Source: Dyella sp. ASV24 (GTDB taxonomy: Bacteria; Pseudomonadota; Gammaproteobacteria; Xanthomonadales; Rhodanobacteraceae). From it: DNA of 43,027 nucleotides. Shown here in pieces: positions 1-43,027 of the stretch. A program made the translations under genes and the position numbers. The notes under the pieces are model-generated. The model was not told the DNA's origin, did not search any database, and saw only the letters and a list, made by a program, of their open reading frames with translations. The DNA lies in assembly GCF_016428905.1 (NCBI RefSeq), contig NZ_JAELTQ010000026.1, forward strand, positions 1 to 43,027. Direction: 5' to 3'. Numbering within the stretch: the first letter of the stretch is position 1; each line of letters starts with the position of its first letter.

Positions 1-1
1 G

Positions 2-1132
2 AACACCGGCGATGCGTGGCCGATCTATCCGATGTACGACTACGCGCATTGTCTTTCCGACGCGCTGGAAGGCATCACGCATTCGCTGTGCACGCTGGAG
101 TTCGAAGACCATCGCCCGCTGTATGACTGGTTCGTCGACAAGGTCGACCTGGTCAATCATCCGGAGCTGTGGCAGCACCTGCGCGAAGGCGGTTTCCGCA
201 CGGAACCAGCCAAGCCGCGACAGATCGAATTCTCGCGCCTCAACCTCTCCTACTCGATTACCAGCAAGCGCAAGCTCGCGCAGTTGGTGAACGAGAATCT
301 GGTGGACGGCTGGGACGATCCGCGCATGAACACGCTGCGCGGCCTGCGTCGCCGCGGCTTCACGCCGGGTGGCCTGCGCCTGCTTATTGAACGCCTCGGT
401 GTGAGCAAGCAGAACAGCATCATTGATTACTCGATTCTCGAGAACTGCGTGCGTGAAGATCTGGACGCCATCGCAGCACGTCGCATGGCGGTGCTTGATC
501 CGCTCAAGCTCGTCATTACCAACCTGCCGGATGGCCATGAAGAACAGCTCACGTTCTCCAACCATCCGAAGGATGAAAGCTTCGGTACGCGCAGCGTGCC
601 GTTCTCGCGCGAGCTGTGGATCGAGCGCGAGGATTTCGCCGAAGTGCCGCCGAAGGGCTTCCATCGCCTCAAGCCCGAAGGCGAAGTGCGCCTGCGTGGC
701 GTGGGCATCGTGAAGTGCGAGGAGATGGTGAAGGACGCCGACGGTAACGTCGTCGAGCTGCGCTGCTCGCTGGATCTCGAATCGCGCCAGGGCATGCCGG
801 GAGCCGACCGCAAGGTGAAGGGCACGATCCACTGGGTCAGCGCCAAACATGGCGTGTCCACCGAAGTACGCGTGTACGACCGCCTGTTCAACGTGCCGGA
901 TCCGGACGACGAAACCGACGGCAAGACCTGGATCGAACACATCAACCCGGAAGCCAAGCGCATTGTCACGGCATGGCTGGAGCCGGCAGCCGCGAACGTC
1001 GACCCGGAGCAGCGCTTCCAGTTCGAGCGCCTGGGTTATTTCGTCGCCGATCGTATCGATCACACCGCTGGCAAGCCTGTCTTCAACCGCACCGTCACGC
1101 TGCGTGACGCGTGGTCGACGAAGCAAGGCTGA
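2..1132 (+). CDS. glnS: Glutaminyl-tRNA synthetase, C-terminal part (5' end outside window)
   Basis: This class I aminoacyl-tRNA synthetase charges tRNA-Gln with glutamine in the cytoplasm. The reading frame is open from base 2, so the N-terminal catalytic half with the HIGH motif is missing only because the window starts inside the gene. Visible are the end of the Rossmann catalytic domain (IYPMYDYAHCLSDALEGITH), the KMSKS-equivalent loop as ITSKRKL near bases 257-277, and the two beta-barrel anticodon-binding domains (LKLVITNLPDG to the C-terminal FNRTVTLRDAW). The match to bacterial GlnRS runs without a break to the TGA at 1130-1132. The next gene starts 24 bases downstream on the same strand, so read-through is possible. 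Confidence 0.96.
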   Translation, partial: NTGDAWPIYPMYDYAHCLSDALEGITHSLCTLEFEDHRPLYDWFVDKVDLVNHPELWQHLREGGFRTEPAKPRQIEFSRLNLSYSITSKRKLAQLVNENLVDGWDDPRMNTLRGLRRRGFTPGGLRLLIERLGVSKQNSIIDYSILENCVREDLDAIAARRMAVLDPLKLVITNLPDGHEEQLTFSNHPKDESFGTRSVPFSRELWIEREDFAEVPPKGFHRLKPEGEVRLRGVGIVKCEEMVKDADGNVVELRCSLDLESRQGMPGADRKVKGTIHWVSAKHGVSTEVRVYDRLFNVPDPDDETDGKTWIEHINPEAKRIVTAWLEPAAANVDPEQRFQFERLGYFVADRIDHTAGKPVFNRTVTLRDAWSTKQG

Positions 1133-1156
1133 CATTCGCATCACAAGGAACGTTTC

Positions 1157-1714
1157 ATGCTGCCTCAACAGATTCACCTGACCCTGCCGCCGTGGATCGG
1201 CGATGTGGTCGACACCAACAAGCGCTACATCACTGACGAGGAACGCGTGGCTCTCGCCATCGAACTCTCGCGCCTGAATGTCGAGCGGAGCCATGGCGGC
1301 CCGTTCGGTGCGGCGGTGTTCGATGGACAGGGGCGCGTCGTGTCTGTGGGCGTTAACCGCGTGGTGCCGCAGACGTGTTCCGTCGCGCACGCGGAAATGA
1401 TGGCCTACATGAGTGCACAACAGCGTCTAGCGGCCTTCCGCCTCAATGCGGATGGTGGCCGCTACACCCTGGCCACCAGCGCACAGCCCTGCTGCCAGTG
1501 CTACGGCGCCACCGTATGGGCCGGCGTGGATGAGCTGCTGATCGGCGCACGCGCCGAAGATGTGGAAGAGCTCACCGAGTTCGACGAAGGCCCGCTGCCC
1601 GCGGACTGGATCGGCGAGCTCGAAAAGCGCGGTATCGCTGTGCGGCGCGACATCCTGCGTGAGCAGGCGCGCGGCGTACTCGCAGCCTATGGCCAGAGCG
1701 GACAGCACTATTGA
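1157..1714 (+). CDS. Nucleoside deaminase of the cytidine/guanine deaminase superfamily
   Basis: A 185-residue zinc-dependent deaminase, probably acting on a free base or nucleoside. The catalytic signature is complete. HAE at residues 78-80 supplies one zinc ligand and the proton-shuttling glutamate, and PCCQC at 111-115 supplies the two cysteine ligands. GGPFGAAVFD near 47-56 is the substrate-side strand usual in guanine deaminase, tRNA adenosine deaminase and related enzymes. The protein is longer than TadA (about 150-170 residues) and carries an N-terminal extension, so guanine or cytosine deaminase-like activity is as likely as tRNA editing; the substrate cannot be read from the sequence. 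An AAGGA-type site precedes the ATG. Its TGA overlaps the TTG start of the next gene. Confidence 0.85.
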   Translation: MLPQQIHLTLPPWIGDVVDTNKRYITDEERVALAIELSRLNVERSHGGPFGAAVFDGQGRVVSVGVNRVVPQTCSVAHAEMMAYMSAQQRLAAFRLNADGGRYTLATSAQPCCQCYGATVWAGVDELLIGARAEDVEELTEFDEGPLPADWIGELEKRGIAVRRDILREQARGVLAAYGQSGQHY

Positions 1715-2445
1715 GCCGCCTGCGCGCCGCCCTGCCGCTGATCCTGCTGGTCATCGCCGGCATTGCCTTGTTCAGCTCCGGCGTGATGGACCGCCTGCAC
1801 CCCGAACAACTGGTGCAGCATCAGGCCCAGATACGCGCCGACATCGCCACGGCCCCTTGGCTTAGCCGGATCACCTTTATCGGCCTGCTGACGCTGGCCA
1901 TGTCCACCGGCGTGCCGGGTACCGTCATCATCATCATGGCGGGCGGCTTTGCCTTTGGGGTGGTGGAAGGCAGCATTTACTCGTCCATCGGGTTGACCCT
2001 GGGCACGCTGATCCTGTTCCTGGCCAGCCGCTACGCCTTCGGTGCGGGCAGCAAACACCCTCCTGCCCTGGTGGACAAACTGCACCACGGCTTCGAGCGG
2101 CATCCAGTGGCCTACACCATGTTCCTGCGCTTTGTACCGGTGGCGCCGTTCGGCCTCGTCACGGTGGCACTGGCCTGGCTACGTTGTCCGCTATGGCTGT
2201 TCCTAGGCGCCAGCTGGCTGGGCGGCACGGTCTCCCTGATCTTCGAGACATCGATCGGTGCGGGCCTTGGGGAAGCACTGGCGCAAAGCCATGGGCACTT
2301 CGGACTGGGCCTGCTGATGCAACCCCGGGTATGGATGCCGATCTCCGCTATCGCGGTGCTGGCCCTGCTCCCGTTACTGGTAGAGCGCCTGGTGCGCCGC
2401 CGCCAGAATGCTTTGGACAACACACCGGCTCATTCGCAGGATTGA
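1711..2445 (+). CDS. TVP38/TMEM64 (SNARE-associated, DedA-like) inner-membrane protein
   Basis: A 244-residue polytopic membrane protein of the TVP38/TMEM64 branch of the DedA superfamily, some members of which act in lipid flipping or envelope homeostasis. It has an N-terminal membrane segment (about residues 6-24), then the family core: a glycine-rich reentrant segment at about 71-110 (GGFAFGVVEGSIYSS) and the second half FLRFVPVAPFGLV at about 137-149. Further membrane segments lie near 150-180 and 210-225. The start is a TTG at 1711 that overlaps the upstream TGA (TTGA), implying translational coupling. A later start would remove the first membrane segment. Substrate and exact role are unknown. 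Confidence 0.85.
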   Translation: MSRLRAALPLILLVIAGIALFSSGVMDRLHPEQLVQHQAQIRADIATAPWLSRITFIGLLTLAMSTGVPGTVIIIMAGGFAFGVVEGSIYSSIGLTLGTLILFLASRYAFGAGSKHPPALVDKLHHGFERHPVAYTMFLRFVPVAPFGLVTVALAWLRCPLWLFLGASWLGGTVSLIFETSIGAGLGEALAQSHGHFGLGLLMQPRVWMPISAIAVLALLPLLVERLVRRRQNALDNTPAHSQD

Positions 2446-2540
2446 GCCCTGCCCTAGCCGACGGGCTACACCGGTCGGCCTGCTGCCTCGCTCGATGATT
2501 CGCGCTAGTCTGGCCGCGCCTGACGCTTGATGGGTGTAAG

Positions 2541-2810
2541 GGGTGCTCTGATCTATTCAACGCGGGTGGCATGATGTCCAGAAAGCCCGCAAGGTGCAGG
2601 GCGTGACGCAGCCCAGGCTGGTTGCCTGGGCAAGTGGCGCACTGCGGCATGGGGGCTTTCTGGACATCACCCGCAGGGCCGGTTCTGTTTGCCTGCCGCT
2701 GCGCGCCGCGCTGTCTCAACAGGCCACCAGCCTGCCTTCACCAACGCGGCGCGCAGCGGCAGGCAAACAGAACCGGTGACACCCACGTTGAATAGATCAG
2801 AGCATCCCTA
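2541..2810. repeat. Composite structured repeat: two inverted copies of a leader-plus-hairpin element
   Basis: The outer ends are inverted copies of one leader. The left copy reads GGGTGCTCTGATCTATTC (2541-2558) and the right copy is its complement at about 2792-2810 (GAATAGATCAGAGCATCCC); similarity continues inward for about ten bases. Inside are two separate stems. One is a perfect 16-bp pair, 2573-2588 with 2653-2668. The other is a perfect 32-bp pair, 2679-2710 with 2745-2776. Each encloses a small hairpin of the form CAGGC-TGGNN-GCCTG: 2612-2630 on plus, and 2720-2734 on minus. The same architecture recurs at 42725-42856. The element ends 9 bases before the start codon of the hybrid kinase, leaving only AGGGG as its ribosome binding site. 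Confidence 0.9.
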
Positions 2811-2819
2811 GGGGATCCA

Positions 2820-4718
2820 ATGGGTACAGGGGCCAATTCCCGGACAGTGCAATGGTGGCGTCGCACCTCGCTGATGCAGCGGCTTGCGTTGGTCGCCCTT
2901 GTACCCACTCTGGTAACGGCAACCCTGTTGGTCGCGATGCTCGCGCCGCAGCAGTTGATGACCCTTCGCGGCATGGCGCAAAACACCGCCGATGCCATCG
3001 CGACCCAGGCGGCTTCCGTCACCGCCGCGCCATTGCGCGACATGCAACGCCGCGAACTCGTACGCATCGCCGAATCCATCGGTGACCTGCCTCACGTCGC
3101 CCGCGTGCAGATCCGCGCCGCCGACGGCGAGATCCTGGCCGACAGCCTGGGACGCAGCGGCGCCGACAACAGCGAAAGCCTGACCGTGGTGCGCGACGTG
3201 GTCGACACGGATCGCCCGGGCCAACCCGTGCTGGGCTCGGTCGTCGTTGACGTCAGCCTGCGCGACGCCATCGCCATGCAACAGGCCAGCCTGCGACACG
3301 CCATGGTGGCGCTGGTGATCAGCCTGCTCCTGGCGGCGATCATCGCGTGGCAGGCCGCGCGCTGGATCAGCGCGCCGCTACGTCGGCTCGTACACGCCGT
3401 GCACCAGCTCGGCCGCGGCGACCGCCACGTCGAAGTGGAGGTCACGGACCTCACCGAGATTGGCGAACTGCAGCGGGGCTTCAACAGCGCGGCGATGGCC
3501 TTGTTCGACGTGCAGCGCGGCATGGAGCGCGAGATCGAACATGCCACCGTCGAACTGGCACGCAAGAATGCCGCGCTCGAGGCCGCCAGCGTTGCCAAAG
3601 CGCGTTTTCTCGCTGCCGCATCGCACGACCTTCGCCAACCACTTTATGCGTTGACGCTGTTCTCCTCGGCGTTGGCCGAGGATGAGCGCGACCCGATACG
3701 CCTGGATCGCATCGCACACATCCAGGAATGTGTGGAAGCGCTGGATCACCTGTTCAGCGAATTGCTCGACCTGTCGCGCCTGGAAACCGGCGCCATGCAG
3801 ATCGAGATCGCCGAGTTCCCGCTGGATCACGTCTTCCAGGAAGTAAGCCGCAATTTCCGCATGATCGCGGAACAGCATGGCCTGCGCCTGATCATGCGCA
3901 CCACCGACCTATGGGTGCGCAGTGACCGCACGATGCTCTCGCGCATCCTCAACAATCTGGTCAGCAACGCCTTGCGCTATACCAACCGCGGCGGCGTGCT
4001 GGTGGTAGCACGCCGTCGTGACGACGGCACCGTACGCGTGGACGTATGGGACACCGGCACCGGTATTGCACCGGAGCACCAGGCACGCGTGTTCGACGAG
4101 TTCTACCGCGTGGAATGCCACGGCAACGAACACGATGCCAGCCGGCGCCGCGGCCTGGGCCTGGGCCTGGCCACCGTACAACGCTTGGCCGAACTGCTCG
4201 ACACGCGGGTGCAGCTGAAGTCGAAAACCGGGCATGGCAGCGTGTTCAGTTTTCATCTACCCGAAATTCCGGCGCAGCAGATCGTGGCGGCTACTGGCAC
4301 CCCATCGTCACCCGATGTCTCCGGCATGCGCGTGCTGGTGATCGACGACGAACCGGCCATCCTTTCCGGCATCCGCTATCTGCTCGCCAGTTGGGGATGC
4401 AAAGTGGCGGTGGCGGAAGATCGCATACAGGCGCTGCAGGCAGCGGAAGAATGGAGTGAGCCGCCGGATATCGTGATTTCCGACTTGCGCCTGCGTGACG
4501 GCGAAAGCGGTCTTGATGTGCTCGCCGCCCTGGATGCGCATTACCAGATCGATGGCAATCCACCCTTCCCGCGCCTGCTCATCACCGGCGAAACCCGTAG
4601 CGACCGGCTACGCGAGATCATGGCCGCACGCATTCCCGTGCTTTACAAGCCCGTGTCGCCAGAACAGTTGCGCGAAGCGCTGATGGATGCCTGGAGTGGA
4701 TCACGCGCCACGGCCTGA
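2820..4718 (+). CDS. Hybrid sensor histidine kinase with C-terminal receiver domain
   Basis: A 632-residue inner-membrane hybrid kinase. In order: TM1 (about 20-42), a periplasmic sensor region (43-160), TM2 (161-180), HAMP (180-232) and a coiled coil (235-260). HisKA follows with the H-box ASHDLRQPL (phospho-acceptor His269). The HATPase domain has its N-box at NNLVSNALRYT (378-388), G1 DTGTG (411-415) and G2 GLGLGL (445-450). The receiver (504-625) has acidic pocket DDE (509-511), acceptor Asp555 and Lys610. All catalytic residues are present, so it should autophosphorylate and pass phosphate to its own receiver. The periplasmic loop is of a size that could contact a soluble binding protein, and one is encoded at 7807. 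The ATG at 2820 has AGGGG upstream. The 3' end is 5 bases from the convergent gene. Confidence 0.92.
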   Translation: MGTGANSRTVQWWRRTSLMQRLALVALVPTLVTATLLVAMLAPQQLMTLRGMAQNTADAIATQAASVTAAPLRDMQRRELVRIAESIGDLPHVARVQIRAADGEILADSLGRSGADNSESLTVVRDVVDTDRPGQPVLGSVVVDVSLRDAIAMQQASLRHAMVALVISLLLAAIIAWQAARWISAPLRRLVHAVHQLGRGDRHVEVEVTDLTEIGELQRGFNSAAMALFDVQRGMEREIEHATVELARKNAALEAASVAKARFLAAASHDLRQPLYALTLFSSALAEDERDPIRLDRIAHIQECVEALDHLFSELLDLSRLETGAMQIEIAEFPLDHVFQEVSRNFRMIAEQHGLRLIMRTTDLWVRSDRTMLSRILNNLVSNALRYTNRGGVLVVARRRDDGTVRVDVWDTGTGIAPEHQARVFDEFYRVECHGNEHDASRRRGLGLGLATVQRLAELLDTRVQLKSKTGHGSVFSFHLPEIPAQQIVAATGTPSSPDVSGMRVLVIDDEPAILSGIRYLLASWGCKVAVAEDRIQALQAAEEWSEPPDIVISDLRLRDGESGLDVLAALDAHYQIDGNPPFPRLLITGETRSDRLREIMAARIPVLYKPVSPEQLREALMDAWSGSRATA

Positions 4719-4723
4719 GCCGC

Positions 4724-6490
4724 TCAGCTTTTCGGAGCGACGCGCCGGGCAAGCACGCGGTCGGCTGGCAGGAAGCGATTGAAGAGATCGTCGACGAAAT
4801 CGCCGCCCGGTGCGTCGTTGCGCGAGCCGCCAGTAACGTACAGACCTTGCCAGTGCAGGCGGCGTTCGCCGCCGGCTTCATTGGCCTGCAAACGTTCGAC
4901 GAAGGTACGTAGCCCGCGTTGCACGCCTTGCAATGACTGCAGGAAAGCAAACGCCTCACGCCGCTTGTGTGGGTCGCTCTCTGTCGCCAGCACCGCGAGT
5001 GCTGTGGCTACCAGGCGCTCCGTCACTGCGTCTGCCTGCACCTCCAGGCGCCCATCCAGCACGCCATCGCGCATGGGGCTGGCATGCCGCCACCCAAGCA
5101 CGCGACGGAATACCGAAGCTGGCAGCATGGAGCGGAAGGCAGCATGACCAGGCAATGCCTCAAGGCCGGTCACCACCACATAAACCGGTAGCTGTAATTG
5201 GAGACGCCGCGTGGCCTCGTCCGCCAGTCGATGCAGACGGTCGGCATAGGTAACGACCGCGCCTTCCGACTCGCGCAGGCTCTGCGCGGCCATGCAGATA
5301 ACCAGCCCATCCAACGGCAATTTGCGGCGCTCCCTCGCCAGCAGCGACAGCGCCTTCGACCAAGGTGCATCGCCGTCGCCGATGGCCGCGTGCGGAGAGG
5401 ACAGACGCGGCCCGGGTTCGATCGCCACCAGCGAGCGAAACACCCACCAATGCCACGGTCGCGTTTCATTAGCGCGTGACAGTTCGCGTGCATGAGGCGA
5501 GGCAGCAGCGGCCTGCAACAAGGAGCGAACGTCGGCGGCACTGTCGCCAACGAACAGCAGCCAAGGATGGCGAGACAACTGACGCCACCGGCCGCGGCGA
5601 CGGAACGGATGGAGAATCGCTCCGCGAAGACGGCGCGCGGCATCCTTCACCGCGGCGGAAAAACTACCGATGCCATAGCCGGAGTCGGTGCTGTCCGCCA
5701 CACGCGTATGCGCGCGCATCATCACCAGCGATTGCCAGGCAAGCGTACCTATCCAGCCGACCACACCCAGCACGGCCACGATGATGCCACCCATGAACCA
5801 TGCCTGTTCCGATACGCCCTGACTGAAGACAGGCGCCACGAAAGCGACAAACACCAGCAGCACGACCAGTGTGGCCACCAGTTGCGCCAGCCGTCGTCCC
5901 ATCCAGGTTCCGGGTAGGCGCAGCACCGGCGACCCTGGCGTCATGTAGGGCTGTGGTGTGACCGACTCGCGCTGCAGCGATTGCAACACGGCCGACGCAC
6001 TCGTGCCCGCCGGGCAGTACAGCGCCTTGATGCGGCCCAGTTCACCGCCGTCACCTTGTTCGTAGTAGTACTGCCCAGCGAACCCGAGCAGCAGCGCCAT
6101 GCTGAAGACTTCGCGCACTTCGTCCTCGCCGCTGCCCAGCCGGCCGAGCTGATCGAAGAATTCCGTGGCGGCACTTCCCGTGCGGAACAGCACCTGCTGC
6201 AGCGGGCCAACCCCGCTGCCCCATCCGCCGCGACGCGTCGCAACCTCGTCCAGCCAGGCCACGGCCGCGAACGCCGCCAGCTCCACTTCCGCCAATGGCT
6301 TGCCACGTGCGAAGGCAGCGCCACGCCCCTGATCGACCAGCGCGAGTGCGCGAGCGTGTACGGACGGCCATTCGTCGTCGGGGAGATTCTGGCTTGCCGC
6401 CTGCTCGTCGATCAGTAAGCCATAGGCGAACAAAGGTGCGAAACATTCCAGCAGCCGCATGGCGTCGATAGCCGTCAAAGCCTGTTGCAT
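4724..6490 (-). CDS. TssL(DotU/IcmH)-TssM(IcmF) chimera with degenerate nucleotide site
   Basis: A 588-residue membrane protein joining two type VI secretion membrane-complex modules. Residues 3-160 match DotU/TssL: AAVAWLDEVA with the LDE at 80-82, GPLQQVLFRTGS, EFFDQLGRL and LLLGFAGQYY before GGELGRIKALY. Two membrane segments follow (about 201-222 and 231-258), as at the TssM N-terminus. Residues 300-470 match the cytoplasmic IcmF domain: WLLFVGDS, WHWWVF, PLDGLVICMAA and LPVYVVVTGLEALPGH. The Walker A position reads GDSAADVRS and the DTAGR position reads EPGPR, so GTP/ATP binding is doubtful. The large TssM periplasmic domain is absent (TssM is usually above 1,000 residues). ATG at 6490 has GGAG upstream; a GTG at 6517 is an alternative start. 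No other T6SS gene is in the window. Confidence 0.8.
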   Translation of the reverse strand: MQQALTAIDAMRLLECFAPLFAYGLLIDEQAASQNLPDDEWPSVHARALALVDQGRGAAFARGKPLAEVELAAFAAVAWLDEVATRRGGWGSGVGPLQQVLFRTGSAATEFFDQLGRLGSGEDEVREVFSMALLLGFAGQYYYEQGDGGELGRIKALYCPAGTSASAVLQSLQRESVTPQPYMTPGSPVLRLPGTWMGRRLAQLVATLVVLLVFVAFVAPVFSQGVSEQAWFMGGIIVAVLGVVGWIGTLAWQSLVMMRAHTRVADSTDSGYGIGSFSAAVKDAARRLRGAILHPFRRRGRWRQLSRHPWLLFVGDSAADVRSLLQAAAASPHARELSRANETRPWHWWVFRSLVAIEPGPRLSSPHAAIGDGDAPWSKALSLLARERRKLPLDGLVICMAAQSLRESEGAVVTYADRLHRLADEATRRLQLQLPVYVVVTGLEALPGHAAFRSMLPASVFRRVLGWRHASPMRDGVLDGRLEVQADAVTERLVATALAVLATESDPHKRREAFAFLQSLQGVQRGLRTFVERLQANEAGGERRLHWQGLYVTGGSRNDAPGGDFVDDLFNRFLPADRVLARRVAPKS

Positions 6491-7041
6491 GTTGCTCCAT
6501 GGCCCCGAACGGAACACCCTGTGCCGATCGGGGATGCCCGCCGAAGTCTACGACGATATGCCTCGCCGTGCCGCCCCGGGGGCACGCGGGCTTCAACCCG
6601 CATGGAAGTAAGGAACCCGCTCCATGCGGGGAAGAAGAGGCCATCCGTGGCAATACCGCCGACCGGCACGAGCATCATGCCCGGCATGCCAGAGGCTCCA
6701 AAACGTTTGAAGGGGGCTGAATGCGGTACACCGCCTGTGCTGGCCGGTTGAGCGCAACTAGCGCAACGCGCATGTCGCGTCGGAATCGTCGGTGTTTGGT
6801 AAGGGATACGTCAGCCAGCACGCTCCCACCCGTTTTCCGCCTTCACCGAAGCACGATCCCCATGGAGCAACGCCCCCATCGCGGTGGGTAAATTCTCGCG
6901 ATCGACCATCAGGCCGGCCATATCTCGTTGTGGCTATGTCGTTCGTACGCTCTTTGAGGTTGCCGCGCACACACGGTGGGGCTATGTTGCGCAGGCCGGA
7001 TGTGCGGCGATGGGAGAGCCGCTGGCGCCATGGGGACTGAC
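6491..7041. other. Divergent intergenic region, about 550 bases
   Basis: This lies between the divergently transcribed TssL-TssM chimera and the response regulator, so it should hold both promoters. I could not recognise convincing -35/-10 boxes. The one clear structure is a 10-bp hairpin, 6597-6606 with 6621-6630 (CCCGCATGGA and TCCATGCGGG, 14-base loop). Short open frames on both strands here lack start-site support or protein character and are treated as noise. Confidence 0.5.
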
Positions 7042-7725
7042 ATGCGCATATTGATCGCAGACGACCATCGACTGATCGTCGAGGGTGTCAAGCTCAAGCT
7101 GGCCGAGCTTGGGCCCGATACGTCCTTTGTCACTGCCATGGACATGGCTGAACTCCGCGCGGCGATCCATGCGCCGGAGGCATCTTCGCTATCTCTCGCG
7201 CTCATCGACCTGGCTATGCCCGGCGTGCAGGGCAGCGAGCATCTGACCGAAGTGATCGAGCATCTTCCGCAGGTGCCCGTGATGGTGCTCTCCGGCTCCG
7301 AAGACGGCGCGCTGATGAAAAGCCTGCTGGCGATGGGCGTACAAGGCTTTATTCCCAAGGCCTATTCGCCGGATGTGATGCTGTCTGCTGTACGCCTGGT
7401 GCTTTCGGGTGGCATCTATGTGCCTCCGCTGCTGCTGCAGGAGCGTGCGGATGGACCGGTCTCCGCACCCGCTCCCTCCATGGCCACGCAGACACCGTCC
7501 AGCGCCATCGACTCACTGGAGGAGCGGCTGCGCAAGTTGCTCACCGAGCGGCAAATCGATGTGCTGCGCCTGCTCTCGCAAGGCAAGCCAAACAAGCTCA
7601 TCGCTCGGGATCTCGGCATCAGCGAGGGCACAGTGAAGATTCACCTTGCTGCCATTTTCCGGGCACTCAATGTACGCAACCGGGTCGAAGCCGTGGTCGC
7701 TTCGCGGCGTATCAGCGGCATCTGA
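7042..7725 (+). CDS. LuxR/NarL-family two-component response regulator
   Basis: A 227-residue DNA-binding response regulator. The receiver domain (1-125) has the acidic pair D7-D8 in IADDHR, acceptor Asp56 in LIDLAMPG, Ser84 and Lys106 in FIPKAYS. A Ser/Pro-rich linker (about 135-160) leads to a LuxR-type helix-turn-helix at 167-215 (LTERQIDVLRLL, LIARDLGISEGTVKIHL). It is the only free-standing DNA-binding regulator between two histidine kinases and is their most likely output. The ATG at 7042 gives the usual MRILIADDHR start and has GGGGA five bases upstream. In-frame alternatives at 7030 (ATG) and 6976 (GTG) would add unconserved residues. The PhnD-like gene starts 81 bases downstream. Confidence 0.92.
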   Translation: MRILIADDHRLIVEGVKLKLAELGPDTSFVTAMDMAELRAAIHAPEASSLSLALIDLAMPGVQGSEHLTEVIEHLPQVPVMVLSGSEDGALMKSLLAMGVQGFIPKAYSPDVMLSAVRLVLSGGIYVPPLLLQERADGPVSAPAPSMATQTPSSAIDSLEERLRKLLTERQIDVLRLLSQGKPNKLIARDLGISEGTVKIHLAAIFRALNVRNRVEAVVASRRISGI

Positions 7726-7775
7726 CCGAGTACTCCCACCTTATCGATTATCGCTAGCGCCAGCCCATGTTCGCC

Positions 7776-7794
7776 GGGATGCTCTGATCTATTC
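7776..7794 (+). repeat. Solo copy of the 19-base repeat leader
   Basis: GGGATGCTCTGATCTATTC, identical to the leader of the structured repeats at 2541-2810 (minus copy) and matching the 42725 copy up to its last base. Here no hairpin arms follow. It sits in the 81-base gap between the regulator and the PhnD-like gene, ending 12 bases before the latter's GTG. Confidence 0.8.
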
Positions 7795-7806
7795 GGGGAT
7801 CACGCC

Positions 7807-8868
7807 GTGCCGCAGGAAAGGATCGCAAGCTATCGCAAAAACGCCCGCCGGGTGGGCTTGGCCTGCGCACGGTTGACCGTGCTGTTCCTGCTAACCCTGC
7901 TTGGCGGTGCGGCCGCCAGCGCCGATCCGGCGCAAGCCACCGGGCACATCAACGCACTGACCTTTGGCATCCTGCCCATCGGCGGCCCCTCCGAGTCGCT
8001 GGCCGCCTGGCGGCCGATGCTCGACGACCTCAGCCACACGCTGCATCTACCCATCCGCAGCCTGTCGGTAAGCACGTATGAAGGACTGGGCGAGGCCATG
8101 GCCGAGGAGCGCGTGGACTTCGCCTTCGTCTCCGGGCGATTGGCGTTGGATGCGGTGATCCACGATCGCATGCAGGTCATCGGCCAGCTCACGCGCAGCA
8201 ACGGTTCGCGCGGCTACTACTCGGTGCTGCTCGTACCCCGGGAATCGCCCCTGCACAGTCTGGACGATCTCTTCAAGCAGCCGGGCAAGCTGCGCTATGC
8301 ACGCGGCGAGGTGTTGTCAGTCTCCGGCTATCTGGTCCCCGAAACTCAGGTATTCGCCAATCGCCGGCTGGATTCGGACACTTTCTTCGCCAACGTCACC
8401 GTCGACAATCACCAGAACAATGCACTCGCCGTCGCCAATAACGAGGCCGATGTCGCCACCAACAACACCGCTGACCTCGAGCGATTTGCGGAACGGTTTC
8501 CCGACCAGTACGCGCGCCTGCGCGTGCTATGGACGTCCAGCCTGATTCCCCATGCCGTGGTGGTGATCCGTACGGACCTTCCCGCCGACCTTCGCCAGCG
8601 TGTCGCCGCGGCGCTTACCTCGTACGCCAAGGGCAAGAACGCACAGGCCGAGTTGGCAAAGCTGCATCTTATCCACGATATCAGCGGCTTCGCGCCCGCT
8701 GGCAACGAGACACTGGTGCCTTTCGCCGATATCGAGTTCAACCTGGACCGGCGGCGCGCCTATAGCGCGCAATGGGTAAGCGACGCCGCCATGCAGGCTC
8801 GCCTCAAGAAGATCGATGCCGAGCATGAGGCGCTGGTGCGCCAGTTGATGGCGCCCAGCTCTCCGTAA
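7807..8868 (+). CDS. PhnD-like periplasmic substrate-binding protein (phosphate/phosphite/phosphonate family)
   Basis: A 353-residue type 2 periplasmic binding protein of the PhnD family. A hydrophobic signal sequence (about 22-39, FLLTLLGGAAASA) precedes the mature domain, which opens with LTFGILPIGGPSESLAAWRPML, the usual beta-1/helix-1 of the fold (written in two parts: LTFGILPIGG then PSESLAAWRPML). The hinge and second-lobe strands DFAFVSGRLA, YYSVLLVPRESPL and LRYARGEVLSVSGY follow. No permease or ATPase gene is nearby; the neighbours are a response regulator and histidine kinases. It may therefore deliver a ligand signal to a kinase sensor domain rather than feed a transporter. Start choice is uncertain: GTG at 7807, or TTG at 7858, which would give a more typical 22-residue signal peptide. 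The ligand cannot be predicted. Confidence 0.82.
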   Translation: MPQERIASYRKNARRVGLACARLTVLFLLTLLGGAAASADPAQATGHINALTFGILPIGGPSESLAAWRPMLDDLSHTLHLPIRSLSVSTYEGLGEAMAEERVDFAFVSGRLALDAVIHDRMQVIGQLTRSNGSRGYYSVLLVPRESPLHSLDDLFKQPGKLRYARGEVLSVSGYLVPETQVFANRRLDSDTFFANVTVDNHQNNALAVANNEADVATNNTADLERFAERFPDQYARLRVLWTSSLIPHAVVVIRTDLPADLRQRVAAALTSYAKGKNAQAELAKLHLIHDISGFAPAGNETLVPFADIEFNLDRRRAYSAQWVSDAAMQARLKKIDAEHEALVRQLMAPSSP

Positions 8869-8882
8869 TCGCTGCAAGCCTT

Positions 8883-9240
8883 AGAGCCTGTTTACGGCCT
8901 CCCCGTGGCCCGCGCCGGAGGCTGTTTACGCGCAGGACAAGGAAGAGCGAAGGCACGCGGGGAGTGGCCATGGATGGCCACGGTTTTGAGGAGCGAGGAG
9001 TGTACGTCCGTACACGACTGAGTGATGACGCAGGCCTGTGGGCAAACAGACCCGGCCCGCACGCGGGGAGGCGCCATGGATGGCGCCGGCTCTGAGGAGC
9101 GAGGAAGGGTTGTTCTTGAGTGGCCACCCAACGACAGCACGCGGCTTGACCTGCCCACCAGGCAGGCGCAGCGCCACGCGCCGCCATCGGGCGACCACTC
9201 AAGAACAACGCGGGCTACGGGGAGACCGTAAACAGCCTCT
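8883..9240. repeat. Composite palindromic repeat between convergent genes
   Basis: This fills the gap between the stop of the PhnD-like gene and the stop of the DUF3617 gene. The outer arms are 8883-8914 and 9209-9240, 32 bases with three mismatches (core GCTGTTTACGG...CTCCCCGT). Inside are two direct repeats of about 47 bases (8953-9000 and 9059-9105). Each starts GCACGCGGGGAG, ends GAGGAGCGAGGA, and holds a hairpin around CATGGATG: GTGGCCAT-GG-ATGGCCAC (8964-8981) and GGCGCCAT-GG-ATGGCGCC (9070-9087). The arms differ between the copies but stay complementary. A further 15-bp stem pairs 9109-9123 with 9195-9209, and GTGTAC/GTACAC forms a hairpin at 9000-9015. The right end coincides with the TAA of the DUF3617 gene. 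Confidence 0.88.
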
Positions 9241-9764
9241 TAATGGCCCGGCATGTCCTTGATATTGAAGGTCTGGCCGTTGCCCATGATCATGTCGCCC
9301 GGCTTCTGGCCCGCTGCGCACTGCCCCACCCAACGACCGGTGCTGGTCATGGCCATGTCGGCGTGACCCATGATGGCGGGGTTGTACGTGATGTGACCCT
9401 GCGTCGAATAGGCGCTGTCGCCCTGGTAGGTGGTTTCGCTGTGGCTGGTCATGTTGACCGCACCATTCGGCGTGTCGATCTTGCAGATGGCGTCCGTCAC
9501 AACCTTGTTGCCACCCTGCACGTCGATCTTGAACTTGCTGCACATCTGGCCGCTCATGTGCGTGCCCATCTTGTACATCGCCGTGTCGGTTTCAGCGTCG
9601 AGACAGAACTTGGCGGTCTGGGGCTGGTTGCCCATGCCGGTGGTCTGCATTTCCCACAGACCCGGCTTGCGCTTGGGCATGTTGGCGGGGATATCCTGCG
9701 CCAGCGCGACACTGGCCATACCCAGCAAGGAAACCGCGACCAACCAACGACAACGTGAGGACAT
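9240..9764 (-). CDS. DUF3617 family secreted protein
   Basis: A 174-residue exported protein of unknown function. The signal peptide covers about residues 1-22 (LVAVSLLGMASVALA, cleavage before QDIPANMP). The DUF3617 hallmark KPGLWEMQTTG follows at about 32-42. The rest is a small beta-rich domain with paired cysteines (FCLDAETD, MCSKFKID, ICKIDTPNG, QCAAGQKPG), which suits oxidising periplasmic folding. The start is the ATG at 9764 with GGAG 6 bases upstream; the frame is open further upstream to 9893 but that part has no protein character. It ends exactly at the border of the composite repeat. No operon partner. Confidence 0.85.
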   Translation of the reverse strand: MSSRCRWLVAVSLLGMASVALAQDIPANMPKRKPGLWEMQTTGMGNQPQTAKFCLDAETDTAMYKMGTHMSGQMCSKFKIDVQGGNKVVTDAICKIDTPNGAVNMTSHSETTYQGDSAYSTQGHITYNPAIMGHADMAMTSTGRWVGQCAAGQKPGDMIMGNGQTFNIKDMPGH

Positions 9765-10123
9765 GGGGTTCTCCAATTCGCCCGGGGGTGGGCGTGCGGA
9801 TGGCAAGGTAGCGCCAAATGCGTCCGGCGTCATGCCAGCGGATTCTGCAACGCAACACGTCCCTTCCCTACATGCCCCATAGACCATTCGCACTATGGCG
9901 CCTCGCGCTAGAACGAAGTGGGTATCGAAGGGTTCGCAGCCTTTCTTTACAGTGCCAATCAGGGCGATTCCGCGCTGCGGCGCGCCTCACGGTTTATTTC
10001 ATCCCCTGACTACCGGGATTCCGCGCCATCATGTCTTCTATCTGCGCTTGCCAGCACCGAACGCCCCGGGAGCGATGTACGCCCCTGCGGTGCGCGTGCG
10101 GCTGTGCCGGGGAGGGGTGACGC
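9765..10123. other. Divergent intergenic region, 359 bases
   Basis: This lies between the DUF3617 gene (minus) and the second histidine kinase (plus) and presumably carries both promoters. I see no recognisable operator, RNA gene or repeat. Its only clear element is the strong ribosome binding site GGGGAGGGG just before the kinase ATG. Confidence 0.5.
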
Positions 10124-11554
10124 ATGGAACCACGCGCACATGTGTTGCCCCGGCTGTTCATTGATGTGGTTTTGCCCAGCACCATCGCCGCCCTGGCGCT
10201 GATTCTGGCGCTGTGCGTGCAGCAGACTCACAACCTGGCCGAACGCGTGGATGCCACAGCCAGCCTGCGGCTGGCACGGCTTGCGGGTGAATTGGATGCC
10301 ACCAACGGCGCTCCATCCCAGGCCACGCTCGACCGCACCTTGCTGGAGGGCAAGGAAGATCGAGTCGTGCGAGTGGAGTGGCACAGCCCGGACGGCACCC
10401 TGTGGAGCAGTGGCACCGCCGGCAACGGCGCCACCTACCGCAGTGAGGTACAGCCCCACGGCAGCGCCTCGTCGTGGGTGAGCATGCAGGTAGATACGCG
10501 CCCGCTGCACCAGGCACAGGCCATGGTCTGGCTGCTAGGCGCGCTCTGTGCGACCGGCGTGCTGGTGCTGGCATGGCTGGCGCGCGTGTCCATTCGCCAT
10601 CGCGTGCTCGAGCCGCTGTCGCAGGTGCGCTACGCGGTACACGAGCTGGTGAATGCACGACACCCGCAGCTCGACAACACACCGGCCGCCACCGAATTCA
10701 TTGAATTGCGCAAAAGCCTGCAGCGTCTTTCCGAGCTACAAGACGAACAACGCCGTGACTGGAGCGCGATGCAGCACGACAACGCGGTGGAGGCGCTGGA
10801 CCGCCTGCGCCAGAGTCAGGCGGCCACACGCAGCAAATCGCAGTTCATCGCCCTGGTCAGCCATCATTTCCGGCAGCCGTTGCAAGCACTGGAACTGTTC
10901 GCCGCCGGTCTCGATCAGAATGCCAGCCAGGAGCAGCAGTCCCTGTTCCAGCAGATGCGCAACAGCATTGCGTCGATGACGCGCCTGCTTGATGCGCTGC
11001 TGGAAATCTCCCGCCTCGACGCTGGCGTGATCGCCGTGAAACCCGTCGGCTTTACCGCCGCCGAACTCTTTATGCGCGATCGCACTTCGCTCAATCACGA
11101 AGCCGTGCAGCATCAGGTCACACTCACCTGGCGGGGCAGTCATCATCAATTGCATGGCGACGCCGACGTCGCCGCCAGCCTGCTCTATCAACTGGCCAGC
11201 AACGCCATTGCCAACGCGCCCGCAGGACGCGTACTGATCGCCGCGCGCCGCCGTGGCCAGTCCATCCGTATCGAAGTGCGCGACAACGGCCCGGGCATCG
11301 CCGTAATCCACCAGCAGCGCATCTTCGAAGAGTTCGTGCAATTGCAGGCGGGTGAAAGCGAGCGGCGCGGCGGTTACGGGCTTGGCCTTGCAATCGCCGA
11401 ACGCCTCGCCCGATTGCTGGGTACGCGCATCGGCCTACGCTCGGAGCCCGGCAGCGGCAGCACCTTCTGGTTCGATCTGCCACGCATGCCGGTGATGGAG
11501 CGCCACTCCAGCCCGCAAAAGCAGGCCACTGCTACGTGGCGGCAGGCAAGCTGA
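10124..11554 (+). CDS. Sensor histidine kinase (no receiver domain)
   Basis: A 476-residue inner-membrane kinase. TM1 (about 11-33), periplasmic region (34-133), TM2 (135-153), then a HAMP-like linker and coiled coil (160-240). HisKA has the H-box VSHHFRQPLQALELF, with His247 in the acceptor position. The HATPase domain has N-box LASNAIANAP (Asn360), G1 DNGPG (387-391) and G2 GYGLGL (417-422). The H-box RQPL type matches the hybrid kinase at 2820, but SHHF replaces SHDL. With no receiver of its own it could phosphorylate the response regulator at 7042 or the hybrid kinase's receiver. Transcription should end at the terminator 28 bases downstream. Confidence 0.9.
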   Translation: MEPRAHVLPRLFIDVVLPSTIAALALILALCVQQTHNLAERVDATASLRLARLAGELDATNGAPSQATLDRTLLEGKEDRVVRVEWHSPDGTLWSSGTAGNGATYRSEVQPHGSASSWVSMQVDTRPLHQAQAMVWLLGALCATGVLVLAWLARVSIRHRVLEPLSQVRYAVHELVNARHPQLDNTPAATEFIELRKSLQRLSELQDEQRRDWSAMQHDNAVEALDRLRQSQAATRSKSQFIALVSHHFRQPLQALELFAAGLDQNASQEQQSLFQQMRNSIASMTRLLDALLEISRLDAGVIAVKPVGFTAAELFMRDRTSLNHEAVQHQVTLTWRGSHHQLHGDADVAASLLYQLASNAIANAPAGRVLIAARRRGQSIRIEVRDNGPGIAVIHQQRIFEEFVQLQAGESERRGGYGLGLAIAERLARLLGTRIGLRSEPGSGSTFWFDLPRMPVMERHSSPQKQATATWRQAS

Positions 11555-11582
11555 GCCACGGCCACGCCATCCCAGAAACAAA

Positions 11583-11610
11583 AAAAGACCCGCGTTTCCG
11601 CGGGTCTTTT
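11583..11610. terminator. Bidirectional intrinsic terminator
   Basis: A perfect 12-bp stem, AAAAGACCCGCG (11583-11594) with CGCGGGTCTTTT (11599-11610), loop TTTC, flanked by A-rich and T-rich sequence on either side. It can end transcription of the plus-strand kinase and of the minus-strand queC/tRNA-Lys unit. Confidence 0.95.
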
Positions 11611-11618
11611 CGTTTATT

Positions 11619-11694
11619 TGGTGGGCCGTGATGGATTCGAACCATCGACCAATAGATTAAAAGTCTACTGCTCTACCGACTGAGCTAACGGCCC
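11619..11694 (-). tRNA. tRNA-Lys (anticodon UUU)
   Basis: A 76-base cloverleaf. The acceptor stem GGGCCGT pairs with ACGGCCC, discriminator A, and CCA is encoded. The D-arm is AGCTCAGTCGGTAGAGC, the anticodon loop CTTTTAA (anticodon TTT) on a TAGA/TCTA stem, and the T-arm GATGGTTCGAATCCATC. It lies just downstream of queC; in E. coli a tRNA-Lys cluster also follows the tol-pal-cpoB genes. Confidence 0.97.
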
Positions 11695-11756
11695 ACACTT
11701 CAAAAGCTAGCCCGATATTTTATGGGCTGGAGGCTCGTGGCACAAGCAAGCCCCGT

Positions 11757-12443
11757 TCAGGCATAGCGCGTGGGGTCCGGCAGGCCGGCAGCGCTGAAGC
11801 CCTGGGCCCTGAGATGACAGGCATCGCAGTGACCACAGGCACGCCCCTCGGCATCGGCCTGATAGCAGCTGACCGTCTCGGAGAAGTCCACGCCCAGGCG
11901 CTGGCCTTCGCGGGCAATGTCGGCCTTGCTCATGCGCATCAGCGGCGCATGGATGCGGATGCCCGCCCCCTCCACGCCGGCCTTGGTCGCCACGTTCGCC
12001 AGCTGCTCGAAGGCCTCGATAAAGGCGGGACGGCAATCGGGATAGCCCGAGTAGTCCACGGCATTCACGCCGCACCAGATATCGGCCGAACCGAGCACTT
12101 CGGCCCAGCCGAGGGCGATGGACAGCATGATGGTGTTCCGAGCCGGCACGTAGGTCACCGGGATGCCCTGCTCGCCCGTCTGGTCGAGCGGCACATCGAT
12201 ATCCGCGGTGAGCGCGGAACCACCAATGGTGCGCAGGTCCACGAACACGGTCTTGTGCTCGACGGCGCCCAGCAGGCGGGACACCCGCTCAGAAGCCGCC
12301 AGCTCGGCGTTGTGGCGCTGACCGTAGGCCACGCTGAGCGCGTGCACCTGGTAGCCCTGTTCGCGGGCGATGGCGATGGTGACCGCCGAGTCCATGCCGC
12401 CGGACACGAGCACGACGGCCTTGCGGGGAGAGGTTTCAGACAT
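11757..12443 (-). CDS. queC: 7-cyano-7-deazaguanine (preQ0) synthase
   Basis: QueC converts 7-carboxy-7-deazaguanine and ammonia to preQ0 with ATP, a step in queuosine synthesis for tRNA wobble position 34. The 228-residue protein shows the PP-loop [11 protein letters not shown] at about residues 11-21 and the C-terminal zinc-binding cysteines in SCYQ and [14 protein letters not shown] at 12443 with GGAAG eight bases upstream is preferred over an in-frame TTG at 12461. It follows queE after 135 bases and is the last protein gene of the tol-pal-que block. Confidence 0.96.
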
Positions 12444-12578
12444 GGGATGACTTCCACTCAAGGGTTCAGGCCGGTGATCCGACCGACAAGCGCCACCGGC
12501 AACACAGGCCGACGCGCGGAAATTCCAGGGGCCATCAGCGACAGGGCGAAACAGCCCCGCGCTGCGCGCCGATGCGCG

Positions 12579-13271
12579 TCAGTGCCCCGGTTCGTCGTTC
12601 CATAGCAGCTTGTGGAGCTGCAGTTGGAAACGCACGTCGAGCTTATCCTCGATGATCCATTCCGCCAGCTCACGGGGTTGGATGGCGCCGTGCACAGGCG
12701 AGAACAACACCATGCAGCGCTCGATGATCCGGTGTTCGGCGACAACGTCGCGCGCCCATTCGTAATCCGTGCGACTGGCGATGACGATCTTTACCTGATC
12801 GTGCGGCAACAGATGCTCGAGGTTCGACCACAGGTTGCGCGCGGCCTCGCCCGAATCCGGAGCCTTGAGGTCCATCACCTTGCGAACGCGCGGATCCACG
12901 TCCGCCACGTCCAGCGCGCCGGAGGTTTCCAGCGATACGTCATGGCCGGCATCGCACAACCGCTTCAACAGGATCAGGCAGCGCTTCTGCGCCAGCGGCT
13001 CGCCGCCGGTCACGCACACGTGCTTGGCGCCATGCGAAGCCACCTCGGCCACGATGTCGTCGATCGCGCGCCAGTCGCCACCGTAGAAGGAGTACTCGGT
13101 ATCGCACCACACGCAGCGCAACGGGCAACCCGTCAAACGCACAAAGACGGTGCGCCAACCAATGGCGTCGGCCTCGCCCTGAATCGAGTGGAAGATCTCG
13201 GTAATGCGCAGGCGCTCAGCGGGCGCCTGCGTCGACGTGGTGGGAGCCACGTTCGTACTACTGCCAGTCAC
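12579..13271 (-). CDS. queE: 7-carboxy-7-deazaguanine synthase (radical SAM)
   Basis: QueE rearranges 6-carboxytetrahydropterin to 7-carboxy-7-deazaguanine, the step before QueC. The 230-residue protein carries the radical SAM cluster motif as C49-P-L-R-C53-V-W-C56, the CxxxCxxC form usual in this family branch, with the substrate-side motif SIQGEADAIGWRTVFVRLTG (29-48) before it and CVTGGEPLAQ after. It begins at a GTG (13271) with AGG eight bases upstream, 10 bases after the cpoB stop, so it is very likely co-transcribed with cpoB. Confidence 0.95.
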   Translation of the reverse strand: MTGSSTNVAPTTSTQAPAERLRITEIFHSIQGEADAIGWRTVFVRLTGCPLRCVWCDTEYSFYGGDWRAIDDIVAEVASHGAKHVCVTGGEPLAQKRCLILLKRLCDAGHDVSLETSGALDVADVDPRVRKVMDLKAPDSGEAARNLWSNLEHLLPHDQVKIVIASRTDYEWARDVVAEHRIIERCMVLFSPVHGAIQPRELAEWIIEDKLDVRFQLQLHKLLWNDEPGH

Positions 13272-13281
13272 GACAACAACC

Positions 13282-14166
13282 TCAGTTGGCCGGCTGGGCC
13301 TGCAGGCGGCGCAAGCGCTCCTGCGCCAGACCTGCTGCCCGGGAACCGGGGTACTTCGCGGTGACGTTCTTCAGCGTGGCCTTGCCGGCATCGAGCTGTT
13401 TGAGTTCGATCTGGCTATAGCCCACCTTGAGCAGCGCGTCGGGCACCTTCTCGCTCTGCGGGAATTGGCTGACCAGATGCTGGAACGCTTCCATCGCCAC
13501 CTGGTAATTGCTGGTGGCGTAATACGATTCACCCAGCCAGTAGAACGCATTCGGCAACAGCGAGCTGTCCGGATACTGCTGGATGAAGTTGCGGAAATCA
13601 CGCGAGGACTTTACGTAGTCGCCAGCACGCAGCGACTTGAAGGCATCGTCGTAGGCGGCCTGTGCCGTCGCATTGTTGGCGGCGGCTGCACCCTTGCCCG
13701 CCGCGGCAGGCGGCGCACCCGCAGCAGCCTTGCCTGTGCCTGCCGCTGGCGGCGCGGCAACCGGCGGCACAACCGGCGCGGCATTCGCGGCGGGTGCCGG
13801 GGTGTTCGGCGCGGCAGCATTCCCCGGATTAGCGCCCGCAGCACCGGCACCGCTTTCAAGGCGGCCCAGGCGCGAATCGAAATCCGTGGCTTGTGCTTTG
13901 TTCTTGTCGGTGGCTTCCTGCAGTTGATGCTGCAGTTCCTCGATCTGGCCCTGCATCTGCTGCACTTGTGACTGCAGCGCCTGCACTTGGTTGACCAGCG
14001 TGGTGCCGTTCTGATTCTGCGCCTGCTGCTCTAGCCGCGACACACGGTCGGCGAGGCTGAGGCGGGAATCCTGTGCGTGGACCGGGATACTAAAAAGCAT
14101 GGCGGACGCGATTGCGCCCGCCATGCCCATCCTGGCCGTGAAGCTATTAGCCAGTCGCTTCTTCAT
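13282..14166 (-). CDS. cpoB: Cell division coordinator CpoB (YbgF)
   Basis: This periplasmic TPR protein couples outer-membrane constriction (Tol-Pal) to peptidoglycan synthesis. Of its 294 residues, 1-31 are a signal peptide (cleavage VHA-QDS). Residues 35-105 form a trimerising coiled coil (QQAQNQNGTTL, QVQQMQGQIEELQHQL). Residues 107-165 are a low-complexity Ala/Pro/Gly linker, and 168-290 hold TPR repeats (YDDAFKSLRAGDY, NAFYWLGESYY, DALLKVGYSQIEL). The linker is longer and more Ala/Pro-rich than in E. coli. The ATG overlaps the pal stop by one base (TAATG). Confidence 0.95.
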   Translation of the reverse strand: MKKRLANSFTARMGMAGAIASAMLFSIPVHAQDSRLSLADRVSRLEQQAQNQNGTTLVNQVQALQSQVQQMQGQIEELQHQLQEATDKNKAQATDFDSRLGRLESGAGAAGANPGNAAAPNTPAPAANAAPVVPPVAAPPAAGTGKAAAGAPPAAAGKGAAAANNATAQAAYDDAFKSLRAGDYVKSSRDFRNFIQQYPDSSLLPNAFYWLGESYYATSNYQVAMEAFQHLVSQFPQSEKVPDALLKVGYSQIELKQLDAGKATLKNVTAKYPGSRAAGLAQERLRRLQAQPAN

Positions 14167-14672
14167 TACTTCGCCGTGTAGACGATCTCGACGCGACGGT
14201 TCTTGCTCCAGCAGTCTTCGTTGTGCTCACGGCACACCGGCTTTTCTTTGCCATACGAGATCACGTTGATCTGGCTGGCCGAGCCGCCGTTCGACTGCAG
14301 GGCGCTGGACACGGCGTTGCCGCGACGCTCGCCGAGGCCGAGGTTGTACTCGCGGGTGCCGCGCTCGTCAGCATTGCCTTCCAGACGGATCTGGGCCATC
14401 GGGCGGTCCTGCAGGTACTTGGCGTGGCACGCCATGATCTGCTGGAACTCCGGCTTGATTTCGTCCTTGTCGAAATCGAAGTACACAACGCGCTGACGCA
14501 GGCAGGCATCGGTATCGAGATCAGCCGGGGTGTACTTGCCAGCGGTCGACGGAGCCGGGGTGGTCATCGGCGCTTCCGGCTGCGGCTGCGGCTTGACTTC
14601 CTGCTTCTTCGAGCATGCGGCCGCGCCAACGCAGAGCAGGGCGACCAGGGCGACGCGAACGGTCTTATTCAT
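14166..14672 (-). CDS. pal: Peptidoglycan-associated lipoprotein Pal
   Basis: Pal is the outer-membrane lipoprotein that anchors the Tol-Pal system to peptidoglycan. The 168-residue precursor has a lipoprotein signal ending VGAAAC-SKK (Cys20 lipidated), a Pro-rich tether (26-45) and an OmpA-like domain (about 62-168). That domain has the peptidoglycan-binding signature GNADERGTREYNLGLGERR and the terminal SKNRRVEIVY. The start is the ATG at 14672 with AAGGA upstream. The frame is open to 14840, but a start there would bury the lipoprotein signal. The 249-base gap to tolB has no gene and may hold a separate promoter. Confidence 0.96.
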   Translation of the reverse strand: MNKTVRVALVALLCVGAAACSKKQEVKPQPQPEAPMTTPAPSTAGKYTPADLDTDACLRQRVVYFDFDKDEIKPEFQQIMACHAKYLQDRPMAQIRLEGNADERGTREYNLGLGERRGNAVSSALQSNGGSASQINVISYGKEKPVCREHNEDCWSKNRRVEIVYTAK

Positions 14673-14921
14673 GGTGGACGTTCCTTCAAACAGGTTTGAG
14701 TTCCGACAGTCAATGATGATTGCGGTTTCGGGACAGTGTTCGCCGGTGAACCGGCTGTTATTTTGACATTTTGCTGCCGGCGGTGCGCTGTCTCGCAACC
14801 GCCTGGCCCGCCTGCCGCGACGGATTGCCGCGGCGGGCAAGCTGTTTGATCCGGCGTGCGGCCTGAGCCTTCACGCCTGGATCACATGGCCATGACGCTT
14901 ACGCGCCCCGGCATGAACTGC

Positions 14922-16244
14922 TTATCGCTGACGATAGGGACCCCAAGCCGGTTCGCGAACGTCACCGTCGGCCAGTACCAAGCGCTGACGGACGAGACCA
15001 TCGGCGGACACTGCGTACAGCACGCCACGCCTTCCTTCGGAGGCGGCGTACAGCAACATGCTCGCGTTCGGCGCGAAACTCGGTGTTTCGTCGATCGGAC
15101 CCGGCGAGATGAAGCGCACCTGCCCACCCAGACTGCGATCCATGATAGCAATACGATACACGTTCCCGTTGCCCTGCACCATCGCGATCTGCTTGCCGTC
15201 GTAGCTGATCGAGGCGTTGGCGTTGAACTGGCCCTGGAAGGTGATGCGCTCGGCACCGCCACCACCCGCCGACATCTGGTAGAGCTGGGGCTTACCGCCA
15301 CGGTCCGAGGTAAAGATGATGCTCTGGCCGTCCGGGGTCCAACGCGGCTCGGTGTCGATGGCCAGGTTGTTGGTCAGACGGGTCTCCGAACGGGAACCCA
15401 GATCCATCACATAGATCTCGGGGTTGCCCTGATAGGACAAGGCCAGCGCAAGCTTCGAGCCGTCCGGGGAGAAGTTAGGCGCACCGTTGATGCCCTTGGC
15501 ACGCGCCGAAACCAGCTGACGCGAACCGGTGGTGATGTCCTGCACGTAGATAGCCGAGTTGCCGCTTTCGAACGACACGTAGGCGATCTTGCGGCCATCC
15601 GGCGACCAGGACGGCGACAACAGCGACTCGCGCGAACGGGCCACGACCTGCGGGTTGTAACCATCCGAGTCGGCCACGATCAGCGAGTAGGTCGTGTTGT
15701 TACCCAGGCCCACGGCGGTGATATAGGCGATACGGGTCCAGAACGCACCGCGCACACCCGTGATCTTTTCGTAGATCGCGTCGGCGATCTGATGGGCCAC
15801 GCCGCGCAGGTCACCGGCCGGCGCGGTGTACGCCTGGGCAAGCAAGCTCTGCTGACGGTTGACGTCCCACAGCTCGTACTCGATGCGCATCATGCCGCCG
15901 CCAGCATCACTGATGCGGCCGACGGTGATGTAGTCCTGCTTGAGCAGACGCCAGGTGGCGAAGTTGATGTCCGCACCCTTCGAAGGCGTCTCCACGATTT
16001 CGCTCTTGGCGAGCGAGCGGAATTTGCCGGAGCGGTTGAAGTCGTTGCGCATGACATCGGCGATGTCGGTGGGCAGCGGCGCCCCACCCGCCTGCGCGAA
16101 CGGCACGACGACAATCGGCGTTGCCGACTTGGTCACGCCTTCCACAGTACCGGTGAGGGTGGAGGTCTGCGCGGTAGCCAGGCCTGCAAACAGCAGGCCC
16201 AGGATGCCAAGCAATAGGACCAGATAACGGGGAGTCTTTTTCAT
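14922..16244 (-). CDS. tolB: Tol-Pal system translocation protein TolB
   Basis: This periplasmic beta-propeller links Pal to the inner-membrane TolQRA complex. Of its 440 residues, 1-25 are the signal peptide (LFAGLATA-Q). The N-terminal alpha/beta domain follows (PIVVVPFAQAGG to about 160), then a six-bladed propeller with repeated WSPDGRKIAYVS, FSPDGSKLALAL and WTPDGQSIIFTS blades. Length and blade count are normal. It starts 11 bases after the tolA stop. Confidence 0.97.
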   Translation of the reverse strand: MKKTPRYLVLLLGILGLLFAGLATAQTSTLTGTVEGVTKSATPIVVVPFAQAGGAPLPTDIADVMRNDFNRSGKFRSLAKSEIVETPSKGADINFATWRLLKQDYITVGRISDAGGGMMRIEYELWDVNRQQSLLAQAYTAPAGDLRGVAHQIADAIYEKITGVRGAFWTRIAYITAVGLGNNTTYSLIVADSDGYNPQVVARSRESLLSPSWSPDGRKIAYVSFESGNSAIYVQDITTGSRQLVSARAKGINGAPNFSPDGSKLALALSYQGNPEIYVMDLGSRSETRLTNNLAIDTEPRWTPDGQSIIFTSDRGGKPQLYQMSAGGGGAERITFQGQFNANASISYDGKQIAMVQGNGNVYRIAIMDRSLGGQVRFISPGPIDETPSFAPNASMLLYAASEGRRGVLYAVSADGLVRQRLVLADGDVREPAWGPYRQR

Positions 16245-16255
16245 CAGGTCATCAC

Positions 16256-17212
16256 CTATGGCTTGAAGTACATGTCAACAGTGCGGCTAAAGACACTTTC
16301 AAATCCCTTGTATGGCAATTCGTTGGCCCTCATGGCCGCGTCTTCGACGGATTTGCGGCCTGCATCATCGAACGGGCAGCTTGAATCGACCTTGGCACTG
16401 ACGACCTGACCGCCCGGCAACTGCACGATATGCAGCAGGCATTGTTGATTGGTCGGCATGTTATCCGGGCCGACCCAGTTCTGTTTGAGCGTATTCTGAA
16501 TCGCCGCGAGATATTGCGCCCGCAACCCTGCGTCAGGACCGTTACTGCCGGTTTGCTTCTGCGGTGCATACGGCACGTTGTCGACGCCATTCTCCTGAGC
16601 GTTAGCCTTCAGGTCGGCAAGCTGCTGCTTGGCCTGGTTGGCCTTGCTCTGCGCCGCCTTGGTCGACTTGTCGGCGGCATCCATCTTGGCGAACAGCTCG
16701 TCGATCTTCTTCTGCTCTTCTTCCTTGTGCTTGGCCGCCTGGGCGTCCAATTCGGCGGCGCGTTGGCGCTGCTTCTCTTCCTGTTCCTTCTTGGCGTCCT
16801 CAGCCTTCTGGATGCCCTCGGCCACCACCTTCTCCTGATCCTTGGTATCCGGATGCTCAGGCGGAGGCGGCAGCGTCTTGATCTTGGGCGTTTCTTCCGA
16901 CGGCGGCGGTGGCACGCTGGGCGGAGGCGGCACGGTCTCCGGCGTCGGCTTGGCCTTGGTGTTCGAGACCTTCGGCGGCGGCGCGCCGGTGACACCGACC
17001 AGCTCGGCCTCGATGATTTCGCCTTGCAGCGACACCGGCTTGGTGCAGGTGATCGGGTTCCACTCGGCCGGCAGGTGCAGCGTCTCGAACAAGCTTTCGT
17101 AGAACGAGCACGGCACCACCGCGAGGGCCAGGAAGCCCACGATGCCTAGATGGAGAACGGCGGAAAGGACAACCGCCTTGGACGTGCCCTTGGGGCGGGA
17201 GTCGGCCCTCAT
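16256..17212 (-). CDS. tolA: Tol-Pal system protein TolA
   Basis: TolA spans the periplasm and passes proton-motive energy from TolQR to TolB and Pal. The 318 residues comprise a single membrane anchor (about 12-34) and a Pro-rich segment (75-120, with runs such as ETVPPPPSVPPPPSEE). A long charged helix (125-215) follows, and then the globular C-terminal domain III (about 230-318, ending SRTVDMYFKP). Two cysteines just after the anchor (VVPCSFY and PITCTKP) and two in domain III could form disulfides. Its ATG overlaps the tolR stop (ATGA). Confidence 0.93.
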   Translation of the reverse strand: MRADSRPKGTSKAVVLSAVLHLGIVGFLALAVVPCSFYESLFETLHLPAEWNPITCTKPVSLQGEIIEAELVGVTGAPPPKVSNTKAKPTPETVPPPPSVPPPPSEETPKIKTLPPPPEHPDTKDQEKVVAEGIQKAEDAKKEQEEKQRQRAAELDAQAAKHKEEEQKKIDELFAKMDAADKSTKAAQSKANQAKQQLADLKANAQENGVDNVPYAPQKQTGSNGPDAGLRAQYLAAIQNTLKQNWVGPDNMPTNQQCLLHIVQLPGGQVVSAKVDSSCPFDDAGRKSVEDAAMRANELPYKGFESVFSRTVDMYFKP

Positions 17213-17646
17213 TTCTTGGTGCCCGACTCCGGCGCGCTCATCAGACCGACCTTGGCCACGCCGGCCTGCTGCAACTGGGCCAGCACCTGATACACGCCTT
17301 CGTACTTGCCATCACGATCGCCAGCCACGAGCACGCTGACCTCCGGGTTGGCCTTCACGAACGCGCCGACCTTGGCCTGCATGGTGGCGACATCGACGGG
17401 CTGACGCTTTTCCGTGCCCAGAGTCAGGAACAGTTGGCCGGTCTGATCGACCACGACGATCACTGGATCTTTCTTGTCCTGCAGCGACTTCGCGTTCGCT
17501 TGTGGCAGATTCACGTCGACGTTCTTGTTGATCATGGGCGCGGTGACCATGAAGATGATCAACAGCACCAGCATCACGTCGATGTACGGAACGACGTTGA
17601 TCTCGGATTTCAGCTTGAAGCGCTTGTGGCGCATAGAGCTACGCAT
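17209..17646 (-). CDS. tolR: Tol-Pal system protein TolR
   Basis: TolR is the ExbD-like partner of TolQ in the proton-driven motor. The 145-residue protein has one membrane segment (about 15-38, NVVPYIDVMLVLLIIFMVTA) with the proton-path Asp in the PYIDVMLVLL motif, and a periplasmic dimerisation domain. It starts 16 bases after the tolQ stop and overlaps tolA by four bases. Confidence 0.97.
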   Translation of the reverse strand: MRSSMRHKRFKLKSEINVVPYIDVMLVLLIIFMVTAPMINKNVDVNLPQANAKSLQDKKDPVIVVVDQTGQLFLTLGTEKRQPVDVATMQAKVGAFVKANPEVSVLVAGDRDGKYEGVYQVLAQLQQAGVAKVGLMSAPESGTKK

Positions 17647-17662
17647 CGCTTAGCTCCTCTGC

Positions 17663-18349
17663 TCAGGCCGCTTCGTCGGTCTGGATCTGACGCTGCAGCA
17701 CCGAGGAGAACTCTTCCTGGAACACCTCGTAGCGCGAGGCCACGCGTTCAACCTTATTGGCGAAACGGTTGTATGCCCACACCGCCGGGATGGCGGCGAA
17801 CAGACCCATGGCGGTGGCGATCAACGCTTCGGAAATGTGCGGGGCGACCACAGCAATGGTCACGTCCTTCATCTCGCCCAGGCCCTGGAAGGCGCCCATG
17901 ATGCCGATGACGGTGCCGAACAGGCCGACGTACGGGCTGATCGAGCCGACGTTGGCGAGGAATTCCAGATTGCGCTCCAGGCGGCCGATCTCGCGGGTGC
18001 CGGCCACGCGCATGGCGCGCTCGGAACCCTCGATGACGATGCGCATGTCATGCACGCGGCGCTGGCGCTGACGCACGAATTCGCGGAAGCCCGACTCGAA
18101 CACATTCTCCATGCCGCCGTTTTCCGCACCGCGGTTGCTGACCTCGCGGAACAGCTGGGCAAGGTCGGCGCCGGACCAGAAGCGCTCCTCGAAGCCCTCG
18201 GCCTCTTCCATCGCTTTTTTCAGCTGCTGGTGCTTGCGGATGATGATCACCCAGGAGAGGAAGGAGAACACCAGCAAGACCAGCATGACGGCCTGTACCA
18301 GAACGCTCGCTTCCGCGATCAGCTTGAAAATGTTCAGTCCACCGTTCAT
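17663..18349 (-). CDS. tolQ: Tol-Pal system protein TolQ
   Basis: TolQ is the MotA/ExbB-family proton channel of the Tol-Pal motor. The 228-residue protein has three membrane segments (about 14-36, 130-155 and 170-195). The signature is EFLANVGSISPYVGLFGTVIGIMGAF in the second segment (quoted in parts: EFLANVGSIS, PYVGLFGTVIG) and AVVAPHISEALIATAMGL in the third. A 27-base gap separates it from ybgC. Confidence 0.97.
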   Translation of the reverse strand: MNGGLNIFKLIAEASVLVQAVMLVLLVFSFLSWVIIIRKHQQLKKAMEEAEGFEERFWSGADLAQLFREVSNRGAENGGMENVFESGFREFVRQRQRRVHDMRIVIEGSERAMRVAGTREIGRLERNLEFLANVGSISPYVGLFGTVIGIMGAFQGLGEMKDVTIAVVAPHISEALIATAMGLFAAIPAVWAYNRFANKVERVASRYEVFQEEFSSVLQRQIQTDEAA

Positions 18350-18376
18350 TGCTTGAAGGTTCTCCAGCGCACGTGC

Positions 18377-18811
18377 TTAATTTTGAGGGGGAAGGCCGGG
18401 GATAAGGTCGGCCGGAATCTGCACCGGACGCATGCGGCGGATATCGACGCACGCCACGCGTACTTTCGCGCGGATCAGCTCCGCGCCGTCCGCCCGGCGG
18501 ATCGTCTGGGCGAAAAGGATACTGGCTGCCCGCCGTTCTTTGACTTCCACGCTTACCGACAGTTCATCATCCAGCAGGGCCGCCCTGAGGAAATCGATCT
18601 GCATTTCCCGGACCAGGAAGGCCAAACCCGTGTTTTCCTTGACCAGGGACTGGTTGATACCCAGGGCGCGCAGCCATTCGCTGCGGGCGCGCTCCATGAA
18701 ACGCAGGTAGCTGGCGTGGTAGACCACCCCGCCCGCGTCGGTATCTTCCCAATAAACCCGCACCGGCCACTGGAACGGGTCGGTAGCGCTGGCTTGCATC
18801 GCGTCAGACAT
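18377..18811 (-). CDS. ybgC: Acyl-CoA thioesterase YbgC
   Basis: A 144-residue hot-dog-fold thioesterase of the 4-hydroxybenzoyl-CoA thioesterase type, found at the head of tol-pal operons across proteobacteria. The catalytic motif is [24 protein letters not shown] (in parts: [24 protein letters not shown]), whose Asp is the active-site residue. Its ATG overlaps the ruvB stop by 8 bases, so ruvB, ybgC and tolQRA form one transcription unit. Confidence 0.94.
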
Positions 18812-19853
18812 CGGAGTTGTCGGCAGTAAAGAGGTCGGCGGCTACAGGCTGCCGCGGCGGCGGGGTCAGGCCCAGGTGGCGCCAGGCCTTGGCGCTGGCC
18901 ATGCGACCGCGTGCCGTGCGCACCAGGAAACCCTGTTGGATCAGGTAGGGCTCGACCACGTCCTCGAGCGTGCCGCGGTCTTCGCTAAGGGCAGCCGCCA
19001 GCGATTCGACACCGACCGGGCCACCGTCGAAGTTCTCGATGATGATGGACAGCAGACGACGATCCAGCTCGTCGAATCCTTCGGCGTCGACCTTGAGCAT
19101 GTCCGTCGCCGCGCGTGCGGCGTCATGGGTGATCTGGCCATTCGCGCGCACTTCGGCGTAATCGCGCACGCGGCGCAGCAGCCGGTTGGCAATGCGCGGC
19201 GTGCCACGCGAACGGCGGGCGATCTCCTGCGCGCCTTCCAGCTCGCAGGGGATGCCCATGATCCGCGCCGAGCGACGCACAATGGCCGTGAGCTCGTCGG
19301 GCGTATAGAACTCCAGACGCTGCACAATGCCGAAGCGGTCACGCAGCGGCGCCGTGAGCAGGCCTGCGCGCGTGGTGGCCCCGATCAGGGTGAAAGGCGG
19401 CAGATCCAGCTTGATCGAGCGGGCCGCGGGGCCTTCGCCAATCATGATGTCGATCTGGAAATCTTCCATCGCCGGGTAGAGCACTTCCTCCACCACGGGC
19501 GAAAGACGATGGATCTCGTCCACGAACAACACATCGTGCGGCTCAAGGTTGGTCAGCAACGCCGCCAAGTCCCCTGCCCGCTCTAACACCGGGCCAGACG
19601 TGGAGCGCAGATTGACGCCCAGCTCGTTGGCGATCACATGGCTAAGTGTGGTCTTGCCCAAGCCCGGAGGACCGAAGATCAGCACATGGTCCAATGCGCC
19701 GCCGCGCTTCTTTGCCGCTTCGATATAAATCGACAGCTGTTCGCGCACCGCTTGCTGGCCCAGGTACTCGGTCAGCCGCTTGGGACGGATCGAGGCTTCG
19801 AGGGCCTCATCATCCATCTGGGCGGCGGCGGTGACGATGCGGTGTTCGGTCAT
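18804..19853 (-). CDS. ruvB: Holliday junction branch-migration ATPase RuvB
   Basis: This hexameric AAA+ motor works with RuvA in recombination and repair. The 349-residue protein has Walker [11 protein letters not shown], Walker [11 protein letters not shown], sensor 1 LIGATTRAG and arginine finger region [12 protein letters not shown], then the winged-helix DNA-binding domain with [17 protein letters not shown]. It is separated from ruvA by the kup gene and a hairpin repeat. Confidence 0.98.
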
Positions 19854-19865
19854 AGCCTGGCGGCA

Positions 19866-19936
19866 GGGAATAGTGAATGGAGAATAGGGAATGGGCCAAA
19901 CACGGCCATTCTACCTATTCCCCACTCCCTATTCCC
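19866..19936. repeat. Imperfect hairpin repeat between ruvB and kup
   Basis: The left arm (19866-19897) has GGGAATAG, GAATGG and GAATAGGG blocks and pairs with 19904-19936 (GGCCATTC, CTATTCCC, CTCCCTATTCCC) around a short loop (AAACAC). The A/T-containing GGGAATAGGGAATGG type block is unlike the surrounding GC-rich coding sequence. Confidence 0.75.
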
Positions 19937-19946
19937 GATTCCCGGC

Positions 19947-21848
19947 TTAGATTTCGACCTGGGCGCCCAACTCGATCAGACGATTACCCGGTATCTGGAA
20001 GAACGCCGTGGCAGGCAGTGCATTGCGAGCCATGAAGGCGAACAGCTTGTCACGCCACAACGCCATGCCCGGTCGCTTGGCATCCGCGATGATGTTTTCG
20101 CGCGACAGGAAGAAGGTGGTATCCATCATGTCGAACGGCAAACCCATCTTGGAGCACTTGGTCAGCGCGCGCGGGATGTTCGGGTCCTCCGCAAAGCCGA
20201 AGCGCAGCGCCAGACCGTAGAAATCGCCGCCGAGTTCGGTGATCTCGATGCGCTCGCCCGGGTCGGCCGTCGGCGTCTCCAGCATTTCCACGGTCAGCAA
20301 CACATTGCGCTCGTGCAGCACCTTGTTGTGTTTGAGGTTGTGCAGCAATGCGTGTGGCACAGCGTGTTGGTTGGCGGTAAGGAACACCGCCGTACCCGGC
20401 ACGCGCAGCGGCGGATGCTCGGCGATGTTCTCGATGAAGGGCTCCAGCGCCAGGCCGGATTGCTTGATCTCGCGCACCACCAGCTCGCGACCGCGACGCC
20501 AGGTGGTCATCACGATGAAGATGCCCACGCCGAGCACCAACGGGAACCAACCGCCGTACTCGATCTTGATCAGGTTGGCGCCCAGGAACGACAGGTCGAT
20601 GGTGAGCAGCAACACGCCCGCGACGATGACGGTGAGGCGGTTCCAGTGCCACTGGCGACGAGCCACGATCAACGCAAGGATGGTGGTGATGGTCATGGTG
20701 CCCGTCACCGCGATGCCGTAGGCCGCGCTCAGGTTGTCCGAACTGCGGAAGCCCAGCACGGCGGCCAGCACCATGATCAACAGGAAGTTGTTCACCCACG
20801 GCACGAAGATCTGGCCAGACATCTCGCGCGAGGTGTGCACCACCGGCATGCGCATCGAATAGCCCAGCGACATCGCCTCGCGGGTCATGGAGAACGCGCC
20901 GGAAATCACCGCCTGTGAAGCGATCACCGTAGCGATGGTCGCCAGACCAATCATCGGGAGCAGCAGCGGCGCCGGCGTCAGCTTGAAGAACGGGCTATCG
21001 ATCGCTTCCGGGTGATCGAGCAACAGCGCGCCCTGACCGAAGTAGTTGAGCACCAGGGCGGGCAGCACGAAGCTGAACCAGGCAAGGCGGATCGGGCGCT
21101 TGCCGAAGTGCCCCATGTCCGCATACAGCGCCTCCGCACCGGTCAGCGCCAGTACCACGCCACCCAGCGCGATAAATGCCTGCAGGCCATGGGTAAAGAA
21201 GAACTTCACGCCGTAGTAGGGGTTGAGCGCCCACAGCACGTGCGGGTTGCGCACCACCATGTTGGCGCCGAGCAGCGCGATGACGATGAACCACACTACC
21301 ATCACCGGGCCGAACAATTTGCCCACCCGCTCCGTGCCATGGCGTTGCAGCGCAAACAGGAAGAACAGGATGACCGCCGTGATCGGCACCACCCAGTGCT
21401 CCAGGTTGGGCGCAGCGACCTTGACGCCTTCCACCGCTGACAACACGGAGATAGCTGGTGTGATGACGCCGTCACCATAGAACAGCGACGCGCCGAAGAT
21501 GCCGATGATGGCAAGCGCCCAGCGACTCCGCGCATCACCGCGCACGCTGCGCAAAGCCAGCGCGAGCAGCGCCATGATGCCGCCCTCGCCCTTGTTGTCC
21601 GCACGCATGATGAAGACCACGTACTTCAGCGACACCACGATGATCTGCGCCCAGAAAATGAGCGACAGCACGCCGTAAATGCTCTCCGGCGTCGGCTTCA
21701 TGCCGTCGTGGCTGAGTGTGGTCTGCAGGGTGTACAGCGGGCTGGTACCGATGTCGCCGTACACCACGCCGATCGCGCCGAGCGCGAGCGCGGCCAGGCG
21801 CCGTTTGGTTTCAGCGTCGGGCATGCCTTGTGCGGAATCCGGGGTCAC
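19947..21848 (-). CDS. kup: Low-affinity potassium transporter Kup (Trk family KUP)
   Basis: A potassium/proton symporter of the inner membrane. The 633-residue protein opens with the family signature GAIGVVYGDIGTSPLYTLQ (about 23-41), has about twelve membrane segments up to about residue 450, and ends in a cytoplasmic C-terminal domain (about 460-633). The GTG start at 21848 is 3 bases after the ruvA stop with AGGGA inside the last codons of ruvA, which suggests coupled translation. An ATG at 21824 is an alternative. Kup sits inside an otherwise continuous ruv cluster. Confidence 0.96.
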   Translation of the reverse strand: MTPDSAQGMPDAETKRRLAALALGAIGVVYGDIGTSPLYTLQTTLSHDGMKPTPESIYGVLSLIFWAQIIVVSLKYVVFIMRADNKGEGGIMALLALALRSVRGDARSRWALAIIGIFGASLFYGDGVITPAISVLSAVEGVKVAAPNLEHWVVPITAVILFFLFALQRHGTERVGKLFGPVMVVWFIVIALLGANMVVRNPHVLWALNPYYGVKFFFTHGLQAFIALGGVVLALTGAEALYADMGHFGKRPIRLAWFSFVLPALVLNYFGQGALLLDHPEAIDSPFFKLTPAPLLLPMIGLATIATVIASQAVISGAFSMTREAMSLGYSMRMPVVHTSREMSGQIFVPWVNNFLLIMVLAAVLGFRSSDNLSAAYGIAVTGTMTITTILALIVARRQWHWNRLTVIVAGVLLLTIDLSFLGANLIKIEYGGWFPLVLGVGIFIVMTTWRRGRELVVREIKQSGLALEPFIENIAEHPPLRVPGTAVFLTANQHAVPHALLHNLKHNKVLHERNVLLTVEMLETPTADPGERIEITELGGDFYGLALRFGFAEDPNIPRALTKCSKMGLPFDMMDTTFFLSRENIIADAKRPGMALWRDKLFAFMARNALPATAFFQIPGNRLIELGAQVEI

Positions 21849-21851
21849 GTC

Positions 21852-22451
21852 TTAATTCCCTAGTGCGGCGCGCAGCGCCTTGCGGATGATAGCTTCGGCG
21901 GTGTCGCCTTCAGCGGCGACTTTTTGCACCAGACGGGTCACTTCCGCCGGCTTGTAGCCCAACTGCTGCAATGCCACGGTAGCTTCGCCCGCCGGGTCAA
22001 GCGGCGCACCATTCGTTGCAGGGCGTGCGCCGGGCAAGCTGGTGACGAGCCCGTCCACGCGATCGCGCAGCTCCACCACCATGCGTTCGGCTGTCTTCTT
22101 GCCGATGCCCGGAATCTTGGTCAGCGCCACCACGTCGCCAGTCTGCACCAGCCGCGCGAAATCGTTGGTGGATACGCCCGACAGCACGGCCAGCGCGATC
22201 TTCGCGCCGATGCCGCTGACCTTCTGCAGGTTGCGGAACAAGCTGCGCTCGGCTTCATGCATGAAGCCGTACAAAGCCACGCTGTCTTCCTTTACAGCGT
22301 AATGCGTAAGCAGGATGACTTCCTTGCCCGTGGCCGGCAGGTCGTAGATGGTGGACATGGGCGCCTCGAGCTCATAGCCCACCCCACCCACTTCCACCAT
22401 CAGCCAAGGCGGCTGCTTGGAAATGAGGGTGCCACGCAAACGACCGATCAT
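21852..22451 (-). CDS. ruvA: Holliday junction branch-migration protein RuvA
   Basis: RuvA is the tetrameric junction-recognition subunit that loads RuvB. The 199-residue protein has the N-terminal OB fold ([20 protein letters not shown]), two helix-hairpin-helix motifs ([20 protein letters not shown] and [19 protein letters not shown], about residues 70-125), and the C-terminal RuvB-contacting domain (about 150-199). Its ATG overlaps the ruvC stop by four bases. Confidence 0.98.
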
Positions 22452-22966
22452 CGACGCCTCCAGGCGGTACGGGGAATGCCCACGCGCGCCAAGCTTGCGC
22501 GGGTATGGGCGTGAGTCACCGCGATGGCGAGCGCATCCGCCGCGTCGGCCTGCAAGGGGCCCTTGAGTCCGAGCAGGACGCCAATCATGTGCTGCACCTG
22601 GGTCTTGTCGCCGCGGCCACTACCGACCACCGCCTGTTTGACTTCCGTCGCTGCGTACTCGTGCACCGCGATCCCCTGGCTGACTACCGCGCAGATCGCG
22701 GCACCCCTCGCCTGCCCCAGCTTCAACGCCGAGTCCGGATTGCGCGCCATGAACACGCGCTCCACGCCGCACTCGTCCGGCCGATGGGCGGCGATGATGT
22801 CACACAGCTCGTCAAATATGCGTTTCAGGCGCAGCGGAAAAGTGGCCTCGCCAGCTACCGCCAGCGCGCCATGGAAAACGTAGGACAGCTTGCCACTGGC
22901 GTCGACATCGATGATGCCGACACCGGTGCGCTGGCTGCCCGGGTCAATGCCGATGATGCGGGTCAT
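22448..22966 (-). CDS. ruvC: Holliday junction endonuclease RuvC
   Basis: RuvC is the resolvase that cuts Holliday junctions. The 172-residue protein has the first catalytic Asp in [15 protein letters not shown] (Asp8), the Glu in ECGVERVFM and the C-terminal [14 protein letters not shown] acidic pair. All are as expected for an active enzyme. It is co-transcribed with ruvA (ATGA overlap) and follows yebC after 36 bases. Confidence 0.98.
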
Positions 22967-23002
22967 GGGCGAAGTATCGCCGGGCCTGGACGGCTCGGCG
23001 AT

Positions 23003-23737
23003 TTAGCTGGCGGCCTCAGCCGGCAGCAATGCATTGTGAGAGACGTCGCTGACGTCATCCAGGCCGTCGAGCTTTTCCAGCAGGTCGAGCAGCGGCTCCA
23101 GCGCTTCTTCCGGCACCGGTACGCGGTTGCTCGGACGCATGGCGACACCGGCATGCTGCGCATTCAGACCTGCAGCCGTCAGCGCCTGCTGTACGGCTTC
23201 GAAGTTTTCCGGCGCGCACAACACGGTGCTTTCACCGTTTTCATTCACCACGTCGTCGGCGCCGGCTTCGAGTGCCGCTTCCAGCACCTTTTCCTCGGCA
23301 GCTTCGTCGCCGTTGGTGGCGAACACCAGCTCACCCAGGCGGGCGAACTGGAACGCCACCGAACCCGAGGTGCCCAGGTTGCCGCCGTGCTTGGTCAGCG
23401 CGTGACGCACATCGGCAACGGTACGGGTCGGGTTGTCGGTAAAGCAGTCGATGATCAGCGCAATACCGCCGGGGCCGTAGCCTTCGTAGCGCAATTCTTC
23501 CATCGCCGCGCCGCCATCGGCACCCGAACCGCGCTTGATCGCGCGCTCGATGGTGTCCTTGGGCATGTTGGCCGACAGCGCCTTGTCCACCGCCGAACGC
23601 AGGCGCGGATTGAGCGATGGGTCGGGCACACCGGCGCGAGTGGCGACAGTGATTTCGCGGATCAGCTTGGTGAACACCTTGGCGCGCTTGGCGTCTTCGG
23701 CGTTCTTGCGACCTTCGATGGACGGGCCTCTACCCAT
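23003..23737 (-). CDS. yebC: YebC/PmpR family transcriptional regulator
   Basis: A 244-residue YebC-family protein. These act as DNA-binding regulators, and some members help ribosomes through difficult sequences. The signature N-terminus [20 protein letters not shown] is complete, followed by [14 protein letters not shown] and [19 protein letters not shown], then the acidic C-terminal domain (in parts: [23 protein letters not shown]). The place directly upstream of ruvC is the usual one in gammaproteobacteria. Confidence 0.96.
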
Positions 23738-23840
23738 GACACTTCCTGCAAAGCTGGTGGACGGACAAGCGGCGAATTCTATCGCTTCAGGGTGTCAGAC
23801 GGGCAAGCGCCATTCGCAAAGCCAGCCAGATGGCGGCTTT

Positions 23841-24476
23841 TCAGACCTCAGCGTGGTCAAAATGACCCAAATGGAGGAACTGCGTGACCTGACGCGCCGC
23901 TTCCTGTGAAAACAGGAGGCCCGTATGGTTGGTCTCGATGGCGCAGTGATCGGCGATGCCCGGCAGACACGTCTCATCTACCGTCACGCAACCGTCATTG
24001 TCGCTGTCGAACTGACCGATCATCGCCCCCAGGCCCAAGGGCACCCGGCCAGCGATCACCCCGACTTCGCGCTCGCCGTCCCAGCGATCGAAGCCGTATT
24101 CCAGCAATTCGCGATTGTGACCAAGCAACACCTCGCCACCGCGACCCATACCGGCAAAACGGCGCGCAGCCGCGCTGCCCTTGAGCGGCGAGCCGAGGCA
24201 GACCACGCGCCCGGGAGGCAGTTCGCCCTCCGCGCAGGCACGCAGGGCCAACAAGCCGCCAAGGCTGTGACCCACCAGATGCACGGTGTGTCCATCCTGC
24301 CCCAGCTCCTGGACGCGCGACTGGAGGCTGCCCAGGATGCGCGGCTGGGTAGCCGCCACACTCATGTAGTCGTAACGATGAACGCGAAAGCCGGCCTCCA
24401 TCATCCGCCGGTGCAGCATGAGGAGCGCAAAGCCGCGCATCCACAGGCCGTGCAGGAGAATGACGTGATCGGTCAT
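23841..24476 (-). CDS. Alpha/beta hydrolase
   Basis: A 211-residue alpha/beta hydrolase without signal peptide. It has the oxyanion-side motif VILLHGLWMRG (4-14), the nucleophile elbow VGHSLGGLLAL (Ser of GHSLGG) and an acidic/His end (TVDETCLPGIADHCAIETNH). The size and form resemble small lipase- or esterase-like hydrolases; the substrate is unknown. The start at 24476 is chosen because protein character begins there; the upstream frame runs through a terminator hairpin. It lies alone between aspS and yebC. Confidence 0.78.
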   Translation of the reverse strand: MTDHVILLHGLWMRGFALLMLHRRMMEAGFRVHRYDYMSVAATQPRILGSLQSRVQELGQDGHTVHLVGHSLGGLLALRACAEGELPPGRVVCLGSPLKGSAAARRFAGMGRGGEVLLGHNRELLEYGFDRWDGEREVGVIAGRVPLGLGAMIGQFDSDNDGCVTVDETCLPGIADHCAIETNHTGLLFSQEAARQVTQFLHLGHFDHAEV

Positions 24477-24509
24477 GGGGTATGCGGGGCGTCTATCTAT
24501 GGAGGAAGA

Positions 24510-24537
24510 AATGACCGGGCTTGAAAACCCGGTCATT
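24510..24537 (-). terminator. Intrinsic terminator downstream of aspS
   Basis: A perfect 10-bp stem, AATGACCGGG (24510-24519) with CCCGGTCATT (24528-24537). Read on the minus strand it is followed by TCTTCCTCC. It lies between the aspS stop and the hydrolase start, so it should end or attenuate the aspS transcript. Confidence 0.7.
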
Positions 24538-24644
24538 CTGCAGAGTCCATTCTGCAAGAAAAGTTGCGATGGAGCCGCGACGCAGTGCCGTGAACAGCGG
24601 AGTGGGCATCTGCGCCTTTATTCCTGCAACCCGACGCCTAGGCT

Positions 24645-24691
24645 CGTCATTCCGGCCCCTACCCCTTTTTGCGGGGTGCGCCGGAATGACG
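24645..24691. repeat. REP-like hairpin CGTCATTCCGG
   Basis: Arms CGTCATTCCGG (24645-24655) and CCGGAATGACG (24681-24691) are perfect complements. They enclose a second short GC stem (CCCCT and GGGG). It lies 10 bases after the aspS stop. Related GGGATGACG-type arms occur at 38979-39002 and 39928-39951. Confidence 0.75.
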
Positions 24692-24701
24692 ACTCGGAAG
24701 A

Positions 24702-26471
<1,770 letters not shown>

Positions 26472-26602
26472 GCGCTTGGAACTCCGGGCCGTCTGGACGG
26501 CGTGATGCGTGGACAAGAAGACCCGGAATGTTAACACCGGCATGCCCGGGGACGGGCGTCGAACGCGGCGCGAAACCGCGTCCGATGCCCGGTTTTAGCT
26601 GC

Positions 26603-27196
26603 TTACCAGCGGCGATTGACCGAGAACACACCCCGGCAGCCCTTGGAAACCCATACGCCGGCGCGATTCCAGCCCCAGTTGTAGCCCTCCTGGCAGCTGG
26701 TACCGGAAAGCTGCCTCACCATGCGCACGTCGCCACGCCCGCCTACGTCCACCTGGCAGAACTGGTAGCGATTGTCGTTGCTCTCGCACTGGAAGCGGAT
26801 CTCACGATCCCAGTCGGGGCCTGGCCGCCAGCCGCCGTCATCTGGCGGACGGTATCCCGGCGGCGGATAGCCTGGCGGCGGGTAGTAGCCACCGTCCGGT
26901 GGGCGATAACCACCGCCCCGCCCCATTTCGACGAACTGGCCGCGGCAACCGCGATCCACCCACAGGCCGCCACGATCGACGCCCCAGGTCTGGCCACGCG
27001 TGCACGGGCTGTTCGATTCCTGCCGGATGATCTCCGCGTCGCGCCAAGGTACCGGGCAACGCTGAAAACGCCCATCGTTGCTGCCACAACGTATCGAGTC
27101 CCGCCCCTGTGCGTGCACGGCCGGCGCGGATACCCACATCAGGCCGGCCAACAGGCCCGCCGCCACACCCACCAAGCCCGTTCTTTTCCGGAACAT
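26603..27196 (-). CDS. DUF3011 domain secreted protein (two repeats)
   Basis: A 197-residue exported protein. The signal peptide is about 1-30 (SAPAVHA-QGRD). Two DUF3011 repeats follow, each with an opening cysteine strand (IRCGSNDGRFQRC and FQCESNDNRYQFC) and an ending of the type GLWVDRGCRGQF and GVWVSKGCRGVF, at about 34-90 and 132-193. Between them is a Gly/Pro/Tyr-rich linker (GGGYRPPDGGYYPPPGYPPP, about 93-112). The eight or more cysteines suggest disulfides. DUF3011 proteins are common in xanthomonads; no function is established. It lies between fmdB and aspS on the same strand, with a terminator upstream. Confidence 0.86.
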   Translation of the reverse strand: MFRKRTGLVGVAAGLLAGLMWVSAPAVHAQGRDSIRCGSNDGRFQRCPVPWRDAEIIRQESNSPCTRGQTWGVDRGGLWVDRGCRGQFVEMGRGGGYRPPDGGYYPPPGYPPPGYRPPDDGGWRPGPDWDREIRFQCESNDNRYQFCQVDVGGRGDVRMVRQLSGTSCQEGYNWGWNRAGVWVSKGCRGVFSVNRRW

Positions 27197-27277
27197 CCAC
27201 CCACTCCTTGCTGTGATTGGGCATCACGCTAGTGGGCGGATCTTCAACCGGATTTGAATATCTTGCGACTCTTTCGC

Positions 27278-27303
27278 AAAAAAATGCCGGGCGGCTATCC
27301 GGC
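27278..27303 (-). terminator. Likely intrinsic terminator after fmdB
   Basis: Minus strand: GCCGG-ATAGCCGC-CCGGC followed by ATTTTTTT. The stem is only 5 bp, but the seven-T run directly after it makes a terminator likely. It lies 19 bases after the FmdB-type gene's stop. Confidence 0.65.
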
Positions 27304-27322
27304 GTTCAGGCAGGCGGTCCGA

Positions 27323-27625
27323 TCAGCTCTCGCTGGATGAGCCGGAAGAGCCGGAAGACGTTGTTGATGAGCTGGACGGACTGGCCGATCCCGACGACGA
27401 TGCCGCCCCGCCGTCGCCAGCCAGATTGCGCTTCTTGTCGCCATCTTTCTTGAAATCGGTCTCGTACCAGCCGCTGCCGGCCAGGCGGAACCCGGGCGCA
27501 CTCAGGCGTCGCTTCACCTCAGCCACATCGCAGGCTGGGCAAACCGACGGATCAGGATCGGACATCTTCTGCAGGCGGTCGAAACGGTGGCCGCAGCTGC
27601 TGCATTCGAATTCGTAAATAGGCAT
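27323..27625 (-). CDS. FmdB-family zinc ribbon protein
   Basis: A 100-residue protein. The N-terminal zinc ribbon MPIYEFECSSCGHRFDRLQK with the second knuckle VCPACDVAEVKRRL gives the four Cys ligands of the FmdB regulatory family. The last ~30 residues are almost only Ser/Gly/Thr (SSSGSASPSSSSTTSS), a disordered tail. ATG at 27625 has GGAG upstream. FmdB-like genes often lie upstream of aspS in proteobacteria. The function of these short forms is not established. Confidence 0.88.
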   Translation of the reverse strand: MPIYEFECSSCGHRFDRLQKMSDPDPSVCPACDVAEVKRRLSAPGFRLAGSGWYETDFKKDGDKKRNLAGDGGAASSSGSASPSSSSTTSSGSSGSSSES

Positions 27626-27739
27626 GGAAACTCCGGAAGCTCGGTCGCCGTACACCAGGATCATCTCCCGGCATCCCTTGGCGACAGCTCACCATTATCA
27701 AGGCGATTGGCGCGAATTCAACGATACGACCTGGGTCGC

Positions 27740-28456
27740 CTACAGCGCCAAAGCCACCAGCACGGCCATTTCGCTGAGTTCGGTGAGCGCCCCACAGGTA
27801 TCTCCAGTCATGCCGCCGAGCCGGCGCCTGCAGCTCCATCGCCACCAGGCAAAAACCAGCGCGGCGACGACGAGCGCACGCACGCCATGCCAGCCCATCA
27901 ACAGACAGCACAACACCGTCAGCAGCAAAGCCAGCGTGCAAGCGCTCCGCGATTCATCGACGAGGCCGCTGCCCAATCCGCCGCTGCGTACATAGGGTGT
28001 GGTCATAAAGGCCAGCGTCAGCGCGGCGCGTCCCAGCAGCGGTGCCAGCCACAAGGCCGCCGAGGGATGCGGGAGACTCGCCAGCGCGGCGAACTTCAAT
28101 AGCAGAACCAACACGACAGCCGTGACGCCGATGGGGCCGCTCCGCGGATCCTTCATGATCGTCAGCGTGCGTTCGCGGTCGCCCAACCCACCCACCCATG
28201 CATCCGCACTGTCGGCCAAGCCATCCAGATGCAATGCGCCGGTAAGCACCACCCAGACAGCCAACAGCAGGCCCGCCGCCAGCAATGGCGGAGCCCCGGA
28301 CAACAACCAACCCAGGCACCAGAGCACACCGCCGATCAACAACCCGACGACCGGGTACCACGCCAGTTGCGCCGACGGCGAAGCCGTACCATCGAACACG
28401 CGCGCCGGCACCGGTACCCGCGTGAGAAAGCCGATGGCGGCAAACAACCCTCGCAT
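27740..28456 (-). CDS. cobS: Adenosylcobinamide-GDP ribazoletransferase (cobalamin synthase)
   Basis: CobS joins adenosylcobinamide-GDP with alpha-ribazole (phosphate) in the inner membrane. The 238-residue polytopic protein shows AAIGFLTRVPVP (6-17), the catalytic region LTGALHLDGLADSADAW with its Asp cluster (about 91-107), and DPRSGPIGVTAVVL. Its ATG overlaps the cobC stop by one base. It is the last gene of the cobalamin operon. Confidence 0.96.
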   Translation of the reverse strand: MRGLFAAIGFLTRVPVPARVFDGTASPSAQLAWYPVVGLLIGGVLWCLGWLLSGAPPLLAAGLLLAVWVVLTGALHLDGLADSADAWVGGLGDRERTLTIMKDPRSGPIGVTAVVLVLLLKFAALASLPHPSAALWLAPLLGRAALTLAFMTTPYVRSGGLGSGLVDESRSACTLALLLTVLCCLLMGWHGVRALVVAALVFAWWRWSCRRRLGGMTGDTCGALTELSEMAVLVALAL

Positions 28457-29034
28457 CAGGCGCTGGCCTGCGCCCCGGATGGCGCGACCCAGTGCAGCGA
28501 ATGCAGCGATGCGTGCGGCACGTCGATGTTGGCCATCTCACCAAAATCGCGGCCTTCCGCTTCGCAACGCAGCAGGCGGATCACCCCGCCATGCGTCACC
28601 ACCAGTACGCGCTGCGTCTGTGCTGCTTCCGCCACATCATTCACGCCCGCGCACAGGCGGTCGCGAAAATCCGCGAACACTTCGCCACCCGGCGGCGGAT
28701 GCGCTACCGGATCGCTCCAGAAGCGACCCAACGCATCCCCCTGCTCTTTCGCCAGGGTCTCGATAGGTACGCCCTGCCAGTCACCGAAGTGGTACTCCGC
28801 CAGGCGCGGATCGACGCGCAACGGTACGCGGCGCGCACGGGCCAGATCCTGCGCAAACTCCGCGCAACGACGCAGCGGTGAGGTCACGATGGCATCCCAA
28901 CTACGCCCGAAGATGGCAGCGCGCAGTTGGCTCCAGCCGAGCGGGCTGAGTGGATCGTCGAGCTGGCCCCGATAACTCCGCTGCCCCGTATCGCCATGCC
29001 GCAATAAATCAATGCCGACGTGTTTGCCGATCAT
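28456..29034 (-). CDS. cobC: Alpha-ribazole phosphatase (histidine phosphatase family)
   Basis: A 192-residue phosphoglycerate-mutase-like phosphatase that removes the 5'-phosphate of alpha-ribazole (or of cobalamin 5'-phosphate). The phospho-histidine motif is [21 protein letters not shown], here LLRHGDTG at about 10-17, and the second His lies in [11 protein letters not shown]. Overlap with cobT (4 bases) and cobS (1 base) supports the cobalamin role over a general phosphatase. Confidence 0.92.
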
Positions 29035-30080
29035 GTGCCACTCACCCCCGCCTGTGCGAAGGTCGCCATGCGGGAGTGCAGATCACAGGCCAGCCGCATC
29101 AGCGGCACCGCCATGGCCGCGCCGCTGCCCTCACCCAGACGCAGGCCAAGGTCGAGCAAAGGATCGGCCTCCAATACGGAAAGCAGACGCGCATGACCGC
29201 GCTCACGCGAACGGTGCGCAAAGAACATCCAGGCGCGGCACGACGGATTGATGCGTACCGCCGCCAGCGCCGCCGCCGTCGTGATGAAGCCGTCGATCAG
29301 CACGGGAATGCCACGCTGTGCCGCGCTGATGTACGCGCCGCAGAGAGCAGCGATCTCGAAACCGCCCACGCGCCCCAACCACGCCAGCGCGTCGTCATCG
29401 TCCGATGGATAAAGCGCTAGTGCACGCTCGATCACCGTTACTTTGTGCTGGATGCCTTTAGCGTCCAGGCCGGTACCGGCGCCGGCGAGCGCGCCCGGCG
29501 AGTCACCCAGCAGACCGCAGGCCAATGCCGCGGCAGAGGTGGTATTGGCGATGCCCATCTCGCCGCCAATGAACAGTTTTGCCCCGGCATCCTGCGCCGC
29601 CTGCGCACTCTCGACGCCAGCGCGCAACGCCAGCTCCAACTGCACCGCGCTCATGGCAGGGCGCTCGCAGAAGTTGTGCGTCTGCGACGCAATGACGGCA
29701 CGACGCACGTGGGGCAGCTCACCCGGATCATTCACCGTGCCCAGGTTCACCACTTCAAGCATGGCGCCGAGGCTACGCGCGAGCACGCTGATGGCCGCAC
29801 CGCCGTTGGCGAAATTGCGGATCATCTCCCCCGTAACCACCTGGGGAAACGCAGACACGCCTTCGGCGGCCACGCCGTGGTCACCCGCGAACACACTGAT
29901 CCACACCGACTGCACCGAAGGTGTGACTACGTGCTGCATACCGGCCAGGCGCACAGCCAGGGTTTCCAGCGTGCCCAACGAACCCGGCGGCTTGGTCAGC
30001 TGCGACTGATGTTCCAGCGCGCGTTGACGGCTCGCCTCGTCGATGGCGAAGCACGGTTCGGTCAGCCAGTCTTGGCTCAT
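29031..30080 (-). CDS. cobT: Nicotinate-nucleotide--dimethylbenzimidazole phosphoribosyltransferase
   Basis: CobT activates the lower ligand base by making alpha-ribazole 5'-phosphate from nicotinate mononucleotide. The 349-residue protein has the family motifs [41 protein letters not shown] and, near the C-terminus, [15 protein letters not shown] containing the catalytic Glu. The ATG at 30080 overlaps the cobU stop by four bases. No gene for dimethylbenzimidazole synthesis is in the window. Confidence 0.97.
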
Positions 30081-30598
30081 GCAAGGCTTCCTTTGAGGGG
30101 CAACGGCAATCCGGCGGCCACAAACAGCACCCGTTCGCACTGGGCGGCAAGCGCCTGGTGCAACCGACCGGCTTCATCGACGAAACGGCGTGTCAGCTCG
30201 CCCATGGGAATCACGCCCAGCCCCACTTCGTTACTGACCATCAGCACCTGCCCTTTCAATGAAGGCAGCAGGTGCAGCAGTGCATCGTGTTCTTGTTTGA
30301 AACGTTCACTATCGGGAGCGCCCAGCAGATTGCTGAGCCACAGCGTCAGGCAGTCCACCAGCACACAGCGGCCGGGGCGCGCATGCGCCTCCAGTGCGGC
30401 TGCCAGCGCCAGCGGTTCTTCCACGCTCAACCAATGGGCGGGACGCTGCGCGCGGTGGTGCGCAATGCGCGCAGCCATTTCCTCGTCATGCGCCTGCGCG
30501 GTCGCGATATAGACCACCTCATGCCCCGATGCAGTGGCCAGGCGCTCAGCCAGCGCACTCTTGCCGGAACGGGCGCCTCCCAAGATCAGCGTACGCAT
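30077..30598 (-). CDS. cobU: Adenosylcobinamide kinase / adenosylcobinamide-phosphate guanylyltransferase
   Basis: A bifunctional enzyme that makes adenosylcobinamide-GDP. The 173-residue protein starts [20 protein letters not shown] with the P-loop GGARSGKS (7-14), then [21 protein letters not shown] (in parts: [24 protein letters not shown], with the His used in guanylylation) and [17 protein letters not shown] at 30598 has GGAGG upstream and lies 13 bases inside the cobQ end. A frame open to 30634 adds only an Ala-rich stretch. Confidence 0.96.
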
Positions 30599-32070
30599 GG
30601 CGCGTGCCTCCCCGGCGATTGCAGCAGCTGCCACAAGGCCGCCGTATCCAGATGCGTCTCCACCACGTCAGCCACGCGGTCGATGCTGGCCTCGCGCAGC
30701 CCGTGCATGTCGAGTGGGGCGGCATCGCGCAGTCCCGCCCAGCCGAGCAGAGCCGCAAGCGCTTGCGGCTCGTCGAACAATCCGTGGAGATAGGTGCCGA
30801 GAATCTGGCCGTCATCCGTCAGCGTGCCGTCAGGTTCACCAGAACCCAGGAGGCTTGCCGGTCGGCTCAGCGCCTCACCGCGACTGACGCCGCAGTGGAT
30901 TTCATAGCCACTCACCTTTGCACCCTCCAGGACCAGCTTTCCCTCCACGCGCCGCAATTGCTTGCGTGCCTCCAGCGTGGTCTCCATCTGCAACCAACCC
31001 AGTCCGTTGCTCGAGCCCGGCGTGCTCTCGATACCTTGTGGATCATGCACGAATCGCCCCAGCATCTGGAAGCCACCACAGATGCCAATCACCTTGCCGC
31101 CATAGCGCAGATGCCGCGCCAGCGTTTCGTCCCAACCGTGCTCACGTAGCCATGCCAGGTCAGCGCGCGTGTTCTTGGAGCCAGGCAACACGATAAGGTC
31201 GGCTGGCGGATGCGAATCATTAGCACCCACGAACTGGAATTCCACGTTTGGGTGAGCACGCAGGGCGTCGAAATCCGTGTGGTTGCTGATGCGCGGCAAC
31301 ACCGGCACCACCACCCTTAGCCGTGCGTTCGCCTTGACGGCCGCCTCGCGCGGCAAAGCGTCCTCGGCCTCCAACTGCAGGCCGTGCAGATAGGGCAACA
31401 CGCCCAGCACCGGCTTGCCGGTCTCGCGCTCCAGCCAATCCAGCCCTGGCTGAAGCAAAGCGATGTCACCACGGAAGCGATTGATCACGAACCCGGCCAC
31501 ACGCACCCGCTCGCTTTCCGAGAGCAAGGCCAGCGTGCCGACCAGATGCGCAAACACGCCACCGCGATCGATATCAGCGATGAGGATGACCGGGCAATCC
31601 ACTGCTTCCGCGTATCCCATATTGGCGATATCGCGATCGCGTAGATTGATCTCGGCGGGACTACCGGCACCCTCGACGATCACCGCCTGATAGCGATCCA
31701 CCAGCCGACGATGCGAGGCCAGCACGGCGTCCATCGCGATGCGCTTGTAGTCGTGATAGTGGCGCGCGTCCATATTGGCAATGGCATGCCCGTGCACGAT
31801 CACCTGCGCACCGACATCGCTGTTGGGTTTGAGCAGCACGGGATTGAAGTCCGTGTGCGGGAGCAAACCGGCAGCTTGCGCCTGCACGGCCTGCGCGCGA
31901 CCGATCTCCCCGCCATCCACCGTCACTGCCGAATTGAGCGCCATGTTCTGAGGTTTGAACGGCGCCACCGAGACGCCGCGCCGATTCAGCCATCGACACA
32001 GGCCTGCGACCAGCGTGCTCTTGCCCGCATCGGACGTGCAGCCCTGCACCATCAGCACACCGGCAGTCAT
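30586..32070 (-). CDS. cobQ: Adenosylcobyric acid synthase (glutamine-hydrolysing)
   Basis: CobQ (CbiP) amidates four side chains of adenosylcobyrinate a,c-diamide. The 494-residue protein has the N-terminal P-loop-type motif [11 protein letters not shown], then KPQNMALNS and [14 protein letters not shown]. The C-terminal glutamine amidotransferase domain follows with the nucleophile in [10 protein letters not shown] and His in GTYLHGLFD. The ATG at 32070 overlaps the cobD stop (ATGA). Complete and normal in length. Confidence 0.97.
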
Positions 32071-33065
32071 GGTGACAACGTCTCCCATTCGAGTGATTGC
32101 AGCGCCTCGTCGAGTCGCCGAAACGCCGCTGCATCAGCGGGCAAGCCAAAGCGGAGACTGGCCGGCGCGGCGAACAACCGGGTCAGGATCCCTTGCCGCG
32201 CCAATGCCGTATGTACAACCTCCGCACGCGCCTCCCGCCACCACTGAAAGAAGGCGCAACCTGCGGTCGGCACCATCCCATGACGCGTCAACATGGACGC
32301 CAACTGGTCGCTAGCCGAGCACAACCGCTCACGAGCCTCACCCTGCCAGGCCACATCAGCAAGCGCCTGTTTCAACACGAAACGCGTCGGTCCGCTGAGC
32401 GCCCACGGACCCAGCCGGTCGCGCAGCGCTTCGAGCACTGATGGATGCGCCGCAACGAATCCTGCGCGCGCACCGGCCAGCCCGAAAAACTTGCCTGCGG
32501 AACGCAACACGATCAACCCCTCGCGCCACGCCTCGCCGCACAGACTCTCGCCTGGCGTCGCGTCCATGAAAGCCTCATCGACGACCAGCCAGCCACCACG
32601 CGATGCCAGCGCCTGATGACAGGCGCGCAAGGTGTCCGGATCGAAGCGATCGCCGCCAGGATTATTTGGATGGATCAGCACCAGCACATCGAAACGCGCC
32701 ACGTCGACCAACAAGGTGCTGGCAGGCAACGTATCCACCGCATGACCGGCGCGACGCCATGCATGCGCATGCTCGTTATAGCCAGGCGCAATCACGCCCA
32801 CCCGCGAGGGCGTACGCAGTACGGGCAAGGTCTGGATCGCCGCCTGCGAGCCGGCGACCGGTAGCACGTGCGATGCGCCGTAGTACGCGCAGGCGATCTC
32901 CACCAGCCCGTCATCATCCTCGGGCAGCCGCTGCCACACCGAAGCAGGTATCGATGGCACGGGCCACGTGAACGGGCTGATGCCCGTCGAAAGATCCAGC
33001 CAGCGATCCGGCGGGATGCCGTACGCACGGGCCGCTTGCAACAGGCGTCCGCCGTGCTCAAGCAT
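32067..33065 (-). CDS. cobD: Threonine-phosphate decarboxylase (PLP-dependent)
   Basis: CobD makes (R)-1-amino-2-propanol phosphate, the linker joining the corrin ring to the nucleotide loop. The 332-residue fold-type I PLP enzyme shows [10 protein letters not shown] (N-terminal), [20 protein letters not shown] and the PLP lysine in [17 protein letters not shown]. It is called cobC in the Pseudomonas denitrificans nomenclature. ATG at 33065 overlaps the cbiB stop by 8 bases; a TTG at 33086 is a less likely start. Confidence 0.93.
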
Positions 33066-33987
33066 GGCCAGCGCCCCATTGTGCAAGTCCGAACAGCACC
33101 ATCACGCCCAGCCATAAAGCGACGCTGCGCCGAACCAGTCGCAACGCGCGCACGATGGCATGCGCGTCAGGCGGCTCACCCTCACCCAGCGCGGGACGCA
33201 GCTCCCACACCCCGTCGTAAGGCGCGGCACCGCCAAGGCACACACCGAGCGCGCCCGCGCCCGACGCCATCACCGGCCCGGCGTTGGGGCTATCCCATTG
33301 CGGCGCCTGCGTTCGCCAGCAACGCCATGCGCGCGCCGCGTCGCCCAGCAGCACGTAGCTCAACGCCGTGAGTCGTGCCGGAAAAAAGTTGAGTACATCA
33401 TCGATGCGCGCTGCCGCCCAGCCGAAGCGCTCGTAGCGCGCGGTGCGATAGCCCCACATTGCATCCAGCGTGTTAGCCAACCGGTAAAGCACGGCACCAG
33501 GCGCGCCAAGCACAGCAAACCAGAACAGCGCGCCAAACACCGCATCGTTGCCGTTCTCCAATACGGATTCGGTCGCCGCCGCTGCGACCTGCGCATCATC
33601 GAGCACACCGGTATCACGGCTCACCATGCGACCCACCGCGGTTCGGGCACTGACGAGGTCACCGTCGACAAGCGCACGTGCCACCGGCATGGCGTGGTCA
33701 GCGAGGCTACGCAAGCCAATGACCAGATAGAGCACGAACACATCGAAAACGAACGATAGCCACGAAACCGCATGCAGAAACCAGATATCCAGCCACCACG
33801 TCACCGCTGTCAGCGGAAGCACGGCCAAAGCCCACGCCAGGACACCGGCTACGCGCCGATCAGCATGGCAGCGAGATTCAATGAAGCGCGACAGCCGTCC
33901 AAACCACACCAGCGGATGCCATCGCCGAGGCTCGCCTAGCCACGCGTCCAGCAGCACCGCCAACACCATGGCGAGCGCCGTCGTCAT
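33058..33987 (-). CDS. cbiB: Adenosylcobinamide-phosphate synthase
   Basis: CbiB attaches aminopropanol (phosphate) to adenosylcobyrate in the inner membrane. The 309-residue protein has several membrane segments (N-terminal about 2-16, 48-68, 70-90, 155-170 and C-terminal about 288-304). Family motifs are [38 protein letters not shown] (in parts: [26 protein letters not shown]) and [18 protein letters not shown]. It overlaps cbiA by four bases (ATGA). Confidence 0.96.
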
Positions 33988-35282
33988 GGCTGAAAAAGGG
34001 CCACCGCGGCTTCGGGATTCGAAGGAAAGTAGAGGTGCATGAAGCTTGCCGTGAAGCGCTGGCGTCGGTACACGCCTTCTCTGCTCGGCCCGCCGTCAGG
34101 ATTGCTCGCCATAACCAGGGGTGTTTCGTCCACCTGCGCCAAGGCGTAGTGGAAGGTGTGCCCACGCAACTCGCCCTCGGGCAACGCCACCGATTGCATG
34201 CCAAGGCCGCTGAGGCGTGACTGCATCTGCGCACTCCCCTGCAACAGCCCCGCCATCGGGAAGGCAGAGCCATCCACGCTCGCCAGCGCATCGAGCGCAT
34301 AGAGCATGCCGCCACATTCGGCCAGCAACGGGCGCCCAGCATCCACATGTGCGTGCAGATCGCGACGCAGCGCGTTCTGCTGCGAAAGCGCCAGCAGGTG
34401 CAGTTCGGGGTAGCCGCCCGGTAGCCACGCCGCATCGCAAGCGGGCAGCGCCTCACCGGCCAGCGGCGAGAAGAACCGCAACTCCGCACCGGCCTCGCGT
34501 AACACGTCGAGATTGGCCGGATAGAGGAAACAGAAGGCCGCATCGCGCGCAACGGCGATGCGGACACCATGCAACGTGGTCGGCACAGGCGCGCGTACGG
34601 CTGGCGGAAACGACACAGGCGACGGCAATTCCGCAGAAGCATGCGTCGCCCATGCGTCGGCTAGCGCGTCCAGTCGTGCATCGATATCACCTAGCTCGGC
34701 GGCCGCCACCAGGCCGAGGTGCCGCTCCGGCAGCGCCATCGCCGCATCACGCGGCAACGCTCCCAGCCAATGCAAATCGCCGGGCAGACTGCCGGCAAGC
34801 AGCTGTGCGTGGTAGGCACTGCCTACCCGGTTGGCGGCCACGCCATGCACGCGCAAGCCTTCGCGATAACGCGCCAACCCAAGCGCGAGCGCGCCGAACG
34901 TCTGCGCCATGGCGGATCCGTCGATCACCGCCAGCACGGGCACATCGAAGCGCTGCGCGAGATCGGCGCTGGACAGGCCGCCATCGAACAGGCCCATCAC
35001 GCCTTCGATAAGGATCAGGTCCGCCGCGCCAGCCGCCTCATGCAGCCGTGCGCGCACGTCATCCTCGCCGTTCATCCACAGATCGAGCTGGTACACCGGC
35101 GCACCGCTCGCCCGTTCCAGCACCATCGGGTCGAGGAAATCCGGCCCTGTCTTGAATACACGCACCCGCTTGCCGTTGCGCGTATGCCAGCGCGCCAGGG
35201 CAGCCGTCACCGAGGTCTTGCCCTGCCCCGACGCCGGTGCAGACACCAGCAATGCCGGACACGAGACGCTTTGGCCACTCAT
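33984..35282 (-). CDS. cbiA: Cobyrinate a,c-diamide synthase
   Basis: CbiA (CobB) amidates the a and c carboxylates of the corrin ring with glutamine and ATP. Of 432 residues the first half is the ATP domain ([37 protein letters not shown]) and the second half the glutamine amidotransferase domain with nucleophile in [15 protein letters not shown] and partner HLYFP at the C-terminus. ATG at 35282 has AGGAG six bases upstream, which outranks a GTG at 35306. It follows cobO after 45 bases. It is the earliest corrin-modifying step encoded here. Confidence 0.96.
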
Positions 35283-35327
35283 CGATGACTCCTGATTTTC
35301 ACCCACTCGACGCGCCAGCGCGGCGCG

Positions 35328-35948
35328 TCAGAGCTCAATGCCTTTCTGCGCCTTGATGCCAGCCTGAAACGCATGCTTCACCACGCGCATTTCGGTCACT
35401 GTATCAGCCAGTTCAACCAGCGCGTCCGGCGCGCCGCGTCCAGTGATCACCACGTGCTGCTGCGGTGGCCGTGCCCGCAGCACATCACACACGTTGGCTA
35501 CGTCAACGTAGCCCTTCACCAGCGCGATATTGAGCTCGTCGAGCAGCACGAAATCGTACGAGGGATCGGACAGCATGCCAGCCGCCACCGTCCACGCCGC
35601 TTCCGCTGCCTGGATGTCGCGCGCCTTGTCCTGCGTTTCCCAGGTATAGCCCTCGCCCATCACGTGGTAGTCGAGGTCCTCCGGGAAGCGGCGAAAGAAC
35701 GCTTCTTCGCCCGTGGAAAAGCTGCCCTTGATGAACTGCACCACGCCGCATCGGAAGCCGTGCCCCAGCGAGCGAGCCAGCATGCCGAAGCCGGACGAAC
35801 TCTTGCCCTTGCCGTTGCCGGTGTTCACCACCAATACGCCGCGCTCGATGGTGGCGCGGGCGATCTTGCGATCCACCAACTCCTTCTTCCGCTGCATGCG
35901 CTCGCGGTGGCGCTCTTCCGGGGTCAATGCGTCGTGGTGTTCGCTCAT
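35328..35948 (-). CDS. cobO: Corrinoid adenosyltransferase
   Basis: CobO (BtuR/CobA type) attaches the 5'-deoxyadenosyl group to the cobalt of corrinoids. The 206-residue protein has the P-loop as VVNTGNGKGKSSSGFG (about 40-55), VVQFIKGSFSTGEEAFF, the Walker-B-like FVLLDELNIAL and the C-terminal AFQAGIKAQKGIEL ending. It overlaps the upstream membrane protein gene by four bases. Confidence 0.97.
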   Translation of the reverse strand: MSEHHDALTPEERHRERMQRKKELVDRKIARATIERGVLVVNTGNGKGKSSSGFGMLARSLGHGFRCGVVQFIKGSFSTGEEAFFRRFPEDLDYHVMGEGYTWETQDKARDIQAAEAAWTVAAGMLSDPSYDFVLLDELNIALVKGYVDVANVCDVLRARPPQQHVVITGRGAPDALVELADTVTEMRVVKHAFQAGIKAQKGIEL

Positions 35949-36526
35949 ACCTTCACATTCCCGTGTTCAGAGGAAGCCGATGTGATCCGCTCGATCAACG
36001 CATGCAGCACCAGCGCCACGGCCACGTAGCAGAGCGTGGTACGCACGAACAACGGCCCCCACTGCCAGAGGCGCAACAGGTACTCGGCCATGTGCGGCTG
36101 CGCATAGCGACCGCCCAGCCAATAGAACGAGCCATTAGAGATGGCAAACGACAACACGGCGGCGACAAGCGCCACGCCGAATGCACCTAGCAGCGACAGC
36201 CCGCGTCGATCCATGCGCGGCGCATACCAGCGGCCGGCGTACCACAGCACGGCGTACGCCAACGGAAGGAACGAGTAAGCGAGGGTGATGCAGAAATCAC
36301 TCACTCCCGCGAAGCTGATGGAGACCCAGTCCAGCGCGACGGCAAGCAGCACCATCACGACGAACGTCCAGTGATGACGCAGGTACAAGCCGCCGAGAAA
36401 GAATATGGCCATCGACGCATCGGGCAGGTGCAGCACGTCGCCGAAGTGCTTGAAGCGCGTGGCGATCATCACCGCCATGAGCACCAGCCAGAGCGCGTTG
36501 AAACGGGGAACCGACAGTGCTTTCAC
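35945..36526 (-). CDS. btuM: BtuM-like inner-membrane corrinoid transporter (predicted)
   Basis: A 193-residue protein with about six membrane segments (8-22, 36-50, 53-70, 78-97, 112-132 and 155-180). It resembles BtuM, the small ECF-S-component-like B12 transporter of proteobacteria lacking BtuCDF. The key point is Cys79 in GVSDFCITLAYSFLPLAY; in Thiobacillus denitrificans BtuM a cysteine at the matching place (Cys80) binds the cobalt. The N-terminal RFKHFGDVLHLPDASMAIFF is also typical. It lies between btuB and cobO with a four-base overlap to the latter, so a role in moving corrinoid across the inner membrane is likely. The family call is from memory of motifs, not a search. Confidence 0.75.
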   Translation of the reverse strand: MKALSVPRFNALWLVLMAVMIATRFKHFGDVLHLPDASMAIFFLGGLYLRHHWTFVVMVLLAVALDWVSISFAGVSDFCITLAYSFLPLAYAVLWYAGRWYAPRMDRRGLSLLGAFGVALVAAVLSFAISNGSFYWLGGRYAQPHMAEYLLRLWQWGPLFVRTTLCYVAVALVLHALIERITSASSEHGNVKV

Positions 36527-36561
36527 GGAAGCTCTCCTGATCGATGCATCGTGGAACAGTA

Positions 36562-36583
36562 CCGGGCCCCGCGTGGGGCCCGG
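36562..36583. other. GC hairpin between btuB and btuM
   Basis: CCGGGCCCC (36562-36570) pairs with GGGGCCCGG (36575-36583) around GCGT. There is no T-run on the minus strand, so it is more likely an mRNA-stabilising or partial attenuating hairpin than a full terminator. Confidence 0.6.
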
Positions 36584-36593
36584 GCGTCATGGC

Positions 36594-38462
36594 TTACTGC
36601 GCAGGCTGATAACGCAAGGTCAACATGTAGTTACGACCCGGCTGGTTGAAGTACCAGGCGGTTTCGTAGTTCTTGTCGAACGCGTTGTTCAACGCCAGCT
36701 GCAGCTTGAAGTCACGCGAAATGGCATAGGCAACGCGCAGATTGGTGATCGCATAGGCGCCCAGCGGGTGCTGGTTGGCCAGATCGTCGTAACGGCGACC
36801 CGACACGAACCAGGTGCCGCCCACGCTGAAGTCACCGAACGTGCGATCGATGTCGATATTGCCCGTCTGGCGTGCACGGCGCGGCAGCAGGTTGCCTTCG
36901 TAGGCCGTGGATTCATCGCGCGGATCCAGCCAGGTAGCCGTACCGGTCACCAACCAACCGGCGACATGACCGCTCACCACGCCTTCCGCGCCACGGATAC
37001 GTGCCTTGTCCACGTTGGCTGCCGCCTGAGTGGCAGCGTCATAAGTGATGAGGTTGTTCACGTTGTTGCGGAACGCATTCAACGACCAGTAACCCCAGCC
37101 ATAGCTGCCGCGCAGACCGAGCTCGATGTTGTGCGCCGTTTCGGGCTTGAGGTCCGGGTTACCGTAGTATGGGTAGTACAGGTCATTGAAGGTCGGCGCC
37201 TTGAACGCCGTGCCGTAGCTGGCGGTGAGGCGCAGGGTCTGGGTGAAGTCCCAGCCCCACAACAGGCTGCCGGTGTTCTTGCTGCCGAACTGGCTGTTGT
37301 CGTCGTGACGCACGCTCGCCTGCACCGACTGGCTGCCGAAAGTCTGCTGCCACTGCGCGAACACGCCGCGGTTGATGCGGCTATCGACCGGAGTCTGCGT
37401 GAACGGGTTGATGTAGCCCGCGGTGCTGTCCACGTGATCGCGCTGCCAGTCGAAGCCGGTGCTGAGCAAGCCGCCCCAGAAGCCAATGTCCGCCTGCAAC
37501 GAGCCGACATCGCGGTGCGTGTCGAAACGGCTGACGTAGTCGCCCTGGAGATAGTCCTTCTCGAAGTCGCCGCTAGTGCCAGCACTGAGCGTCAGCTTGA
37601 CGTTGCTCGCCGGGCGATAGTGCACGCTGCCGCCCAACACCTGCGTAGCGCTCTTGTCGGAATCGGTATACGTGCCGTCGTACCAGTTGTGGCCCTCGCT
37701 GCGGAACAGGCGCACGTCCGCGTCCCACTGCTCGTCGAACTTGTAGCCACCCTGCAGCGTGGCCGCCGTGTTGCGATAACCGTCCTTGTCGGGCTGGTCG
37801 GCAAAACATGCCGCGCCCACTTCGGCCGCGCCGACGCGACAGGCATTGATGCCATGTGTCTGGTCGTGCGACACCTCCACCGAATACCAGCCGTCCCCGC
37901 TCTTGCCAGCGAAGCCCGCCGAGCCGTTGAGATCACGATAGCTGCCCACGCCCAGGCTGAAGGACGGCACGAAAGCGCCTTCCGGGCGACGGGTGAAGAT
38001 CTGGATCACGCCGCCGATCGCTTCCGAGCCGTACAAGCTGGAGAACGGGCCACGCACGATTTCGATGCGCTCGATCTGATCAACAGGAATGTCCTGCAGC
38101 GCAGCCTGGCCCAGCGTAGCCGAGCCGATCTTGACGCCGTCGATCATCACCAGCACGTGGTCCGCTTCGGTACCGCGCAGGAACGCACTGGTGGACTTGC
38201 CCGGACCACCGTTGTTGGCGATCTGCATGCCCGGCGTACCGCGCAGCAGGTCAGCCAGCGACGCCGGCTGCAGACGCTCGATATCGGCGCGATCGATCAC
38301 GGTAACCGCCGACAGCGTCTGGTTCTGGGTCTGCTCGGTGCGCGTAGCGGTAACAACGACACCGTCCAGGTTGGTCGTGTCGTCGGCGAACGCGGGGAAG
38401 ATGATGCTCAACAGCGCCGTCGCCAGCACGGAGCGACGGATCGTGGAAATTCGGATGGCCAA
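36594..38462 (-). CDS. btuB: TonB-dependent vitamin B12 receptor BtuB
   Basis: An outer-membrane beta-barrel that takes up cobalamins with TonB. The 622-residue precursor (E. coli BtuB 614) has a signal peptide (about 1-22, LLSIIFPAFA-DDTTN), TonB box DGVVVTATRTEQ, and the plug domain with RGTPGMQIANNGGPGKSTSA (in parts: LLRGTPGMQI, FLRGTEADHVLVMIDG) and RIEIVRGPFSSLYGSEAIGG (RIEIVRGPFSSLYGSEA). The barrel ends in the aromatic signature NYMLTLRYQ. The start is TTG at 38462 with AGGAG at 38470-38474. The frame is open up to 38765, but that extension is the riboswitch and terminator, not protein. Confidence 0.94.
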   Translation of the reverse strand: MAIRISTIRRSVLATALLSIIFPAFADDTTNLDGVVVTATRTEQTQNQTLSAVTVIDRADIERLQPASLADLLRGTPGMQIANNGGPGKSTSAFLRGTEADHVLVMIDGVKIGSATLGQAALQDIPVDQIERIEIVRGPFSSLYGSEAIGGVIQIFTRRPEGAFVPSFSLGVGSYRDLNGSAGFAGKSGDGWYSVEVSHDQTHGINACRVGAAEVGAACFADQPDKDGYRNTAATLQGGYKFDEQWDADVRLFRSEGHNWYDGTYTDSDKSATQVLGGSVHYRPASNVKLTLSAGTSGDFEKDYLQGDYVSRFDTHRDVGSLQADIGFWGGLLSTGFDWQRDHVDSTAGYINPFTQTPVDSRINRGVFAQWQQTFGSQSVQASVRHDDNSQFGSKNTGSLLWGWDFTQTLRLTASYGTAFKAPTFNDLYYPYYGNPDLKPETAHNIELGLRGSYGWGYWSLNAFRNNVNNLITYDAATQAAANVDKARIRGAEGVVSGHVAGWLVTGTATWLDPRDESTAYEGNLLPRRARQTGNIDIDRTFGDFSVGGTWFVSGRRYDDLANQHPLGAYAITNLRVAYAISRDFKLQLALNNAFDKNYETAWYFNQPGRNYMLTLRYQPAQ

Positions 38463-38469
38463 AACACTG

Positions 38470-38474
38470 CTCCT
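38470..38474 (-). promoter_or_regulatory. Ribosome binding site fixing the btuB TTG start
   Basis: Minus strand AGGAG, with CAGTGT between it and TTG. It is the only good site near the signal peptide; there is no ATG or GTG between the terminator and the signal peptide in this frame. Confidence 0.75.
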
Positions 38475-38503
38475 CAACCGCGCCTGCCCGCGCGGATCGC
38501 ATG

Positions 38504-38577
38504 AAAAAAGGACAGGCGGAAGAAGGCTAGGCATCCGTGCAGGCTGCACGGCTCCCCAACATGGCCCACCGCCTGTC
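38504..38577 (-). terminator. Intrinsic terminator, expression platform of the B12 riboswitch
   Basis: Minus strand: GACAGGCGG (38577-38569) pairs with CCGCCTGTC (38519-38511), followed by CTTTTTT (38510-38504). An inner hairpin, CCGTGCA/TGCACGG (38535-38551), helps fold it. It lies directly after the aptamer and before the btuB start, so B12 binding would be expected to end transcription. Confidence 0.8.
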
Positions 38578-38584
38578 TGGTCAT

Positions 38585-38790
38585 ACCTCGAGGCCGGTCT
38601 CCGGGCTCGCGGGTGAAGACTTGCGTCTTCCAGAACGACGCCTTCCCATGCGCTTGGCACAGTGGCTTCCTGTCGCTCTGTCGATCCCCTGGATCGCACT
38701 CGCCTACCGTTGCGGGGGCAGCTCCGGAATGGGCGCGTTGGCGCCGCACCGGATTCCCGTTTCAACTATCGGCTGGTTGGCCGATGGTCA
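38585..38790 (-). ncRNA. Cobalamin (B12) riboswitch
   Basis: On the minus strand the conserved parts appear in order. They are TTGAAACGGGAATCCGGTG (about 38764-38746), GGAGCTGCCCCCGCAACGGT (38727-38708), the B12 box AGCCACTGTGCC (about 38669-38658), ATGGGAAGG (about 38649-38641) and GAGCCCGGAGACCGGCC (about 38608-38592). The 5' limit is approximate. It controls btuB and, through read-through, probably the whole cobalamin operon. Confidence 0.95.
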
Positions 38791-38805
38791 CCTCAGGCGG
38801 GGCGA

Positions 38806-38913
38806 ATGGTAGCAGACGGGGGGAGGTGGGGGCTGTGCTGGAGGTGGGGGGGGTGTTGCGCCTGTGGCTTGAGGGTGGTCATGCACTGAGCGCGTATGGT
38901 GCCTCAGTTCTGC
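38806..38913. other. G-rich spacer, no gene
   Basis: G-rich sequence (GGGGGGAGGTGGGGG and similar runs) between the riboswitch 5' end and the large inverted repeat. It should contain the btuB promoter on the minus strand, but I cannot identify its boxes. Confidence 0.4.
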
Positions 38914-39251
38914 TCCCTTGCCCCTCTGGGGAGAGGGTTGGGGTGACGGGTCAATCTAGCCTCACCGTTTCATCTTTAGTCGTCACCCCGGCGCAGGCCG
39001 GGGTCCAGTTTCGTCAGTGGTCGGCTGTCGCCTCGTGCGTTACGGCGACCTGGCCGCTTACGCAGCGGGCGTTTCGATCGTCTGCCGACGCTCGAGTCAC
39101 TTTTCTTTTGCTGGCCCAAAAGAAAAGTAACCCAAAGAAAATGGCCACAGAGCCAACGCCCGCAGTATGACCTTGGGATAAGCCCGAACGGCTGAGGAAT
39201 CGTGTGGCTTGGCAACCTTCGCCTCTACATAGCGGGTACGCCGGAGCGCTT

Positions 39252-39441
39252 CGCAACGCGCCGTGGCGGAGAGGACTTAAAGCAGCTTTCGCTACGCTTC
39301 CCGATCGCTGAGGCTAGGGAGAGAGGACGCTACGCTTTCCTACCGCCGAGGCAAGTTAAAGGGAGCGCTACGCTTTCCCACCCCAGGGGCAAGGGAAAGC
39401 AGACGCTGCGCTTCCCGACCGGTGGAGAGAACTCGCCACCT
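39252..39441. repeat. Degenerate tandem repeat with 38-bp period, about five units
   Basis: Units begin at 39252, 39290, 39328, 39366 and 39404, exactly 38 bases apart. Each opens with CGC(T/A)(A/G)CGC(T)TTCC-like sequence and continues with a GAGGC-AAG-purine-rich part. Units 2 to 4 are the best conserved (CGCTACGCTT opening); the first and last are more diverged. Confidence 0.8.
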
Positions 39442-39632
39442 AACGGCGTCGCTTTTCTCTTCTGCCTCGACTTTGTGCACCTAGAGCAGGAGCAACGCGA
39501 TCTGCCGCGATGCGATGTGCAGCGCAGCTGCACGAGCCGTCCGCTTTTGCTTTTGATCTTCCGGGCCCCGTATGAGGCGGCGGGCGGGTGGAGAGAAGGC
39601 CCCGCAGGGGTGGCTGGCACGGAGGCCAGCCA

Positions 39633-39664
39633 CTTTTCGTCGGGGCAGGAGCCCCGTCGAAAAG
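39633..39664. repeat. Hairpin inside the large inverted repeat
   Basis: CTTTTCGTCGGGGC (39633-39646) pairs with GCCCCGTCGAAAAG (39651-39664) with one mismatch and an AGGA loop. Next to it GGCTGGC/GCCAGCC forms another stem (about 39612-39630). Confidence 0.75.
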
Positions 39665-40048
39665 CCCGGAACCCGCACGCGTACCTGGAGGGCGTAGCCC
39701 GGAAGGCGCCGATTCCGGGGGGCCCTTTCTTTGGGTTACTTTTCTTTACTCCGGGCATCCTGCCCTCCGCCCTTCGGGCCGGCTTCGCCGTTCGCACGCG
39801 CTCCTGCGCGTGCGTGGGCAGGCAAAGAAAAGTGACTCGGCCTTCGGCAGAAGGTCGAAACGCCCGCTGCGTAGGCGGCCAGATCGCGATAAGGCACGAG
39901 GCGACAACCATACTCACGGCTACTGGATCCCGGCCTTCGCCGGGATGACGGCGGAGATGAAACGATAAGGCGAGCACCCACCCTTCACCCCAACCCTCTC
40001 CCCGGAAGGGAGAGGGAACTAACGCCCGCCAGCCCGAAACCAACCCAC

Positions 40049-40087
40049 AAAAAGAAAGCGCCCGCCCTGCTTCCACAGAACGGGCGC
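40049..40087 (-). terminator. Intrinsic terminator of clpB
   Basis: Minus strand: GCGCCCG (40087-40081) pairs with CGGGCGC (40064-40058), loop of 16 bases, followed by TTTCTTTTT (40057-40049). It lies 19 bases after the clpB stop. Confidence 0.8.
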
Positions 40088-40105
40088 CACGACCAAACCC
40101 CGACG

Positions 40106-42688
<2,583 letters not shown>

Positions 42689-42724
42689 GGGTTTTCCCCT
42701 CGATCAATAGGATCTGGCGGCCAC

Positions 42725-42856
42725 GGGATGCTCTGATCTATTGCACAAGGGCGTCACCGGTTCTGTGTGGCCGCAGATGGGTGTTGCGGTGATGAAGGCA
42801 GACTGGACGTCTGTCGAATCACCGCGACGCACAGCTGCGGCCACACAGAATCGGCC
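42725..42856 (+). repeat. Third copy of the structured repeat, at the contig break
   Basis: The leader GGGATGCTCTGATCTATT (42725-42742) is followed by three nested stems. The outer stem pairs 42757-42776 with 42835-42854 (20 bp, one G-T type mismatch). The middle stem pairs GCGGTGAT (42786-42793) with ATCACCGC (42818-42825). The inner hairpin is CAGAC-TGGAC-GTCTG (42799-42813). The order and the GAAGGCAG(A/G)CTGG loop match the right half of the 2541-2810 composite, while the stem bases differ. The tail GGCCCTG runs into adapter sequence. Confidence 0.88.

Positions 42857-43027
<171 letters not shown>

Follow-up and report, generated by a model that had tools for sequence, protein, structure and literature searches.

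A two-armed IS5-group MITE in Dyella with hairpins of opposite strand polarity

The window analysed here, 43,027 nucleotides of Dyella sp. ASV24, carries close to its start, and again near its end, a structured repeat made of a leader, an outer stem and a small hairpin. The question raised by this locus is whether such a repeat is a folded molecule kept by selection on its structure, a mobile element, or both. The first-pass annotation had described two inverted copies sharing a leader at 2541 to 2810, and a third copy starting at 42725.

The leader was found at 2540-2558 (plus strand, one mismatch), 2790-2808 (minus strand, exact) and 42725-42743 (plus strand, one mismatch), and a fourth, exact leader at 7776-7794 (plus strand) is followed by no arm. 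These four matches with up to three mismatches compare with an average of 0.02 in shuffled sequence, and outer stems and CAGRC-TGGNN-GYCTG tips are present in the window copies. Leader, outer stems and tips are therefore real, but the leaders at positions 2540 and 2790 bound one and the same element, and the supposed inverted copies are the two halves of a single 267-bp unit at 2541-2807. Contig C5 of the same genome carries a second full-length copy, 93% identical, in reverse orientation and with the same parts; this copy and homologues of 265-269 bp rule out two separate inverted repeats. The parts of this type-1 element follow the order TIR, arm B, linker, arm A, TIR:

2537..2540, no strand: left flank TAAG, presumed to be a decayed target duplication (CAAG in the nearest empty sites)
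2541..2807, minus strand (the A-first strand): full-length type-1 MITE of 267 bp, from the TIR pair, equal-length Dyella homologues and empty sites
2541..2570, plus strand: left TIR and closing stem P1 on the arm B side, from leader matches and consensus stems
2571..2669, plus strand as its putative functional reading: arm B hairpin, from covariance-model score, polarity and fold energies
2670..2678, no strand: linker hairpin CCCGCAGGG, from sequence and consensus structure
2679..2776, minus strand as its putative functional reading: arm A hairpin with tip CAGGC-TGGTG-GCCTG, from polarity and fold energies
2777..2807, minus strand: right TIR and closing stem P1 on the arm A side, from leader match and consensus stems
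2808..2811, no strand: right flank CTAG, which differs from the left flank, so that a clean duplication is absent at the window copy
2820..4718, plus strand: hybrid histidine kinase gene (Pfam HAMP, HisKA, HATPase_c, Response_reg)
7776..7794, plus strand: solo leader or TIR without arms; genomes G002 and G003 have a TIR at the equivalent position as well
42725..42856, plus strand: partial type-1 MITE with TIR and arm A, from leader and arm matches, cut by the contig end
42857..43027, no strand: adapter-like sequence followed mostly by poly-G, probably not genomic

The partial copy stops near 42857; from there on the contig consists of CTGTCTCTTATACACATCT, which we take to be the Nextera mosaic-end adapter, and then of poly-G. 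Contigs C13, C15, C312 and C75 of the same assembly end in the same manner, and the missing end of this copy is most likely an assembly artefact. The partial MITE precedes a clpB-like gene (40106-42688, minus strand) by some 37 bases, and its arms may sit in the leader of this heat-shock gene. The solo 19-base TIR directly precedes a phosphonate-binding-protein gene (7807-8868).

A search of relatives for the leader, proposed in the first-pass annotation, recovered the TIR core in 21 of 61 genomes with one mismatch allowed, and revealed insertion sequences, 1.15-1.2 kb long, of which one end carries this TIR and the opposite end a variant. One of them (L091, genome G035) is a 1,194-bp TIR pair whose frame, with DUF772 and DDE_Tnp_1 domains, is broken by a stop; the other (L101, genome G012) is a 1,151-bp pair around an open frame of 417 amino acids, and the two transposases are 67% identical over the matched stretch. 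No transposase gene lies inside the window element, whose 267 bp of nested hairpins are too short for one. The element is a non-autonomous IS5-group MITE and the leader is its TIR. The first-pass annotation had preferred selection on structure to a decayed transposon, and had named a leader that proves to be the end of an insertion sequence or MITE as evidence against its own reading; with the TIR carried by L091 and L101, the words "rather than" have to be given up. The type-1 family is nevertheless not simply decayed, since length and architecture are retained between species, some copies being partial. TIR, YTAR target and the DUF772 and DDE_Tnp_1 transposase of the full-length insertion sequences that share the TIR are all those of IS5-group elements; unlike in other IS5-group MITEs, the interior consists of structured arms common to different TIR tips and is not a recognisably deleted transposase gene.

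Target duplications gave the same picture. The loci collected yielded 87 TIR pairs of 49-329 bp with at most four mismatches per end. An exact 4-bp duplication flanks 39 of the 87, whereas shuffled partners gave 15.7 on average and never more than 24, and its sequence is YTAR in 38 of these 39. Duplication of YTAR or TNA targets is the rule for IS5 subgroups. The window copy, with flanks TAAG and CTAG, is outside the 39. TIRs and YTAR duplications point to a DDE transposase, which probably moved the element, and not to the Y1/RAYT enzyme suggested in the first-pass annotation. The type-1 transposase used as a query matched 4 of 37 genomes at 1e-60; at E 0.001 it found no homologue in the window genome, where DDE_Tnp_1 also had no match (9 of 14 control genomes were positive). 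With 635 contigs this assembly is still a draft, from which an insertion sequence present in several copies could have dropped out.

Empty sites complete the evidence for insertion. At the window site the element is present in the window genome (G000) and in G002, and absent from 18 of 20 Dyella genomes, in which the 500 bases ahead of the hybrid histidine kinase gene were checked. The target in the nearest empty sites is GTGCAAGGGGATCC, which contains AAGGGG just ahead of the start of this gene. The MITE now ends 12 bases ahead of the start codon, at this ancestral AAGGGG, which we presume to be the Shine-Dalgarno. One of the 18 genomes, G003, has a possible TIR remnant mismatched at 5 of 18 positions about 100 bases upstream of the target; this locus (L263) may hold a decayed TIR and the start of an arm A (GGATGCTCGCAACCATTTCACGCAGGCGTCACCGG), near the window insertion site and not at it.

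Twelve TIR pairs, of 49-79 bp, have no arms. Five of the twelve carry an exact duplication, which suggests that arms are not strictly required for movement (they may have been lost once inserted) and that their structure matters at a later stage, once the element is in place, or for tolerance by the host.

Is the structure of the arms then constrained? An alignment of 21 Dyella copies of 265-268 bp (A2) gave a consensus of three long stems with 114 pairs. Two-sided changes occur at 56 of the 114, compared with 22.6 after shuffling and 9-14 when the register was slid, and none of 500 shuffles reached 56; paired cells amount to 95.9%, compared with 88.1% in shuffles and 35-41% in slid registers. 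An alternative consensus gave 55 of 107 pairs with two-sided changes. The paired changes that had first been noticed contrasted stems of arm B with stems of arm A, and the comparison does not hold as drawn; homologous arms do covary, as these counts reveal. P1, the TIR stem, covaries too (18 of 30 pairs), and apical loops and the bases that flank them are conserved where stems are variable. Between the window copy and its orthologue in G002, the only orthologous pair, ten columns differ and none is a two-sided change; at several of the ten, pairing is lost in one copy or in both. As a test of selection acting after insertion, this single pair is weak. The covariation figures alone fall short of proving selection, because the structure was derived from the same alignment and related sequences, with kinship incompletely removed, can exceed shuffles. 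Counts on an alignment of 43 sequences (A1) and on A3 were left out, since at arm A the registers of the two clades are shifted by one base. The 22 sequences outside A2 contributed 14 copies retained as a second clade, and the clades were counted separately.

A more discriminating signal comes from the strand on which mismatches can be read as wobbles. We counted G-T against A-C mismatches on the A-first strand, over stems defined by register with unpaired columns kept, and call "own strand" of an arm its reading 5' to 3' inward from its own TIR. In the 21 Dyella copies the G-T and A-C cells number 85 and 6 in arm A, 6 and 68 in arm B, and 17 and 13 in P1; in the 14 copies of the second clade they number 11 and 4, 2 and 39, and 9 and 6, respectively. 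Counted by columns, with apices included and each column taken once per clade, 59 lean towards G-U on the own strand and 9 towards A-C (p 4e-10), compared with 10 and 9 in P1. The excess persists after thinning the copies at 80% identity to five and one (31 against 2 columns), and both arms of 21 of 21 Dyella copies have it; of the four arm-clade subsets, the only one not significant by itself is second-clade arm A, with 8 columns against 2 (p 0.11). Fold energies agree, since the own strand folds more stably in 98 of 98 arms (49 elements, three sets), compared with 10 of 21 for P1, for which the 21 Dyella copies alone were used and the median difference is 0.0. The two arms of one element thus have their polarity on opposite strands, which neither a bias of replication direction nor a single through-transcript explains. 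Wobble polarity and fold energies fit selection on a single-stranded, RNA-like form, and together with covariation they make the structure look constrained, as had been proposed from the window alone.

A covariance model, also suggested in the first-pass annotation, was built for arm B from 39 training sequences, which it matches by construction. It scores arm B of the window at 99.1 bits on the plus strand and 63.1 on the minus strand, the window copy being part of the training set. The model also responds to these arms when they are read on the opposite strand (33-76 bits), so that match counts are not copy numbers. At E 1e-6 it matches 75 of 147 sampled genomes of the family Rhodanobacteraceae (among them the window genome and part of the training genomes), distributed over 20 of 26 genera, and 67 of the 75 outscore the best match from other families. 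Matches in the class sample were weak and limited to 5 of 184 other genomes, all of other families, with a best score of 59.8 bits; we read these five as chance or unrelated hairpins.

In the window genome the model has 28 matches at E 1e-4, either strand and both arms being counted. Nineteen loci outside the first family were noted, and 17 were analysed after leaving out L312 (contig end, adapter-like) and L327 (43.6 bits). One of them, L320, lies in the window:

8883..9240, minus strand: type-2 element with the shared architecture, TIR tip GAGCCTG/GAGGCTG and a TTA duplication on the plus strand
9110..9209, minus strand: type-2 arm B with a different outer stem and the same kind of apical core (model score 64 bits)

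The fold z-score of 9080-9240 is -9.0 on the minus strand. All 17 loci are enclosed by an inverted repeat of their own, with 19-24 of the 24 outermost positions paired, and the tip is GAGCCTG or a near variant in 16 of them, L302 being the exception. Fourteen measure 265-271 bp, L302 286, L311 167 and L320 358, the last being lengthened by two nested hairpin inserts. The window type-1 copy aligns with 10 of the 17 (BLAST, E at most 0.01), for the most part in register and at best with E 1e-14. P1 past the tip and the outer stems vary between copies or small subgroups, and are paired within each. Polarity, counted in the 14 loci with a length of 262-272, is again opposite in the two arms: 54 G-T and 2 A-C in arm B, 0 and 7 on the same strand in arm A. 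The type-2 P1 gave 5 against 15 (p 0.04), 9 of the 15 coming from one position. A 3-bp TAA duplication flanks 3 of the 16 loci with a recognised tip. At the site of the window type-2 element, the other 19 of 20 Dyella genomes gave no such element within 330 bases beyond the matched flank; G019 has there a different insert of about 120 bp. Finally, L302 (L302:1345-1630, 286 bp) combines a type-1-like arm B (96.8 bits) with a third kind of end, AAGGCGACACTGAGTAAGTATCGCCGTCGT, which suggests a further TIR class.

Could the paired changes be mutational in origin? Quasipalindrome correction, in which template switching corrects mismatches between inverted repeats, would keep the arms complementary without any function, and the polarity would then stem from strand-biased mutation. 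Part of the covariation may indeed be mutational, because P1 covaries without polarity in the type-1 sets. The same process would fit three positions of one stem that are U-G in the G002 orthologue and all C-G in the window copy, as well as the multi-base two-sided changes of arm B (L065 and L017, for example). It does not, however, give the opposite polarity of the two arms, seen in three sets, from replication direction or from a single through-transcript; apical loops and flanking bases are conserved despite variable stems; and strand-biased mutation would itself require inward transcription from both ends. We consider this explanation unlikely. Inward transcription could also start within the element, from a promoter at each end, yielding two convergent small RNAs. 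Both arms are read inward and the ends of the MITE look like that end of the insertion sequence at which the transposase starts, as such an arrangement would have it, but a scan of 2400-2900 for promoter-like sites of the sigma-70 type found none, and in type-2 elements the 20 or so bases between tip and arm mostly differ among copies or subgroups, which makes a pair of small RNAs improbable.

The folded form might also be DNA. Single-stranded DNA hairpins are recognised by a recombinase or transposase in attC sites and REP elements, and folded single-stranded DNA would tolerate wobbles just as RNA does. Against this, TIRs and YTAR duplications indicate DDE transposition, a single-stranded intermediate presents one strand and not opposite strands for the two arms, and the exact duplications at armless pairs, subject to arm loss after insertion, speak for movement without arms; arms serving as single-stranded substrates appear very unlikely. 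Simpler identities were rejected as well. An intrinsic terminator is ruled out by a scan of 2400-2900 in which no terminator-like site was found, and known Rfam RNAs gave sub-threshold matches only, mostly to microRNA models that score long hairpins. Sixty of the 87 elements could be classed by neighbouring genes with a crude gene caller, 42 being in tandem, 13 in divergent and 5 in convergent contexts. Insertions among these 60 show no concentration at gene ends, and with only five convergent contexts (27 of the 87 being unclassed) a 3'-end element between convergent genes was also set aside.

The reading that we prefer, with a probability of about 0.55, is that of an IS5-group MITE moved in trans, whose arms evolve as inward-read RNA hairpins acting in cis. 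We infer that RNA is the folded form, that it originates by read-in, and that the hairpin acts. A DDE transposase would recognise the TIRs and thereby move the MITE in trans. The interior would be an inverted pair of "TIR plus arm" units, each arm evolving as RNA that folds into a hairpin when read from its own TIR towards the centre, so that a host transcript entering from either side would meet a correctly read arm first. This first arm would fold into a hairpin of about 100 nt with a conserved apical core, and the hairpin may act in cis on the transcript through processing, end protection, or blocked read-through or read-in, which would make gene-adjacent insertions tolerable. Any RNA over the arms would most likely come from neighbouring genes, because the scan of 2400-2900 found no promoter-like site and the type-2 P1 is mostly unconserved. 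The strict polarity suggests that what counts is mainly the arm which a transcript encounters first, as would be expected if an arm stops, cuts or caps the transcript. On a broader and more tentative view, to which we give somewhat less than an even chance, these elements would be mobile bidirectional cis-acting RNA devices: an architecture of about 267 bp with two arms, whose apical cores are conserved and whose stems covary freely, spread through Rhodanobacteraceae on MITEs with different TIR tips. A polymerase from either side would first make an arm that folds correctly, and a host factor or nuclease would be recruited by its core.

Known bacterial repeats were compared by their architecture as given in the available parts of the cited articles. 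Correia/NEMIS elements of Neisseria measure 107 or 155 bp and have TIRs, their ends pair into a stem, and their transcripts form a stable hairpin for which RNase III processing is reported (PMC2229807, PMC10969869, PMC2649163). The window family is likewise short, TIR-bounded and hairpin-forming, and differs from them, so far as these descriptions go: it is longer, at about 267 bp, it has two arms more, its stems covary, and the arms have opposite strand polarity. The RNA model of the Caulobacter CIR, two long hairpin arms with a linker and a conserved motif exposed at the arm tip, is close in arm architecture; CIR resembles MITEs only in part, the end-to-end stem is absent and its mechanism is left open (PMC2229807), whereas the window family has TIRs, duplications and insertion sequence relatives. 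ERIC, a 127-bp MITE that can alter transcript levels when located at the 3' end of genes (PMC10969869, PMC2229807), shares the MITE nature and, in the available text, is described without a two-arm structure. Neither strand polarity nor one architecture on several TIR classes is described for CIR or Correia in the portions available of PMC2229807 and PMC10969869, and the word "compensatory" is absent from the main texts of both. A literature search on MITEs and repeats in Dyella, Xanthomonadaceae and Rhodanobacter, mostly outside subscription papers, found no paper on such repeats in these hosts or on the element.

The retained pairing of homologous arms through many two-sided changes and the opposite polarity of the arms, with the TIR stem as internal control, separate constraint at the RNA level from palindromy, and the test of G-U against A-C is transferable to other MITE families. 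In bacteria, a MITE is often regarded as a pair of TIRs with filler in between, and its hairpins as a mere consequence of palindromy. Inward-facing arms that look shaped for folding as RNA are unusual for such passenger transposons and suggest a testable role of that RNA; the hybrid histidine kinase and clpB-like genes, with arms just upstream, provide a test case for whether a transposon can bear a selected RNA function.

Other repeats are nested in these elements. Two copies of a third hairpin repeat of about 45 bp (CACGCGGGGA...CCATGGATGG...GAGGAGCGAGG) are nested in the type-2 element at 8954-8998 and 9060-9104 of the window; its stem varies between copies and pairs around a conserved CATGGATGG loop. 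Four Dyella copies elsewhere (L023, L127, L184 and L186) have similar inserts in their arm A. In five further cases (L214:4847-5036, L225:1870-2059, L215:5933-6162, L229:3705-4023 and L229:4540-4851) the tip of arm A is swapped for another hairpin (GTAGGCTGGGATG...CATCCCAGCCTAC), as if these arms were landing sites for other repeats.
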